DNA of 64,000 nt, from IMG/VR virus record IMGVR_UViG_3300046170_000433, positions 1 through 64,000 of that record, one strand, 5' to 3'. The translations under genes and the position numbers were made by a program. The notes under the pieces were generated by a model. It ran no database searches, was not told where the DNA came from, and was given only the letters and a program-made list of their open reading frames with translations. Shown here piece after piece: positions 1-64,000 of this stretch (position 1 is its first letter; every line of letters starts with the position of its first letter). Source of the stretch: a virus.

Positions 1-37
1 ATAGCTGCCGGATCCTGATTCCCCCCAGGCACCCCCT

Positions 38-63
38 TGTAACCTAATGTGTATTAGGTAACA
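38..63. promoter_or_regulatory. Dyad control site, copy 1
   Basis: Inverted repeat TGTAACCTAAT / ATTAGGTAACA with a 4-base spacer and one mismatch between the arms. It belongs to the dispersed site family found before most transcription units of this phage. The nearest gene downstream starts about 107 bases away, farther than at the other sites, so its target is uncertain. Confidence 0.65.
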
Positions 64-170
64 CATATGCTGTAAGTCGTTGATAGCCAATAAGTTTATT
101 CGTGGCGCTTTTATAGGTGTCACCAAGTTGGTGCAATCAATATTAATCAAATCAAATAAAATCAAATATC

Positions 171-845
171 ATGACAAATCTAATCAATCAAAATAATCAA
201 GATCAAGCCAATGCATTAATTCCCGAACCACGTCATAATTTTAATAGCGTTGAATCAAGCGGAAATTTTGTAGCCAATGAAATTTTGTCAAAGCAATACA
301 CAAATGACAAAGGCGAGATAAAAGGCGGAAACCAAGTAGGATATCAAGTAAGCTTTTCGGATATCAATATCCTATCCAATGAAATGAGAAAAGAATTGGA
401 AAGTAATAATCAAAAATTCTTATATCATTGGGACGCCTTTGAAACGATTGCCAATGAAGTCAAAGACTTGACACCTGCCAAAATTGGCAAGGCATTAAAT
501 GAATTGCTCGCGGAAGATTTTGGGAAAGCCCCAAAAAATGGCGGGGACAAGCGCTTATCCAATAGCCAAAAGAATAGATATATAAACGGCTTTTATAGCG
601 GTATTAATAGGCTAAAAAACTTGATCGAAGCCAAATGCAAAGAAATCGAAGATCAAGAGCAATTAATTCCCACGGGCTTTATTATCAAAAATAATGGCGA
701 GTCAAAGCGTACTTATCAAAGAATGAGAAAAGTAAGCGAACCACGCCAACGCAAGGCAAAGCCCCAAAAGACTGAAGCGCAAATACGTGAGCAATTGAAA
801 GCGGAATTAATGGCGGAAGTCAAAGCGGAATTAGGCTTAGAGTAA
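171..845 (+). CDS. Hypothetical protein, AT-rich
   Basis: A 224-residue soluble protein with no family I recognise. It is rich in Asn, Lys, Gln and Glu. The C-terminal quarter holds a basic stretch (about residues 178-200) followed by a charged, probably helical tail with Lys-Ala-Glu repeats. There is no signal peptide or membrane segment. The ATG follows an A/T-rich leader with repeated AATCAA and no Shine-Dalgarno. Base and codon use (many AAT, AAA, CAA) differ from the early operon downstream, so it may have a different origin from the rest of the phage. The basic segment would fit nucleic-acid binding, but that is a guess. Confidence 0.6.
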   Translation: MTNLINQNNQDQANALIPEPRHNFNSVESSGNFVANEILSKQYTNDKGEIKGGNQVGYQVSFSDINILSNEMRKELESNNQKFLYHWDAFETIANEVKDLTPAKIGKALNELLAEDFGKAPKNGGDKRLSNSQKNRYINGFYSGINRLKNLIEAKCKEIEDQEQLIPTGFIIKNNGESKRTYQRMRKVSEPRQRKAKPQKTEAQIREQLKAELMAEVKAELGLE

Positions 846-982
846 GCCAATTCCATCCCCTTTGCTTAGCGTTGGACTAGGCAAAGGCAAGGCAATCGTA
901 AACGTGCCACGCAATGCGTGATGGTGGCAAGCCCATACGAAACGTGAGTCAATTGTTCTTTACAAGTAATTGATAGATTTAG

Positions 983-1036
983 CCCAAAAAATTTGGGGCA
1001 AACTAGATCGATTAATTCCCAAAAAATTTGGGGCAA
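983..1036 (+). repeat. Two direct copies of a 19-base hairpin repeat
   Basis: CCCAAAAAATTTGGGGCAA occurs at 983-1001 and again at 1018-1036, a 35-base period. Each copy can fold on itself through CCCAAA/TTTGGG. The sequence between the copies is unrelated. It lies inside the candidate structured RNA. Confidence 0.8.
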
Positions 1037-1868
1037 CTTGGTCAGCTCTTTGACATTTAATTGATAGTCTTTGCAAAATTTGCAAAGGCAATACGTGAAG
1101 CAATTACAAATTGATTCCACATCGACGTAGAATTGTATTTGATTGCGGTAGATATCTTGATTTGCGCAAAACCCTTTTGATAAGTTTGCGAGTAGAGTCA
1201 GCGACGTAATGAGTCGGCATGATCTTGTAAGCTTTCCCTTTAGGCACGTTGGCGTAGTACTCACTACCATATAGCAATCCAATGCATTAACTTATAGCGA
1301 CAAGCGTAGTAGATTAGAATTGGCAGATATAACTAGCAGGTTCGAAGTCTTAGGATCGGATGATGATCGTAGCGATGCGATGGCACTAATAGTGGTGTTC
1401 AAGTGTGAGGGAAAATTCCTCATGGGCGAACGATAAAACCATTGCATTGTTCGGCTAAGAGAACTTAGTCGCGTAGACACCCCACAAGGATATACCTTGG
1501 ATCAGTAGCAAGGGGGGCGTACGTATTCGGATACAACAAAACGAATTGTATTCTATATTTGGCGACATCGGTTGCTTGGTTGGCAATACCCATCGCATAG
1601 ACAATGATCATCTCTATTTGATTATCTATGTGGTCTTGTATTGACACCCGAAAAAACGAGAGGGGAATTGCTCGGATCGATGGAACTTGTTCGGTGAACC
1701 ATGTGTCACTTTGGAAACATAACGAACTAACGGAAATTAAAATGCCTAGGCGTGTAATGATTATTTAGAAGATGATATGCCTATCGGTTTGGTCAGCCGA
1801 AGAAATTATACTAAGGAGATAACCTAATTATTATCGAGTGTTCACTCTTATGGGTGTTCACAATAGTC

Positions 1869-1892
1869 GCAACGCAACCGCGTTGCTTTTTT
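1869..1892 (+). terminator. Rho-independent terminator
   Basis: Perfect 7-base stem GCAACGC / GCGTTGC around an AACC loop, followed by six T. It ends plus-strand transcription coming from the 846-1868 stretch. Confidence 0.85.
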
Positions 1893-1923
1893 GATTATTA
1901 ACCCGATGTGGTCTGTACGTACT

Positions 1924-1964
1924 GAGCTACGTGCAGACTACGTCACAACACGTAGTTGGAACGT
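1924..1964. repeat. Long dyad element, left copy
   Basis: Contains the perfect inverted repeat ACTACGT-cacaac-ACGTAGT (1937-1956). It shares a 15-base block (TACGTGCAGACTACG), an 8-base block (ACGTAGTT) and AACGT, in the same order and spacing, with a second copy at 63569-63603 next to the integrase. The spacer between the arms differs between copies, which argues for a protein-binding site or RNA hairpin rather than a recombination core. Confidence 0.7.
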
Positions 1965-2031
1965 AAACTACTTGCGAGCAAGAGAGAATCATAGGCAGTC
2001 AATCGCTGACGCACGTTCTACTACAAAACCT

Positions 2032-2075
2032 AGCCCTTCCAGAGCTTTTGTGCTTCTGGGAGGGCTTTTCTTTTT
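2032..2075 (+). terminator. Rho-independent terminator
   Basis: Long imperfect stem AGCCCTtCCAGA / TCTGGgAGGGCT followed by TTTTCTTTTT. With the terminator at 1869-1892 it brackets a stretch of about 180 bases that holds the long dyad element and no credible gene, which could be a small RNA. Confidence 0.8.
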
Positions 2076-2114
2076 ACTACTCACCAAACAATAACATCCA
2101 ACAAAGGAAAAATA

Positions 2115-2240
2115 ATGAATCAGTACTATAAAATGTTCGGGGATATGATTGAAGGTATCCTTAACTCACCATTCTTTATACCTACCCTATTCGGCATAGG
2201 TATTCTCTCGGTCATACTTGATATGTGTGGCCTTCTGTAA
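2115..2240 (+). CDS. Small single-span membrane protein
   Basis: A 41-residue frame with AAAGGAAA about six bases before its ATG. Residues from about 20 to 41 are strongly hydrophobic (FFIPTLFGIGILSVIL and onward) and would form one membrane span; the N-terminal half is short and polar. It is the first gene of the early operon after the double terminator region. Its stop codon TAA lies inside the next dyad control site. Function unknown. Confidence 0.65.
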   Translation: MNQYYKMFGDMIEGILNSPFFIPTLFGIGILSVILDMCGLL

Positions 2241-2258
2241 CCCAAATAACTAGGATAC
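2236..2258 (+). promoter_or_regulatory. Dyad control site, copy 2
   Basis: TGTAACCCAAATAACTAGG followed by ATAC. It overlaps the preceding stop codon and lies 21 bases before the gene at 2280. Confidence 0.7.
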
Positions 2259-2279
2259 TAACAAAGGAAAGGTAATATA

Positions 2280-2627
2280 ATGAACAATCAAAGTAAATTA
2301 AAACTAGCTCAATCAGCAGTGATTGGCGCACTTAAAAACGTACTTGGTGATGACGCCCATCTATTGGATAGGCTCATTGCTACAAGAGGTAAGAACAAGG
2401 GATTCCTCAAGTCTACTCCACCCAAGTGTGGTACTGATGAAGAGCCTTTGTACTTGGCTCTAATTTCAGAGGCTAACCCTCACCTTCTTAGTATTGGACG
2501 TCTGTTCTTCTTAAGGGATGAACAAAGGATCAAGTTCAACACTTGGGAGAAAACATTTCGAGATATCAAAGCTATCCGATACCTCTGCAAGAATCGTGTT
2601 ACTCTCGACATGCTAGGAGTTTATTAA
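2280..2627 (+). CDS. Hypothetical early protein
   Basis: A 115-residue soluble, basic protein of unknown function. The start has AAAGGAAAGG upstream. No membrane segment or known motif is visible. It is the first gene behind a control site and is followed after one base by the next gene, so it is co-transcribed with the small genes downstream. Confidence 0.75.
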   Translation: MNNQSKLKLAQSAVIGALKNVLGDDAHLLDRLIATRGKNKGFLKSTPPKCGTDEEPLYLALISEANPHLLSIGRLFFLRDEQRIKFNTWEKTFRDIKAIRYLCKNRVTLDMLGVY

Positions 2628-2628
2628 G

Positions 2629-2817
2629 ATGAGCAAATTCTCACAAATAAAGAACCGATCATTACACCTTCAATGGGACAGAGAAACTAACGTCTTGAAG
2701 GTTTTTCAAATGAATAAACTACGCAAAGTAAATGGCTTTAACATGAAGGAAATAGCTACCTTCCACAATGTAACTAGTGGGCTTACTTTCAAGCCTTCAA
2801 CAACAAAGGAAATATAA
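2629..2817 (+). CDS. Hypothetical small basic protein
   Basis: A 62-residue basic protein with AGGAG upstream of its ATG. It starts one base after the preceding stop and ends one base before the next start. No recognisable domain. Confidence 0.65.
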   Translation: MSKFSQIKNRSLHLQWDRETNVLKVFQMNKLRKVNGFNMKEIATFHNVTSGLTFKPSTTKEI

Positions 2818-2818
2818 T

Positions 2819-3622
2819 ATGAGTGAACTAATACCAAAAATACAACTAACTTTAGGAGATAAAGTTCTGGAAACCACGCGAAGAATGGTGACTGCCCTAT
2901 CGAAATTCGATGCAGTCGGGTCAATTAAGCATAATGGCAATTGTAATGAGGTGTATGACGCCATTAACGAAGAGATAGCAGACTTCCAAAACTATCTTGG
3001 TGCTACTGATGGAGATGATGCTACGCATTTCTTCGGTCATGAAGAGGCTCTTACTATTGCCAATGTATCTGCATTGGATGATGCATATGAGCAGATAGCA
3101 CAAGCTCGTTGGCTATTGGGTAGTGACGCAAATAAGGTACAGATTTCTGATTGTCTGCAAGCATGGATAGATCATCTGTATAAGTATGCTAATGCTTGTG
3201 ACAAGCATACCTTTAGATTCTTTGATGGTCATAGTACGTTCGAGCTAGAGGATGGTAAGCATCCCTTCCCTAATATGCAACTTCTGTTGGAAGAGCGTCT
3301 TGGTCTACGATTATGCATTGATGATGGTCGCTACTATTATATGGCTTACGATGGCAGAGGTGCAGAGTATGGTGATTGGCAGTTCTGTCCTAAAGTTGAA
3401 GAGCGTGTATGTTACTCGCAAGGCAAACCCATTAAACTAGAGGATGGATCATACAAGAAGGATGAGTATGGCAAGATAGTCTACTCAGAGTTCACACAAT
3501 ATGTAGATCGTGAATACATCATCGAGGTGACCAAGCACTCAACAGATCCTGACCAAGTTCACACCATAGATGTACCATTCGGTAAGTTCTACGGATTCTA
3601 TACACAAATAATTAATCAGTAA
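2819..3622 (+). CDS. Hypothetical early protein
   Basis: A 267-residue soluble protein of unknown function, acidic, with many aromatic residues in the C-terminal half. I chose the ATG at 2819, which has AAAGGAAA 8 bases upstream and abuts the previous gene; an in-frame start at 2777 would overlap that gene and has no ribosome site. Its stop codon lies in a dyad control site, which starts the next unit. Confidence 0.75.
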   Translation: MSELIPKIQLTLGDKVLETTRRMVTALSKFDAVGSIKHNGNCNEVYDAINEEIADFQNYLGATDGDDATHFFGHEEALTIANVSALDDAYEQIAQARWLLGSDANKVQISDCLQAWIDHLYKYANACDKHTFRFFDGHSTFELEDGKHPFPNMQLLLEERLGLRLCIDDGRYYYMAYDGRGAEYGDWQFCPKVEERVCYSQGKPIKLEDGSYKKDEYGKIVYSEFTQYVDREYIIEVTKHSTDPDQVHTIDVPFGKFYGFYTQIINQ

Positions 3623-3640
3623 CCTAGAAATATATATTAC
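3618..3640 (+). promoter_or_regulatory. Dyad control site, copy 3
   Basis: AGTAACCTAGAAATATATAT followed by TAC, abutting the ATG at 3641 with no room for a Shine-Dalgarno. It overlaps the previous stop codon. Confidence 0.65.
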
Positions 3641-4204
3641 ATGAAGAAAATAATAATCAGAGCATGCAACATTGCTAGTGTATGCAGAGTAACCATTGAT
3701 GATGTAGAGCAACGCTACATCTATCTCAAGAAAGGTGATATTGTGCTAGCTGAAGATCATAAGGAAGATACCATTCCATTTGATAAGCTACCAATAGATG
3801 TAGCCAATGAGGTTGAGGATCACTTCAATTATCTATTCGCAGTACCACTAGAGCAACGTGGCAAGGCATTAGCTGACTCTTCTGTGGTAGGCATCATGAA
3901 GGATGTCCATTGTGAGGCAGATGGTCTTGTTGAGACTATCTCTTTGCTAGTAGATACACTTCATCCCGATCTGTCACAAGATGAGCAGAATGAGCTTATC
4001 CATGAAGAGGATGGCTACTTAGATAGCTTTAAGAAGGAACACAAAGGTGATCGTACTTACATAATATCCCTTAAGCCCAAGCATGGGCTGAGATGTAGCA
4101 CTAAATACAGATACGAAACCAATGTAGCCATGCTAACGATCAGCCCCCCTAGAGGTGACTATGCAGACTACAAAGTAACAACAACAAGAAAGGTAATACT
4201 ATGA
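3641..4204 (+). CDS. Hypothetical early protein
   Basis: A 187-residue soluble acidic protein. It begins directly at the end of a control site, so translation would be leaderless or nearly so if transcription starts within that site. No known motif. The stop overlaps the next start (ATGA), a sign of translational coupling. Confidence 0.75.
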   Translation: MKKIIIRACNIASVCRVTIDDVEQRYIYLKKGDIVLAEDHKEDTIPFDKLPIDVANEVEDHFNYLFAVPLEQRGKALADSSVVGIMKDVHCEADGLVETISLLVDTLHPDLSQDEQNELIHEEDGYLDSFKKEHKGDRTYIISLKPKHGLRCSTKYRYETNVAMLTISPPRGDYADYKVTTTRKVIL

Positions 4205-4431
4205 GTAAACCAATAGACCCAATATCATTCATGGAGATGCTAGCTATCGAAGCTAAGAAGTTCTCCGACTTAATCAATGTCCACACATGGAACAGAAGAG
4301 AGATTAGTATCCAAGGTAAGGTCATGCAGTATATGTACGACAAGTGGATCGGCTCTACTCGTGAGGTTTCCACCGAAAAGTTACCATCTTGGCATGAATG
4401 CGATCAGTTCAATCGAACGCATCATCAGTGA
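4201..4431 (+). CDS. Hypothetical small protein
   Basis: A 76-residue protein with AAGG upstream and a four-base overlap with the preceding gene. The C-terminal end overlaps the next frame by up to 38 bases. Because the next frame has no good start, the two could be one gene broken by a single-base error near 4390-4430; I cannot decide this from the sequence. Confidence 0.6.
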   Translation: MSKPIDPISFMEMLAIEAKKFSDLINVHTWNRREISIQGKVMQYMYDKWIGSTREVSTEKLPSWHECDQFNRTHHQ

Positions 4432-4705
4432 CCTATTCAACTCATGCAGATGGTATATGTGTGGGCTGAATAGTACTTGGTCTGTTGAGGCATGGTGCTA
4501 CACCTTTAAGATCGATGAGGTAGAGACTAAAGATGGTCTATTCTATGTCCTCGATCATGAGGATGGCACGTTTGAGGTCGTTAGACGGTGGCTTTCCAGG
4601 GAGGAGAACGAGGTCGAGCATGTAAAGGGCGACTTCGATAACAGATACCGAGCAAAACTATGGCTCGAGGAGAACTATGAACAACTAACAAGAAAGGATA
4701 AGTAA
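4394..4705 (+). CDS. Hypothetical protein; may continue the preceding gene
   Basis: A 103-residue frame when started at the ATG at 4394; the frame is open from 4277, but that part overlaps the gene at 4201-4431. Residues 20 onward look like genuine coding sequence (aromatic and acidic, e.g. FKIDEVETKDGLFYVLDHED). There is no Shine-Dalgarno before 4394, so either coupling to the upstream gene or a frame error would explain its expression. Confidence 0.55.
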   Translation: MNAISSIERIISDLFNSCRWYMCGLNSTWSVEAWCYTFKIDEVETKDGLFYVLDHEDGTFEVVRRWLSREENEVEHVKGDFDNRYRAKLWLEENYEQLTRKDK

Positions 4706-4707
4706 GT

Positions 4708-5010
4708 ATGAAACTAATACAGAAATTAATCTACCAAGGACTCAATGAACTTGAGTGGAAGTATCACAACTCATCGTGCAAGACCTATGAGGAGCGTCTG
4801 CCGACTATCGATAAGGTAATGCGTGAGGTGCAAGATCATCCTCATGCATTGTTCCTAACAGATAAGCAACTCAACGCAGTCCAAGTGGCTATCGATTTCG
4901 AGATTGAAAGCCTTGAGCAAAATCTTCCCGAGGATCCTGATCATGGTGAGGATAAACTAGCACAAGCTAAGGCAGTAAAAGAAAAAATAGAAAGGTTGTT
5001 CAATGAGTGA
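4708..5010 (+). CDS. Hypothetical helical protein
   Basis: A 100-residue charged protein, predicted mostly helical from its Glu/Lys/Leu pattern. AAAGGA precedes the ATG. Its stop overlaps the next start by 8 bases. No family recognised. Confidence 0.7.
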   Translation: MKLIQKLIYQGLNELEWKYHNSSCKTYEERLPTIDKVMREVQDHPHALFLTDKQLNAVQVAIDFEIESLEQNLPEDPDHGEDKLAQAKAVKEKIERLFNE

Positions 5011-5281
5011 AACAAAATACTTAGTGAGAAGAGAATATTGGGATGCCGAGAATGATCGGTGGATCCTGACAACATTAAATGCACATGGAGAAGCGGGTCT
5101 GAACTTTATGCAAGGTGATGACTATAAGACATTCAAGGGTCAGTTCGGTGAACCCGATCCTAAGCTTTCTGCATTATACAATGTAGTAATGGACAACAAG
5201 ATCATTGATGATGTTGTTCCTGAGATTGAGGCAATCAATCGAGTCTGTTGGGCATACCTTAAACTGAAGCTCGGGACATGA
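5003..5281 (+). CDS. Hypothetical early protein
   Basis: A 92-residue soluble protein with AAAGG upstream, overlapping both neighbours by a few bases. The N-terminus begins MSETKYLVRREYWD. No known motif. Confidence 0.7.
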   Translation: MSETKYLVRREYWDAENDRWILTTLNAHGEAGLNFMQGDDYKTFKGQFGEPDPKLSALYNVVMDNKIIDDVVPEIEAINRVCWAYLKLKLGT

Positions 5282-5472
5282 TTGATATACATATCGACAG
5301 CATTGCTCATGACTTGTGGGTTCTCTCTGCTCTTCAAGATGGAGAGGACTTTGAACTTGGATGTGCAACAGCAGAACCATCTAAACGCGAGGCTATTGAA
5401 CTAGCTAAGCAATACAAAAAAGAAATAACCGCAGACAAGGTCTGCATAATCATAGAAGGAAACGAAATATGA
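5278..5472 (+). CDS. Hypothetical small acidic protein
   Basis: A 64-residue protein whose ATG overlaps the previous TGA (ATGA) and whose stop overlaps the next start the same way, so it is probably translated by coupling. Function unknown. Confidence 0.65.
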   Translation: MIDIHIDSIAHDLWVLSALQDGEDFELGCATAEPSKREAIELAKQYKKEITADKVCIIIEGNEI

Positions 5473-5717
5473 AAATATATACATTCGGAATAATACTACA
5501 GAGGGATGAACTCATGGGCTATGGAAGAACTGCAAAGGGTGCAGAAGAGATGTGTCACAAAGCATACAAGGCTATCACTTCTAGTTGGGATGAGGAATAT
5601 GCCCCAAGAGATTGGAGCAAAGCTAAGGAGTACTTCGGTATTGTCGCTAGAGAAGAGCTAGAAATCCCATGTGCAACATATGATAACGAACTAATCAAAA
5701 AGGAGGCATATAAATAA
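5469..5717 (+). CDS. Hypothetical early protein
   Basis: An 82-residue soluble protein with AAGGAA upstream of its start. No recognisable domain. It is followed after one base by the GP88-like gene, whose strong AAGGAGG site lies within the end of this gene. Confidence 0.7.
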   Translation: MKIYTFGIILQRDELMGYGRTAKGAEEMCHKAYKAITSSWDEEYAPRDWSKAKEYFGIVAREELEIPCATYDNELIKKEAYK

Positions 5718-5718
5718 T

Positions 5719-6477
5719 ATGAAACTATTAGATACAGGTGGGGGCAACACAAAGCTCCGTAAGAATAACGCAAATATCAGTGATGGTATCTTTACTATGA
5801 TCGGCAAGGTTATGAGCAAGAAACCTACTGGAATGAGGGTAGCCGGATTGAGCCTAGCTCCATCGGATTGGGCTTGTCCAGCTTCTAGGTTGGCAGGTTG
5901 TCAGAAACCATGCCTCATGTCAGCAGGCTATGGCAAGTTCGACAATGTACGGACGGGTCGTGAGAAGAAAAGGGATTGGCTCAGAGATGATCGTGAGTCT
6001 TTCTTGGCTCAGTTGACTAAGGAGTTACATAACTTCGAGAAGCTGACTACCAAGCAAGGTGTACAAGGAGTTGTACGTCTCAATGTCATCTCAGATATCG
6101 TATGGGAGAATAAAAGATATGAGATACCGCAGCAGTTCCCTAACCTTTTCTTCTATGACTACACTAAGATGTCTAGTCGAATTGGTAAGACTCCTGACAA
6201 CTATCCATTGATGTTCTCCTGGAGTGGTATGCCTAACTACCAACCTTCTGTACAACGTGCCTTAAAGACTGATGCCCCTATGGCAGTGGTGTTTGATTGT
6301 GAGTTCCCTAAGGAGTTCCTTGGTCGTGTAGTACATGATGGAGATAAGTCAGACTTATTTAATCTTACTAAGAAGAATGATGTTATCGCTCTTAAGGCTA
6401 AGGGTGATGCTAAAGGTTCTAATGATCCATTTGTTGTGTCTAGTCGCAACGCTAACCGCCACCTTCTTGTGGCATAA
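5719..6477 (+). CDS. GP88-like phage protein
   Basis: A 252-residue protein that resembles the phage 'gene product 88' family. The family pattern I know is visible in order: an N-terminal Lys/Asn segment, a Ser-Leu-Ala-Pro turn at about residue 45, a Cys-rich motif (CPASRLAGCQKPCLMSAG, about 54-71) with three Cys, a run of Arg/Lys, then GVVRLNVISDIVWE (about 119-132) and an aromatic FFYDYTK segment. The conserved Cys suggest a metal or cluster site; no enzymatic activity is established to my knowledge. It has the strongest ribosome site of the early operon (AAGGAGG) and ends a unit, with a control site directly behind it. Confidence 0.75.
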   Translation: MKLLDTGGGNTKLRKNNANISDGIFTMIGKVMSKKPTGMRVAGLSLAPSDWACPASRLAGCQKPCLMSAGYGKFDNVRTGREKKRDWLRDDRESFLAQLTKELHNFEKLTTKQGVQGVVRLNVISDIVWENKRYEIPQQFPNLFFYDYTKMSSRIGKTPDNYPLMFSWSGMPNYQPSVQRALKTDAPMAVVFDCEFPKEFLGRVVHDGDKSDLFNLTKKNDVIALKAKGDAKGSNDPFVVSSRNANRHLLVA

Positions 6478-6478
6478 T

Positions 6479-6501
6479 TGTAACCCAAATAACTAGGAAA
6501 C
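6479..6501 (+). promoter_or_regulatory. Dyad control site, copy 4
   Basis: TGTAACCCAAATAACTAGG followed by AAAC, just behind the GP88-like gene and 7 bases before the ATG at 6509. Confidence 0.7.
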
Positions 6502-6508
6502 TAATATC

Positions 6509-6811
6509 ATGAGTGAAACTAAAAAACGAATAATCAAATTCATTATTAACGCCATCAAGGACACGCAGTTGACCTTGGATAACCTTGAATATCTTAGCGA
6601 TGAGAAGTACACCGATGTCGCAAGAGGTATCGTTCGAGGCTTGGGTACATCCATCCAACGAGTTGCCGAGCAGTTTGATGGGCATTCTGATGACAAGCTT
6701 CATGGCTTCTGTGCTTGGACAACATTCATCATCATGAGGGACTTCGAGCGTAGAGATGTTGATGAGTCAATTGCTGATGCATTGGCCAACTTTGAGGGGA
6801 AATTAGCATGA
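6509..6811 (+). CDS. Hypothetical early protein
   Basis: A 100-residue, probably helical protein. It follows a control site; the only purine-rich stretch upstream is the TAGGA within that site. The stop overlaps the next ATG by four bases. No family recognised. Confidence 0.7.
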   Translation: MSETKKRIIKFIINAIKDTQLTLDNLEYLSDEKYTDVARGIVRGLGTSIQRVAEQFDGHSDDKLHGFCAWTTFIIMRDFERRDVDESIADALANFEGKLA

Positions 6812-7053
6812 GTAAGGTAAAGCCAGGAATAGTTAAGGTAGCTGAATACCTATTCGATAGATGGAGTGACGAATGGATGTACGAAGACTTCGATGACTAC
6901 ATTAAACATGCCAAAGAAACTGTAGAGAAACAAGGTGGAGAGTTTATCCATCTTAAAAAGAAACCTTTCGTCCTTAGATACAAGCAGGATGAAGAAATCT
7001 TGGAAGTTAAATGTAACTCCAAGCAAGTAAAAGTAACCCAAATAAATAAATAA
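6808..7053 (+). CDS. Hypothetical small protein
   Basis: An 81-residue basic protein with AGGGG upstream, coupled to the preceding gene by an ATGA overlap. Its C-terminal codons and stop form part of the next control site. Confidence 0.65.
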   Translation: MSKVKPGIVKVAEYLFDRWSDEWMYEDFDDYIKHAKETVEKQGGEFIHLKKKPFVLRYKQDEEILEVKCNSKQVKVTQINK

Positions 7054-7054
7054 C
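7032..7054 (+). promoter_or_regulatory. Dyad control site, copy 5
   Basis: AGTAACCCAAATAAATAAAT followed by AAC, one base before the ATG at 7056. It overlaps the end of the previous gene. The right arm is degenerate. Confidence 0.55.
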
Positions 7055-7055
7055 A

Positions 7056-7787
7056 ATGAGTGATAATATAACCGTAGAAGAAGCAAAGAAACAACTAGCA
7101 GATGCCATTGCGCGAGGGCCTAAGCCACGATGGGAACTCAAGCCACCCACAATGGATGACATGCAGACCCTCAAGAATCTCATCGATGAGGTTGAGAGTA
7201 AGCATTCCGAGTTAGAGGATGAAAGGCAGACTCTTCAAGACCAGTGGAATGATCAGGTGCGTACATACAATGGAGCAGTTGACGAGTTCAATTCCGCTCA
7301 AGCCAATCTAGCTGACCATCTAAATCACAATACCAACTGGAGGGATAGTGTCGAAGATTACTTCAGTCAAGAAGAGGAAGAGAATGGTGTAGTAGTAAGC
7401 GATAAGTTGCGCGAGTTGCTAGTTAACATCAACGAGAAGGTAGATGAGTTCTGTACTACTGATGTAGAAGGCGAGGAGTCTGATAAATACATCGAAGAAG
7501 CAGACCTAGATGAATCTCATGGTGTAGCTAATGATGTCCATGCTCAACTCGAGACACTACAAGAATACCTAGATAAGAAAGATGAGGTTGATGCTGAAAT
7601 CAAGAAACAAGTCGAAGGTTGGAATTGGAATCTAAATCAATTCGAGGTTTACGATGAGATTAGAGAATACCCCAAGGATAAGATACAAGCCTTATTGCAG
7701 TATGCATGTAAGTTCTTCAATCCCAACGACACATTCAAAGACCTAGCTAATCACCTAAATGTAGAGATTGATACAGATGAGTCTTAA
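7056..7787 (+). CDS. Coiled-coil acidic protein
   Basis: A 243-residue, strongly acidic protein with long charged helical stretches (about residues 25-95 and 150-190) typical of coiled coils. No enzymatic motif. It starts right behind a control site and has no Shine-Dalgarno. The next gene starts inside its last codons. A role as a structural or decoy early protein is possible but unsupported. Confidence 0.7.
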   Translation: MSDNITVEEAKKQLADAIARGPKPRWELKPPTMDDMQTLKNLIDEVESKHSELEDERQTLQDQWNDQVRTYNGAVDEFNSAQANLADHLNHNTNWRDSVEDYFSQEEEENGVVVSDKLRELLVNINEKVDEFCTTDVEGEESDKYIEEADLDESHGVANDVHAQLETLQEYLDKKDEVDAEIKKQVEGWNWNLNQFEVYDEIREYPKDKIQALLQYACKFFNPNDTFKDLANHLNVEIDTDES

Positions 7788-8001
7788 TTACGAACACATA
7801 TCCGAGGAGGAGGTGACAGATTTACTCTGTCGCCTCCTTAATGACTACGAAAAGAAACAAGAGGCTCTGTTTACCAATGGTGGCTCACCCGATGTATTTC
7901 ATTGGCAAGACTTAGTCAATGCATGCCGTGAGTTCATAGAGGTTTCTACCATGAATGCACCAATACGGAGCGGAGCGGATGATAGGAAGGAGGATAAATA
8001 A
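7777..8001 (+). CDS. Hypothetical small acidic protein
   Basis: A 74-residue protein. I chose the ATG at 7777, overlapping the previous gene by 11 bases, over an upstream TTG at 7768. Its end overlaps the next ATG (TAATG) and contains AAGGAGG, the ribosome site of that gene. Confidence 0.65.
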   Translation: MSLNYEHISEEEVTDLLCRLLNDYEKKQEALFTNGGSPDVFHWQDLVNACREFIEVSTMNAPIRSGADDRKEDK

Positions 8002-8309
8002 TGGAATACACAAAAAGAAAAGTAACTGAGGAAGAGCTACATGACTTACCTCATCTGTTCTTCAATACAGGTTGTAGATACACAAAGCATGGACAGCGCT
8101 TACTAGCACTAAAGCTAGATGAAGATGTCCTTTGTTATGACTACGACAGATGTATCGAATACCTCTTTGAGGACTGCCCTATGAAAGAGAGGGAGATTGA
8201 AAGAAGAGAGAAAGCAATGGGCCAAAAGAAGACCTTCTTCCAAGAAGGGATTATCAATTGGAGGGTGTGGAAGCACTGGCAAGATAAACTAAACATAGAA
8301 AGGGACTAA
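8001..8309 (+). CDS. Hypothetical early protein
   Basis: A 102-residue soluble protein with a strong AAGGAGG site. It has four Cys scattered through it and a charged C-terminal half. No family recognised. Confidence 0.7.
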   Translation: MEYTKRKVTEEELHDLPHLFFNTGCRYTKHGQRLLALKLDEDVLCYDYDRCIEYLFEDCPMKEREIERREKAMGQKKTFFQEGIINWRVWKHWQDKLNIERD

Positions 8310-8310
8310 A

Positions 8311-8667
8311 ATGAGTAAGAAAACATATAAAATACCAATAGAGTGGAAGTCTTATGGCTATAATGTCATCGAGGCTGAATCATTAGAGGATGCAATGGAG
8401 ACAGCTAAGCATGAGTCTCTACCACAAGGTGACTATCTGATAGATTCAGACAAGTTCGATTGGGGAAGCATCAAGGAGCAATACCCCGATGAGTGGAAAG
8501 ACGAGAAGCTAGTCAAGGAGTACCAAGAATATGTTCGGGACTTCATGGAAAAGACAAAGGCAATGATCAATTGCTTGCTTCCGGCAACCTATGACCAATG
8601 GAGGGCTTCCAAGCTACTAGAACTACAAACAACAACCAACAGAATAGAAGATATAATGGAGGACTAA
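8311..8667 (+). CDS. Hypothetical early protein
   Basis: A 118-residue acidic protein with AAAGGG upstream. The first 50 residues show a strand-then-helix pattern (KIPIEWKSYGYNVIEAESLEDA begins it) of the sort seen in small phage DUFs; I cannot name one. One base separates it from the next gene. Confidence 0.7.
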   Translation: MSKKTYKIPIEWKSYGYNVIEAESLEDAMETAKHESLPQGDYLIDSDKFDWGSIKEQYPDEWKDEKLVKEYQEYVRDFMEKTKAMINCLLPATYDQWRASKLLELQTTTNRIEDIMED

Positions 8668-8668
8668 T

Positions 8669-8932
8669 ATGAGTATAGAAAAAGAACTGAACGAAGAAGT
8701 AAAGAAATCCTGGGGGAATGATATTCCTCTTACCATAAGGCAACTTGAGTTGACATCTCATACACTTGAGATGCTTCGCATTGAGCTAGAGGAGGACTTC
8801 TGTAACTGCAAAGACCAATGGCATGACCCCGAGACTGGGTTTAATCTAGTCAGTAACATGAAGGCATTCAAGTCTGTGCAAGAGGAGATTGATCGAAAGA
8901 TTGGTCAATTAAAGGATCAGCAAATTAATTAA
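8669..8932 (+). CDS. Hypothetical helical protein
   Basis: An 87-residue acidic, mostly helical protein with GGAGG upstream. It ends the unit; 48 bases with a control site follow. Confidence 0.7.
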   Translation: MSIEKELNEEVKKSWGNDIPLTIRQLELTSHTLEMLRIELEEDFCNCKDQWHDPETGFNLVSNMKAFKSVQEEIDRKIGQLKDQQIN

Positions 8933-8956
8933 AATTCTTGCTGCAAATTAACAAAA

Positions 8957-8979
8957 TGTAACCTAAATTAATAGATAAC
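8957..8979 (+). promoter_or_regulatory. Dyad control site, copy 6
   Basis: TGTAACCTAAATTAATAGAT followed by AAC, one base before the ATG at 8981. No Shine-Dalgarno is present. Confidence 0.65.
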
Positions 8980-8980
8980 T

Positions 8981-9358
8981 ATGGAACATGAATTCGAGAT
9001 GGAAGAGATGACCATATTTGGTATCGATGTAGTCGTATCAGGTAAGGTCGAGTATAACATCGAGGATACTGCCGTGGGTTATGTCCCCTATGGGGACACC
9101 CATGTGTGGCATCCAGGTGGTGGAATGCAAGCAATAGACATAAAGCTCATTGAGCTGACTGAGCTTGTTGTTACGGGTAATTATGTGGATGGGAAGTGCA
9201 TCGTTGATGCAGGTGAAGTGAATCTCATCACATTACTTAACCAAGGTAAGGATAAAGTGTGGGAATCTATAGCACAAAAAGTCGAGCTTGATGATGCAAT
9301 TGAGTCTGAGACTGAGAGTGCTAAGGAAGAAGCCGCATTAGCGAGGGCTGGATTATGA
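8981..9358 (+). CDS. Hypothetical beta-rich early protein
   Basis: A 125-residue acidic protein. The first 80 residues are rich in Val, Ile, Gly and Tyr and look like beta structure (with VPYGDTHVWHPGGG in the middle); the last 30 are Glu/Ala-rich. It overlaps the next gene by four bases. Confidence 0.7.
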   Translation: MEHEFEMEEMTIFGIDVVVSGKVEYNIEDTAVGYVPYGDTHVWHPGGGMQAIDIKLIELTELVVTGNYVDGKCIVDAGEVNLITLLNQGKDKVWESIAQKVELDDAIESETESAKEEAALARAGL

Positions 9359-9741
9359 AGAATGATCCTAGATACTTGCTAGACTATGACAGACGTGTGG
9401 AGGTGTATCGTAACCTTCATAAGGGCTGTTGGTCTATCCGACAAGATGGGTTGGTAAAAGCTCATACTGATATGGCATTCTTATTCAATCCTAGGTTTGT
9501 CGTTCGAGAGAATGGTAGGCTTAGGGTTAATGAGAAGAGGAGCAAGAATGTTCACGCATGGCTAACGGGTATCTTACATGAGAATCCGAGCCGTGTGCAT
9601 GAGATTGGCAACTCCCATTGGCGTATGGTCACCTACGATCCGTACAAATATAAATCGTTTGTCACAAAGTCAGACAAGCAACCAGTAGATAACGCCAAAC
9701 AAGCGTGGATGATGACTCCCTATGTTTGGATTAAACAATAA
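9355..9741 (+). CDS. Conserved phage hypothetical protein
   Basis: A 128-residue basic protein of a type common in phages and prophages: an N-terminal RRVEVYRNLHKGCWSIRQ, then VKAHTD, FVVRENGRLRV and a KNVHAWLTG segment in that order. I know the pattern from unnamed phage proteins but know of no assigned function. AGGG precedes the start, which overlaps the upstream stop. Confidence 0.7.
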   Translation: MKNDPRYLLDYDRRVEVYRNLHKGCWSIRQDGLVKAHTDMAFLFNPRFVVRENGRLRVNEKRSKNVHAWLTGILHENPSRVHEIGNSHWRMVTYDPYKYKSFVTKSDKQPVDNAKQAWMMTPYVWIKQ

Positions 9742-9747
9742 TAAGAT

Positions 9748-9770
9748 TGTAACCTAGATAATTATATTAC
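9748..9770 (+). promoter_or_regulatory. Dyad control site, copy 7
   Basis: TGTAACCTAGATAATTATAT followed by TAC, two bases before the methyltransferase ATG at 9773. The outer arms GTAA/TTAC are kept. There is no Shine-Dalgarno. Confidence 0.65.
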
Positions 9771-9772
9771 AA

Positions 9773-11395
9773 ATGAATGATGAAAAAAACTATGAAGAAG
9801 AACAAATACAAGGCATACTTACCGAGAACGTCGTTACTCACCTCTCTATGTGTTCGGGATACGAAGGAATGGGCAGAGGGCTTAGAGGAATATTCCCTAA
9901 CTTGCGAGAAATCGCATACGTGGAACGGGAAGGATACGCTTGCGCGAACTTGGTTGCAAAGATTGAAGAGGGTGAATTGGCTGAGGCACCTGTCTTTACG
10001 GATGTTAAAGAGTTCCCATACGGAAAGTTCCGTGGATGCGTGGACATCTTATCTGCGGGCTTCCCTTGCCAACCCTTCAGCTCGTCAGGCATTCGGAAAG
10101 GAACTGAAGACCCGAGGCATCTGTTCCCCTTCATCGCAAACGGAATTAATCTTTGCCGACCAAACTGGGTCGCCCTCGAAAATGTCGAAGGAATCATCAG
10201 TTGTAAGTTCGGTGGCGAGCAGAACACAAGCGTTCTCAAATATGTCTTGGCAAGAATGGAAGAAATTGGTTACGAAGGTGCGTTCACTGTGGTCAGTGCG
10301 AGTGAAGAAGGCGCGCCTCACCAACGTAAAAGAGTCTTCATGCTCTTCCGCAACGCACACCCAGATGAATCTGAACGACCATTGGGGGACGCCGAAGGAG
10401 CAGGACTCCCGAGCCTGTCTAGTGGATCGGGGGAAGAGCAACCTTGGCGAGCAGGTACATGGCCTGCACGTCCAGGGCAAGCTCAGCACGGATGGGAAGC
10501 CCCAAGGGTTGTCATGGCCGACACCAAGGACAGGGAAGACGGACGGGACACCCGAGTCGGAAAAGAACAGACAGAGTCCGAGTCTGTCATCAGTAGCTCT
10601 GGGGGACGAGAAGACTTGGCCGACACCAACGACAGGGGAGGAGAAAGCAACTCGCCCGATGGGCAACCAAAAGCAGAAGATGCTCAGCCATGTAGCGATA
10701 ACGGAGACGGCTATTCAACAATCGAAAGATGCGTCCGGCAAAGCATGGGCAACCCCATCGACAATGGACACGCTTCCTCCGAAGAATGCCGAGGCACTAG
10801 CAAGGAACAAGAAGAAGGGAGGGTGCAAGAATCTGAGGGAGGATGTAGTGAAGACAGAACTAGTGAATCCTCAGATAATGTTCCCAACTCCGACAGTTGC
10901 AGGATTAGTGGAGGGCGGAGTAGCCAAGAATGTGGAGATGACGGAGACGGGCTTCACAGCGACACGGGAGAACGGGACGAAGTACGGAGCGAAGCTGAGG
11001 GATGCCGTGGAGAAGATGGAGAGTTGGGCGACACCACAAGCGAGCGATCATGTGGAAGGAGCGAGAACCTCCTTGGATTCCAACCAGAAATGTTTGGGGA
11101 GGGACTTGAAACAACAATGGGCGACTCCTCAAGCTTACGATCACAACAAGAACCCCGAGTCGGAAGTGAACAGCAAGCAAGCTACACTAGCGAGGAATCT
11201 GGGAAGGCTGAATACTCACGGGAAACTGAACCCGAATTGGGTAGAACAGCTAATGGGCCTTCATCAGGGTACTACGCTACTCCCGAGGAAATGGCTCTGC
11301 GAGTCCCCCGACTTAGACTCTTAGGGAATGGCATTGTGCCAGCCCAAGCCGAGCGAGCATACAGAATCCTGTTTGCTCGTTTCATTAACATGTAA
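9773..11395 (+). CDS. Cytosine-C5 DNA methyltransferase
   Basis: A 540-residue S-adenosylmethionine-dependent enzyme that would methylate cytosine at C5, here probably to protect phage DNA from restriction. Visible motifs: I (SMCSGYEGMGRG, about 25-36), IV with the catalytic Cys99 (GFPCQPFS), VI (ENVEG, 136-140), VIII (QRKRVF, 184-189) and X (RLLGNGIVPAQA, near 515-526). The target-recognition region between motifs VIII and X is about 320 residues of Ser/Gly/Glu/Arg-rich sequence with seven units of the form (A/G)(D/N)(T/S)... such as MADTKDRED and LADTNDRGG. The same DNA is open in the +1 frame over more than 1.5 kb (next entry). It follows a control site and its stop lies in the next one. 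Confidence 0.9.
   Translation: MNDEKNYEEEQIQGILTENVVTHLSMCSGYEGMGRGLRGIFPNLREIAYVEREGYACANLVAKIEEGELAEAPVFTDVKEFPYGKFRGCVDILSAGFPCQPFSSSGIRKGTEDPRHLFPFIANGINLCRPNWVALENVEGIISCKFGGEQNTSVLKYVLARMEEIGYEGAFTVVSASEEGAPHQRKRVFMLFRNAHPDESERPLGDAEGAGLPSLSSGSGEEQPWRAGTWPARPGQAQHGWEAPRVVMADTKDREDGRDTRVGKEQTESESVISSSGGREDLADTNDRGGESNSPDGQPKAEDAQPCSDNGDGYSTIERCVRQSMGNPIDNGHASSEECRGTSKEQEEGRVQESEGGCSEDRTSESSDNVPNSDSCRISGGRSSQECGDDGDGLHSDTGERDEVRSEAEGCRGEDGELGDTTSERSCGRSENLLGFQPEMFGEGLETTMGDSSSLRSQQEPRVGSEQQASYTSEESGKAEYSRETEPELGRTANGPSSGYYATPEEMALRVPRLRLLGNGIVPAQAERAYRILFARFINM
9777..11324 (+). CDS. WxTP-repeat protein overlapping the methyltransferase gene
   Basis: A second open frame of 515 codons on the same strand. 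From about residue 195 it holds seven WxTP units (HWGTP, SWPTP, TWPTP, AWATP, MFPTP, SWATP, QWATP) and near its end LNPNWVEQLMGL. Proteins with WPTP repeats and an LNPxWVExLMG end are common beside phage cytosine methyltransferases, so this frame looks like protein, not chance. Each WxTP unit coincides with one (A/G)DT unit of the methyltransferase frame. The ATG at 9777 lacks a ribosome site; an internal start or initiation coupled to the upstream frame is possible. Function unknown. Confidence 0.5.
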   Translation: MMKKTMKKNKYKAYLPRTSLLTSLCVRDTKEWAEGLEEYSLTCEKSHTWNGKDTLARTWLQRLKRVNWLRHLSLRMLKSSHTESSVDAWTSYLRASLANPSARQAFGKELKTRGICSPSSQTELIFADQTGSPSKMSKESSVVSSVASRTQAFSNMSWQEWKKLVTKVRSLWSVRVKKARLTNVKESSCSSATHTQMNLNDHWGTPKEQDSRACLVDRGKSNLGEQVHGLHVQGKLSTDGKPQGLSWPTPRTGKTDGTPESEKNRQSPSLSSVALGDEKTWPTPTTGEEKATRPMGNQKQKMLSHVAITETAIQQSKDASGKAWATPSTMDTLPPKNAEALARNKKKGGCKNLREDVVKTELVNPQIMFPTPTVAGLVEGGVAKNVEMTETGFTATRENGTKYGAKLRDAVEKMESWATPQASDHVEGARTSLDSNQKCLGRDLKQQWATPQAYDHNKNPESEVNSKQATLARNLGRLNTHGKLNPNWVEQLMGLHQGTTLLPRKWLCESPDLDS

Positions 11396-11413
11396 CCCAA
11401 ATAACTAGATAAC
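11391..11413 (+). promoter_or_regulatory. Dyad control site, copy 8
   Basis: TGTAACCCAAATAACTAGAT followed by AAC. It contains the methyltransferase stop codon and lies 10 bases before the ATG at 11424. Confidence 0.7.
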
Positions 11414-11423
11414 TAATACTACC

Positions 11424-11933
11424 ATGAGTGATATATACAAAGAACTAATCGCCCTTCAACGGGCAAACAATAACGTCAGAACCAAGGTTAACGAGTGGCT
11501 TCAACAGAATGTGCATGAGGATGCAGAGTCCCTTCAGTCCATTGTTATGGATGAACTTGGTGAGCTTCTTCCGATGCCCGAGGGTGGTTGGCTTGAGGGC
11601 TATGAAGACAGAGAAGCACAGATTGAGCAAGTCAAGGAGAAGCTATACAAGGATTTGCTCGCCTTCCTCAAGGACGAGCCAGTCAAGCGTGAGGAAGTTG
11701 TGGAGGTAGAAGACCCAACTCAACCAATCGTGGAAGAGCCTAAGCCTGAGCCTAAGCCTAAACCTAAGCCAAAGCCTAAGCCCAAGCCTGCTGACAACGA
11801 GGTTGCTACTGCAATCGTCACTCTACTCAACAGCAGTAAGGGTGCTGGTATCACAGAGGAGAGAGTCCGTGAGATAGTCCGTGAGGAAATATCTAAGATG
11901 GTCGATCAACTCTATATCGGTGTGCTTTCATGA
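11424..11933 (+). CDS. Proline-lysine repeat protein
   Basis: A 169-residue protein with three parts: an acidic helical N-terminal domain (1-90), a linker of PEPKPKPK-type repeats (about 108-123) like those of TonB, and a C-terminal helix-rich part with ITEERVREIVREEI. The linker suggests an extended spacer between two domains. No signal peptide, so it is not a TonB homologue. Function unknown. Confidence 0.7.
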   Translation: MSDIYKELIALQRANNNVRTKVNEWLQQNVHEDAESLQSIVMDELGELLPMPEGGWLEGYEDREAQIEQVKEKLYKDLLAFLKDEPVKREEVVEVEDPTQPIVEEPKPEPKPKPKPKPKPKPADNEVATAIVTLLNSSKGAGITEERVREIVREEISKMVDQLYIGVLS

Positions 11934-12208
11934 GTAACCGAATGCCTGAAGAAGCGGAGGAGGAGGTACAGCCCCCTCCGTTTGATATGGATGGAACCTA
12001 CAAGCATTTCAATGAGAATGCCATACCTATGGATATGTGGTCTAAATCAGAATGCTTGATGGCTAGATTCCAAGAGCTATCCCTGCCTATGGAGCTATAC
12101 CCGAGTTGCTACATGCAAGTCGAGCAAGGTGCTATGCTCCTTATGTGGACGGTGGATAAAGAAAAAGAACAAGTAGGCTATGCCCTACATATGTTACCTC
12201 AGACCTAA
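11930..12208 (+). CDS. Hypothetical acidic protein
   Basis: A 92-residue protein with an acidic N-terminus and several Met/Trp residues; its ATG overlaps the previous TGA by four bases. It ends the unit before a 205-base gap that holds a folded element. Confidence 0.65.
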   Translation: MSNRMPEEAEEEVQPPPFDMDGTYKHFNENAIPMDMWSKSECLMARFQELSLPMELYPSCYMQVEQGAMLLMWTVDKEKEQVGYALHMLPQT

Positions 12209-12241
12209 CCTAACAATTTGAGCTAAGCAGATTCCTAGTGA

Positions 12242-12378
12242 GTCTCCCTCTATTTGCCCCACAAAAAAGCGAAGAAGCATCTTATGTATGTGCTTCCTAG
12301 CTGGGGTTGTCTGAGGACGGGGAGACAAGGGATATGGCAAGCGTGGGCAGAAAATCCACGTGATAACCCGAAACCTGT
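12242..12378 (+). ncRNA. Candidate structured leader RNA
   Basis: The 205-base gap between genes holds nested stems: GTCTCCC/GGGAGAC (12242-12248 with 12320-12326), CCCCA/TGGGG (12257-12261 with 12302-12306) and GAAGCA/TGCTTC (12274-12279 with 12291-12296). A second fold follows with CGTGG/CCACG inside GGG/CCC, and AGACA/TGTCT could close it. It precedes the gene at 12414 and could be a cis-acting leader or a small RNA. I recognise no known riboswitch or ribozyme. Confidence 0.4.
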
Positions 12379-12413
12379 CTGCACGGCTCTAAACCTAAAG
12401 AAAGGAAATCAAG

Positions 12414-13346
12414 ATGATAAATATGTACAGAGACACACACTACCACAACCCATACTTAGATGGATATAATAAAGAACTACTACTCAACAATCTGTCTCGA
12501 GGGATAGAGGCATGCATCCTCGCAAAGTGGGGAACTGTCGGAGTCGATATGGCTGTTGAGAAAAGTGTAATTCAAGCAATGGAGGCATGTAAGATTGATG
12601 CATCCTTCCTTGAGGTCAAGTGGCCTGCTCCTATGATTCGTATGCAATTCGAAGGTAAAGAGCGTAAGGACTTGTGGATCGCACGAGGCAATTACAAGGA
12701 GATGATGGAGGAGGGAACTAGGCTAGCTCGATGGAGTGGTGACAAGCATCAGCTTGATGGCATTGAAACCATGAAGTCGCTATATGAGCATCCTTCCTCT
12801 GTAGAGTGGTCAGATGATACCATACTATATTCTATCCAGAATGTTAGTGAGAGGGGAAATATCAACGGTCACTTTGCGTCTTCGACCACTGGCGAGAACC
12901 TAATTTCCGACTTGCACAAGGCTAGTATCCATGACGATCCAGACCCCGAGAATAGTGCTAGGGTAATATTCGATCATGTGATGTTGGCTTTGAAGGTCAT
13001 GAGTTATGCATCAAATGAATACTTCCGCCCGACACCAGTCAGGAAAGACAATGTGAAGCTTCGGAAGAAACTAAAAAACAAAGGCTTTGATGTGCGCAAG
13101 AAGGGTAGTCTTCAAAGGGTTGTTTACCTCCCTAAGATTGTCCGAGAAGCATGCTCAAAGTCTAAGAGTTATACACCTACTAAACCATTACAGAACGGGA
13201 GAATCGGTTTCTTGAGGCAACTGAGGTCTGACTACTTTGTAAACAAGCAAGGTCAGTCCGTCCTTATCCCTCCCCTACCCGACAAGAACGGTAGATTCCC
13301 TAAAGTTCTATACAAGGTCAAAGACATCAAAGACTTGGCCGCCTAA
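12414..13346 (+). CDS. Hypothetical early protein
   Basis: A 310-residue soluble protein. AAAGGAAA precedes the ATG. The middle is mixed helix and strand; the C-terminal 100 residues are strongly basic and contain NGRIGFLRQLRSDYF, LPDKNG and LPKIV segments that recall unnamed phage proteins. Its position directly before the helicase suggests a role in DNA metabolism, but there is no catalytic motif to support one. Confidence 0.75.
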   Translation: MINMYRDTHYHNPYLDGYNKELLLNNLSRGIEACILAKWGTVGVDMAVEKSVIQAMEACKIDASFLEVKWPAPMIRMQFEGKERKDLWIARGNYKEMMEEGTRLARWSGDKHQLDGIETMKSLYEHPSSVEWSDDTILYSIQNVSERGNINGHFASSTTGENLISDLHKASIHDDPDPENSARVIFDHVMLALKVMSYASNEYFRPTPVRKDNVKLRKKLKNKGFDVRKKGSLQRVVYLPKIVREACSKSKSYTPTKPLQNGRIGFLRQLRSDYFVNKQGQSVLIPPLPDKNGRFPKVLYKVKDIKDLAA

Positions 13347-13373
13347 CACAAACCCGCTAACGAAAGGAACGTC

Positions 13374-15860
13374 ATGAAATATAATATGTGGCTTAACCCA
13401 CTTGGTGCTATCCGTACCAGTCCAACTAAAAATACTAGCATAGATGCTAAGCTGTCCTATGTGGACGGCATGACTCCTATGGCACTTGTCGTTGTGTCTA
13501 CTGACAGACGCGTACTGCAAGAGCTGTATAATAATCACAATGTAGAAATAGAGCCTAACTCTAAGGCAAGTATCAATGAGGCACTCAATGAATCTAAGTT
13601 CACGCCTCCACCACTCCGCCCATTAACTCCTTATGAGATGGTGGGCATGATCGATGAGGTCAAGTTGCTCGAGGCAAAGGAAATACCTGAGAAGCCCAAG
13701 GACTTCAAGTACCATGGTGAAGGCTCTTGGCCTAATATCAAGAAAGGTAACAAGTATAAGTTCCGTAGGCTCAAGTACTCGTATGCTCGCCCTCTTAGTA
13801 AGAAGAAGATGCACACGGATCCTGATGGCAGAACCTATGTCCTTGACCATGAGCTTGAGCGTTATGGTGTAGATGCCGGATATGTTTTCCGTGACGAGGA
13901 CAATCAAGAGTTTGTCTTCCGAGATAATCCAGTTGGGCAAGGAGAGTTCGCAAGCACATGGGTATGGAAGTTCTTTGAGATGCCCGAAATAAAAACGGTT
14001 GCAGAACATAGACCAAAGCTATTCGAGCATTACAATAAGAAGCTAGAGCTACTCGAAGAACTAAATGGTATACCATTCTATCCTGGGCAGAAGGATTACA
14101 TAGCTCGTGTACTCTGTGTGGATGAGGCTATGGTGAGTGGTGATGTCGGCACTGGTAAGACTTGCATGGCTATCTCTATCAAGAATGCCAAGAATGCTAA
14201 GCGTTGTCTTATTGTTGCACCCAAAGGTACGGTCAAAGATGCATCGGGTCATTCAGTCAAGCATGACCCAGCTCAATGGGTAGCTGAGATAAACAAGTTC
14301 TCCCCTGATACAAAGGTGTACACATTGTTCACCCTTGATGACTACAAGTCATTGCTTCGCCCCAATGGTACTTTACCTCCAGGTATGTACATTACTTATC
14401 CCAATGCCTTCTGTACTACCAAGGCATTTGAGAAGATTCCTAAAGCTTGGGCTGCCAATAAGCGTGAACAGAAATTCCGTGAGCGTCTTAGGGACTTGGA
14501 CTTCGATGCACCTTATGACAAGGAGAAGCCACCCTCTACTGAGAATCAATGGCATCGTGGTGTCGGGCAGACTCGCAATGGATTCACCTGCATAGTCAAG
14601 CCTAGCCTGTGTACCTTATCCAAGCATCAGTTTGATATGGCTCTGATCGATGAGGCTCACATCATGCAGACACTAGACTCAGCAGTAACATCATGCCTAC
14701 TTAGATTACAACCCAAGTATAGATATGCTTTTACGGCTACACCTGTACCCAATATGCTACCAAACATATTCCCGATAGCAGGTTGGCTAGCTGTACCTAA
14801 CTGGTATCACGGTGAGAAGAGTAATCCAAGATGGCCTTATACCATCGAGGGTGAGGGTGACTTCAAGTCCACATTCCATACCCAAGAGCGTGACTTCACC
14901 GAGGAGTCTGTCCGTAACAATGGAAGCTATTGTGTAAAGATTTCACCCACAATCAGTCAGACTCAGCGACTACTCAAGGTACTCAAGTCTATCGTTGCCT
15001 ACATATCCAAGGAAGAATGCAATCCTGATGTAGTAGATTGCGAAGTAGAAACTATCCGTGTACCTCTTGGCTTTGCTCAGAAGAAGCTGTATGCACACAA
15101 CCTAGATATATCTAATATCCCATGGCGTGATCCAAAGACAAAGTATGGTGTGCAGTTACAGAGACTCAGAGGCATCTGTGCAGATCCTGCTGGAAGAAGC
15201 TTCAATAATGATTGGGTAAGTTCCAACTTTAATCCAAAGCTCATCACAACCCTAGAGCTTATTGGTGATGTACTCCAGAAGGGTGAGCAAATAATTCACA
15301 TATCGTCATCATGTGGTCAAACGACAGAGCTGATCAAGAGACTTGGAGAGGCTGGAATTGAGTGTTCACGCATTGACTCTGAAGCTAGCAACCATGTCCG
15401 TGAGGCTAACAACTTCAAGAATGGTAAGACTAAGGTACTAGCAATGGGTGCTAAGTGTGCTGTTGGTCATAGCTTCAAGGATTGTAATAACATGATCATC
15501 GGTTCGTTTGACTGGAGCTTCGGTGCTTTCCATCAAGCCATGGGTAGAGTCTATCGACTTAACTCTACCAAGGATGTAAATATTAAAGTTCTACTTAATA
15601 AAGACACAATCGAAGAAGCCATGTTTGATAAGCTTGCAGACAAGCGTGATGCAGCAACGGTATGCCTTCTCGGTGAGTATGTACCTGCTGACTTCAAGGA
15701 GGGTGATGCTAGTGAAGTATTCGCTGAACACTTCCTTGCCTTCGATAGTGAGAGAGTTGATACAGAACCTGAGATAAAGATGGAAGCCCAATGGGGTAAG
15801 CTAAAAGGTAAGCTAGCTGTCCAAGCCAATGTCGAAATTAAGGATAAACAATTAGCTTGA
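13374..15860 (+). CDS. SF2/SNF2-type helicase
   Basis: An 828-residue ATP-dependent helicase or DNA translocase. Walker A is GDVGTGKT (about residue 256), followed by motif Ia-like LIVAPKG, the DEAH box of motif II (about 424), TATP of motif III (about 457) and QAMGRVYR of motif VI (about 722), so both RecA-like lobes are present in the usual order. A 230-residue N-terminal region lacks known motifs. AAAGGA precedes the ATG. Phage helicases of this class act in genome replication or remodelling; next to a methyltransferase it could also act against restriction, which I cannot distinguish. Confidence 0.85.
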   Translation: MKYNMWLNPLGAIRTSPTKNTSIDAKLSYVDGMTPMALVVVSTDRRVLQELYNNHNVEIEPNSKASINEALNESKFTPPPLRPLTPYEMVGMIDEVKLLEAKEIPEKPKDFKYHGEGSWPNIKKGNKYKFRRLKYSYARPLSKKKMHTDPDGRTYVLDHELERYGVDAGYVFRDEDNQEFVFRDNPVGQGEFASTWVWKFFEMPEIKTVAEHRPKLFEHYNKKLELLEELNGIPFYPGQKDYIARVLCVDEAMVSGDVGTGKTCMAISIKNAKNAKRCLIVAPKGTVKDASGHSVKHDPAQWVAEINKFSPDTKVYTLFTLDDYKSLLRPNGTLPPGMYITYPNAFCTTKAFEKIPKAWAANKREQKFRERLRDLDFDAPYDKEKPPSTENQWHRGVGQTRNGFTCIVKPSLCTLSKHQFDMALIDEAHIMQTLDSAVTSCLLRLQPKYRYAFTATPVPNMLPNIFPIAGWLAVPNWYHGEKSNPRWPYTIEGEGDFKSTFHTQERDFTEESVRNNGSYCVKISPTISQTQRLLKVLKSIVAYISKEECNPDVVDCEVETIRVPLGFAQKKLYAHNLDISNIPWRDPKTKYGVQLQRLRGICADPAGRSFNNDWVSSNFNPKLITTLELIGDVLQKGEQIIHISSSCGQTTELIKRLGEAGIECSRIDSEASNHVREANNFKNGKTKVLAMGAKCAVGHSFKDCNNMIIGSFDWSFGAFHQAMGRVYRLNSTKDVNIKVLLNKDTIEEAMFDKLADKRDAATVCLLGEYVPADFKEGDASEVFAEHFLAFDSERVDTEPEIKMEAQWGKLKGKLAVQANVEIKDKQLA

Positions 15861-15865
15861 TTAAG

Positions 15866-15891
15866 TGTAACCTAATGAATAGGAGTGTAAC
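15866..15891 (+). promoter_or_regulatory. Dyad control site, copy 9
   Basis: TGTAACCTAATGAATAGGAG followed by TGTAAC, three bases before the integrase ATG at 15895. The right arm carries two additional bases, and the AGGAG within it could serve as ribosome site. Confidence 0.6.
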
Positions 15892-15894
15892 AAA

Positions 15895-16935
15895 ATGAAA
15901 ATAACTAAGAGTGAAAATGGGAACTTCTCAGTAAAGTACAAGGATGCTTCTGGTAACTCTAGGTCAACCAACCTACGCACCAAAGATCGGAAGGAAGCCA
16001 GTAGACTAGTAAAAGATTTACGCATCGAGGAGCTTGAGCAAGCTGGCAAGCTTGGAGTATTGTCAGCCGAGGTGATTACCAAGATTGCTGGCAGTAAGTC
16101 CATGAAGTATTGGGATGTTGTCCAGGAATACGAGCAGCACATGAGAATGTCTGCTATCTCCGAGAACTCCATCTATACGATGATGGCTATCTTTGAACAC
16201 TTCGGTAAGCTGTACAAGGTTATAGATAAACCTATGGCATTAATTGAAGATAAGAAGATATATAATTATCTGAACACCGCTGATGACACATCACTAAGTA
16301 ATCGTGCATTACGGAAGTCTACACTCAGTCAGTTGTGGAACTTTGCTCAGATAAAGATGTATGTCATGGTAAACCCAATGATGTTTATCAAGATCGATAA
16401 GTCTAAGCTCAAGCATGAGCAGAAGACTCCGAAGGAAAGAAAGATATTCTACAAGAAGGAAGTGGATAAGATTATCAAGCATGCCCCTTACTTCTTTAGG
16501 CAGGCTACAGCGTTATCCTATTGGACTGGTCTTAGGCTCGGTGATATCTGTTCTCTCGAGTGGGCAAGCATCAAGGATCGTAATCGTCTAGTCGTATGGA
16601 CAGAGAAAAGAGATAAGCTAGTATCAATTGATACCATGGATCCTGCCTTTGGTGGTGGGATTGTAAAAGAAGTACTAGCCGAGATTGATGTAGAGGATAA
16701 GGTCTACTGCTTTCCTTCATGGCACAAGACCATGAGTGACCCCAAGAATAGGTCAAAGGCTAGTGTTTACTTCGGCAGGATCTGCGAACGATTAGAGATT
16801 CACGGCAGAAGCTTTCATTGCCTTCGCCATTCCTGTATCACAAGGTTAAGTAAGATCGGTGTGAGTATTGAAGCTATCGGCAAGGCTGTTGGTCATTCTA
16901 ATACCAAGACAACCGAAGGCTATATACACAAGTGA
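15895..16935 (+). CDS. int: Tyrosine integrase (early operon)
   Basis: A 346-residue tyrosine recombinase. The N-terminal 45 residues resemble an arm-binding domain (FSVKYKDASGNSRSTNLRTK), residues 70-170 a SAM-like core-binding domain, and the catalytic set is complete: R214 (TGLRLGD), Lys about 238-241, H308 and R311 (HCLRHS), H334 (GHS) and nucleophile Y343. It ends three residues after the Tyr, shorter than most. It closes the early operon and converges with the late operon, with no bases between the two stop codons. It is one of two integrases here, so which one acts at the tRNA-Val site is open. Confidence 0.9.
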   Translation: MKITKSENGNFSVKYKDASGNSRSTNLRTKDRKEASRLVKDLRIEELEQAGKLGVLSAEVITKIAGSKSMKYWDVVQEYEQHMRMSAISENSIYTMMAIFEHFGKLYKVIDKPMALIEDKKIYNYLNTADDTSLSNRALRKSTLSQLWNFAQIKMYVMVNPMMFIKIDKSKLKHEQKTPKERKIFYKKEVDKIIKHAPYFFRQATALSYWTGLRLGDICSLEWASIKDRNRLVVWTEKRDKLVSIDTMDPAFGGGIVKEVLAEIDVEDKVYCFPSWHKTMSDPKNRSKASVYFGRICERLEIHGRSFHCLRHSCITRLSKIGVSIEAIGKAVGHSNTKTTEGYIHK

Positions 16936-17154
16936 CTACTTGTTAAGTTCGAAGAGGCGTTTGATATCATCGCGCCTATCTTCGACTACCTTCTCAAGGT
17001 TATTGATACGCTCGTGATTCCTAGCTTGGTTAATCTCCAGTCTAGCATTCCTTGCCTTAATTAAATCAATCTCCTCTTTCATTCTCTTTAGAAAGAAACC
17101 TAGCACTGATAGTGCAGCACCAACTCCTATGAGAATATAGTAGTCCATGCTCAC
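16936..17154 (-). CDS. Small membrane-anchored coiled-coil protein
   Basis: A 72-residue protein with one N-terminal membrane span (about 5-23, YYILIGVGAALSVLGFFL) and a charged coiled-coil tail. GTG at 17154 overlaps the previous stop (GTGA); an ATG two codons later is the alternative. This shape fits small lysis accessory proteins (spanin- or holin-like), though no lysis enzyme is adjacent. It is the last gene of the late strand. Confidence 0.65.
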   Translation of the reverse strand: MSMDYYILIGVGAALSVLGFFLKRMKEEIDLIKARNARLEINQARNHERINNLEKVVEDRRDDIKRLFELNK

Positions 17155-17402
17155 TTCATTGACTTCTTACCACGACACTTCCACTTCTTGCGGGAAAGAG
17201 CATTGGCACATGGTGGGTTCTTACACTTCTTTATACCAGCAGAACGTGCGCAATAGGCATCGCCCTTCTTTGTCCCAGGACGTATTCGGTCACCCCCACC
17301 CTTAGCTTTACCCTTCTGCCCGAAAGAACGGCACTTGCCTTTTACTCTCTTAGCAAAGCGCTTACCCTTGGTGGGTTTACATGCTTTCTTCTTAGCAGGC
17401 AT
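17151..17402 (-). CDS. Lys/Cys-rich small protein
   Basis: An 83-residue protein, nearly one third Lys/Arg with seven Cys, including GDAYCARSAGIKKC and CANALSRKKWKC. It resembles tiny basic phage proteins with paired Cys; metal or nucleic-acid binding is plausible but not shown. It overlaps or abuts its neighbours in a run of similar genes. Confidence 0.7.
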   Translation of the reverse strand: MPAKKKACKPTKGKRFAKRVKGKCRSFGQKGKAKGGGDRIRPGTKKGDAYCARSAGIKKCKNPPCANALSRKKWKCRGKKSMK

Positions 17403-17524
17403 TAATACTTCTTCCTGCCCATAGGCTTCTTGCCCACAGGTTTCTTGGCTTTAGCTTTATATGCTTTAGCAGCTGCTTTGCCTTTTTTAGTGTATGGGAA
17501 TTTTTTTCCATTAATGTTTGGCAT
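17402..17524 (-). CDS. Tiny basic protein (NGKKFPYTKKG type)
   Basis: A 40-residue frame: MPNINGKKFPYTKKG, then an Ala/Lys-rich tail. I know very similar tiny proteins from marine phage genomes, always unnamed. It shares one base with the preceding stop region and fits the surrounding run of short basic genes. Confidence 0.6.
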   Translation of the reverse strand: MPNINGKKFPYTKKGKAAAKAYKAKAKKPVGKKPMGRKKY

Positions 17525-17525
17525 T

Positions 17526-17756
17526 TTATTTATCTCCTTTTTTGGTTTTCTTTTTTTTCCACGAAATTCTTGCCGGCCCCTTCTTCTTCTTCATACTGGA
17601 ATTACATTGAGCCTTCGTAGGTCTACATGCTGGGTAAGGTCTTTTGCTCTTACCCTTCTTGGCTGACTTCCTACCACAAGGCTTGCCTGTACGGCAGTCG
17701 ATCCAGCCCTTCCCCCCATTACGGGAGAACCATTTCTTTAGACCCTCCTTAGCCAT
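17526..17756 (-). CDS. Small basic Cys protein (GLKKWF type)
   Basis: A 76-residue protein starting MAKEGLKKWF, with WIDCRTGKPCGR and YPACRPTKAQC. The order 'GLKKWF - W(V/I)D - PCGR - YPxC' is a pattern I know from short virus proteins. ATG at 17756 overlaps the previous TGA (TGATG); an in-frame GTG one codon earlier is less likely. Confidence 0.7.
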   Translation of the reverse strand: MAKEGLKKWFSRNGGKGWIDCRTGKPCGRKSAKKGKSKRPYPACRPTKAQCNSSMKKKKGPARISWKKKKTKKGDK

Positions 17757-17908
17757 CACTTCTTCTTAGACTTGTTCCCCCAATTCTTAGCTCCAACCTT
17801 CCGGCATTTAACTAATGCACCAGAGGCATAAGCACTAGGCCATTTGGTGTAACGTCTCTTAACCTTGTGATAACAAGCGTCCTTCTTAGACTTCTTCTTC
17901 TTCGCCAT
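17756..17908 (-). CDS. Small basic protein (KDACYHKVK type)
   Basis: A 50-residue protein: a Lys-rich start, then KDACYHKVKRRYTKWPSAY, SGALVKCRKVG and AKNWGNKSKKK. This arrangement (CYHKVK...WPSAYASG.LVKCR) is conserved in many phage and some giant-virus genomes as I remember them, with no function known to me. It ends by overlapping the next start. Confidence 0.75.
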   Translation of the reverse strand: MAKKKKSKKDACYHKVKRRYTKWPSAYASGALVKCRKVGAKNWGNKSKKK

Positions 17909-18083
17909 CCTCTTCTAATATCTCCGATCCTAAGTCCATTACCATTGGAGTTCCCAAGAACTGCATGGATGTGAACAAGCATCCAACCATTGTTTCTCTT
18001 GTTAAATCAAATTCGCTGGAGAATCTTTCAATGAGATTCTCTAGTTCGAAAGTGAAAGCATCGACCTGCTCGTGATACTCCAT
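17886..18083 (-). CDS. Small acidic protein
   Basis: A 65-residue acidic protein amid basic ones. I chose the ATG at 18083, which overlaps the previous stop as TAATG, an arrangement common in this genome; the frame is open to an ATG at 18131, which would add 16 residues and overlap the upstream gene by 49 bases. It ends in a Glu/Asp run. Confidence 0.6.
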   Translation of the reverse strand: MEYHEQVDAFTFELENLIERFSSEFDLTRETMVGCLFTSMQFLGTPMVMDLGSEILEEDGEEEEV

Positions 18084-18319
18084 TACTTTCTTTTCGGCTG
18101 AATCCTGCGGTTCTTTTTCTTGGTCAGACATTTTATGTTACTTCGTTTGTTATTACGTGGGTTGCCATCTTTATGATGAGCTTCCTTCCCCTTACCACAC
18201 TTGGCTATGCGCCTAGCTTTATTCCTGCCTGCCCTTCTCTTCTTCTGTTCAGGTGTACCATGATAATCATACTCAGAGCCTTTAGCTCCTTTCTTATAAA
18301 CTCTAGGCTTTCTTGCCAC
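18083..18319 (-). CDS. Small HNH-like basic protein
   Basis: A 78-residue, very basic protein with GTPEQKKRRAGRNKARR and EAHHKDGNPRNNKRSNI. The HHKDGNPRNN segment is like the core of HNH/AP2 homing-nuclease folds found as short phage proteins, but the protein is too short for a full nuclease with confidence. It starts at GTG (18319), overlapping the upstream gene by 17 bases. Confidence 0.65.
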   Translation of the reverse strand: MARKPRVYKKGAKGSEYDYHGTPEQKKRRAGRNKARRIAKCGKGKEAHHKDGNPRNNKRSNIKCLTKKKNRRIQPKRK

Positions 18320-18404
18320 GTCTCTTGAGGTGTGGGTTCAGTTTCTTCTTAGTTCGATCTGCCTTCTTGTGACAGCAACATTTCTTTTGTTTTCTTCCCT
18401 TCAT
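18303..18404 (-). CDS. Tiny Lys/Cys protein
   Basis: A 33-residue frame, MKGRKQKKCCCHKK followed by a Lys-rich tail, with three adjacent Cys and a His. The start overlaps the previous TGA (ATGA) and the end overlaps the next start. Real, judging by the coupling pattern, but too short for a family call. Confidence 0.5.
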   Translation of the reverse strand: MKGRKQKKCCCHKKADRTKKKLNPHLKRRGKKA

Positions 18405-18493
18405 CTTTTCTTTTTGATTGGTTTCTTGAGGGTACATAAGGATTTTTTCTTATCTGAAGCTTGCTCTTGTTCCTTGGTTATTGAGTATTTCAT
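18401..18493 (-). CDS. Tiny basic protein behind a control site
   Basis: A 30-residue basic frame that starts seven bases behind a dyad control site and overlaps the next gene as ATGA. Its placement at a control site is the main argument that it is translated; it heads the run of tiny basic genes. Confidence 0.5.
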   Translation of the reverse strand: MKYSITKEQEQASDKKKSLCTLKKPIKKKR

Positions 18494-18499
18494 ATATAT

Positions 18500-18522
18500 G
18501 TATTCTAGATTACTAGGTTACA
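18500..18522 (-). promoter_or_regulatory. Dyad control site, copy 10
   Basis: On the minus strand TGTAACCTAGTAATCTAGAA followed by TAC. It contains the stop codon of the nuclease remnant and lies seven bases before the small-gene cluster at 18493. Confidence 0.65.
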
Positions 18523-18938
18523 GCTTACAAATTAAATCCCATCCGTATCTATACTTCTCCCACATTCCCTCACTCTCAGGGTTGGGATATAGCTTGATGG
18601 TCATTCTATTCCCAATATCTTTCTTTGGTATAATGTACCAAATTCTATCTCCACCCCTTACTATTACTGCAGCTAAGTAGTCGTATACATTTTTCCCATA
18701 CCTCTTCTTTGCATTACTCTTACAGCCCATTGAAGTATTAATATTATATCCGCACTTTCCAGTTAGTACGGGTACAAGTACCTTTTATCTGAATCTTTGA
18801 TAATCCACCTTTGCCATCCACTACTGCATCATACTGAGAATAGTCTCCCACGGGCATAGATACGTCTAGTCCTCTTTCTAGAGCCTCACATACAAACATC
18901 TGCTCGTATAGTGTTCCGGCTCTTTTGTTCAGACTCAT
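18518..18938 (-). pseudogene. PD-(D/E)XK nuclease split by a frameshift
   Basis: Two frames form one nuclease-like protein. The first (18744-18938) has PVGDYSQYDAVVDGKG and KIQIKGTCTRTN, the D...(E/Q)xK core of the PD-(D/E)XK endonuclease fold with Gln in the usual Glu place. The second (18518-18730, open upstream of its ATG) continues with CGYNINTSMGC, LAAVIV and WYIIPKKDI, as expected for that family. Moving from frame 1 to frame 2 near TGGAAAGTG (about 18755) needs a +1 shift, so the gene is either inactivated or carries a sequencing error. The start overlaps the stop of the giant gene by four bases. Confidence 0.6.
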
Positions 18939-21900
18939 AGAACTAGTCTTCTAAGCTCCTCTGAGTATTGAGACGTATTCTTTCTCGGCTTAGTGGGCGA
19001 TCCGCCTATCCCTCTCAGATAGAAGTCATGGTTCTGCATGGACATAAGAAGTTTTTGCCTCCTAGAGTCACTAAGGACGCTAAGGATTGCCTGCATATCA
19101 GGATCTGACAGAGCGTACCTTGTGACGCCTTGCCTTATGTGTTTCCTCTTAAATTTCTCAATGACATCCTTCCTTGGGTCTTCCGCTTGTGACAAGGATA
19201 AGGCGGTCCTGTATGCTTCCTTGAATGCCTCTTTATCATTTGCGTATGCTGCCCTCTCCATCTTCTTCAATGCATTACCCATGGCGGTAGCAGTATAAGT
19301 CATGAAGCCACCTTTGCGCATCTCCATACCCATGACCTTGGAGTAAACTCGAAGTGAGTTTCTCATGCCAGTTATATCAGTTATTTGTCTCTCTGTTGCA
19401 AGCAGTCCCGTTGGGTCTATATCCTCGATGTCTGTTAGATGTGTAGCCATCTGCATATTCTGGACTACAGAGTTTAATCCCATGGAATACATAAGTGGTC
19501 GGACAACATTGCTATAATCAGGCATTAACTTCTCTGTGTTAAATTCCCCTTCCGTTAAGTCTGTAAAGAAGCCACTAGTCTTTACTGCATTGAAGTAATT
19601 ATTAACAGCGTTGTAGCTGTTCATCAGACTAGATATGGCTAGCACTCTACGTGTTGGGTCGAACTGCCCTGCCCTCGAGGTCGGGTCTAACTGACCTATG
19701 ATGAGTGGTGAGGCAAATTCTTGTACGATACCTAACACATTGTTAGCACGTGCTGCTCTTTCAAAGACTGCGATACCATCAAACCTCGGGTCAGTTGCTG
19801 CAAGAGGAAGGCCGATGATAGGAAGAGCTGCTGTTGCTGGTAGCTTGCGTAAAGAACTAGGTTTACCAAGGACTTCCTCGTCCCACCAGTCTGTGAACAT
19901 CGTAAATGCAATACCAGCAGGTACGAGCCAAGCTGTAGACATGAGCATATACCTAATACTCTCTCTAATAGCTAGCTGACCATCTTTGTTCTTCATCTGC
20001 TCAAGACCTTTACCTGCTGATGATACAGACCATCCAACAAGTGGAGACAAGAACTGACCAGTGCCACTTTGTGTCCAAGAACCCTTACCGGCCATGGTAT
20101 CATAGGTTACTTCTGACATAGCTATGTTGTAGGATGCCAAGACAGCATCCCTAGTAAGCACTTTAGTCTCTGGGTCAACCTTCAGTCTTCTTCTGTAGTC
20201 CTGGGCGAGCTGAGTGAAAGACATACCCTCAGATACTAGTCTCTGGTTGAGGGATTCAACCATATCTACACTTCCAAATATCCAGCGGTCTAGTTTACTA
20301 TCTTCGTAACCCAAATCACTAGGTTTCACCTCAAATGTGTTGTTGTCCAGTGAGACTCCCTTGGCATCCAGTGCTTTTGCTGTCTGAATAACGAATTTCT
20401 CAATGGTATTAGCCATCCCAAGTGCTATAGACTTGTTGGTAGCTTGTGCAAGGTATGTAAATGGAGCTGTAAGAGGTGTGAGTAATGATCCTGGGATGTA
20501 ATTACCACTTGTCTTTGCTCTTTGACCTGCTCCAATCATAGAAAGTGAGTTTACTGCATTCCGTAAGTTACGTAGACCCTTCTGCATACCTCTGAGGCTA
20601 CCTTCCTTACCTATTTCAGTCATGTTCTCACTAAATGACATCATTCCAGCTTCTCTACTGAATACATCTCTCAATTCAGATGCATACTTATCTGCACGAA
20701 GCATTTCTATGCCAAAACTCTCAAGAAAAGACCCTGCAACCTCTCGTGCAAGGTTGGCATATGTTTTACCGACTTGCCTAAAGGCAGTTGGGTTAAGACC
20801 AAGCCTTTTTACGATATCAGGAATAGACATTGTGGCTGTCCATGCCCCCTTCATCGTGTTTACCATCCCAAATGCTAATGTGCGCAAGACCTCAAGCCCC
20901 AAACTTATGTCTTGGTTGTTTGAGCTTCTCGAAGTGAAGGCCGCATTGATTGCAGCAAAAGCCTTTTGTGCCTCAACGAAAGTACGAGCCTCTTTGTCGA
21001 GCTGATCAAATGAAACCCTCTTACCCTTGTTTGCCATGTGGGATTCCATCTTCTTCTTGAATGAACTCCACCAGATTCTATTGGTCTTACTTGGGACTGA
21101 ACCCGACTTTATTGTATAACCCAACTCATCAGCTAGGTTCTTATATGTTGTGTATGAAGGCTGATATTGGTCACGTATTGCACTGTAATTCTCAGTAAGC
21201 TTCTCACCTTTCCTTCCAAATTTAGCGGTCATGAGAATCTTAGACAAGTGTTGTCCAGATGATGTCTCATCATACATCTCGTATTCAAAGAACTCTCCAG
21301 GGAGAATGTTATAGAGACTACGAGCATGAATGGATGAATGTAGTTTTGTACCAGACATCATCGTACTTAAGGATTGCTCGGTGTCTCCGACTGCCTTGGC
21401 ATCTTCTGTTGCTTCGGCATGTGCCTTGATTAATGCGTTTGCTCTATGTCTGAATTGACCCAAGAGGTTCGACAAAGTGGTGTCATCTGAATCGGGCAAC
21501 AATTTCTTTAAATCAAGTATAGCATTGGCTACCTTGATGCCTGCATTTTCACCCTCTGCATTTCTCCATGCTCTTTCTAACTCCTCGGGCAAGAGTACTC
21601 TTACATTATTACCCTCATCGGTCTGAGAGGTGAGAGTTAATGGAGTTGCATGGGCAGACTTGCCCACAAATATTGGCTTAAAGAACAGATTGGCTATCTT
21701 GCCATCAACGAGCTTACCCAAGGATTGTACGAAGCTTTCCTCTGCATCCACCTGTTGCACTTCAGCTTCTTTCATTCCGCCAAGTAGCTTCTGAAAAAAC
21801 TTAGGTTGATAATCCTCGGACTCATCATAATCGAACTCTGGATCAAGAAGACTAACAACCTCTGCAATCTTAGTCATGTTGAGTTTTCGGGGTGTAGTGT

Positions 21901-24900
21901 AAACACCTTGATCCACAAACCTTCTGTAGAGCTTGTCCATTCTACCAGTGGCTATGGACTCCCTCTCTACATCTTCATCATATACAGAGATGTCATACTT
22001 TCTGTAGAGCCTTTGGAAGTTCTCATTCTGAATACTCCATTGCTTGAGGTATGCTCTGAGTGCCTTCTTTCCTTCTTCGGTGTAGTTTCGATCAGGATCC
22101 TCTGCCTTGAGGTCTGCCCAAACCTTATTTATAGCTAGCTCCTCTTGACCTTGTAGGTCGGGTCGCTCATTGAACCAATCGAAAAGCTTTGATCCGAAGT
22201 TCCTCATGAAGAGATTCACATTCTCCCCATTGTCCTTTGCCATCTCTGCATGCAGTCTGACGATAGCGCCGGATACTCTCTTACCTTGACCAAATATTCT
22301 ACCAGCCTCAGCTTGGTAGTCTCTAGTATACTCATTGAGTAGTGTTGCAACAGCCTTACCTGCTGGGCCCAGTCTCGACATCCGCTCTTGGAGAGAAGAT
22401 GCTGCAGCATGAAGGAATCCAACATTCGACACAGAGTATTGTATGCCAAAGTTAGGCTTACGCATTTCTCTTGCTAGTTGCTTAAAGTATCTATCCTCGG
22501 GTGTACCCTCATACTGCTCCTTGTACTCAGGTGTATCCATGATCTTAAATAGATTGGATGCTTCTGCTGCCATTCTCTTGGCTTCATCAGAGCTTTCACC
22601 CTTTCCTAGGGCATATGTAAAGTTGTCATCCATGAGCTTGCCATCGGTGAGTCTAAGTGTGGCAAACTTAGCTCCTTCAAATAACTCTACAGGACCAGTA
22701 GTCTCAAAGTACTCGTCAAGGTCGGCAATTCTGTCGTTGTATGCCTCGAGGAACTTCTTGGCTATACTCTCCTCTTCCTTGGCTTTATCCATATCCTTGG
22801 AAAGTTCAGCAATCTCCTCATGAAGCTTACGAACATTCTTGAGAATGGACATCATGGATTTGTCCTTAACATCAGGAGTTGGCTTACCCTCGGAGGCTTG
22901 CTTAATAAGATTAACTGCCTCTTGTACGGAGTGACCAGCTATCCTTCCTGGGGCGAGTCTCATGCGAGTAGTGAATGCACTACGAGGTACATCATTCTTT
23001 TGATCCTTGCCTAGCATGAGTGCGACTGCAACTTGAACAGCCTGATCAAGCTCGGGGTCGGATATACCGACATCCTCTGCCTTGATATCCATCAAGTCGA
23101 ATATCTCCTTGGCTGTCTTCTGTTCTATAAAATCCTTGGGGTCTTGTGCCTCAGCCAAACGATCCATAAGGTCGTACAGCTTCTTCTCATCTATCTCTAA
23201 TTCCCTTAGCTTACTGAAAGATGTAGGTGATAATCCTGTGGCTGCTTCAAATGCATTCACTAAGGAGTACTCCCCTGTTGTCTCAGACTTATTATATAGT
23301 GTGCTTTTTAGATACCTACCAAAGAGTGCTTGGGTCTTACCAGCATCGAACATGCTCTTGGGCTTAGTAAGAGCTTCCATGCGGTTCTGCTTCTCTATGA
23401 CCTTGTAGCCGATACTCTCCTTGGATGTTTTGGCTTCTCGGAATAAGTTACTGACATTCTCTCTAGCTCCTGCGAGTATTTTCATTAAGTTCCTTCCACC
23501 CGTGTCCTTGTTGGCTCGGGTTTCTAGGTCGTTAATGTCTCTTACTGAGTCTATGTCTATGTTGGGGTTGGTTGCCTCAGCGAACTGGGTGGATGCCTCC
23601 TCGGCTAGTAGCTTGGTCTTTTTGCCAATCACCTTGGCAATCACATCAGGAGTGGTTGAGCCATCAATGGTCATGAACTCCTTGAGTCTCTCAGGCTCTA
23701 TATTCGCATCACCAAGATCAGCCAGTACAGCCTTTTGAATCTTACTGAAGTCTTTCAAAGAAGCAGTATGCGCGCGTAACGTGCCACGTGCTACACTCTG
23801 TTCAATGGTGTCAGCAGACTCCATTTGTAACCCATTATCCTGGGTTACAATACTATTATTAGCAGTCTCTATCCCTACCCTAAAGTGTACCTCGCCATCA
23901 AACTCATCATCTAGCTCGAGGTTTTCTTCCTTTACTCTCAATTCTATGATGTTTTCACCGTAACCCTCTGCCTGTCCATCCATGCTCGAGGAAACGAATA
24001 TCTCATCAGTATTCTCTTTGGTTACAAAACCATCTTCGGCAACCTTCTCAGGATCTGCATCAGTTCTATGGTAAACGGTAATTGTACCATCTGCATTCTT
24101 GGGTATCGGGTTGCCCTTGCGGTCAGTAAAGCTTGAGTCTCCAGCAATCTCATCGTTGGACTCGAAAGCTCCTCTCATTAAATCTACATCATTGGCTGCA
24201 AGCTTGTCAGATGTACGCAATAGCGTACGGTAGCGCTTACGAATCTCATCTGATGCAGTCCTCTGAGGAGTAAAGTCAGTATCAAATATCTTACTAGCCA
24301 AGTCTAACACCCAATCAATTACTCTCTCGAACCTAGACTTAAACTTCCTTGCAAGCTTGGGAGGTAGTGGGCGATTAAGGAACTTCCTAAACTTAGGATT
24401 GGTAGCAAAGTTTGCCCAGAACTCATGCATGTTCATCAAGCCATGGTAATGCACTCCATCGGTCTGAGTCCTAAGCCAATCCATAAGCTCCTTAGTCTCA
24501 TCATAGAACTGGATGGCTTGCTTCATTGATAAAACCTTCGATGCACCTCGAGGCATCTTGCCCTTACGCTTGGCTTGTATGCTTGCCTCTACTGCTGTAG
24601 CAAAAACCCTGTGGGCAACCTCCTCAAGGAATGCAACTCTTACTGCATCTTCTGCATTAAGGTCGGTATCACTAACCTTAAAGAATGGCCCCATAACAAT
24701 AGTATCACCACGGATATAGGCTCTTGTAAGCTTACCATTACTACCATCATTCTGTATACCATCCTTGAAGTTGTCCCATGATCTAAACTGAACCTTTAAG
24801 TTCTTAACAAAAGGATGTGCAAGTAAAGTCTGTGCCATATCAAGGAGTGACCCACTTAAGGCATCTGAGCCATCAAGTCTTAAAAGCTCCTTGTTCAATA

Positions 24901-27277
24901 AGGCAGTAAGTCGCACTGGCTTACCATCCACCTCCAAGCCATCGGAGAACTTAGCTACTGCTTCTGCATTCTCTTGCTGTAACTCCTCAGAGATTGGTGG
25001 GCTTATTATCTTCTTCTTCGGCTCATCAATATGTCTCTGTATTTCACGCTCCAAAGATGCTTCGGTTTTTGCTATCTGACCAACCGACTCCATCTTATTT
25101 TGGTATGGCTCAAAGTATACGTTCAGAGTGGTCTGAAGAGTTGCTACATCTATAGCACCCGTAAGATACATTTTGGCATAATGCTGAACTAAGTTGAAGT
25201 CCTCATCCTCCATATTGAGTTCACGTGCCATATCGAGGACATTTTCATATATCCCCTTGTCACCATCTGGGGCAACTTCCTCTACTTCCTCTTCTTCGTC
25301 TTCCTCAACTTCCTCTTCTACTTCCTCTTCAGTCTCCTCTTCTTGCTCCTCCTCAACTTCTTCCTCACTCTCCTCTTCTTGCTCAGGTGACTCCTCTTCC
25401 TCCTTCTCCTCTAGCTGTGCTGCCGGATCAAGTGTATCATCAGAAAGTTCTGCAACTTCATTCTCGGAGACTGCACCTGCCAGCACATCACTACCTGTAC
25501 CCTTTTCTTGCTTCTGTACCTTTCCTCCCTTGTTTTCGTATGTTCTGACTGCTTTCTTGATAGCACTAAACTCGCCTTCACTAAGGACATCAAAGCCAGA
25601 CACATATTCTTTAGTGCCTTGTTTGCCCTCAGCAATGTGATTAGTGAAATCAATAAGGTCTACAATTCTTACATTCTTTGTAGTGCCTAGCTTTTTACCT
25701 AGAGTAGACTTCTCTTCGTCAGCTATATCCTTTGCTCTTTCGAGTATCTTCTTCTGCAAAGAGTCTATAATCTTACTATTTAAATTGGGTGCATATACCT
25801 CAAGGAGTGGGTTGAACTTATCACCCTCCATCGCAAGCTCATAGATTCTATTTGCTCTGTCATCTCTACCTACATTCTCCTTAAGGTAGTTCTGTACTTC
25901 GGCTGTCTCCATACTACGAATAAACTCGTAGTCGGTGAAGCCCTCCATGGCATTATTGTACTCCTCTTCTGACTCAAAGTCTGCTGCAACTTGTGCCTCC
26001 TGATTAAAGGTAAGAACATCTACTAGTTCTAGTCTGCCTCCGTCTGTATCATCTTCAAATGAATCTATTTCATTAATGTCAAAGTCACCTGTCTTATTCG
26101 CTAGTGGTCGTATTCGGATCGAGTAGCTTGCCGTCTTACCTGCTACTCGTCTTCCCATAGCCTTGATCACCTTAGAGTCCTTCTTGCCTCTGATCGTTCT
26201 CACAAGGTAAGCAGGCTCACCCTCTTGATCCTTCTTGAAATACCTTAACACTACTGCCTTCTTGGAGGTACTACTACCCTGCTTGTCACCCATATCAATT
26301 GCATTGAGATAGTTGATGGCATCTCTTCCCTTCAAGGGATTAGGTAAACCCGTCTTCTCAACTGATGGGTAGATACGATTCGCACTATTTTCCTGCCCAC
26401 GCTTATAAAAGCTCATCTCGTTATTGGCAGTAGCTTTCTCTTCCTCTAAGTCTAACTTCTCCTCGGTACTGAGCTTACGTGTACCGCCCTTATTTTTACC
26501 AAATTCCCCCTGTTGACTTAACTTTGACTTGGTGGTTTTGACCCAATCCTTTATTTCAATCTCGGAGTCAAAGGCATAATATACTTGGTTAGCCTCGTCA
26601 TCCCTTGTCGTAAAGCCCACCACTTGACCGCTAGCAGTAACATCAGGCGTTACCTTAAATTTCCCTATTCGAGCCTGTCCAACCTCATATGTGTCACCCT
26701 TTTGGTAGATAGCCTCACCAAGCTTTACTCGCTTTTCTTTTGGGTCTTTAACCTGCCTGTCTTCTAAAACAAGCATCCCAATCTCTGCTTTAAGATTATC
26801 GTCTTTTACATTCAGTTCCTTATCACCAATAGCATAGGTCTTGCCATCATGGCTTACACCAAGAACCTTACCCTTCTCATCGATTTTAAGCTCAACTCCA
26901 GAAGCTCTACCCTTTTTGACACCACCAGTATCCTTCCCTGTGACATAGACTTTGGTGGTTATACCATTCTGATTCTCAATGGCTGAGACACCTTCGATAG
27001 TTCTACCTCTTCTAGCATCTACCTTGATGATCGCTGATGCAGATACTGAGTTATCTCCAGTCTTCTCTGTCTTGATGGTACTAGTCTCTTCATCAATGGC
27101 AGTAATTTTAACTAGCTCATCACTATCTTTTAGTTTTACAAACTGCCCTACCCTCGGCTCATGAGTCTTGAAGTTCTGAGCAGCGCTTTGTTGCCTTGCT
27201 AGCTCGATAGCCTTCTTCTCTTCCTCCTCTAGTGCTAGGTCGAAAGGTGTTGGCTTCTTCCACTCATTATCCATCAA
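18935..27277 (-). CDS. Giant polyvalent ejection-type protein, main part
   Basis: A 2,780-residue frame. Features in order: charged N-terminal repeats with small beta-barrel-like segments (1-250), a long Glu-rich acidic stretch (about 600-690), an ADP-ribosyltransferase-like domain (about 1060-1160: ITVYHRTDADPEKVAEDGF, IFVSSSMDG, GYGENIIELRV), long helical regions, and a C-terminal third with hydrophobic segments (e.g. MLMSTAWLVPAGIAFTMF). This build matches large polyvalent proteins that phages package and inject. The start at 27277 (TTG, then ATG) has no ribosome site, and the frame stays open upstream to 27514, inside the end of the next gene. It is therefore almost surely the continuation of that gene after a -1 shift, giving about 3,500 residues. 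Confidence 0.8.
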   Translation of the reverse strand: MMDNEWKKPTPFDLALEEEEKKAIELARQQSAAQNFKTHEPRVGQFVKLKDSDELVKITAIDEETSTIKTEKTGDNSVSASAIIKVDARRGRTIEGVSAIENQNGITTKVYVTGKDTGGVKKGRASGVELKIDEKGKVLGVSHDGKTYAIGDKELNVKDDNLKAEIGMLVLEDRQVKDPKEKRVKLGEAIYQKGDTYEVGQARIGKFKVTPDVTASGQVVGFTTRDDEANQVYYAFDSEIEIKDWVKTTKSKLSQQGEFGKNKGGTRKLSTEEKLDLEEEKATANNEMSFYKRGQENSANRIYPSVEKTGLPNPLKGRDAINYLNAIDMGDKQGSSTSKKAVVLRYFKKDQEGEPAYLVRTIRGKKDSKVIKAMGRRVAGKTASYSIRIRPLANKTGDFDINEIDSFEDDTDGGRLELVDVLTFNQEAQVAADFESEEEYNNAMEGFTDYEFIRSMETAEVQNYLKENVGRDDRANRIYELAMEGDKFNPLLEVYAPNLNSKIIDSLQKKILERAKDIADEEKSTLGKKLGTTKNVRIVDLIDFTNHIAEGKQGTKEYVSGFDVLSEGEFSAIKKAVRTYENKGGKVQKQEKGTGSDVLAGAVSENEVAELSDDTLDPAAQLEEKEEEESPEQEEESEEEVEEEQEEETEEEVEEEVEEDEEEEVEEVAPDGDKGIYENVLDMARELNMEDEDFNLVQHYAKMYLTGAIDVATLQTTLNVYFEPYQNKMESVGQIAKTEASLEREIQRHIDEPKKKIISPPISEELQQENAEAVAKFSDGLEVDGKPVRLTALLNKELLRLDGSDALSGSLLDMAQTLLAHPFVKNLKVQFRSWDNFKDGIQNDGSNGKLTRAYIRGDTIVMGPFFKVSDTDLNAEDAVRVAFLEEVAHRVFATAVEASIQAKRKGKMPRGASKVLSMKQAIQFYDETKELMDWLRTQTDGVHYHGLMNMHEFWANFATNPKFRKFLNRPLPPKLARKFKSRFERVIDWVLDLASKIFDTDFTPQRTASDEIRKRYRTLLRTSDKLAANDVDLMRGAFESNDEIAGDSSFTDRKGNPIPKNADGTITVYHRTDADPEKVAEDGFVTKENTDEIFVSSSMDGQAEGYGENIIELRVKEENLELDDEFDGEVHFRVGIETANNSIVTQDNGLQMESADTIEQSVARGTLRAHTASLKDFSKIQKAVLADLGDANIEPERLKEFMTIDGSTTPDVIAKVIGKKTKLLAEEASTQFAEATNPNIDIDSVRDINDLETRANKDTGGRNLMKILAGARENVSNLFREAKTSKESIGYKVIEKQNRMEALTKPKSMFDAGKTQALFGRYLKSTLYNKSETTGEYSLVNAFEAATGLSPTSFSKLRELEIDEKKLYDLMDRLAEAQDPKDFIEQKTAKEIFDLMDIKAEDVGISDPELDQAVQVAVALMLGKDQKNDVPRSAFTTRMRLAPGRIAGHSVQEAVNLIKQASEGKPTPDVKDKSMMSILKNVRKLHEEIAELSKDMDKAKEEESIAKKFLEAYNDRIADLDEYFETTGPVELFEGAKFATLRLTDGKLMDDNFTYALGKGESSDEAKRMAAEASNLFKIMDTPEYKEQYEGTPEDRYFKQLAREMRKPNFGIQYSVSNVGFLHAAASSLQERMSRLGPAGKAVATLLNEYTRDYQAEAGRIFGQGKRVSGAIVRLHAEMAKDNGENVNLFMRNFGSKLFDWFNERPDLQGQEELAINKVWADLKAEDPDRNYTEEGKKALRAYLKQWSIQNENFQRLYRKYDISVYDEDVERESIATGRMDKLYRRFVDQGVYTTPRKLNMTKIAEVVSLLDPEFDYDESEDYQPKFFQKLLGGMKEAEVQQVDAEESFVQSLGKLVDGKIANLFFKPIFVGKSAHATPLTLTSQTDEGNNVRVLLPEELERAWRNAEGENAGIKVANAILDLKKLLPDSDDTTLSNLLGQFRHRANALIKAHAEATEDAKAVGDTEQSLSTMMSGTKLHSSIHARSLYNILPGEFFEYEMYDETSSGQHLSKILMTAKFGRKGEKLTENYSAIRDQYQPSYTTYKNLADELGYTIKSGSVPSKTNRIWWSSFKKKMESHMANKGKRVSFDQLDKEARTFVEAQKAFAAINAAFTSRSSNNQDISLGLEVLRTLAFGMVNTMKGAWTATMSIPDIVKRLGLNPTAFRQVGKTYANLAREVAGSFLESFGIEMLRADKYASELRDVFSREAGMMSFSENMTEIGKEGSLRGMQKGLRNLRNAVNSLSMIGAGQRAKTSGNYIPGSLLTPLTAPFTYLAQATNKSIALGMANTIEKFVIQTAKALDAKGVSLDNNTFEVKPSDLGYEDSKLDRWIFGSVDMVESLNQRLVSEGMSFTQLAQDYRRRLKVDPETKVLTRDAVLASYNIAMSEVTYDTMAGKGSWTQSGTGQFLSPLVGWSVSSAGKGLEQMKNKDGQLAIRESIRYMLMSTAWLVPAGIAFTMFTDWWDEEVLGKPSSLRKLPATAALPIIGLPLAATDPRFDGIAVFERAARANNVLGIVQEFASPLIIGQLDPTSRAGQFDPTRRVLAISSLMNSYNAVNNYFNAVKTSGFFTDLTEGEFNTEKLMPDYSNVVRPLMYSMGLNSVVQNMQMATHLTDIEDIDPTGLLATERQITDITGMRNSLRVYSKVMGMEMRKGGFMTYTATAMGNALKKMERAAYANDKEAFKEAYRTALSLSQAEDPRKDVIEKFKRKHIRQGVTRYALSDPDMQAILSVLSDSRRQKLLMSMQNHDFYLRGIGGSPTKPRKNTSQYSEELRRLVL
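20305..20327. promoter_or_regulatory. Dyad site inside the giant gene, imperfect
   Basis: CGTAACCCAAATCACTAGG followed by TTTC on the plus strand matches the control-site consensus closely but lies within coding sequence. It may be a chance match or an internal regulatory site. Confidence 0.35.
23825..23850. promoter_or_regulatory. Perfect dyad site inside the giant gene
   Basis: TTGTAACCCA-ttatcc-TGGGTTACAA, ten-base perfect arms with a six-base spacer: the most symmetric member of the site family, yet in the middle of a minus-strand coding sequence and not near any start. It resembles dispersed repressor sites that lie inside genes. Confidence 0.6.
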
Positions 27278-27492
27278 GTGGTGCTTTACAAACTCGGCTG
27301 TCGCAGCATCTGCTAACGCAGCTACATCCTGGGACTTATTGAGTCCATCAATCTCCTCGGCATAAAGCTCGGCATGAACTCTAGCTTGCCCCTTGATAAA
27401 CTTCTCATTGATTCCACTCTGTGGATTATTATCAATAAAGCTTTGAATGTCTCCCTCTAGCTCAGAGAAAACCTTGTAAGCAAGAATACCAC

Positions 27493-29490
27493 CTAGAGTC
27501 TCGTTGTTCTTATCTTAGCACTATTAGACTTCTTGGTAGTAATAGATAGCTTTCTAAGATTGCCACCTTTGTCTAGCTCAACAAGACCCTCGTCCTCCAT
27601 CTTAAGGGCAAGTGTTACTAAAGTATCATCCGTAACACTCTTTGTTGCATCGGGAAGGGAGTTACGTAATCGGATCGCTGTATCGTAAGCATTGTACAGC
27701 TGGCTCATATCCATAGCCATAATATCATTATCCGAGAATGGCATCTCCATATTGCCATCCATGTTAAGAATTAGCTCCTCTGCCTTAGCCTTTCTCTTAG
27801 CCTGTCTGTATAGCAAATCTACTGACTCTTGCTTCCGTTGGTCAGTTGGAGCATCTAAGTTCTGATTCTCTACGGTTAAGACTCCATCCTCTACCTTGTA
27901 AGTTGCAGAGTAAACTCTCTCCCTACTAGATACATCAGATACTATTAATTGATTACCTTTGGAGCTTACCTCTAGGTTAGTTTGAGCAGTCTGTATTACA
28001 TCATCATCCTTCTCCTCTTCCCGACCTTCTTGCTCCTTCTCTATCTGCTTTACTAGCTGAGGCTTCAGAGTCTTAAGTTCTTCCAATTTTTCATCGGTGA
28101 AGTTCTTTAAGTCCTCAGGCTTTATGATCTTATCCTTGCTGTCTACAATACTTAACTCACTAGACTTTAGCCTTTCAGTTGCTCCATTGTTATACTCAAC
28201 TAATACGGTACGCTCTTCCTCTTCTACCTCAAGTACTCTAGCTAGTCTGTTTGATCCTATTGGTGTTACTACCGTGCCTACACCTTGTTCTGCTATAGCA
28301 TTAAATCTTTTCTCCTCGAAACGATTCCTAATCTCTACTCTCTCATCTGAGGTTTCTAGTGGCTCTGACTCAGTATCCTCCTCCAAATCTGACTGAGCTG
28401 TATCTTGGGGTCTAAGTAACCTAGATACACCACCCGTAGCAGCCGTAACTGTACCACCACCAATAGCACCGAGAAGACCACCATTGATCATTCTCTCCCA
28501 GTCTTTCTCATTCCACTCTTCTTTGGTATGATACTTGACGGTCGCCATCTGCACGACTTCCTGCATTGCCTCAGTTATACCCTCACCACCTGCACCCTGT
28601 GCAAGAAACACCATACCCTCGGGTAGCGATTTAAATAACTTACCCACCTCTCTTTCAGCTGCATCTTTCCCAATGGACTTACTTAACTTGCCTACCAAGA
28701 AGACTGGTATTGCAGAGTCAAGTGCGCCGGAAGCACCACCTGCGAACATGGATAATGCTCTGGCCTCGCCAGGAGAAAGATACATTTCATCACTAGGATC
28801 GAGTCTAGTATATTCATAAAGGTCACCATAAACATGACCCGTATTCTCTAATGCAGAACTACCGAATGCCCCTGCCCCCATTCCTGCCTTAGCCCCATAA
28901 TTATCACCAAGATACTTCTTGGCTTTGGACTTAAGCTCAGAAAGCTTATCGGTCTTTTCTAACCCCTTCTGTATCTTTTTACCAATACCTCTACCAACCA
29001 CGGATGACACCATTGATGGCACTATATCGACTACAGACCTTGAAGCTCCTTGAGCAAAATATTTTAGGAAGTCACTGAAGTCATCGATCATTGTGTAATT
29101 ATCGAATACTTCCTTCCCATACTCACTAACTTGCCGAGCATCTCTCTGTGCTGAACGCATTAAATCACGCTCAGTCTCATCCATGCCAATAGCACCTAAT
29201 GCAGATGCCAAGCCTTGTTTAAGACCTTGCTTCTTGGTGTAGTACTGCTGTGCTATAGCATCTGTTGCTCCACCGAAGAATGTCTTCTGTTCCCCATATG
29301 CTTTCTTTATTAAAGGAACAAACTCGTAGTCATCACGCTCAGAAGCAAACTGCTCAATATTTATGTTTCGCTCCTCAAGTCTAGACTTTAGCTCTAAAGC
29401 TAAGTCTTCATCCGTGGCATTATCTGCCCGTTGCGAAAAACCTTTTTTCCTTAAAAAGTCTCGATAATCAGATATAGCTACACTTGCCAT
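27493..29490 (-). CDS. Giant polyvalent protein, N-terminal part
   Basis: A 665-residue frame that starts behind a control site. Residues 1-130 are charged and helical; 145-360 hold Gly/Ala-rich amphipathic and hydrophobic stretches (GAGAFGSSALENTG, MFAGGASGALDSAIPVF, GGLLGAIGGGTVTAATGG) of the kind found near the N-terminus of internal virion proteins; the rest is charged. It stops at 27493, but a frame shifted by -1 is open from 27514 through 27278 straight into the 2,780-residue frame. The 215 bases between the two called genes are thus coding, with no start codon or ribosome site of their own. A programmed -1 shift is possible; a base missing or added near AAGATAAGAAC is simpler. Confidence 0.8.
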   Translation of the reverse strand: MASVAISDYRDFLRKKGFSQRADNATDEDLALELKSRLEERNINIEQFASERDDYEFVPLIKKAYGEQKTFFGGATDAIAQQYYTKKQGLKQGLASALGAIGMDETERDLMRSAQRDARQVSEYGKEVFDNYTMIDDFSDFLKYFAQGASRSVVDIVPSMVSSVVGRGIGKKIQKGLEKTDKLSELKSKAKKYLGDNYGAKAGMGAGAFGSSALENTGHVYGDLYEYTRLDPSDEMYLSPGEARALSMFAGGASGALDSAIPVFLVGKLSKSIGKDAAEREVGKLFKSLPEGMVFLAQGAGGEGITEAMQEVVQMATVKYHTKEEWNEKDWERMINGGLLGAIGGGTVTAATGGVSRLLRPQDTAQSDLEEDTESEPLETSDERVEIRNRFEEKRFNAIAEQGVGTVVTPIGSNRLARVLEVEEEERTVLVEYNNGATERLKSSELSIVDSKDKIIKPEDLKNFTDEKLEELKTLKPQLVKQIEKEQEGREEEKDDDVIQTAQTNLEVSSKGNQLIVSDVSSRERVYSATYKVEDGVLTVENQNLDAPTDQRKQESVDLLYRQAKRKAKAEELILNMDGNMEMPFSDNDIMAMDMSQLYNAYDTAIRLRNSLPDATKSVTDDTLVTLALKMEDEGLVELDKGGNLRKLSITTKKSNSAKIRTTRL

Positions 29491-29498
29491 AGGTATAT

Positions 29499-29523
29499 TG
29501 TAACCTAGATAAATAGGTTGTAA
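29499..29523. promoter_or_regulatory. Dyad control site, copy 11
   Basis: AACCTA-gataaa-TAGGTT perfect core (29502-29519) with TGT/GTAA flanks, eight bases before the ATG of the giant gene at 29490. No Shine-Dalgarno follows. Confidence 0.7.
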
Positions 29524-29541
29524 AGATTATCAGTTTTTTTC

Positions 29542-30186
29542 TCAGTTTCTTATGCCCTGCACAAGATTTTGGTAAGATGTAGTCTTTGGCATGGGCTTAA
29601 TTGCTGTTGCTTTACCAAGTGCAGACCTACGTGCCTCGAGATTATCCTTTATGTTCTGAGGCTCATTAACACCGAATCTTTTCCCTACACCCTCAGCTGC
29701 ACCCTTTATCCCATTATCCTGAAAACCACGTACTGCATCAGGACCAGCTATACCTGCTAATACACTCGCCCCTGTTTTAACTGGCAACGGCCCAGGGGTT
29801 GCTTTGAAAGCAGCTGCAGCTGCACTCATGCTAGATAAGGTATCTTGAGTTAAATCTTTATTTACCTCGGTCTGTGCATCAGAGGCATACTCCTCTTGAG
29901 TTTTCATGTTACTCTTAATCTGAATAATTGAGTCCTTTTCTTGCTCAGCAACACCCTCATAAAGTGCAATCATTTCATCAACATATTTATCATCAATGAC
30001 ATCATTCTCTCTGACTACTGACACGACATTACTTAAAGGCTCTGTACTATTACTATCTTCCATTGGTTCTGAGAATGCTTGCTCTAGCCCCATAGTTGGC
30101 TCTGGCTCCTGGGAAAATGCTTGCTCTAGTCCCATGGTCTGCTCGGACTCTATTGGTTCTGAGAAAAAATCTTCTAACTGGCTCAT
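29542..30186 (-). CDS. Virion-associated candidate with MGLEQAFS repeats
   Basis: A 214-residue acidic protein. MGLEQAFS occurs twice at the N-terminus (about 18-25 and 33-40) inside EP-rich sequence; an Ala/Gly-rich hydrophobic segment follows at about 125-155. No known family. Location between the giant protein and other virion genes suggests a structural or internal virion component. Its start overlaps the upstream stop by four bases. Confidence 0.7.
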   Translation of the reverse strand: MSQLEDFFSEPIESEQTMGLEQAFSQEPEPTMGLEQAFSEPMEDSNSTEPLSNVVSVVRENDVIDDKYVDEMIALYEGVAEQEKDSIIQIKSNMKTQEEYASDAQTEVNKDLTQDTLSSMSAAAAAFKATPGPLPVKTGASVLAGIAGPDAVRGFQDNGIKGAAEGVGKRFGVNEPQNIKDNLEARRSALGKATAIKPMPKTTSYQNLVQGIRN

Positions 30187-30926
30187 GGCTTAATCGTCTG
30201 CGGTATAGGAGCAAGGTCACCATCTTCTTCCATGCGATCCATTGCACCCTGAATTTCTTGCGATGTGGCATTCGATTCGTCTAATCCTTCAATTCCGCGA
30301 GCAGTTGGTGCAGAGGATGCATCTATTCCCCCACTCTTTAAATCTTTCAATTCTACAACAGCCTCTTTAGCTTGTTGCATTCTTGCCTGCTTATATTCCA
30401 GTACAGCTTTTTGTGCTTCGGCTAGTTCTTTAGCTGCCTCCACAACCTCAGGGTCCTGCTTGATCCAGCCTAACTCCTGCCCAAGTGCCTTACCCAGAAC
30501 AATAGCCTCATAAACTGCTGTTGCAAGTCCTGCACGAGCAGCAAGTTTTTTAGTACCCTTTGTTGCAAGCTTCTTTTTGACCCTTTGAGAAAAGCTGTCA
30601 GTCTTCACCTTTAGCTCTGAATCCATATGGTTAGCTAGCTTCTGCTCGTACTCATATCGATTTCTTAAATCCTTCCTTGGATCACCAGACTCAGTAGGCA
30701 TAGGCTCACTAAAAGGCTTCATATTATTATTACTTAAGAATGTATTTATATCCTTAGCTTGGGTAAAGTAGCCTTGCGTTTTTATTCTATCATTAATTCT
30801 TTTCAGGGAAGCCTCTTTTTTCTTAACCTTTAATTCATTCTTCGCTCTGCGGTCATCTACTATATTTTTAGCAGTCATAGCAGATGGAACAGCTACAGAT
30901 GCAATGGTAGCTGCAATCGCCTCCAT
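30183..30926 (-). CDS. Virion-associated helical protein
   Basis: A 247-residue, mostly helical protein. A short hydrophobic N-terminus (about 1-20, MEAIAATIASVAVPSAMTAK) is followed by basic coiled-coil-like sequence, a Gly/Ala/Leu stretch at 130-150 and a long Glu/Lys helix (160-200). Short N-terminal hydrophobic part plus coiled coil is typical of small internal virion proteins. No family recognised. Confidence 0.7.
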   Translation of the reverse strand: MEAIAATIASVAVPSAMTAKNIVDDRRAKNELKVKKKEASLKRINDRIKTQGYFTQAKDINTFLSNNNMKPFSEPMPTESGDPRKDLRNRYEYEQKLANHMDSELKVKTDSFSQRVKKKLATKGTKKLAARAGLATAVYEAIVLGKALGQELGWIKQDPEVVEAAKELAEAQKAVLEYKQARMQQAKEAVVELKDLKSGGIDASSAPTARGIEGLDESNATSQEIQGAMDRMEEDGDLAPIPQTIKP

Positions 30927-31136
30927 CTAAATCTAATTCACCTAAGCCATCTGTAACAAATGTTGCGGCAATCACTTATTGCCTCTGCTGTATCTAAAGT
31001 TGGCGAATAGAAAGAATCATCTTTAGCCTCCTCTAGGGCTATGCGCTTTCTATCTACATTTTTCTCTAGATCACCCTCTTCCTTTTTCTTAAGAGCAAAC
31101 TCATCAAATTCCTTTTCGCTTGCTGTCTCTCCACCC

Positions 31137-31544
31137 TCAGTCCTTGCCTTTAGCTACACTAGATTCATCTGCACCTTCTTCCTCTAGACCAGAACGCGAG
31201 TAACCATCTAGTACATTTGGGTCATCAGTAAGCTCAACGAGCCTACTTTTGAAGGCTTCTTTAATAATTGAAATGCCCTCTTTACTCGACTGCTTACTCG
31301 ATATCTTTAGTGACATCTGGTCATATTCACTTATTAAATCATTAAGTTGCTTCTGTTGCTCACTATGATCTGTAAGCCTTGCCTGTAGCTTTCCCTGAAT
31401 ACCGCCAAAAGCTTGGTCTTTAGAACGACCTTGCTCAATAAGCTTACTAGTAAGAAGTTTCTTTTTGCTGTTCATTGAGAGTAGGCACATCTTTCCATGA
31501 AGCACCTTCTCTCCCTGTAATCCCCTCCATAAGGTTTTCAACAA
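31137..31544 (-). CDS. 3' fragment of the broken virion-region gene
   Basis: A 135-residue open frame whose first 25 residues are in the wrong frame; from about 31480 on it continues the preceding fragment with a Lys/Glu/Gln-rich helical sequence. It has no ribosome site of its own. Confidence 0.5.
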   Translation of the reverse strand: MLKTLWRGLQGEKVLHGKMCLLSMNSKKKLLTSKLIEQGRSKDQAFGGIQGKLQARLTDHSEQQKQLNDLISEYDQMSLKISSKQSSKEGISIIKEAFKSRLVELTDDPNVLDGYSRSGLEEEGADESSVAKGKD

Positions 31545-31588
31545 ATTCTATGTCATCATCTTCTGCTTCACCTGAATTCATTATTTGA

Positions 31589-32206
31589 TCAACATCTACA
31601 ATGACCCCCTGCATTCAATTGCTCTTTATTAGTTAGTCTCTGTCTAGCAAATTCCTGACGAGCTAGCGTAATATTCTTACGCACCTCTTCTAAATTACCA
31701 CTACCCGCCTCCACATCAAGTATAGCTGCAAACCCCTTCTTGAGGGTCATTATTTCCGACTCCTTCTGTTCCTGTCTTTGACGTCTTTTTTCTTTAAAGA
31801 AAAGTTGATTCTTCTTTGCAGCAGCTTCTCTCTCAGGCGCCCCTCTATCCCATTCGATTTTATCTACTGCATCTTCCCTCCGATATCTCTCCTCACGATC
31901 TGCTAAAACCTCAAGCCTCTTGCGGTCTTCATCATCTATTTCTCGGTTACGATCACGGACATCATCACGAAGTTCTTGTCTACGAATACGCTTCTGATCC
32001 TCGAGATACTCTCTTCTGTCCCTCATATCATCCTGCTTGGCAAACATGCGATCATACACACGACCTGCTTGAGGATTTATTACTCCACGACTTGGAGTTG
32101 TTGGTGCAGGACCAGCTGTTGGCGCACCAGCCATAGGTACGCTTGGACGGATAGCTTGACCAGCCATCCCAGGATCCATGTTAATTGGAAGTATTTGGCT
32201 CATCAT
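31589..32206 (-). CDS. 5' fragment of the broken virion-region gene
   Basis: The longest intact piece, 205 residues: Pro/Gly/Ala-rich residues 1-45, then an Arg/Glu/Asp-rich coiled coil (50-150) and a helical end that leaves frame at a GGGGG run. Its last seven residues (AGGHCRC) are out of character and mark the frame break. Confidence 0.6.
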   Translation of the reverse strand: MMSQILPINMDPGMAGQAIRPSVPMAGAPTAGPAPTTPSRGVINPQAGRVYDRMFAKQDDMRDRREYLEDQKRIRRQELRDDVRDRNREIDDEDRKRLEVLADREERYRREDAVDKIEWDRGAPEREAAAKKNQLFFKEKRRQRQEQKESEIMTLKKGFAAILDVEAGSGNLEEVRKNITLARQEFARQRLTNKEQLNAGGHCRC

Positions 32207-33539
32207 AAATTAACTCCCACGGTCAATCCATTTGAATCTAGATTCACATCTATTGGGCCATCTCCCATCTCCATCTGCTCCACTACCTTCTCCAATAGCA
32301 TCGCCTGCTGCATTGATTTCACTCTCAGGTGTGTTGGTCATTCCAAATTGGTTGGAAGGAATAATAGGTAATCCGTCTGCATCAACAAGTCCCATCCTTG
32401 TACCTATCTCATATATAGCACCAAACTCGCCAAGAAGTGCTTCGTATGCTGCAAACATTTCTGCGCCTACAGAGTTTACGATCTGATTATAGAATGCCGG
32501 AATATTCTTAAGGTTATTAATCCTATTAACCATAACTTGTTGCTCTGATGTGTATTCTCCATCAAGAGCAATTGACTCGTTACCAGTCTGTTCAGCTAGC
32601 ACCTGCATGAGACTTGGGTTTTGTAGAAGCTCCTTGGTTGAATCAACAATAGCTTGATACTTCTCTTCGGCAGTTGTGATTTCCATATTACCCTCATCGA
32701 CTGCTTGCTCGATGAGTTGCTCAGCAAGCTTAACTGCTGGCAAAGTCTCCTCTTGGGTTGACCCTACTACATTTGCAACTTCATCAGCTACCGTCAGACG
32801 ATCATCCTCTCTCTGCTTCATCTGATCAAGCATACCTGTAGCTGTATCTATCTTTGCCCCCTGCTTTCTCACCTTCCTTGAGAGTTGTATTCTGTAAGGT
32901 TCTTTCTGCTTCTCCTAGTGTTGCTGCATTATCTAAATTTGAGTACTCATTGGCTGCCCTCATCTCAGCCTCTAATCTCATTCTGTCCCCTGTACCTGTA
33001 GTAGTTGATTCCCCACGACGCATCGCTCCGAGACGATCTGCTCTTAGGGGCATCTGTTACATTTTGATACTGGTTTCTGTTTGCATCGTACTGAGCCTGA
33101 GTAAGGCTATTGGATGCTGTCTGTATATTATCAAACTTGGTGTCGAAGGTATTCAGATTGTCTCCCTCGACGGTTTCCAACATACCTGTAAGGTTAGAAA
33201 ATTTATCATCAATCGCACCAAGCTTCATGTCGGCACTCTTATCAGCATCTGACAGAGTCTCCTTTAGAAGGTCTTGCTCTGCACTTGGTAGGCTAATTGT
33301 GTTAACCTAATTGATCGCCAACATTAGTAGCTAGACCTGCGTCAACATCTGACTGAGTCGCACTATATGTATCTCCATATATACCCGTGGTTAAGTCAAG
33401 TACCAGTCGGTGTTGTGTTTGCAAGACCTGTCGTTTTTGCAGTATCAAAACCAGTGGTAGTATTGTTCTGAGTGTTATCAAACCTCAGAGCATTATTCTG
33501 ATTATTATTCTGATTATTATTCTGTCTTTGTGATGCCAT
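32203..33539 (-). pseudogene. Virion-region gene broken by several frameshifts
   Basis: The gene starts MASQRQNNNQNNNQNN at 33539 (overlapping the previous stop as TAATG) and then changes frame repeatedly: near 33400, near 33305, near 33045 (CCCC), near 32860 (GGGGG) and near 32260 (GGAGATGGGAGATGG). The pieces join into one sensible protein of about 430 residues: an Asn/Gln/Thr-rich start, a helical middle (ADMKLGAIDDKFSNL, then RLEAEMRAANEYSNLDNAATL) and an acidic helical end. Taken in the last frame it ends in TGA overlapping the next ATG (ATGA), which supports this reading. Probably a structural or internal virion protein. Confidence 0.6.
32210..32872 (-). CDS. 3' fragment of the preceding broken gene
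   Basis: The largest intact piece (220 residues): helical and acidic (residues 14-150), Gly/Ile-rich later. The final 20 residues are out of frame; in the correct frame the end is GPIDVNLDSNGLTVGVNL. Confidence 0.55.
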   Translation of the reverse strand: MRKQGAKIDTATGMLDQMKQREDDRLTVADEVANVVGSTQEETLPAVKLAEQLIEQAVDEGNMEITTAEEKYQAIVDSTKELLQNPSLMQVLAEQTGNESIALDGEYTSEQQVMVNRINNLKNIPAFYNQIVNSVGAEMFAAYEALLGEFGAIYEIGTRMGLVDADGLPIIPSNQFGMTNTPESEINAAGDAIGEGSGADGDGRWPNRCESRFKWIDRGS

Positions 33540-35767
33540 TATGATCTGTATACGGGTGGTGTTTTTGCAGGTGGAGCTTCCTGTGCTGCTGCCTCCTCAG
33601 GCTCAATTATTTCTGGGTCTACCTTTGTTACAAACGGCTTACCCGTAGCTGGGTTAATACCATTGTCCCTTTGGTACTGAGCATATTCCTCTGAGGTCAT
33701 TTCTTCGATTGGACTTATAGTCATAACGGGGCCGTTATAATCGGACTCTGGAGCTAGCTTAATCTTAGTCGTATCGATTGTATAATTATCAGATTCTTCT
33801 TGCGGTGCAGTTTTGCCTAAAGGATTGATGTTCTTGTAAAACTGGTTCTGCTTAAGCTCGTCACTTGGCTGAGGCATATTATCTAAGCCGTCACCTATTC
33901 CTGCTACATCAATCTCCTTCTGAGTGTAAGTATCTCCGAGTCCAGTTACTTTACTTAAGTCCTTAAACTCAAGCTTCGGGTCTAGCTGTTTTTCGAACAG
34001 ACCACCTTGCTCACGAATACCATTATCTGCACCTACAACTCCCCCACCAAACCTCGCAAGCCTCACCCTATCCATGGCTCTATCTCTTGCTCGCTCGACT
34101 GGATCAAGGTCTTCCATGGCATTCCTAAGCTTAGAACTTATATCTAAGTCCCTTTGGGCATCCATTGCCCCTAAGTAATTCTGCTGATCACGCAGAGAAC
34201 CCTTCATCTCATTATAATCCTCCATCATGCCCTGCTGGGAATCCTTATCATCCCCATAGATATAATTCAGAGCATTCATTCCCTCTCTCGCATAAAGACC
34301 TAAGCTTTCATCCTCTTCAGTATTAGGATCGTCTACACCACCAGCAATAATACCCTTTGCACGAAGAGCATCCATCTGCTTATCAACTGCAGCTTGGTAC
34401 TTACTTTTACCCTCATACTCATCAAGTGGATTAAGCAGATCATCTAACTGTTGGTTTATAACCTTCTTACTACCATCAATGAGTCTCTCCTGCTCTTGCA
34501 TGAAGGTCTGCTTGCCAGGCATATCTGGTCTAAATGCTCTAGTCTCAAGCTCGCCTGTCTCAGGATTTAAGTACTCAAAGTAGTAACTTAGGTTCTCATC
34601 GTAATCTGGGTTACGAATAATCTGACCAACCTCTTCAGCTAGCCCTGCATCTACATCTGATTGCGTGGCTGCACGACTTGGTTTTGCTGCTCTAATAGCA
34701 AGCTTCTCCTCAAGAGTCATGCGAGGATCGAGCATAGCTGCACCTCGTGCATCGAACATATCGAGGTTAGTAGCAATGTTACCCTTACGGGCATTTACTT
34801 CAGCTACCTGCTCAACAATGTCATCAACAAGTCCCTCTGCTGCTGCTACATCCTCACGACCTGTAGCCCAATCCATCAAGTCTTTATATACCTCAGTCTT
34901 CTTCAAGAAGCCCATGATCAGCCCTTGATCCCAGCCCTCATATGAAAGGTCACGAGCTATTTCATTTAACTGCTTTCTTTTTTGAGTTAAGACTTGGTCG
35001 GGGTCATAGAATGCACCATCATCATCGTAAGAAATTCTTTTAGGTATATTAGTCCCAGGCTCAACTGGGGGCGCACCTTCATTTTCTTCATTAGGCGCAC
35101 CAGCAGGAAACTCAACTGTACTACCATCCTCATTGAGCCATTTAGTAGAAGTACCCTCACCCTTTGCATATGCCCAACTTTGAGTTCTGTTGGAGAAAAA
35201 CCAATTCTTATCAATAGAAGGATCATTCCACATCCAACCTGTATCCTCACTCCAATTCCACTTAGAATCAGGATCATCATACCACCATCCATTGTAGTCA
35301 TTACCCGTGTACATCTTCCAATTAGGACTTTCGGGAGATGAAAAGTATGCTCCTAGCTCATCTCTATACCAATCCGGCACAGGATTTCCATCTTCACCTA
35401 GCAATGGTTGGTCTGTATTGGGCTGTGTATTATTCATGTCACCAGGATTTGTTGTGTCGGAGGGACTACCTGTATCAGAAGCCGGAGGATTACCTGTATC
35501 AGAGGCAGGGGGATTGCCTGTATCAGAAGCAGGGGGAGTCGCATTACCAGTATCAGAATCAGGCTCGAGGAATATCTCACCACTCTTAACTTGTGAGGCA
35601 TCCATGTAAGTGCCTGTATCATAGTCATAGAATTTCCCTGTATTCATGTCAGGGTAAACCCATTCACCAGAATCAGGATCCTCACCTTGTTCCTTAGCCC
35701 AGAAAAACATACCCTTATCAGTTTGGTGTGGATACATCCATGTACCTGCTTTTCCGACCAAAACCAA
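33539..35767 (-). CDS. W/Y-rich repeat virion protein, main part
   Basis: A 742-residue frame that continues the frame at 35644-36279 after a one-base break. The first 230 residues hold Trp/Tyr-rich units (GEWVYPDMNTGKFYDY, NGWWYDDPDSKWNW, SEDTGWMWNDP, NWFFSNRTQSWAY) separated by a TGNPPASD repeat linker; residues 230-740 are acidic and helical. The aromatic units resemble the GWxW/WFY repeats I know from surface proteins of Verrucomicrobiota, so this may be an adhesion or host-surface-binding part of the virion. It ends overlapping the next start (TAATG). Confidence 0.7.
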   Translation of the reverse strand: MVLVGKAGTWMYPHQTDKGMFFWAKEQGEDPDSGEWVYPDMNTGKFYDYDTGTYMDASQVKSGEIFLEPDSDTGNATPPASDTGNPPASDTGNPPASDTGSPSDTTNPGDMNNTQPNTDQPLLGEDGNPVPDWYRDELGAYFSSPESPNWKMYTGNDYNGWWYDDPDSKWNWSEDTGWMWNDPSIDKNWFFSNRTQSWAYAKGEGTSTKWLNEDGSTVEFPAGAPNEENEGAPPVEPGTNIPKRISYDDDGAFYDPDQVLTQKRKQLNEIARDLSYEGWDQGLIMGFLKKTEVYKDLMDWATGREDVAAAEGLVDDIVEQVAEVNARKGNIATNLDMFDARGAAMLDPRMTLEEKLAIRAAKPSRAATQSDVDAGLAEEVGQIIRNPDYDENLSYYFEYLNPETGELETRAFRPDMPGKQTFMQEQERLIDGSKKVINQQLDDLLNPLDEYEGKSKYQAAVDKQMDALRAKGIIAGGVDDPNTEEDESLGLYAREGMNALNYIYGDDKDSQQGMMEDYNEMKGSLRDQQNYLGAMDAQRDLDISSKLRNAMEDLDPVERARDRAMDRVRLARFGGGVVGADNGIREQGGLFEKQLDPKLEFKDLSKVTGLGDTYTQKEIDVAGIGDGLDNMPQPSDELKQNQFYKNINPLGKTAPQEESDNYTIDTTKIKLAPESDYNGPVMTISPIEEMTSEEYAQYQRDNGINPATGKPFVTKVDPEIIEPEEAAAQEAPPAKTPPVYRS
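35468..35555 (-). repeat. Tandem 24-base coding repeats (NPPASDTG units)
   Basis: About three and a half units of a 24-base repeat encoding NPPASDTG-type sequence, a flexible Pro/Ser linker between aromatic units of the W/Y-rich protein. Such repeats can vary in copy number. Confidence 0.7.
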
Positions 35768-36279
35768 TCGGGGCTATTTTCTTCATCCTGATAAAACCAC
35801 CCCATACTTAAGGAGTAATTCCAGCCGTCTCTGTCGCCCGTACCCTGATTGATTGTTCCAAACTTTTCGTGACTTACCCACCCTGGCGCATCAGCTCCTG
35901 ACCAATAGGATTCTGTCTCTACTCTTTTGCCATTCTGAATCTCTGAGTCACCATAATAGCGACTGCTTTGATCAAAACTATAAGGAGTAGTTGCCTTATA
36001 AAAATCTAAATTCTCTAGGTTAGAGTCCATGGAAAAAGAATCACCATTATCTACTAAGCCAGTTAATTCTATTCCTGTTACATCATATGTCTCGCCCTTC
36101 CTGAACTTACCAAATTCTGTAATTAATTTACTTACAGAATCAGGATTAGCAGCAACAAGAATTGCAGCTGCATCATCATCTATACTTTTACCATACAAAC
36201 CTGATGTTGCTATTTTTACATTATCAATAACATTATTAAACTTATTGAAGCCCATGTCATCCCACCTCAGCATCATCAT
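35644..36279 (-). CDS. W/Y-rich repeat virion protein, N-terminal part
   Basis: A 211-residue frame: helical residues 1-60, then Ser/Tyr-rich sequence and SLSMGWFYQDEENSPDWFW near residue 155. At GGAAAAGC (about 35760) the coding frame passes to the 742-residue frame (SEKAGTWMYPHQTDK), and the remaining 40 residues of this frame are out of character. Joined, the protein has about 900 residues. Start at 36279 or one of the following ATG codons, overlapping the previous TGA. Confidence 0.65.
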   Translation of the reverse strand: MMMLRWDDMGFNKFNNVIDNVKIATSGLYGKSIDDDAAAILVAANPDSVSKLITEFGKFRKGETYDVTGIELTGLVDNGDSFSMDSNLENLDFYKATTPYSFDQSSRYYGDSEIQNGKRVETESYWSGADAPGWVSHEKFGTINQGTGDRDGWNYSLSMGWFYQDEENSPDWFWSEKQVHGCIHTKLIRVCFSGLRNKVRILILVNGFTLT

Positions 36280-36808
36280 TTTTCGTTTTCTGTGCTTTGG
36301 TCAACTCTGTTGAGTTTATTGCTGCCTTGACTTGCTCGTTGGTCAGATTGGTACCTGTTGGTGGTTAAAATACCCGAGCCATCCGTTCTTCCATGTCGGT
36401 AAACTTCATTCCAAAATGCCCAACAACCAAACCCAGCTTCGGACATTGCCTTGCCACCCATGTTTTCCTTGGCACATTCCTTGCCACCTTCTGTCTCAAT
36501 GCCCTGGAACTCTTCACTTAAATTACCAATCTTGCCGATACCTCCAGCTATCTCTCCCTCAATTTTTCCCCTTTTCTGCACCTCTAGATTGTATGTACTT
36601 ATTTGACCAAACACCCCCCTTTCGATTCCAATAATCTTGAAGATCAGGTCGCTCATCATAGAACTTTTGGTAATCTGTACGAGATATGCTTTTCTTGGAA
36701 CTGTTTAGACCAAGATTATCCTCCATCTCCTCTGGGGACACCTTTACCATCGCCATCGGTATCTGCAATAGCTAGATACTTAGCATGCTCTAGCTGGGAA
36801 AGTGCCAT
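36276..36808 (-). pseudogene. EF-hand-containing gene with two frame breaks
   Basis: Starts MALSQLEHAKYLAIAD at 36808 (TAATG overlap) and passes through three frames: 36720-36808, 36559-36768 and 36276-36659. Joined at GGTAAAGGTG (about 36755) the sequence gives DTDGDGKVSPEEMEDNL, a canonical EF-hand calcium-binding loop (D1, D3, D5, G6, E12). A second break lies near AAAAGGGGAAAAA (about 36565). The rest is Gly-rich and polar, about 175 residues in total. In a virion region a single EF-hand would fit calcium-stabilised assembly; this is inference. Confidence 0.55.
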
Positions 36809-37144
36809 TAGGATTCTAGGTCTTTTTCTAATTCGGCCCGCTCTTCTTCTGAGAGGGATTCTGCAACTCTAGCAAGTGACTCTTTATATTCCCCTTCAAG
36901 CCTATCGTTGATTTCATTGTAGCTAGCAATCACATCTTCCGTATAAAGCTTAGCCCTTATGTCATTAACTTGCTGTGGAAGCTCTGAACCATCTCCATTG
37001 TAATTCGGGTCAATCGTGCCATGGGAAACTGAAGAGCTGATGACTTTATCGTCCTTGATCACCTCCATATTCTCAGCATAAGTGATCAGATAATTCGGTC
37101 TGATTGTTATTGATTGTAGAGTTGTTTTTTTCCTGTATGCTCAT
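36808..37144 (-). CDS. Small acidic structural candidate (one frame break)
   Basis: The open frame 36808-37068 (86 residues from MEVIKDDKV) is also open upstream, where it reads TTLQSITIRPNYLITYAEN; the likely start is the ATG at 37144 (MSIQEK), with the frame broken in a run of seven A (about 37125). The joined protein has about 110 residues and a strongly acidic helical C-terminus (SLSEEERAELEKDLES). Confidence 0.6.
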
Positions 37145-37147
37145 TTT

Positions 37148-37870
37148 TTAATCTGTTGTAATATAATCTATTGATCCATGAATTGCGTTTGTTGCAGCGG
37201 GCAAATCAGTTGGACTAGTATTTGTCGGGAACTCCATCCAAATGTTTCCATCGTATATCCTAAACATTAATGCCTTCATGTAACCTTCTAGCGTATAACC
37301 CTGCCCAAAAGCTCCATTATTATATACATTATATATGCCTGTAACGTGTTGCGGGTTGTATATGGCAAAAGGCAATCCATCGTATCTAACCGACCCATAA
37401 TATCTCATACCTACAGTAGTGTCTCGAGTTACAGCAAAATCCATATGAACGTGCTTACCCTGCTTAACGTAGGTGTAATATAATTTAGAGTTACCTGAAA
37501 AGGTCGTACCATCGTAGACCATATTAGCCCCACGTGTACCAAACTCATAACCAACATCCAAATTCCCTTGCCCGTACTCGATATCTAGCGCTGGTGCTAT
37601 GCTAATCTCAGGGTCGAAGTAAATTGTTCCATCCGACCCCATGCCAGACCAATTCAACATCATGATACTAAACCACTTGCAAGTAGGCGCTACGTCGAAT
37701 GTATAGGTATACTGCGTTCTAGAGCTTGAAATACTTGCATTGTTTCGCAGCCAGTGAACCCTAGTATCCTCCACTACATAGGATTCACCAGAGCTTGCAT
37801 TATGGGATATGGCAACTTTGCCTTCAGGTAAAGTGCCGTCATACTCTGCGACCCCCGATGTAAAAACCAC
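37148..37870 (-). CDS. Fibre protein, C-terminal part
   Basis: A 240-residue beta-rich frame (Gly, Tyr, Asn, Thr) that continues the 863-residue fibre frame: the two overlap at GTGGTTTTTACA (about 37865), where one base too many or too few in the T run switches frame. Read together the fibre ends ...GSIDYITTD. C-terminal fibre domains carry receptor specificity in many phages. Confidence 0.65.
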   Translation of the reverse strand: MVFTSGVAEYDGTLPEGKVAISHNASSGESYVVEDTRVHWLRNNASISSSRTQYTYTFDVAPTCKWFSIMMLNWSGMGSDGTIYFDPEISIAPALDIEYGQGNLDVGYEFGTRGANMVYDGTTFSGNSKLYYTYVKQGKHVHMDFAVTRDTTVGMRYYGSVRYDGLPFAIYNPQHVTGIYNVYNNGAFGQGYTLEGYMKALMFRIYDGNIWMEFPTNTSPTDLPAATNAIHGSIDYITTD

Positions 37871-40430
37871 TAGAGAAGTTAGTATTAGCTTTAGCCAATA
37901 TAGTAACTGTGTATTTTAGTATACCAGGCTGCACCTTAAATGCCCGACTAGTTGCACCCGATGTTGTGTCATTGATAGCAGTAGGATGTAACTTTGATAG
38001 CTTTAGCTCATGGTCATACTTTAAATCCATGTCGTAGTTTGCAGAACTACTACTTCCGTATGTAGCAAACCAATCGCCATGAAAAGCTGCTCTTGAACAT
38101 ACATTTTCCGTATGAAGGATTTTTGTAACTCTTCTCCTAGCTGTTGAATGAGAAGAGGAACCATTATTGGTGAAGAAGGATAAGCCCCATTGACCGTCAC
38201 CCATCATGATTTCATTGGTTCCGCCCTCCAAGAAAACCGTTCCGGCATTTGTCGCACCTAATCGACATTTCGTATAACCATCTATACCCATACCGATCTT
38301 TACTTCGCCAGGTACTGTGCCTTCGTTCCCAGGAACTTGGTTAACATAAAATGAACTAAAACCGCTGTCCGGCCCATAGGCGCTGGAACCAGCACTACCC
38401 ATGAACCCTTCTGCCTCTATCGAGTAAACTTTCTTGGATGATGATGAATATTCCGTATGCCATTGGTCTATAGGACTTACTCTAAGGCCATTTTGGTGAG
38501 TCACATTACCAGTAACCGCTAGGTCGCCACTTACAGTTACACCTGAGCTAGTAGTCTCTAGCTTCATTGCCCCATTGTGGAACAATTCAGTCTCTGCATT
38601 CTGCCTGCAAATCAATCCCCACTCATTATTGGTGTCGTTGTAGATTCCAACAAACGAAGCACCATTCGACATTAACACCCAATCATCCTGAATGGCATAT
38701 CCTGCATACCCATTTGTAGTAGATGTTACTTTTACTGAGCCATAGCTACCAGTTACATCTTTAATCTTCTGACTAGCACTCGATACCGTAGGATACGCAG
38801 GCAAGTTTCCGGCGTGGTACACCGTGTGGCCATTTATCGTTGTAAGAGCATCTGCCCCTCGGACTCTGAAACGATTTCCATTTGCCGCATAAACATCCAA
38901 CAAATAACCCTCGGTATTAGTTGAATCATTTCTGATATGCACGGCCGAGTTCGGGCCATTCATATAAATATAATTGTTGGTTTGTTTCGAATTAACGAAC
39001 CTGAATCCCCAATCATCTACATTGGTGGTCAAATCCCATCTACTACCTTTGGTGATCGTGTCGTCCGCATCGCTACGAATGAAAGAACTCGCATGAAGAC
39101 CATCAAGTTTGTCAGCATCTAGCCCTGAGCCTGAACCATCGTTTCCGGCATGGTACGCTTCGTGTCCAAAGATGTATGCTTTGTTAGTGTCACCTTCTAG
39201 GGCTAATGGGTACGGAGTCTCCCATATATTATTCGCATCATCTATTGGAGAATCATTACCAGATGCATCTCTGTCTACTAATATATAAAAATTATTACTA
39301 TTTACATGGATATACCAATCATCCGCTACATGAGTATCGTTAAATTTAATTGTAGGATGTTCACCTCTTAGGTGAATAGATGGGTCATCCCATGATCCAG
39401 TATGATTAATTTCTAGCTTACCTTGAGGATTCGTAGTACCAATACCGACATTGCCATCGGAGTCGATTCGCATTTTTTCTGCTGAATTTGTGTCGAATCG
39501 CATATAGTTATCTGCATTGTCATATAAAATCCTACCCTTCCAATCAGTTGCGCTTTCGGAAAAATCAATATATGCTCCAGCTGGTGCATTAAGTTGAAGT
39601 ATGGCGCGCTGACCACCTACAGACCTTACTCCCATATGAACACCAGTACCCAAGGGAGTTGTTCCCATTCCTCCTGCTACATGAAGGGCTGAACCAGGAT
39701 TCGTAGTACCAATTCCGACTCGGCCACCACTTGGAGCAAGCAATATGTCACCAGCAGTGGTTGCGGAACCTAATTTTGATTCTAATATTAAACCATTAGC
39801 TCCATCGTGGTATATATCTGCTAGGTAATTGTTAGGATAAGTGGATGGAATATAGTTTAATCTAATCCCACTAGTACTATCGGGTTGCGCAATTGTTAAT
39901 TTACTTCCAGCAATATTACCAAAGGAAGGACTACTTCCTGATGTGTAAGCAGAAGAGGATATGGTGACTTGGTTAAAAGAGTCTTGGTTCACCGAAACAC
40001 TTCCGCTTCCGGAGAAGTTAAGTGTACCGCTTTTAAAACCAGTTACATGTCCAAATGAATCAAAGTCTATAGCTTGTACAAACCTGCGATTGCTGTATCC
40101 TAAATCACCTGTTGAATACCCTGCTAGAGTTCCTGGTCTATTTTGGTGAGTAAATACTCCTGATGCACTTAGAAGAAGTCCTGAGCCTGCACTTATGCCT
40201 AGATTGGCAGGGCTAATAATTCCATCAGATGTGATATTAAGCTCATCAATGTTGAGTCCAAGAATCTGATTAATCTTATTTCCTAGGTTCGTGAAGTTCT
40301 CATCTAGGGATTCGTGGGATAGCGGCGCAGTCTCCATACTGCGAAGCTTCATGACGTCTATGTCTCCAGAGCTAACGGAAAATGGGGGAGAATAGACAGG
40401 CGATCCAAAAGTTAACGGATTAATGCTCAT
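37839..40430 (-). CDS. Long tail fibre protein
   Basis: An 863-residue, Ser/Gly/Asn/Thr-rich protein. Repeated fibre-type units are visible: RVGIGTTNPGSALHV, NVGIGTTNPQGKLEI, KMRIDSDGN, AYHAGNDGSGSGLDADKLDG, TVYHAGNLP, all typical of tail fibres and spikes (trimeric beta-structure). It starts right behind a control site with no Shine-Dalgarno. With the overlapping frame at 37148 the full fibre would have about 1,090 residues. Receptor binding is the likely role. Confidence 0.8.
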   Translation of the reverse strand: MSINPLTFGSPVYSPPFSVSSGDIDVMKLRSMETAPLSHESLDENFTNLGNKINQILGLNIDELNITSDGIISPANLGISAGSGLLLSASGVFTHQNRPGTLAGYSTGDLGYSNRRFVQAIDFDSFGHVTGFKSGTLNFSGSGSVSVNQDSFNQVTISSSAYTSGSSPSFGNIAGSKLTIAQPDSTSGIRLNYIPSTYPNNYLADIYHDGANGLILESKLGSATTAGDILLAPSGGRVGIGTTNPGSALHVAGGMGTTPLGTGVHMGVRSVGGQRAILQLNAPAGAYIDFSESATDWKGRILYDNADNYMRFDTNSAEKMRIDSDGNVGIGTTNPQGKLEINHTGSWDDPSIHLRGEHPTIKFNDTHVADDWYIHVNSNNFYILVDRDASGNDSPIDDANNIWETPYPLALEGDTNKAYIFGHEAYHAGNDGSGSGLDADKLDGLHASSFIRSDADDTITKGSRWDLTTNVDDWGFRFVNSKQTNNYIYMNGPNSAVHIRNDSTNTEGYLLDVYAANGNRFRVRGADALTTINGHTVYHAGNLPAYPTVSSASQKIKDVTGSYGSVKVTSTTNGYAGYAIQDDWVLMSNGASFVGIYNDTNNEWGLICRQNAETELFHNGAMKLETTSSGVTVSGDLAVTGNVTHQNGLRVSPIDQWHTEYSSSSKKVYSIEAEGFMGSAGSSAYGPDSGFSSFYVNQVPGNEGTVPGEVKIGMGIDGYTKCRLGATNAGTVFLEGGTNEIMMGDGQWGLSFFTNNGSSSHSTARRRVTKILHTENVCSRAAFHGDWFATYGSSSSANYDMDLKYDHELKLSKLHPTAINDTTSGATSRAFKVQPGILKYTVTILAKANTNFSSGFYIGGRRV

Positions 40431-40453
40431 GTTATCAAGATAATTAGGTTACA
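40431..40453 (-). promoter_or_regulatory. Dyad control site, copy 12
   Basis: On the minus strand TGTAACCTAATTATCTTGAT followed by AAC, abutting the fibre start at 40430. Confidence 0.65.
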
Positions 40454-40477
40454 TACAAAGGCCAATCTTTTATTGGC

Positions 40478-41337
40478 TTATTTAAAGGTTATCGCACTTC
40501 CCCCGATTGTTATATTTCCTGATGCTGTGAGATGATCATATGCATCATTTGATACTTGGATTACTGTTACACTTACTGTGGTGTCTGTACCATCATGGCT
40601 GACTTCGTTTAATTGGTATACTATTTCTGCTGGTGTGCTGTAGGTAGTAGTGATTGTTGTGCTTTGGAATAGTGAAGTTGTTCCTGTTATTTCCACGACT
40701 CCGTTAGTTGCTACAGCGTCGAACTCAGATTTCAATATAGTGGCAGTACCAGTTGATGTGATACATCCACCAAGGGAAATCCTCAAGTTTCCCAAGGTCA
40801 TTACCATTGGTTTTAAGTCCAGCAACCTCGAGGTTTGCAGATACAGAAGTACTCCCAAGATCGGAAGCAGTAGCATCGGAGGTTGTAGTTGTCATCTTAA
40901 ATGAGTCCTGCCCCTCATCCCAATACATTGCCGCATTATCCTCTCCGCTACCTCTCTCGATCATGATGCCTGCATCACTTGTAGCGTTTGCATTATCACT
41001 AGCTCCTTTTGATAATAAAATCAAAGAGTCGGATATGGTTGAGTTGGTAGTATTAAGAGTTGTGACAGCACCATTTACAGTTAGGTCACCCGACAATGTT
41101 AGGTTTGTACCTGTTACATTGCCTGTGAAGTCTGCACCATCTAGCCTTGCATATTGAGTGAGGCTAGCAAGCTCAGTATCTACATAGTCCTTTGTGACTG
41201 CACCCAAAGGAGCAGTAGGATTAGCATTAAGTATTAAGTTTCCGGTCAGAGTCCCCCCCCGTAAGTGGCAGTCTCTCGCCTACCAATTGCTTTGTGGTTC
41301 TTCCGATTACGGTAAAGATAGATTCTTGTTCAGACAT
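40478..41337 (-). pseudogene. Second tail fibre gene with two frame breaks
   Basis: Starts MSEQESIFTVIGRTT at 41337. A run of eight G on the coding strand (about 41250-41260) breaks the frame; with one G fewer it reads LTGGTLTGNLILNANPTAPLGAVTKDYVDTELASL and joins the 160-residue frame 40725-41207. A second break at CTTGGGAAAC (about 40795) leads to the 132-residue frame 40478-40876. The joined protein of about 285 residues has LTLSGDLTVNGAVTTLNTT and other fibre motifs. The long G run in a fibre gene could be a phase-variation switch or just a sequencing error. Confidence 0.6.
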
Positions 41338-41367
41338 TATATATAGTGGTTGTTAGTTGGGTTAAAG

Positions 41368-41538
41368 TCAAAGTAAGGCTGGTATTAAATTTGTGTTCTT
41401 CTTAACAGCAGGGATTTGGTCTGTGTTAGTTTTGATTGGTGTAAGTGCTGATTCGATTGGGGCTGGAATGAATTGTATCGAACTCTCCCGTTTCTTGACG
41501 TAATTGGCTGCATTACCTGCGCACGACTGATTGCTCAT
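41368..41538 (-). CDS. Hypothetical small protein
   Basis: A 56-residue frame from the ATG at 41538 (MSNQSCAGNAANYVKKRES); an upstream in-frame start at 41562 is possible. Soluble and basic; no family recognised. Lies between two fibre genes. Confidence 0.45.
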   Translation of the reverse strand: MSNQSCAGNAANYVKKRESSIQFIPAPIESALTPIKTNTDQIPAVKKNTNLIPALL

Positions 41539-41554
41539 CGTTACGAGATACGAG

Positions 41555-41668
41555 TTACCCAAGGTTCACTAACGTTGAACAATATTCTGGATAGTGAGAG
41601 TCATTCACGGCTGTATTCACTTGGTAGTTGACGCGGGCTGTTTGATTGCGGTAATTCCACCCAAACAT
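41555..41668 (-). CDS. Hypothetical tiny protein
   Basis: A 37-residue frame (MFGWNYRNQTARVNYQVNTA...) that fills the gap between the fibre gene ending at 41691 and the small gene at 41538. Composition looks protein-like, but support is weak. Confidence 0.35.
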   Translation of the reverse strand: MFGWNYRNQTARVNYQVNTAVNDSHYPEYCSTLVNLG

Positions 41669-41690
41669 TGGCGAATGCCTTCTTGTGTAG

Positions 41691-43868
41691 TTACTGATTT
41701 TCTACATATCGAGGCTTAGATTTCCACGAAATCGCATTAACATCTGCATCGTCTACATCCGACGCTGAACAGTAGAAAGACAGCAGTCGAGTGTTGATAC
41801 CGAACGACCATCTATGCCGTTGCCTATTGTAACCTACAGCATCTAATTGCTGAGATACCTTAAATGAGAATCCAGATGCTGATGCAATCGCTGTAGCCTC
41901 AAATGGGAGATATGCGGTAACTCCATTCTGCCTAGTAACTCTAAGCCTAATCTCGTCTCCTATGGTAACTTCAACGCCTTCGGTATACTCGGCAGAGTAA
42001 GTGGTTGCATTAACTGAACCATTAAAGATTTCAGCATCTGCGGTTACATTGTAAAGCTGTACGCGACTATGCTGAATAAGACCACTTATATTATACTGAA
42101 GAGTTGCCCTAGTCCCCGAAGAGTCGGTGATCTCACCCAAGACAACTGCATTATTGAGCGTGGTCACTAAGCCGGTGGAGGTTAAGTTACCTGCAAAGGA
42201 AGATGCCTTAATCGTGATGGTTGTTCCGCTAATAGCGAACGCAGAAGAAGCATTTGCATCGATATCCAAATTAAAAGAACCAAGGTTAATTTCATTTCCT
42301 GACCTCGATACAATGGTTGATACTTCACCTGCGTAGTTATCCACGAGGTATGACTTTGCTCGGTCGTAAAACTTCTGAGGTGTATCAATCTCGGTATAGG
42401 CATCAACTGTATCTTTGTCTGATTCCGTGAGTGTTAAATCAGGTTGCAAGACAACATCAATTTCCGACCCATCTGCACCTCGCAAAGCAATTTCGGTAGA
42501 AAATATATTTCTATCGTAGTTTATAATTCCATAATCAAATATGTCATCGGTATAAGGTTGATTGTAATAATATTTCTTAGGATTTTTCCCTCGACTCCTA
42601 ACCCATCCATTAACATCTCCCTGTGGTGAATACCCTTCACCTATTAAAACTTCAAACTCGGCAACCTCGCCATTTGAGTCAGTTGTTTTTTCATAAGTTC
42701 GCTGAGTGGTAGCAGGATTAGTATCAAAATTAGTGAGGGTATGACTAGGTGATCTAAATAATTCTATAGCATCTGTAAAAGTATTACCTAGTAAATTCCA
42801 ATCTGCTACATCTGGTTGGGAGTAGTTATTTGATTTGGTGGATTTGTAGTAATTTCCACTATAGACAACATAATTATTTCCACCATATTTTTTACCCTGC
42901 ACCCAATTGAGAACATTGGTTCTAGTTATGTAAAGCGTTCCGCTATCTGTCACATAATCCCCTTGTGACAACTCTCCAAAAGAAAATGCAGTAGCTAAGT
43001 TTGTTACAGTCACGAGGTCAGCATTTGCTAATGATGCGTCATCTTTTAAGTAAAACTTTGCGCCTGCTATTGGATTATACTGATCATCAACAGTTTTAAT
43101 TTTTAAGGTTTGGGTAACTTCTAAAGATCCTGCTGAATAATTTGTTGAAGAATTATTTAAGTGATTTGCCCAAAGGAATCTTGTTCCATTAATCGCATTC
43201 CTTACTCCAGTTTTCCACCCTCCAAATTGAGAAATGTCTGCCCTTGCACCAGTATCGGAATCGAGCTTTTCAATAATTTGAAACACATTTGATTCATTAT
43301 TAAAGGAATCCCTAGCACCATAAATTTGTACATTGCTAATAGTTGGATTTCCCGCTCTAAAAGTAATACCACTTGTGCCACTAGCATACATCTTACAATC
43401 CACCATCTCGGTGGTATTTGAAATATTAAATTGTATGTCTCCATCGTTCCCAATTTTATCAATGATGCAGTTCTCAAATCTTACACTCCCAGTGATTGTT
43501 GCTGAAAACTCACCTCTAAAATTGACACCAATGAAATTACTTTTTCCATTGGAATTATTATCAATCCTTAAAGCTTTAGAGTTCCACCCCATACCAGACC
43601 CTTCGATGGCATAAATGATGTCACCCACTTCAGGATTAAATGAAAATCCATTTTCAGTCTGTGGACTTTTTAATTGGAGTGTGCCCGTATTTTTTACATA
43701 CAGTCTATCCTTATGTCCTGTGCCTTTGAATATCCAAATCTGTCTACCAAAATCAATATCTAGGTCACCCTCAATGTGGAGTGCATTCCCACCAAAATCC
43801 ACAATTTTAAAAGTGCTATGAGATTGATCTCCGACTGTAGTTACATTTACTGAACTGATACCCTCCAT
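41691..43868 (-). CDS. Tail spike/fibre-like protein
   Basis: A 725-residue beta-rich protein. Residues about 1-200 look like a right-handed beta-helix (short repeated strands with Asn/Gly turns, e.g. IGNDGDIQFNISNTTEMVDCKMYASGTSG). Later parts are mixed (FYDRAKSYLVDNYAG near 480). The frame is open upstream to about 43950 (AHLVIAGNTYPKITQSG), and the real start is probably ATG at 43965 (MSFTE), overlapping the previous TGA, with one base in excess at GAAGGCA. Probably a receptor-binding or glycan-processing spike. Confidence 0.7.
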   Translation of the reverse strand: MEGISSVNVTTVGDQSHSTFKIVDFGGNALHIEGDLDIDFGRQIWIFKGTGHKDRLYVKNTGTLQLKSPQTENGFSFNPEVGDIIYAIEGSGMGWNSKALRIDNNSNGKSNFIGVNFRGEFSATITGSVRFENCIIDKIGNDGDIQFNISNTTEMVDCKMYASGTSGITFRAGNPTISNVQIYGARDSFNNESNVFQIIEKLDSDTGARADISQFGGWKTGVRNAINGTRFLWANHLNNSSTNYSAGSLEVTQTLKIKTVDDQYNPIAGAKFYLKDDASLANADLVTVTNLATAFSFGELSQGDYVTDSGTLYITRTNVLNWVQGKKYGGNNYVVYSGNYYKSTKSNNYSQPDVADWNLLGNTFTDAIELFRSPSHTLTNFDTNPATTQRTYEKTTDSNGEVAEFEVLIGEGYSPQGDVNGWVRSRGKNPKKYYYNQPYTDDIFDYGIINYDRNIFSTEIALRGADGSEIDVVLQPDLTLTESDKDTVDAYTEIDTPQKFYDRAKSYLVDNYAGEVSTIVSRSGNEINLGSFNLDIDANASSAFAISGTTITIKASSFAGNLTSTGLVTTLNNAVVLGEITDSSGTRATLQYNISGLIQHSRVQLYNVTADAEIFNGSVNATTYSAEYTEGVEVTIGDEIRLRVTRQNGVTAYLPFEATAIASASGFSFKVSQQLDAVGYNRQRHRWSFGINTRLLSFYCSASDVDDADVNAISWKSKPRYVENQ

Positions 43869-43961
43869 CGCAGTTAAAAAAGATGCAGTATCATCAGTTC
43901 CACTTTGTGTAATTTTAGGGTAGGTATTACCTGCTATAACTAAATGTGCCTTCTGTGAAAC

Positions 43962-44309
43962 TCATGCGAAATCCTTTGTTACAGACTCTAAGTTTCCCGA
44001 TGAGTCATAGGTGATGTTTTTGGTTAGATGCACTGCATCATTCTCATCTTTCTCTACCACTTGAGTGAGCAAACCACTAGCATACGTAAACGCCTTACTA
44101 CTAACTAATGTAAGCTTCTGGTTGTTCGTCCAAGTTGTCATGGCAGTCAACACTCCATCTGTGAATGTCGATTCTGTATAATTATCCGATGGATCGGGGT
44201 GGGTGTGGCTATCGCCACCTCCACCTCCGCCACCAGAGTTTATCTGCGCCTCAAGTTCCTTGATCTTAGAACCCAGCTTATCGCCAATCTGGGCTAAGAT
44301 GTCAGTCAT
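43962..44309 (-). CDS. Small tail/fibre-associated protein
   Basis: A 115-residue protein. Residues 1-24 (MTDILAQIGDKLGSKIKELEAQ) resemble the N-terminus of the next gene upstream (DILGKIGEKVGGQIKSLE), then a poly-Gly hinge (about 26-32) with HTHPDPSDN, then beta-rich sequence. The shared N-terminal helix suggests the same docking site on the tail. Both ends overlap the neighbouring genes. Confidence 0.7.
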   Translation of the reverse strand: MTDILAQIGDKLGSKIKELEAQINSGGGGGGGDSHTHPDPSDNYTESTFTDGVLTAMTTWTNNQKLTLVSSKAFTYASGLLTQVVEKDENDAVHLTKNITYDSSGNLESVTKDFA

Positions 44310-45235
44310 TAGGCTATAGCAGTATTAAATGCAGACTCGAAAGTAGAGTAATCACCAAGTGGTGTAGTATTTACTACAAGACCATTTGCGTTAGGCACGG
44401 TACAAATACCTGTAACATTACCTGTGACATTACCCGTAACATTTCCAGTCAGATTCGCAGTAACGGTTGCAGCAGTAAGATTAGCTGCAGCTGTGCCAAG
44501 CTTCAACTCCCAGGTGCTTTCGTCATTGTCCCAAATAAGACCAGCTTTAGGATTTGGATCGTCATTAACATCATTACCTCTGTTAACATTGAATCCACCT
44601 GTTGATGCAGTAACAGAACCATCAGAAGCCAAGTTAACCTCAATGGTATTGTCGGCTACACTAACCTCAGTTGAACTAACTGTGGTAGTTGTTCCTTGCA
44701 CGGTGAGGTCACCTGTAATTGTGACTGCTCCAGAAATTGTACCACCAGCTTTGTCGTACTTGTCATTTGTAAGACTAGTAATGTTTCCTGCATTAGTAGA
44801 AATGTTAGTGGCATTAGTTCCAATCTGAGCATCAAGCAGAGAATCTGCTTCAGCTAAGCTTTGAGCCTCATCAATGTAATTTGAATTTGTTTCAGCAATG
44901 TAAGTGCCATTAGCATTCAATCCTGATGCAGTCTCAATCGTATTAATTGCAGCAGCATTTGTGGAGACTCCGTCTGCATTTGCTTTCGCTTGTGCATCAA
45001 GTTTATTGTCTGCATCAGCCAATGATGATGCTGCTGATAGATAGTTACTAGACGTTGGTGCAGTATAAGTGCCATCAGCACCTAACCCTGCCCCTGTCTG
45101 GGTGGTATTTACTTCGCCTTGAAGTACACCTAACTCTGCTTTTGTAGCAAAGTCATTCGTTATTGAGCTTTCAAGAGACTTTATTTGCCCCCCGACTTTC
45201 TCACCTATTTTTCCTAATATATCTGTAGCTGGCAT
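44309..45235 (-). CDS. Tail fibre protein
   Basis: A 308-residue protein with the DILGKIGEKVGGQIKSLE docking helix at the N-terminus, two similar repeats with GLGADGTYTAPTSSNYL and GLNANGTYIAETNSNYI, then VTITGDLTVQGTTTTVSSTEV and a run of NVTGNVTGNVTG. These are common in phage fibres. The internal repeats suggest growth by duplication. Confidence 0.75.
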   Translation of the reverse strand: MPATDILGKIGEKVGGQIKSLESSITNDFATKAELGVLQGEVNTTQTGAGLGADGTYTAPTSSNYLSAASSLADADNKLDAQAKANADGVSTNAAAINTIETASGLNANGTYIAETNSNYIDEAQSLAEADSLLDAQIGTNATNISTNAGNITSLTNDKYDKAGGTISGAVTITGDLTVQGTTTTVSSTEVSVADNTIEVNLASDGSVTASTGGFNVNRGNDVNDDPNPKAGLIWDNDESTWELKLGTAAANLTAATVTANLTGNVTGNVTGNVTGICTVPNANGLVVNTTPLGDYSTFESAFNTAIA

Positions 45236-45247
45236 TGTTTGTAGTAG

Positions 45248-45496
45248 TTAGTTAGAATTTCTGTGTAAATCGTAATTAAGTCCGAAGGTAACTTCGTTTC
45301 CGTATTCTGCTCTTATTGAATCAAGCCCTGCCTGATCCATGTAGTCCAAGTCATTCCAGTTATTGAATCCGTCACCTACCTTCATTCTCTTATTGGTTAG
45401 GTCTAGGCCTATTTCGCCCTGTCGTAGGGCGGGATTGATGGATTCCCATTGCTCCGCAGTATCGCGCCTTTGCAAGATGCGTCTTAATTCTGCCAT
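45248..45496 (-). CDS. Small tail protein with Mtd-N-like domain
   Basis: An 82-residue protein from the ATG at 45496. ILQRRDTAEQWESINPALRQ, then GEIGLDL and MKVGDGFNNWNDLDYM, match the small N-terminal domain of major tropism determinant and related fibres (R-x-T-x-x-W...NP.L..GE.G...K.GDG...W..L.Y). The frame is open to 45598, but that part overlaps the upstream gene and has unlike composition. TAATG overlap with the previous gene. Confidence 0.75.
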   Translation of the reverse strand: MAELRRILQRRDTAEQWESINPALRQGEIGLDLTNKRMKVGDGFNNWNDLDYMDQAGLDSIRAEYGNEVTFGLNYDLHRNSN

Positions 45497-45741
45497 TATG
45501 CTCCTCCTCCATCGATATCCAATACCTCCAAGTGTACGGTGTCCGCAACGCCACCATCTATTACAGCCCCGATCAATTCGGGTGGCTCTGCAATCCATTG
45601 GTTCGTAAGACTGTTGTACTGGAGTACACCTAGGTTAACTGGGTTCGGGTTTACATCTAATAAACTCAGCAGAGTCTTATCGGCTATTTGCTTCTTAACT
45701 TGTGCAAGCCTTCTGCCTATCTCTGTGAGTATATTCTGCAT
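45496..45741 (-). CDS. Small tail-associated protein
   Basis: An 81-residue protein: MQNILTEIGRRLAQVKKQI, again a docking-type helix, followed by beta sequence. It begins nine bases behind a control site and has no Shine-Dalgarno. Confidence 0.65.
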   Translation of the reverse strand: MQNILTEIGRRLAQVKKQIADKTLLSLLDVNPNPVNLGVLQYNSLTNQWIAEPPELIGAVIDGGVADTVHLEVLDIDGGGA

Positions 45742-45750
45742 CTCGTATAT

Positions 45751-45773
45751 TGTAACCTATTTATATATGTAAC
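45751..45773 (-). promoter_or_regulatory. Dyad control site, copy 13
   Basis: Plus-strand TGTAACCTATTTATATATGT followed by AAC; near-palindromic, nine bases before the start at 45741. Confidence 0.65.
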
Positions 45774-45785
45774 GCACTAAGAAAA

Positions 45786-46280
45786 TTATTGCAATGCAGC
45801 AAGAAAGTCCTCGAGTGCTTTTTCAGCATCGAAGGTAGATGTATCTCTTTGGGTTATCACAATGTCTGCCCCTGCACTAGGTGCATTTGTAAATGTTAAT
45901 GTGTTTCCGGCTAAACTCACTTGGTAGTCAGATAGTGGATCCTGAACCAAACCATTAATGCTCACATCGTAGTTTGCTTCAGAGTCACTAGTCATATCAA
46001 AGCCTACAGTATATGAGGTTACCCCAGTGGCAGTTATTTGATCTGTAGGCATTACAGAGGAATCATCCTGCAAATCTGTTATCTGATCTTGTATCTCATT
46101 AAATTGCTCAGAGTTTCGATAAATGGATAAGTCCACAACTCTTTCAAGCTCTACTGCATCTTGCTTACGATTTACTTTCTCAGTTAATCTTGTAAGCACT
46201 TCAGGTAAATTGTTTTGACCCTCCTTAAATGCTACATTCATTTCGTAGCGAACACGACCACTCTGTTTCCTACGAGCCAC
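45786..46280 (-). CDS. Tail structural protein
   Basis: A 164-residue protein with a basic helical N-terminal half and a beta-rich C-terminal part (TATGVTSYTVGFDMTSD, YDVSINGL, LAGNTLTFTNAPSAGADIVI) as in small fibre or baseplate domains. Overlaps the next gene upstream by 11 bases. Confidence 0.7.
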   Translation of the reverse strand: MARRKQSGRVRYEMNVAFKEGQNNLPEVLTRLTEKVNRKQDAVELERVVDLSIYRNSEQFNEIQDQITDLQDDSSVMPTDQITATGVTSYTVGFDMTSDSEANYDVSINGLVQDPLSDYQVSLAGNTLTFTNAPSAGADIVITQRDTSTFDAEKALEDFLAALQ

Positions 46281-48648
46281 TTTGTACTACCTCCGATGTC
46301 AGCTTGGTTCTTACACCTGAAACCTCTACAGTTCTACCTAATATTTTGAATGGCTGGTCTATACCTCTGAGGGTAATCACATCCTGGAAGTAATTACCCT
46401 GTGCAAATAATGGTATCATAACCTCATTACTTAAATCCTCCAGCTCTTGCTCTACTTCCTCAACCTCGGTTTGCTGGGTTGTGCTGAATGTAGATAGTTT
46501 TACATTAGCAATAACGGCGGTATCTGTGAACTCATCTTCAACATAACCACCAGCCACATAGGTAGAATAGTCAAATATGTCCGACATATGTAGTGCATAT
46601 GACCTCATTTTCTTCTCCGAAAACTTGTCTTGCAGGTCGGTTTTCCCAAACTTTAATGTACATGGATAATCTAATCCATTTCTAGAGAACTCTCTATATG
46701 GCCCACGATCCACTTCGCTTGAACCATATCCATATCTTACAATTCTTGCCCCATAAAAATAAGTCTTACCTGCCTCAGGAGTAAAGTTTTCTGAATCAAT
46801 AAACTTCTCAGGGGAGTAGGATATTGTGCCATCAGAATTAATAGTTTTAGCACATAGATGTGTACCCATTATAAATCTTCGACTATTGATGGCATCAGTA
46901 GGAAATAATGCAGTCATTGCAGTCATTGCAAAATCTACCTGGGAGATAGTGCCTTGTAGCAAATCGTAACCAATCATGCCCCAATCCAATACAAGCGAAG
47001 TTTGATCTGCCACATAACCTATCGGGGCAGTAGTTAAAATCTCTTGCGTCATTGGATTCTCAGCAGAATAAACATATTCGATTTCTGCATTAGATATAAG
47101 CCTCCAAAACTCAGGCCCATTCATATATTGTGGGAATGGGATAGGCTCTATAGATGCAGGGCTTACAACAAACACACCATTAAATCCGGCAAACATCTGT
47201 CGTTGCTCATCAATATTTATAACGGTGTGCCTAAAGTCTGCCACACGCTCACCCTTATATCTCTCCTCATAGTAGAAAGCAGTATACTTATCCCCTCTAC
47301 TTACAGAAAGATACCCAGTCTGTCTGTAAACCATCAACTTATCACCAAGCTTAGACATCCGTAAGATACGCGACCCATCCTCAGGGAAAGCAATTGAATC
47401 AGATGACTCTCTTACCATTTCAAGCTCTGGGCTAAAAGTGTCGGGTTCTTTAAGTAATATAAAACTAGCTTTATCACCAACAGTTACATTCTGTGTGCTA
47501 CCAGCTTGCTCATCTCCAGTACTTGTAACAACGCCATCCGAAGTGTTATTGTAAGCTCCTTGTAATACAATAAAGGTCTTACCCATTATCCAGTTCGAAT
47601 TTAAAGAAACAATATCTGCATCGTAAACCTTTGTTACTCCAAGTGAATCAGTTACTGTCATGCGTATTGAGTCGCCTGCAATAAATGTAGAATGCGAGTA
47701 ATCTAAAGCAGCTAACTCAGACTCTGTGAAGTAGTAATATGGATTATGTGTAAAACTCTCATATCCCGATGATCCTGTCTCACGAGTCCCACCAAGAGGA
47801 TAATCCAAAGTAAGGGTGATAATTGCACCATTACTCATTGCATGAACCTTAGCATCGTAGTTTTGCCCAAAAAGATTTGGCGCTGCCCTAGCCTCACGCT
47901 GATCATCCGCCAGCCTCCAGGATGAAAACTCTATTATGTGTGGGACTTTATAAGTTGTTACATAATCATCATAATCATAAAAGAACTCAGGGATGTCATA
48001 GGGAAAATTTGCAGCACCCATGAAATAACTGAAGTTATTTTCGATGGTTTCATCAAAGTACTCAACGTCAGCAATAAAAAGCCTACCATCAAACTCTGAT
48101 ATTGTGCCTACTCTAACAATGCCCCTCTCTCTAAGTGAGAATAATGGGAAAGCACAGGGCCAGCCGTCTCGGTAAAACAAAGGTAAATCTACACCATTAT
48201 TCATGATGCAATAACCATCAATAGTAACAACCTCCCAACGAGTTGCCTCTAGATTATATTTATTTGCGATGCCGTGCTTTGTAGAACTGTAGCCTATTTT
48301 GTCTAAATTAAATAGACCTTCGGCAATCAGTACCCACTCCTTGGTATCCTCTTTAAATCTGTATATTTTATCTCTACAAGCTGCAACCAGAACCTTTACA
48401 CCCTCTGACTCGAATTGATGTAACATACGAATAGGAGCATCAGAACTATCTAGCTTAGATACTTCTGATCCACCCACACTAAAGTTACTCCAACCCTCTC
48501 GTCTAACTTCCCCATCCGTTTCTCTGCGGAAGTTAATCTTCTCTACATAATTATTAGCACCAGCAGTATCTTGTGAATTAGATCCTGATATTAGGTTTCC
48601 ACCATCTGGCACCATCAATGAGTAGTGCTTGTATGCTTTTTTCGCCAT
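46270..48648 (-). CDS. Large tail protein
   Basis: A 792-residue protein of mainly beta structure, with repeats of the form '..FRRETDGEVRREGWSNF', 'RMLHQFESEGVKVLVAACRDKIYRF', 'ADFRHTVINID' and a C-terminal coiled-coil-like stretch (TTQQTEVEEVEQELEDL). Size, position between the connector and fibre genes and the propeller-like blades fit a tail nozzle or tubular protein of a short tail (T7 gp12-type role). Homology not proven. Confidence 0.65.
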   Translation of the reverse strand: MAKKAYKHYSLMVPDGGNLISGSNSQDTAGANNYVEKINFRRETDGEVRREGWSNFSVGGSEVSKLDSSDAPIRMLHQFESEGVKVLVAACRDKIYRFKEDTKEWVLIAEGLFNLDKIGYSSTKHGIANKYNLEATRWEVVTIDGYCIMNNGVDLPLFYRDGWPCAFPLFSLRERGIVRVGTISEFDGRLFIADVEYFDETIENNFSYFMGAANFPYDIPEFFYDYDDYVTTYKVPHIIEFSSWRLADDQREARAAPNLFGQNYDAKVHAMSNGAIITLTLDYPLGGTRETGSSGYESFTHNPYYYFTESELAALDYSHSTFIAGDSIRMTVTDSLGVTKVYDADIVSLNSNWIMGKTFIVLQGAYNNTSDGVVTSTGDEQAGSTQNVTVGDKASFILLKEPDTFSPELEMVRESSDSIAFPEDGSRILRMSKLGDKLMVYRQTGYLSVSRGDKYTAFYYEERYKGERVADFRHTVINIDEQRQMFAGFNGVFVVSPASIEPIPFPQYMNGPEFWRLISNAEIEYVYSAENPMTQEILTTAPIGYVADQTSLVLDWGMIGYDLLQGTISQVDFAMTAMTALFPTDAINSRRFIMGTHLCAKTINSDGTISYSPEKFIDSENFTPEAGKTYFYGARIVRYGYGSSEVDRGPYREFSRNGLDYPCTLKFGKTDLQDKFSEKKMRSYALHMSDIFDYSTYVAGGYVEDEFTDTAVIANVKLSTFSTTQQTEVEEVEQELEDLSNEVMIPLFAQGNYFQDVITLRGIDQPFKILGRTVEVSGVRTKLTSEVVQSGS

Positions 48649-50474
48649 TATGGGAAAATATATCCTGCTTGTGCATATGCTGTATTCTCAAGTGTCTCAA
48701 CTCTGTCGAGTAAACCTTGGTAGGCTGCAGTAAGACTATTATTAGATGCAACAAGATTATTATAAGTAGTCTGAAGGGTATCAAGATTAGACTGGAAAGT
48801 AACATCTTGCGCTTCAAGTGCAGTTGCCCTTGTTTCCAGAGCAGTTGCCCGACCCTCCACATTGGTAGCTCTTGTTTGCAGAGAAGTTATATCAGCATCA
48901 TTGCCCGTTATCTGATTCTGCAAGCCAGTTATATCATTATCTAAAGATGTATCCTTTGACTGCAATAAGCCAACAGATGACTCAAGGGCAGTCGCCCTAT
49001 TTTGTACTGCGGTAATATCTAAATCATTGCCGTCTATCTGTGTCTGTAGACCATTTACTTCAGCAGCAAGTGCCTCTGCAGCACCACTCTCGTTGGAGGT
49101 AATATGATCCTGTAACTCCTTAAGTGTGTTATATGCATCGCCTGCTCCATTGAGCAGTTCGTTTATCTCTGTGTCAGTATATGCCTTAGCATCTACCAAT
49201 GTCTGCGAGACATTTAAATTGGTAGTATCGATCTGTCCCTGCAATCCAGAGATGTCAGAGTCGAGTGATGTATCCTTTGCCTCAAGGTCAGTAGCTCTTG
49301 TCTCCAGTGAAGTAGCCCTTCCCTGCAAAGCTGCAACATCAACATCATTGGAAGATGTCTCTGCGAGAACCTCTGCTCTAACGGAAGCTAACTCTGTGAG
49401 GACATGCGATTGCGATGAGGCTATGGATGCAGTAGCATCTGCCCTAGCTTGATCAATATTACCCTGTAGCGTAATGCTACTAAGCTCGGCACTTACCCTA
49501 TTTGCTTCAACGGTACTATTCGTATTGCCAATCGAGACTTCTATTTCGGCTCTTGTAGATGCAATTAAAGACCTGACTGCATTGTCTTTCTCTATTTCCT
49601 CTGCTCTGACAGAACCCAAACTAACCTCTATTTCATTTACTGCTAGTGATACTATTGGTAGTACAATTCCTTGTACAGTTGGATTAAATAGACTGATTTG
49701 GTCTGTTCTCCATCTAGCTACATGAAACTTCTGATCTACCTCATCCTTGTCATAGAAGTTATCAAACAATGCAGCTTCCAAATTAAGGGTAACCTTATTC
49801 TGGTCGATCATTGCCTGTGTCTCAGCAGGTGTCATGAACAACTCGTCCAACCCTGATATTTCACTAGCTTGATGCCCATGCACTTCAGCTGCATACTTTG
49901 GCACATCATCGAGTGTAATAAAATTAGCTATTGAAACCTTCGTTGCATACTCGTTATGGAAATGCACCTCGGGTGCTTTAGAGTTTGCTAGCTCTTCTAG
50001 TTGAGTCTCTCTAGTATTTAAATCAGCAATTGTTGCGAAAGTGCTAGGTAGTTGATCGACCTTGTAATTAGTGTCATCCCACTTTGCATCAAGCATCACT
50101 TCGTGTGCATCAAAGTTTGCTTGCAATGTTGACATCTGAGTTGTCAGTTCTGCATCTTTTGCAACCCTCTCAGATGACATCTGTGTAATGCTTGCATTTA
50201 AGGTGTTAGATAGCACTGCGTCTGCATCTTGCATCTCTGCCGTAGATGGATGTGTACCCATGTAGTCATCTAGCTCTTGCTTTGTTTGGTCAGCTAGTGA
50301 TTGCAATGCTGCCATCGTTGTCTGTATAGCAGAAACAGATTCGCCGGAAGCCAATGCTCCGCTATTAACGTCATCTGTTAAGTGAGCTAAACTATCAATT
50401 AGTGTTGCAAAGGATGACTCACCAATTCTCTGACCAGCTGAGAAGGATGATTTTAACTGAGTGCGACTAGCCAT
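48648..50474 (-). CDS. Coiled-coil fibre protein
   Basis: A 608-residue protein with long heptad stretches, most obvious in the C-terminal half: repeats such as ADITSLQTRATNVEGRATAL, VAALQGRATSLETRATDL and DNDITGLQNQI. The N-terminus (SFSAGQRIGESSFATLIDSL) is the likely virion attachment part. Trimeric coiled-coil fibres of this kind occur in many short-tailed phages. TAATG overlap with the next gene. Confidence 0.75.
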   Translation of the reverse strand: MASRTQLKSSFSAGQRIGESSFATLIDSLAHLTDDVNSGALASGESVSAIQTTMAALQSLADQTKQELDDYMGTHPSTAEMQDADAVLSNTLNASITQMSSERVAKDAELTTQMSTLQANFDAHEVMLDAKWDDTNYKVDQLPSTFATIADLNTRETQLEELANSKAPEVHFHNEYATKVSIANFITLDDVPKYAAEVHGHQASEISGLDELFMTPAETQAMIDQNKVTLNLEAALFDNFYDKDEVDQKFHVARWRTDQISLFNPTVQGIVLPIVSLAVNEIEVSLGSVRAEEIEKDNAVRSLIASTRAEIEVSIGNTNSTVEANRVSAELSSITLQGNIDQARADATASIASSQSHVLTELASVRAEVLAETSSNDVDVAALQGRATSLETRATDLEAKDTSLDSDISGLQGQIDTTNLNVSQTLVDAKAYTDTEINELLNGAGDAYNTLKELQDHITSNESGAAEALAAEVNGLQTQIDGNDLDITAVQNRATALESSVGLLQSKDTSLDNDITGLQNQITGNDADITSLQTRATNVEGRATALETRATALEAQDVTFQSNLDTLQTTYNNLVASNNSLTAAYQGLLDRVETLENTAYAQAGYIFP

Positions 50475-50475
50475 A

Positions 50476-51114
50476 TTATCCTCCTAAAAGGAATCCTCCA
50501 CCTTGGTCGAGAGACTCGACTGGATTCTGTGTTGAAAGCACCTCGGGCTTATTAACGGCAATTTTCCGCCTTTCCCTTTGGTAATTTTGTAAGTTGGTCT
50601 GTGCTTGCGATGCGTCATCATTTACGTCCTTCATAAAATGATACTTCACAAAGTAGTGAACGGCCAAGGCCGCATCGTCACCTAAGTTGGTTTTATAAGA
50701 TTTTTGTTCTGCTGTAGCCTCAAATAAAGGTTTATATACATACTCTTGGTTATAAAGTATGCTTAATGTCTCATTATCACCTAAGACTGGAGCAGTATAA
50801 AATTGACCCCTGTCAAAACTAATCTTTCCAGGGTAAGTAGCTGATCTTTTAGAATGCCCACCATCAAATATTGTGTGCCTCTTGTACGCAGGGTAAATAT
50901 GAAGCCTATAATACTTTGATGTATCACCATCATCTTCTGGTAACTGCCTCAAGACTACATCGAGTATTCTTGCTGACTCTACATCGAATTGACCAATCAT
51001 ACATTGCTTTTCACCATGCAACTCTAGCTCATCCTTACTAAACGACTCTTCCATGGGAGTTGTTCGTAGCTCAGGGATATACGCCATAAGGTCACGAACG
51101 CCTGCTACGACCAT
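50476..51114 (-). CDS. Head-tail connector candidate (start hidden by a frame break)
   Basis: A 212-residue frame that stays open upstream to about 51200 (SLTDTVNDLLLVDGLRKGRG). The real start is probably the ATG at 51211 (MKTWQEF), which overlaps the previous TGA; one extra base in TTTAACTG breaks the frame. The full protein of about 245 residues ends in a helical LQNYQRERRKI part and a Gly-rich tail. Position before the tail genes and mixed fold are like T7 gp11-type connector (tail tubular) proteins. Confidence 0.65.
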   Translation of the reverse strand: MVVAGVRDLMAYIPELRTTPMEESFSKDELELHGEKQCMIGQFDVESARILDVVLRQLPEDDGDTSKYYRLHIYPAYKRHTIFDGGHSKRSATYPGKISFDRGQFYTAPVLGDNETLSILYNQEYVYKPLFEATAEQKSYKTNLGDDAALAVHYFVKYHFMKDVNDDASQAQTNLQNYQRERRKIAVNKPEVLSTQNPVESLDQGGGFLLGG

Positions 51115-51207
51115 ACGATCACGGAACTTTTCTACTCCACGACCCTTTCTTAAACCATCGACTAGTAAGAGGTCATTGACCGTATCAGTTAAACTCTTGC
51201 CAAGTCT

Positions 51208-51672
51208 TCATTTCCGGCCTCCTGGGGTGAAGTAAAATCCAAGTACCATAGGGGCGAGAACGATCACGAAATAAGCGCTTAAATGTCCAGTGGTAACCAT
51301 AATGGCCTGCTGTTTAACAGGAAATGTGATGAGTCCAAAGAGGAACTCGGTTGCTCCTTCTCCTGTGGGGTTACTGAGGGTAATGATTTCTTGGCTGGGG
51401 AAAAGGGTGCAAAGTATGATTGTTGCCGACAAGGTGGAGACGAGGACGAGTGCGAGCAACCTCCTTGTGGCACGAGTGAAAGCCCCACCAGGACCGCTAT
51501 TAAGTTGTTCTTGAAATTTAAGTGCAAATTCATTTCCTCTAGCCTCCCTAGCTAATTCTAATTCAAATTTTTGTTGGCGACTATCAGCTACAGCACCAAA
51601 CACCCCTTTTAAAACTGAACCCAAAGCTGCTGAACCGCCAGCAGTAAAGAACATTGTTACTAGCTCGATCAT
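51208..51672 (-). CDS. Multi-span membrane protein (holin candidate)
   Basis: A 154-residue protein with membrane spans at about 70-90 (LLALVLVSTLSATIILCTLF), 108-122 and 130-150 (LSAYFVIVLAPMVLGFYF) and a hydrophobic N-terminus. Surrounded by other small membrane proteins in the late region, so a holin or lysis accessory role is reasonable. Both ends overlap the neighbours (ATGA). Confidence 0.65.
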   Translation of the reverse strand: MIELVTMFFTAGGSAALGSVLKGVFGAVADSRQQKFELELAREARGNEFALKFQEQLNSGPGGAFTRATRRLLALVLVSTLSATIILCTLFPSQEIITLSNPTGEGATEFLFGLITFPVKQQAIMVTTGHLSAYFVIVLAPMVLGFYFTPGGRK

Positions 51673-52037
51673 CTATTAACTCCCTCCACCTTGTCTCTTA
51701 ACCTATCTAGCTCTTTCTCAAGGTACTTGAGTCTCTCGAATTGCTGATGGTCTGATGTGATCGGTGAATCTTGCATTTCAACTAAATGATCAAGGTCTGC
51801 CTTGGCTTGCTCAGTAAACTTCTCTATATGCATAACTCTTGCAGATAAATCGCCCAGAAGTGTAGACTCATGCTGTACCCTACCCATCTGCATCTCCATG
51901 CTAGACATTCGGTTTGTAAGCTCACCCCAAAGCCAGACCCCACTAGCCACCGCTAGAATTAGTTTCCCAGCAAAAGCAGCATTGGTTTTCAACTGAGTGG
52001 ACTCAGAAAAAGATGCCTCTGACTCATTTTTAGTCAT
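51669..52037 (-). CDS. Membrane-anchored coiled-coil protein
   Basis: A 122-residue protein with one hydrophobic segment (about 24-40, AGKLILAVASGVWLW) and coiled-coil sequence after it. It could be a spanin-type or holin-partner protein. Overlaps the downstream gene by four bases. Confidence 0.65.
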   Translation of the reverse strand: MTKNESEASFSESTQLKTNAAFAGKLILAVASGVWLWGELTNRMSSMEMQMGRVQHESTLLGDLSARVMHIEKFTEQAKADLDHLVEMQDSPITSDHQQFERLKYLEKELDRLRDKVEGVNR

Positions 52038-52049
52038 CTTGCCCGAAAT

Positions 52050-52979
52050 CTATGATCTGTAGTAACCGCTTACCTGACCATCTACCTTAAACTCATCTAA
52101 GCTCTTAGTACAGAAATACTCCTTGGTTGTGCCTGCAATTAGGGTTTCACTAAAGTTATTAGCTTTGAAAACCTCGAACGAATCTATTTGTTGGACACCC
52201 CCACCTTCTGAAGCAAAACCTATTACATATGTGCTTAGGTTATCTATCTCGTCTAAAAGCCCTGCACCAATTGAGGTGTATGTCTCCCCTGATGCGATTA
52301 GAGATACAAACGCACCTGCTTCGTAGCGATCAACTTGGATGGTAAAATCACTATTTACACGTCGTATTATTGCTCTGTGCCAGACATTAAGCTGTATGTC
52401 AGCAGAAGAAGCTGGCTCGAACTCAGTTTCGCCAACACGCGCTTTTATGGATAGATCGGGTTTAATCCTAATAGCAGCAGCAGGGAAATTAATATCTATA
52501 CTAGCTTTCTTGGTGTAGACACCTAATGGCTGTAAATCATCCTGTATGCTTTTGATTTTAAATAATACGGTATAATTAAGCTCAGGTGATAAAGGTACAA
52601 CTGGTACAGTTGCATAAGCAGAAGATCCTGCTTCGTAACTTAACTCAACTACTTGGCTATCCCCAAAGGGTGTCGTTTGCATGTTAGTATCGATTCTAAC
52701 AGTGGGAGAATCAGGTGCGATACCAACGGTTTCTTCATCAAAGTACCTAGAGAAGACCAATACTTTTTGCTCGACCAGTATGTTATTACTAGTGGCATTT
52801 GTCATGCGAAATGACTTTGCAGTAATGGATGGCAAATGATCGTTATCAGCCTCGTAAGGCCCATGCACAGAAGGGTGTTGATTGACAAGCAAGTGGTTGT
52901 CCGTAACCCCGATTATAGGATTAAAATCTTCAGACGAATACTTGTCCCTCCCTATTGCATTTATGTTAACGGTATTCAT
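52050..52979 (-). CDS. Virion beta-sandwich protein
   Basis: A 309-residue beta-rich protein. Residues about 110-270 have the strand pattern and VWHRAIIRRVNSDFTIQVDRYEA-like core of LamG/concanavalin-like sugar-binding sandwiches found in phage tail and decoration proteins. No signal peptide. Decoration or adhesion is likely; the fold call is by eye. Confidence 0.6.
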   Translation of the reverse strand: MNTVNINAIGRDKYSSEDFNPIIGVTDNHLLVNQHPSVHGPYEADNDHLPSITAKSFRMTNATSNNILVEQKVLVFSRYFDEETVGIAPDSPTVRIDTNMQTTPFGDSQVVELSYEAGSSAYATVPVVPLSPELNYTVLFKIKSIQDDLQPLGVYTKKASIDINFPAAAIRIKPDLSIKARVGETEFEPASSADIQLNVWHRAIIRRVNSDFTIQVDRYEAGAFVSLIASGETYTSIGAGLLDEIDNLSTYVIGFASEGGGVQQIDSFEVFKANNFSETLIAGTTKEYFCTKSLDEFKVDGQVSGYYRS

Positions 52980-53122
52980 TTCTCGCTAAGCTTTTTGTAA
53001 ATGGCTATTGCCATGTAGATTGTCGTGAATGTTGCTGCAAAGCTAGCGGCAACTAAGTGGTATTCAGCTAGACCAAACGATGCCACCCAGCCGACAGTTC
53101 CGACCGTAGTGTGCTGATCCAT
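52976..53122 (-). CDS. Small holin-like membrane protein
   Basis: A 48-residue protein: a short polar N-terminus (MDQHTTVG), a weakly hydrophobic stretch (about 9-20) and a clear membrane span (about 22-43, LVAASFAATFTTIYMAIAI), then KKLSEK. It resembles short class II/III-like holins of short-tailed marine phages. It overlaps the next gene by four bases and abuts the previous. Confidence 0.6.
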   Translation of the reverse strand: MDQHTTVGTVGWVASFGLAEYHLVAASFAATFTTIYMAIAIYKKLSEK

Positions 53123-53530
53123 TTACTTCTTACCTTTCTTAGCTTTAGGCTTTGGAGCAGGCTCTTCCTCTAATGGCTTTTCTACCTCAACAACATCTAC
53201 CTCAATTAAATCTTTTGGGTTATCCGAAGAAGATGGTTTTCCAGCTTCGCTCTTTATTTCCTCCGCATAACTTGCATTTGGGTTTTTCTCCGGCTCTTGC
53301 TTTATTGTTGCGAAGTTGCGAAATGCTATTTTCTCCCCCCCGACTTTTTTTTTGTACCAGTCCCAATCAGCTTCAGATAATTCCATAACACCAGGAACAT
53401 CTTTCAGCTCTTCAGCAACTTTATCTTCTACTTCAGCAAGACCTACCCAAGATGATCCAATGAGTACAGGTATAAAACCCTCATATCCGTTATAGTCTTT
53501 ATTAGCATTTTCAAAATGTAAATATTTCAT
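53123..53530 (-). CDS. Small virion-region protein with Lys tail
   Basis: A 135-residue protein: residues 1-75 mixed fold (SSWVGLAEVEDKVAEELKDV, WDWYKKKVGG), then an acidic Pro/Glu linker and a Lys-rich end (KPKAKKGKK). Follows the major capsid gene, behind its terminator. Function unknown. Confidence 0.65.
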   Translation of the reverse strand: MKYLHFENANKDYNGYEGFIPVLIGSSWVGLAEVEDKVAEELKDVPGVMELSEADWDWYKKKVGGEKIAFRNFATIKQEPEKNPNASYAEEIKSEAGKPSSSDNPKDLIEVDVVEVEKPLEEEPAPKPKAKKGKK

Positions 53531-53545
53531 AATCTATGTAAATAA

Positions 53546-53579
53546 GACGGGAGGCTCCGCATACGCAGCGCCTCCCGTC
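53546..53579 (-). terminator. Strong terminator behind the capsid gene
   Basis: Ten-base perfect stem GACGGGAGGC / GCCTCCCGTC around a 14-base loop, followed on the minus strand by TTATTT. It separates the capsid gene from the downstream late genes and could set the high capsid level. Confidence 0.85.
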
Positions 53580-53616
53580 CGTTCATGAGTGATGAGATGT
53601 GGAAGGCTTAATCGAC

Positions 53617-55500
53617 TCAGAATGAGTGGGTCGTGCCACCCAATGTGAACTGTACCGAATCGGAAATGTTTTCCAAGATAAGGTGACGGTGTGGACGATC
53701 CATCATCGTAGTCCATTTTGTGGAACGAAGATTGAAGGTACGTTTCACCGAGTCCATACGGCAGCTGTAAAGACGATCAACTTCTGGATGAGGCTGTGTT
53801 CGTGTAACGCTGTTAGTGCCAGCGATTCCGATCTTAACGTCACTCCAATCAACGAGCCAAAGCATACGATGAGTTGAGGTGAACTTGGAAGCATCTCCTC
53901 CACTGAAGACATCATCGCCAGAGCGTGTGCCATCAATAAGGTACTTCTGACCAGAACCAACGTTAAGGAGGTCATCGAACATTGGGTCATGGAAGACAGC
54001 CAACTGAACTCCAACATCAGGGATGTCGTAAACGTTGTAGTTGAAGAGAATAATCCCGTTATGCTCAATCGTCTGATTGATATTAGCATTACGCTGAGTC
54101 TCCCATCCGTAACGGAGTTTGTAGTAGGAGTTGAATGCCTCGAAGATTTTGACTGCGGTCAAACGGTCGGTCATTACGTCGATCACCGAAATGGTGTCTC
54201 CGTCCTGCTCACGGTTACGCTTGAGGAAGTACAAGTCAGAGAACAAGGAATCAAGATCAAGAGCGTTTCCGCCATTGTCCTTAATACGACCACCTTCACG
54301 AAGAAGACTCTTGATACCAAGCGCGTTGGCTTTGTACTCGAGTGTGCAGTTGGTGTCTTCTGGGTCAGCAACGCCAGGTAACTGCATGTAAGTCTCAGGC
54401 TTCTGAGCATCGCTGAGTGCTTGGTTGTACCATACAGCACGATTCCATTGATCTTGGGAAACCTTGGAAGCAATTTTGTTTTGCTCAGCCAATGGTTGGT
54501 AGACCATGGAAGAAAGATAAGGATTAACCTTGCCAGACATGATTTGCTCAAGAGTTTTCTTGTAGCTATCGTTGACCTCACGAGATTCACGAGTGGTTTG
54601 CAACCAGTTGACAAGTAAGCGAACGCTCATGTCGGTTGGTTGATTTCTGCACCATGACTCATAGTCGTTGATGTTGTTGGCAATGGTTTGAAGAATACCT
54701 GCGGTAGGTGCGAATTTAGCTTGCTCAGGCGCCGGAAGCGTAGAGAAACTAGCACTTGCTGGAACTTCTTTACCAGTTGGGCGAAGAATAACTTCAGCTT
54801 TAGCAATTGTTCCCGTGTTGCCAGAGTTAGCACCATCAGCGTTGGTAGCACCAACGATCATGAACTGAACCTCTACAACTGCTCCTCCACTTGTCCAGTG
54901 GTTAACAATAACATATCCACCAGGAAGGAAGTAACGTTCGATGTTGCCAATAGGAGTTACCCAATCAGAGCCACCCAAATTAACGGTTATTTTATAATCA
55001 CCAGCTTTATTAGTGTAAGAAGGATCATAGGCATCAGAACCTGAAGCACTTGAACCGCCCTCAATGGCAAAATAGTTTGCATTGATAACAGAGCGTTGTC
55101 TGCGCTGAATGTATGGCAAGATGATTGATTGCTCAGCAATATTTTGCTTATTGATCAATGGCTTGATGTTCTGCACGGAAGAAGTAAGAAGAGTGGTAAG
55201 TCCACGTTCTTCAACCCCAAGGGTTTTGGCTTCAGCAGCAGATGCAATAACTCTTGCTAGGTCGATTTCCTTGTTACCAAGTGCTTCGAACTCACCAGGT
55301 GTTAAACCTTTGATGTGTGCCTTAGTTAAGGTGCAGCCCGTAGAGCTATCGACTTTAATAATACGAGGTAGGGCGTCATAACCCGAACCTTGTGATCCAG
55401 GAATTAAGGAACTTGGCGAAGACGCAGTAGGTTGCGCCATTGCTGTGTTCTGATACCCAGAAGTAGTAAATTGTCCTGAATTTGATATTTCGTTTGCCAT
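53617..55500 (-). CDS. Major capsid protein candidate
   Basis: A 627-residue protein between the scaffold candidate and a strong terminator, behind its own control site: the expected place and expression for a major capsid protein. Residues 1-60 are Ser/Gly/Gln-rich and flexible; the rest is mixed alpha/beta with the even composition of capsid proteins, ending in RPHRHLILENISDSVQFTLGG. It is longer than most HK97-fold capsids, so an inserted domain (about 150-260, Gly/Ser/Thr-rich) is likely. No homology call was possible. Confidence 0.65.
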   Translation of the reverse strand: MANEISNSGQFTTSGYQNTAMAQPTASSPSSLIPGSQGSGYDALPRIIKVDSSTGCTLTKAHIKGLTPGEFEALGNKEIDLARVIASAAEAKTLGVEERGLTTLLTSSVQNIKPLINKQNIAEQSIILPYIQRRQRSVINANYFAIEGGSSASGSDAYDPSYTNKAGDYKITVNLGGSDWVTPIGNIERYFLPGGYVIVNHWTSGGAVVEVQFMIVGATNADGANSGNTGTIAKAEVILRPTGKEVPASASFSTLPAPEQAKFAPTAGILQTIANNINDYESWCRNQPTDMSVRLLVNWLQTTRESREVNDSYKKTLEQIMSGKVNPYLSSMVYQPLAEQNKIASKVSQDQWNRAVWYNQALSDAQKPETYMQLPGVADPEDTNCTLEYKANALGIKSLLREGGRIKDNGGNALDLDSLFSDLYFLKRNREQDGDTISVIDVMTDRLTAVKIFEAFNSYYKLRYGWETQRNANINQTIEHNGIILFNYNVYDIPDVGVQLAVFHDPMFDDLLNVGSGQKYLIDGTRSGDDVFSGGDASKFTSTHRMLWLVDWSDVKIGIAGTNSVTRTQPHPEVDRLYSCRMDSVKRTFNLRSTKWTTMMDRPHRHLILENISDSVQFTLGGTTHSF

Positions 55501-55505
55501 AATAA

Positions 55506-55533
55506 TTTGTAACTTAGTTAATTTGGTTACAAA
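55506..55533. promoter_or_regulatory. Dyad control site, copy 14
   Basis: TTTGTAAC / GTTACAAA arms with a 12-base centre, five bases before the capsid gene start at 55500. No Shine-Dalgarno follows. Confidence 0.7.
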
Positions 55534-55640
55534 CAGAATAGCGTCTTACATATCAAAATTCTATAAACGCTGATTTTACCCCTAATTTAATGGGGGTGTA
55601 TCTAGAATAGCTTTCTTAATTGAAAGCCAAAAGATGCATT

Positions 55641-56948
55641 TTATAATCCCAAGAGGGACAAAACCTTGTTCTCTCCTTGATCTGAATTACCTGTTTCCAT
55701 GGATGGCCCAGGTCTTGGAGATGGGTTCATTCTTTTTGCAGATTGTTCTACTTGAGGAGTTTGCGTATTTTGCACTGGAGCTGACTTCCTTACAAAACCA
55801 GATGACTGAAGCTCTTCCAAGCTCTTGGCTATCTGCTTACTCATGGAGTCACCTGCACGTTTAGCGAGAAGTTGCATCACATCTGAATCTGAAAAGGTAT
55901 AGTATTTATTTCGGTCTGATTCAGGAACATGAGGGTATCTTTCTCTTCGCACAAAAGTTTTTCCTCCTCTTTTCGTTTTACCAGATTGTATGAATGCTTC
56001 TTGCTCTTGATTGATCCAGTTAGACAATCGTATATGAACTGGATTCTTTTCGTCAAAATCAACAATGTCAGAAGCAATACCATGGAAAGCTTCAATCATT
56101 TTATTTGCATCCCCAAGAACACGATCAACTATCTTAGCTTCTAACCCATGAGTCTTAGTAAACTGAGGATTTTTCCTAAACTGCTCCATAATCTCTGCTG
56201 GCACAGCTTTAGCAACTAGCTTCTTCGATTCCTCTATAGCTTTCTTAGCTACAGGCTCTGCGCGCATACGATGCAACTCTCTTTGCTGTTTCTGTATTTC
56301 GGGAGTTAGCTTTTGCAAAGCATTCTCTTCTGCCTGCTTTTGTATTTTAGCTTCCTTAACTTGGTTAGCATTAAACTGAACTTTGTTTTGAGCTAAAAAC
56401 CTTTTGTAATCTTCATCCTCTTGAAAATCTAAATCAGGATCCTCTTGGATTCTTTTCTCAAGGTAGTTTTTGTGATTCCTAAAGAACTGTAAGTACTCGG
56501 CATCTTTACCCTTAAAGCCATCAACATTTGAACTAGCCCACTTAGCTAACTCATATCTCTCTTTTTCAGCATCATTTAAAGCACTTGTGTCTACATTAGT
56601 AGATCGTGGCTTTGGTGGTATTTTTGTTTGTGGCTTAAAGTCAGGATCTATAATTTTTTTCTTACGAGCTACTCTTTTCTTAGGAGCTTCTTTTACCTCC
56701 TCAGTAGCTTGTGGCTCTTCGGTAGCTTCCTCTTCTTGCTGTGGCTCATTCTCACCCACCTCTATATCATGCAATGCACTCTGCAAGCTACTGGGTGGAG
56801 TAAACTCTTCTTCCTCTTCCCCCTCCTCAGGCTCTTCCTTTTCAACGGCTTTAAATAAAGCATTAAAAATTGGATTAGAGGAATCTTCCTCCTCTACTTC
56901 CGGCGTTTCCTCTACATTCTCGTTTTCTTTAACTTCTTCTTCGCTCAT
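55641..56948 (-). CDS. Scaffold protein candidate
   Basis: A 435-residue, highly charged protein: Glu-rich residues 1-90, a basic patch (KKRVARKKK, about 91-99), helical middle with coiled-coil stretches, then Pro/Gln-rich sequence ending NKVLSLLGL. Position between portal and capsid genes, acidity and helical build are those of a scaffolding protein. Confidence 0.7.
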   Translation of the reverse strand: MSEEEVKENENVEETPEVEEEDSSNPIFNALFKAVEKEEPEEGEEEEEFTPPSSLQSALHDIEVGENEPQQEEEATEEPQATEEVKEAPKKRVARKKKIIDPDFKPQTKIPPKPRSTNVDTSALNDAEKERYELAKWASSNVDGFKGKDAEYLQFFRNHKNYLEKRIQEDPDLDFQEDEDYKRFLAQNKVQFNANQVKEAKIQKQAEENALQKLTPEIQKQQRELHRMRAEPVAKKAIEESKKLVAKAVPAEIMEQFRKNPQFTKTHGLEAKIVDRVLGDANKMIEAFHGIASDIVDFDEKNPVHIRLSNWINQEQEAFIQSGKTKRGGKTFVRRERYPHVPESDRNKYYTFSDSDVMQLLAKRAGDSMSKQIAKSLEELQSSGFVRKSAPVQNTQTPQVEQSAKRMNPSPRPGPSMETGNSDQGENKVLSLLGL

Positions 56949-56951
56949 AAA

Positions 56952-59078
56952 TTATTGTGGTATCGGCTGTCCTTGCGGTGGAGGCGCACCTGCTGCTTGT
57001 GCAGCTTGCCCTGGGGGTAATGCTTGTTGTGGTGCTTCTCCTCCCCCAGGTAGTTGTGGTTGCCCACCTTGTTGACCACCTTGCATTTGTTGCATGATCA
57101 TTTGGAGCATCTGTTCAAACTGTGGAATCTTCTCCTTCAATCCAGCAATGAACTGCTCGTCTTCCATAGATAAGTCTTCAGCCTCATCTTGTTCGTCCAT
57201 CTGCAAATTAAGATCATAACCTGCTCCTGACATACGGAAGATTTCGTTAAGTATACCAAATATCCTTTCCTTCCCTAAAGCTTGGGCTATTTCTTTCATG
57301 CCCAATACTTGTGAAAAGAGTTGTGTTAAGGTTTGCGCCGCCTGTGTGTCCCTTGACCTTTCTGATCCATCTCTTCCCGAGAATAAGTACTCGTGGATTA
57401 AGTTCCTTGGGCTTCCAATAATATTCCTACCCTTTGGATTCTCATCCTGATCACCAGTGTCTTCTATCTCTAGTCCAGCATCGGTAATTGTTTTAAGGGA
57501 GAACCTTTGTTTCACAGGGACATTAAATTCTGTAGTGCTACAGCATACGAGATGCTCGTAGATCATCTTCTTGGCTGCAGCGCGCATCTCATCGATACCT
57601 TCTGAGATAAAAGCATAAATTGTATTAGTCGTGTTAGCTATCTCACTAACCTCGGTTGCAGATATTTCTCTTTGTGCAGCTTGCCCTAACTCTTGTGGAG
57701 AAAGTATCATTAACTTCTCAACTAAGTTAAGTAATTGGAATAAGGAATTAAGTGACATACTAATGCCCTGAGCTAATTCCCTAGATACATCTACTACATT
57801 GATTATGTTTTTTGTATCAATTCCTAAGTCTGCAGCTTTAGCTCCTGAGTAGAACATAGCTTTTGGTTTCTGATAGAAATTATCTTCTGCCAAGGATGCC
57901 TGTAAGTATTCCTTCACATCTTCATCTAATGCATCCTGATCAATTGTCAGAATCTTAAACATAGATATTTTCATGTGATGAAGCATCGCATAAACGATGT
58001 TATTCATTTGATCCTGATAAGGCATTAAGTCATGAGCGAACGAGCAGTTAGCCATACGATCATCATTCTGATTTATACCACCATATATGGCAGGTATGGA
58101 AGGCATCCACTCGCCATAGATAATTGTCTCATCAGATGCCACAACTAGTTTTAACCAGCAATCAAAAGGGTAATCCCCTAGCCCTTCGGCTTTAGGATTC
58201 AACTTCATGTAGATGGTAGATACGAACATTGCTTTGTCCTCATCCTCACCTGCATAGATTCCCTTGTTAGAAGTTCTGTCGTTGCCGAACGGAAACCAAT
58301 CAGTCTTCTTAGGAAATGCTAATACCGATCCATCAAAATAGTAATCGAAGAAGTCTTTGTATGCATTAACCAAACCATGTAATGAATTGGTGTACTCAAC
58401 TTCTCCAAGATTCCAATACCCAGGATTCTCACGTACATCTGAATATCGGACAATATCCCAATACCCTAACCAATTCGGCCCGAGATTTGTATTCACTGCA
58501 GCTAACGGAGCAGAGTTGTCCCAGAATGTTCTAGTGGGATGTGGACTAATAAAATGTATACCTTCTTTCTCCACAAATGACTCCATGCCGTCAGGGGATT
58601 CCCTCCAGTGGACTTCTCTAGTCCATGGCTCAGATGGGAACATGAGAGAGTATCCATACATAAACATATGCCGGATAGACTGCTCAAACTGATGTCTGTA
58701 TCCGAACTGCTCAGCCATCATTTCAACACGTTGTGACAATACTTCTGCCCTAATCTTAGAAGGAATGTCAGTACCTCTTGCCTCATACTTAAAGTATGGA
58801 AAGAGATTAGAAAACCTAGAGGTCTGTGCCGCAACTCTTCGAGTTACATAAGAACGTATTAAAGATACTGAAACCTCATACAAACGCATAAGGTTAATAT
58901 CTTTGATATCACCCTCATCATCATACTCTACGAACTTATCTTTCAGCTCAGGATCTATACCCTCTAGCTTTTGCTCACATTGTTGGATATTGATTTTTCC
59001 TTGAGCATATTGAAGCAAGGGAATCGTAAACTTATTTATTGGTAGGCTGTCCCAAGCCAAGTCCACCGAGAGATACAA
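56952..59078 (-). CDS. Portal protein candidate
   Basis: A 708-residue frame, mixed alpha/beta with a Gln/Gly/Pro-rich C-terminus (QQMQGGQQGGQPQLPGGG). Segments such as SVDLAWDSLPINK, TRTFWDNSAP, and MNNIVYAML...MFKILTIDQDAL fit large portal proteins of short-tailed phages, and it lies between terminase and scaffold. The true N-terminus is probably at 59250 (MVHPDILEKTG, with VHEGNISLMQESLLV): the two frames meet at GTATCTCTCGG (about 59073), where a single-base break is needed. Confidence 0.75.
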   Translation of the reverse strand: MYLSVDLAWDSLPINKFTIPLLQYAQGKINIQQCEQKLEGIDPELKDKFVEYDDEGDIKDINLMRLYEVSVSLIRSYVTRRVAAQTSRFSNLFPYFKYEARGTDIPSKIRAEVLSQRVEMMAEQFGYRHQFEQSIRHMFMYGYSLMFPSEPWTREVHWRESPDGMESFVEKEGIHFISPHPTRTFWDNSAPLAAVNTNLGPNWLGYWDIVRYSDVRENPGYWNLGEVEYTNSLHGLVNAYKDFFDYYFDGSVLAFPKKTDWFPFGNDRTSNKGIYAGEDEDKAMFVSTIYMKLNPKAEGLGDYPFDCWLKLVVASDETIIYGEWMPSIPAIYGGINQNDDRMANCSFAHDLMPYQDQMNNIVYAMLHHMKISMFKILTIDQDALDEDVKEYLQASLAEDNFYQKPKAMFYSGAKAADLGIDTKNIINVVDVSRELAQGISMSLNSLFQLLNLVEKLMILSPQELGQAAQREISATEVSEIANTTNTIYAFISEGIDEMRAAAKKMIYEHLVCCSTTEFNVPVKQRFSLKTITDAGLEIEDTGDQDENPKGRNIIGSPRNLIHEYLFSGRDGSERSRDTQAAQTLTQLFSQVLGMKEIAQALGKERIFGILNEIFRMSGAGYDLNLQMDEQDEAEDLSMEDEQFIAGLKEKIPQFEQMLQMIMQQMQGGQQGGQPQLPGGGEAPQQALPPGQAAQAAGAPPPQGQPIPQ

Positions 59079-59197
59079 GGAGTGATTCTTGCATGAGTGA
59101 TATATTCCCCTCGTGGACTCGACTTCGGACTAAATCTGTTAAGCGTTCCTTAATCTTCCAATTCTTGGAATCGCTTTTCTTACAACAAAATACTTCT

Positions 59198-59522
59198 CTA
59201 AGTCTCGCTTGGGTCGTTCCCGTCTTCTCTAGTATGTCTGGATGAACCATAAAAATCGAATAAGTTAGGGACGGAATCTGTTACGAAGTCTCCCATATAT
59301 GTCTGTTCTAAGACGGTTAATAAAAGTGCGCAGGGTCCTGATATGCTTCCACGGAGATAACATGCCTTGAAGGCAGACATAGTAGTGTTTAATAAGGCAA
59401 CTAACTCTTTCTCTGACATTCTTAGATAGCCCAATAATCTTTGTACTCGATTCCTGTCCCATATGTCGTTAACTCCGACGTGCCTGTAGTGATTTGTTAT
59501 TAGAAGGGAAGCTGGAGAATAA
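59198..59522 (-). CDS. Small HTH-like protein
   Basis: The frame carries HVGVNDIWDRNRVQRLLGYL, then MSEKELVALLNTTMSAFKACY and SGPCALLLTVLEQ, which looks like a Cro-type helix-turn-helix (the second helix pair around ELVALLNTTMSAFKA). The first clear in-frame ATG is in MSEKEL (about 59430); the preceding residues look coded too, so the start is probably the ATG at 59527 overlapping the previous TGA, with a one-base break near CCCTTCT. A DNA-binding role, perhaps at the dyad sites, is speculative. Confidence 0.5.
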
Positions 59523-59792
59523 TCATTCTTCCTCAGCTTCTTCCTCTTCGTACTCCTCATCTTCGTCTCCATCTTCATCTTCCTCATAATCCTCGTCCTC
59601 TTCGAAGTCACCTGCCTCTTCCTCGACATTAACATCATCATGAACCATGTCTACGGTTGCACTTAATCGTTCATCATCAAGTTCAGAAACAGTTACCTCT
59701 ATAGTAAGTTTTATCTTATCCCCTGCGTTGATGCCTTCAAAAAGCTCGGCAACCTCTTCATCGCCCAGCGAGAGTTGTAACAAGTCTTGCAT
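59523..59792 (-). CDS. Small acidic protein
   Basis: An 89-residue protein from the ATG at 59792 (MQDLLQLSLGDEEVAELF): a compact first half and a second half that is almost only Glu, Asp and Tyr. The ATG lies nine bases behind a control site; an in-frame start at 59810 is inside that site. Such acidic tails occur in capsid accessory and DNA-mimic proteins; no call is possible. Confidence 0.65.
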   Translation of the reverse strand: MQDLLQLSLGDEEVAELFEGINAGDKIKLTIEVTVSELDDERLSATVDMVHDDVNVEEEAGDFEEDEDYEEDEDGDEDEEYEEEEAEEE

Positions 59793-59800
59793 AATACTTT

Positions 59801-59823
59801 TGTAACCCAAAAGATTAGGTTAC
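59801..59823. promoter_or_regulatory. Dyad control site, copy 15
   Basis: TGTAACCC-aaaagat-TAGGTTAC between the terminase stop and the acidic-protein start. It abuts the terminase stop codon. Confidence 0.7.
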
Positions 59824-61362
59824 TCAAGCATTTATTTCAATAATGCTAGCAGTCTTAACGTTGGCATACGGTGTACCTGACTTTACATCGTAATACATAA
59901 TAGGATAAGTAAGAGCATCGAATGCATGAATATAAACACTCCTCTTTGGTTTAAGACCTAAATTTGGGTCATATTTGCCATCTTTTTGCTTTTCAGAGGA
60001 AAGATGCCTAATGCTCTTCAAGACATCAGTACACTGGGCAGATACTATAATTTCTTCCTGTACTAGCTTTGCAATCATCAACCTCACCCTACCCTCAACT
60101 GAGCCTTGAAACTTTGGTGCAGCTTTCATACGAATAGGCTCTAGATCAAAATGATCGCACTTTTGCTTGGATATCTCCTCAAAGTCTCTGACATCATAGG
60201 ATCCTGTCTTTGCCCTATATTGATTGAACGCACTATTATCTGAGATATGTACAAATTTTAGCTTTTGGCCGACATGATCATTCCAATACTTCATCTTTCG
60301 ATAGATCAAAGGAATTAAAGTAGTATAAGGAACTTTCTTATTTATTGTTACTAGTTCATCGAATACCGTCCATACCGACTTCTCTTTGCCTATGAGGCAT
60401 TGCAAAAAGATCATAGCATTATTTACTGCCCCTGGGTCATATCCAATAATGACTGGGAAGTCTGGATTGGGAACTATACCTCTTTTGGCGTCCCCGACCA
60501 CATGAAGAGGTTTTGAGAAGTACGGAGCTAATATAGCGTCGCCCGATGGTCTATCTACCCACTCCCCCTCGAGCATTCGTTTTGCTTCAATGGGGTCATT
60601 GGAGACAGCCTCCATCACTCTGTCATAATATCCTTCAGGTAAGTTATCTACATTCTCGGCAATCCTTACATGCACTACATGATAATCTTTATTGTAATTA
60701 CCATCTTCATCTAGGGGATTTTCGAAAAATCTTTTATACACCCAGTGGGATGGCCCACTCGGATTGCAAGCAGCGCAATATTGCTGACAGCCCTCGATTC
60801 CCTGCCTTCTACCTAACTGCTGAACTATTGCCTCGAAGTAAGCTGGAGACTCCAAGTTCGTCAGCTCATCTACAAATACATAGCTTGGTTCAAATCCCTT
60901 TATTCGGTCAGACAATATATTTCCAAACGGAGCAGACATGAGGCTGATCCTAGACCAACCACCATATCGGTTTTGCACATCAATATACGGAGCTTTCTGT
61001 AAGTCCATTTTCTCATCCGTATGCTCAAGACCAAGACCTTCTTTCCACTCGGGTAATATCTCGGTCTGCAATTTGTGCCAAACACCACCTTGAGTTGCTT
61101 GTGACTTAATTCCCACAACAATCAAACAAAGTGCGTTAAAATTCTCATAAGCATGACGAACAAGTTTATGTCCACCCAACACAAAAGTCTTACCCGATGC
61201 CCTTTCCCCATAGGCTAGAATGTATTTAGAAGTACTCTCGAATAGTTCCTGCTGGCTACCCGATAGACTCGGTGACCAAGGTTCTACATCTACATCTACC
61301 TCTTCTTCTTCATCGAATGCATCGATGAAAGCTTTTGGATCAATCTTCTTTAGCCTCGGCAT
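59824..61362 (-). CDS. terL: Terminase large subunit
   Basis: A 512-residue ATP-driven DNA-packaging motor and headful nuclease. Walker A is YGERASGKT (about 51-59), Walker B YVFVDEL (about 160), coupling motif near AACNPSGPSHW, and the RNase H-like nuclease begins at VIIGYDPGAVNNAM. I took ATG 61362 (MPRLKKIDPKAF) as start; it lies 23 bases inside the end of the small-subunit gene, while the frame is open to 61425. The order small-large-portal-scaffold-capsid is standard. Confidence 0.9.
   Translation of the reverse strand: MPRLKKIDPKAFIDAFDEEEEVDVDVEPWSPSLSGSQQELFESTSKYILAYGERASGKTFVLGGHKLVRHAYENFNALCLIVVGIKSQATQGGVWHKLQTEILPEWKEGLGLEHTDEKMDLQKAPYIDVQNRYGGWSRISLMSAPFGNILSDRIKGFEPSYVFVDELTNLESPAYFEAIVQQLGRRQGIEGCQQYCAACNPSGPSHWVYKRFFENPLDEDGNYNKDYHVVHVRIAENVDNLPEGYYDRVMEAVSNDPIEAKRMLEGEWVDRPSGDAILAPYFSKPLHVVGDAKRGIVPNPDFPVIIGYDPGAVNNAMIFLQCLIGKEKSVWTVFDELVTINKKVPYTTLIPLIYRKMKYWNDHVGQKLKFVHISDNSAFNQYRAKTGSYDVRDFEEISKQKCDHFDLEPIRMKAAPKFQGSVEGRVRLMIAKLVQEEIIVSAQCTDVLKSIRHLSSEKQKDGKYDPNLGLKPKRSVYIHAFDALTYPIMYYDVKSGTPYANVKTASIIEINA

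Positions 61363-64000: not shown

Follow-up and report, generated by a model that had tools for sequence, protein, structure and literature searches.

The window analysed here comprises 64,000 nucleotides, namely positions 1 to 64,000 of the 75,615-base virus record IMGVR_UViG_3300046170_000433 in IMG/VR. It harbors, on the plus strand, an open reading frame of 540 codons from ATG (9773-11395, termed frame 0) and, in the +1 frame, a second one of 515 codons from ATG (9777-11324), while the +2 frame at the locus contains 39 stops. The openness of both frames at these lengths, pointed out in an earlier note on this DNA, was borne out: synonymous shuffling of frame 0 with its protein and codon usage fixed gave a mean of 8.1 and a minimum of 2 stops in the +1 frame over 5000 shuffles, against none observed. 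The frame 0 product matched PF00145 (2.3e-28) over residues 23-191 only, corresponding to motifs I-VIII, and phrog_363 (1.8e-37) over residues 20-531, together with a weak match to phrog_1008 at the motif X end (residues 510-539, 0.0041). The +1 product also matched phrog_1008, and no Pfam or NCBIfam family was matched by it. Motifs I, IV (PCQ), VI (ENV), VIII and X of the C5 methyltransferases are all present in frame 0, which lacks motif IX, and the recognition region and motif IX are not found on the catalytic chain.

The +1 product carries seven (W/F)xTP units followed by LNPNWVEQLMGL at 11226. Seven WxTP units had been counted in the earlier note, and the number stands, while one of them is FPTP and the consensus has been widened accordingly; the (A/G)DT-type units noted in frame 0 do coincide with them in position, yet their readings (in order GDA, ADT, ADT, GNP, PNS, GDT and GDS) conform only loosely to that formula. 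Both frames are open, with the same +1 features, in all of the nearest loci, i.e., L005, L003/L004, L058, L001 (Phage C75C1) and L007. The upstream gene at 9355-9741 matched PF25735 (Mycobacterium phage L5 gp82, 3.3e-28) and phrog_586, with a sub-threshold RAMA match. The features of the locus, in which alpha and beta denote the predicted products of frame 0 and the +1 frame, are as follows.

9773..11395, plus strand: predicted alpha (catalytic) gene, frame 0, with motifs I-VIII and X and no IX (PF00145, phrog_363, alignment)
9777..11324, plus strand: predicted beta (recognition) gene, +1 frame, ATG 4 nt past the alpha ATG, with an N-terminal region, seven modules and motif IX (open in all relatives; phrog_1008)
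9854..9868, plus strand: motif I (SGYEG), frame 0 (invariant alignment columns)
10002..10004, plus strand: Met76 codon of beta, possible alternative start (site of internal beta starts with a Shine-Dalgarno sequence in other clades; that sequence is absent here)
10064..10081, plus strand: motif IV with the catalytic Cys (PCQPFS), frame 0 (invariant alignment columns)
10178..10192, plus strand: motif VI (ENVEG), frame 0 (alignment)
10322..10339, plus strand: motif VIII (QRKRVF), frame 0 (alignment)
10340..11225, plus strand: putative alpha passenger linker across the module array, frame 0, open, amino acids not conserved (substitution ratios and openness test)
10383..10514, plus strand: beta module 1 (WGTP...), +1 frame, unit WGTP at 10383
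10515..10616, plus strand: beta module 2 (WPTPRTGKTDGTP...), +1 frame, unit WPTP at 10515
10617..10745, plus strand: beta module 3 (WPTPTTGEEK...), +1 frame, unit WPTP at 10617; missing in L003 and L058
10746..10880, plus strand: beta module 4 (WATPSTMDTLPPKN...), +1 frame, unit WATP at 10746; 83% to L263 module 2
10881..11024, plus strand: beta module 5 (FPTPTVAGLVEGG...), +1 frame, unit FPTP at 10881; 86% to Phage C75C1 (L001) module 1
11025..11117, plus strand: beta module 6 (WATPQASDHVEGA...), +1 frame, unit WATP at 11025; 90% to L189 module 2
11118..11225, plus strand: beta module 7 (WATPQAYDHNKNP...), +1 frame, unit WATP at 11118
11226..11276, plus strand: motif IX (LNPNWVEQLMGLHQGTT), +1 frame, where frame 0 reads ...EPELGRTANGP... 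on the same DNA (hhalign against in-frame motif IX)
11318..11341, plus strand: motif X (LLGNGIVP), frame 0 (invariant alignment columns)

IMG/VR was sampled for related loci without regard to the other frame, and most of the loci obtained are metagenomic contigs. Sampling by LNPxWVExLMG-encoding DNA only mostly recovered a C5 methyltransferase one frame behind, while sampling by motif X DNA (LGNGVVP) only recovered an IX-like sequence in the +1 frame at 50 loci, in frame at 39 and in the +2 frame at none, with motif IX not found in 22 loci of this sample. The class of the present locus, designated as class B and comprising 112 unique loci, is defined by a frame 0 motif X together with a +1 motif IX. 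Stops in their +1 frame were absent both from the 9432 codons between motifs IV and VIII, where 237 were expected, and from the 15,339 codons between motifs VIII and IX, where 213 were expected, while those in the +2 frame were near expectation. In each of the 112 loci, the +1 open reading frame begins before motif IV is reached, and among 191 loci none was found with beta closed between motifs IV and IX. The converse count was made over the array with the synonymous codons of the +1 frame shuffled: where motif X lies in frame 0, the 8707 codons of that frame held 2 stops although 280 were expected, whereas 17 stops were found against 18.5 expected in three loci with motif X in +1. The wider set of nine loci with motif X in +1 contained 60 frame 0 stops in 1488 codons, L226 alone having none. 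Frame 0 is thus kept open over the array where motif X must be reached and decays where it is not needed. In L023 and L053, a single in-frame stop interrupts alpha at a point between motifs VIII and X, while their beta is undamaged.

Substitutions were scored as synonymous or nonsynonymous in each frame, both in the window group (the window locus, L005, L003 and L058) and in a wider set of 31 pairs with no locus in common, for which closer pairs were used, since distant ones are saturated (beta 0.80 and alpha 1.10 from motif VIII to motif IX). Between motifs VIII and IX, the window group differs at frame 0 positions 1, 2 and 3 at 0.378, 0.159 and 0.145, respectively, so that the fastest position is the wobble position of the +1 frame. 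In the same region, the ratio dNN/dNS for beta was 0.39 (0.35-0.44) and dNN/dSN for alpha was 1.46 (1.24-1.74) in the window group, whose pairs share branches; the 31 pairs gave 0.49 (0.39-0.60) and 1.18 (1.08-1.32). An alpha ratio above 1 need not reflect positive selection. Between motifs IV and VIII, both frames are constrained in the window group (beta 0.37 (0.20-0.65), alpha 0.14), and the 31 pairs gave 0.77 (0.65-0.91) for beta, a weak constraint, and 0.26 for alpha. Before motif IV, only frame 0 is constrained in the window group, the beta constraint being absent; the stretch past the end of beta, which served as an internal control, is constrained in alpha only (0.31, against 1.11 in the beta frame, 31 pairs). 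Judged from these substitutions, the amino-acid constraint between motifs VIII and IX falls on the +1 frame only, and frame 0 would be an open passenger leading to motif X. Since the +1 frame appears to be selected in the array and frame 0 does not, the '(A/G)DT' units of frame 0 are by-products of the WxTP codons.

The inference of dual coding in the earlier note is strongly supported by the openness of both frames in the relatives and by the reduced synonymous change: stops in the +1 frame of related methyltransferases were looked for and none was found, and third positions of frame 0 in the variable region differ at about 0.15 versus 0.28-0.38 at first positions. Two parts of the proposal have to be revised. 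The +1 product does not accompany the variable recognition part as a second protein but appears to be that part itself (modules and motif IX), which is absent from frame 0. Nor is the joint evolution of the two frames one between equal partners, given the one-sided constraint between motifs VIII and IX. WPTP proteins, given there as frequent neighbors of phage methyltransferases, turn out at the loci studied to be mostly the overlapping frame itself.

The identity of the +1 product was approached through its C-terminus and its modules. Residues 480-500 of beta align with the in-frame motif IX of C5 methyltransferases (hhalign 95%, E 4e-8), and the in-frame modules of the single-chain enzyme L129 match +1 modules of other loci, for instance module 1 of L121 with 59% over 29 residues. 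Furthermore, phrog_1008, annotated as 'DNA methyltransferase', was matched by 64 of 65 beta proteins. Because LNPNWVEQLMGL aligns with the motif IX missing from frame 0, the +1 product is most likely the methyltransferase's own recognition subunit (beta) rather than an unrelated gene product. An AlphaFold2 model of L129 displayed the M.HhaI fold in its catalytic part and pLDDT below 50 in the module region; the model of beta was weak (pLDDT 54, pTM 0.28), with values above about 75 only for helices near residues 29-80 and 143-184 and for motif IX. Neither a Foldseek comparison of the beta model with the PDB nor a profile search of PDB sequences with beta returned a match.

The seven modules of this locus are 31-48 residues long each, and the 458 modules found across loci have a median length of 42 residues. 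Only 351 of 1090 similar module pairs between loci share the same ordinal position, and the beta of Phage C75C1 is about 40% identical overall to that of the window despite the 86% match of module 5 to its module 1. All 435 blastn module matches are in the same phase, as both frames demand. In size, number and exchange, the modules resemble the exchangeable units of about 40 residues that characterize multispecific C5 methyltransferases, which suggests that they would act as exchangeable target-recognition units.

Where beta starts internally, it usually does so 15-22 codons ahead of motif IV, and a Shine-Dalgarno sequence of at least 5 nt precedes 24 of 35 such starts, compared with 3.9% of control ATGs. 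The remaining clades and the present locus have the beta start only a few bases away from that of alpha. No Shine-Dalgarno sequence was found at the alpha or beta start of this locus (9741-9780) or ahead of the next gene (11396-11424), and the phage may use starts that are independent of it.

Taken together, the product of the locus is very probably a single DNA cytosine-5 methyltransferase that is split over two polypeptides with overlapping coding regions. Alpha, read in frame 0, would be the large catalytic domain with motifs I-VIII and X, in which the DNA of the array is read as an open, unconstrained linker, while beta, read in +1, would comprise an N-terminal part over the catalytic motifs, the seven (W/F)xTP recognition modules and motif IX. 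Beta would initiate separately, from the ATG 4 nt after that of alpha or from Met76, and the two chains would assemble into a working methylating enzyme, each module presumably recognizing one target; methylation by this enzyme would tag the phage DNA, probably as protection from host restriction. Comparison among the loci supports the view that in this family both frames are translated, that the +1 frame is selected in the array and that motif IX resides in +1.

Three other explanations were weighed against this one. It is hardly credible that the +1 frame is untranslated and owes its pattern to the conserved residues of the methyltransferase, to composition and to a DNA motif that recurs: conserved frame 0 codons do partly force some of the +1 residues close to motifs VIII and IX, but from motif IV on the 112 class B loci contain 0 stops in 24,771 +1 codons against 450 expected with the frame 0 protein and codon use fixed, and the +1 wobble is the fastest position. 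Moreover, module segments chosen by blastn, which is neutral between frames whereas choice by +1 similarity introduces a bias, are 81% identical in +1 versus 52% in frame 0, the +1 identity being higher in 415 of 435. An alternative that is somewhat less far-fetched, though still very improbable, takes frame 0 for a complete enzyme and the +1 product for an independent overlapping phage protein such as an anti-restriction factor. The unbroken run of frame 0 through motif X and the want of a Pfam or NCBIfam match for the +1 product would agree with it; against it, frame 0 has no motif IX and no amino-acid constraint between motifs VIII and IX, while the +1 product aligns with motif IX at its C-terminus, shares its modules with in-frame methyltransferases and falls into phrog_1008 in nearly every beta protein compared.

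Programmed frameshifting, by which motifs I-VIII of frame 0 would be fused to the modules and motif IX of +1 in one chain rather than two, is unlikely as well, if the least so of the three. It would yield the canonical motif order and was named as a possibility by the authors on Corndog (PMC4351075), and in loci that have their motif X in +1 as well (L035, L049, L057, L190, L202 and others) a single shift would give a complete enzyme. In the class of this locus, however, motif X is in frame 0, so that a second shift back would be required, and it is precisely in loci with X in the alpha frame that alpha stays open over the array. A shift after motif VIII would leave no need for the stop-free +1 frame through motifs IV-VIII in all 112 loci. 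Finally, internal beta starts bear Shine-Dalgarno sites, which favors two products over frameshifting; translation of beta from its own start is therefore the favored reading of the sequence evidence.

Returning to the overlapping alpha-beta pair, its history was traced on a FastTree phylogeny of the catalytic domain, which is approximate on account of long branches. The loci whose motif IX is in frame fall into a single group (support 99) that one change separates from class B, and motif X moved into +1 at nine separate places, at least seven of them on well-supported branches. The loci with motif X in the beta frame are L048, L035, L049, L057, L190, L202, L210, L226 and L323, of which L226 still has an open alpha. 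The notion that loci with in-frame motif IX are ordinary single-chain enzymes was rejected, as most of them keep the modules in +1, and the group was split into A1 and A2. In the A2 type (L163, L169, L174, L181, L184, L192, L211 and others), motifs IX and X are in the catalytic frame and the modules in +1, and the +1 open reading frame ends at a stop that spans the first and second codons of motif IX (e.g., CTGAGC, TTAAAC); this stop lies within one codon of IX in 15 of 20 loci, so the chain boundary differs by lineage. In a further clade (L194, L303 and L312), motif IX belongs to +1 and the alpha frame holds motif X, but alpha is closed over the array by many stops; motif X is thus detached from alpha, and the end of beta lies directly beside it.

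Related pairs were encountered in named phages of Paenibacillus, Mycobacterium, Lactobacillus, Acinetobacter and others, Lactobacillus phage Lc-Nu being one carrier, as well as in bins of Verrucomicrobiota and other bacteria. A search of IMG/VR with the beta peptide pattern alone gave no match, and tblastn of beta against named phages retrieved only two records, because beta is divergent. Both open reading frames are annotated in a few of these named phages, e.g., Paenibacillus phage Bloom. In Paenibacillus phage HB10c2 (KP202972.1), a beta-like stretch lies under the feature 'putative BsuMI modification methylase subunit YdiP'. We consider it rather probable that much of one large group of phage C5 methyltransferases consists of catalytic/specificity pairs overprinted on one gene, in which the +1 frame is an array of interchangeable target modules, the catalytic frame over it is a passenger whose openness serves only to reach motif X, and repeated moves of motifs IX and X between frames have left chain boundaries that vary by lineage (modules only, modules with IX, or modules with IX and X).

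Gene finders usually annotate one frame, and the recognition half of many phage methyltransferases consequently goes unlisted or hypothetical, while the passenger frame gets read as a recognition domain. If the proposed pairing is true, many such genes would look inactive when expressed from one codon-optimized annotated frame. The pair would also provide a clear case of a long same-strand overlap that has been kept in phages whose hosts differ widely, and would supply target-recognition units as a modular set.

Among known systems are the multispecific phage C5 methyltransferases of the SPR/phi3T type (Trautner and others 1996, a reference listed in PMC12707154). Enzymes of this kind carry target-recognition units of about 40 residues that stand in a row and can be exchanged; these enzymes are single chains in a single frame, whereas the row of units here would lie on a separate chain in an overlapping frame. 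The phrog_1008 (beta) and phrog_363 (alpha) listings do not reveal that the same DNA is used in two frames. The gene for the small chain of M.EcoHK31I is nested within that of the large chain in another frame, and the overlap of small-chain and large-chain genes in different frames is shared by the present locus. According to PMC3404938, M.EcoHK31I (YGGCCR; Lee, Kam & Shaw 1995) is a C5 methyltransferase made of two polypeptides, the large one holding motifs I-VIII and X and the small one motif IX, and by that description the same division is seen here. The same source assigns the predicted target-recognition region to the large chain, whereas at this locus it is the small-chain frame to which the modules belong by both selection and homology. 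Unlike M.EcoHK31I, the present pair has seven modules and a beta open reading frame that wholly overlaps alpha, and it belongs to a phage, with no adjacent restriction enzyme noticed. M.AquI (PMC3404938) likewise has its catalytic and recognition parts as two chains, but carries motif X with IX on the small chain, whereas X is in the alpha frame here; an M.AquI-like division occurs in a few relatives (class C: L035, L049, L057, L190, L202 and others).

Genes 6 and 7 of Corndog have been described as two overlapping methylase segments, with the strongest ribosome-binding site of the second inside the first and coding potential in the overlap, and no peptides of the split methylase genes were found; the choice between two products, a frameshift, a hop or an intron was left open by the authors (PMC4351075). 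The locus shares the overlapping methylase segments with Corndog, and the tests made here, on other loci than Corndog, favor two products, which answers that question in a testable form. In the open-access papers searched, no description of the general overlapping-frame pattern was found. While the two-polypeptide M.EcoHK31I is a known precedent, what is new here is the prevalence of the arrangement, which of the frames is selected, the modular array and the shifts of motifs IX and X between frames.
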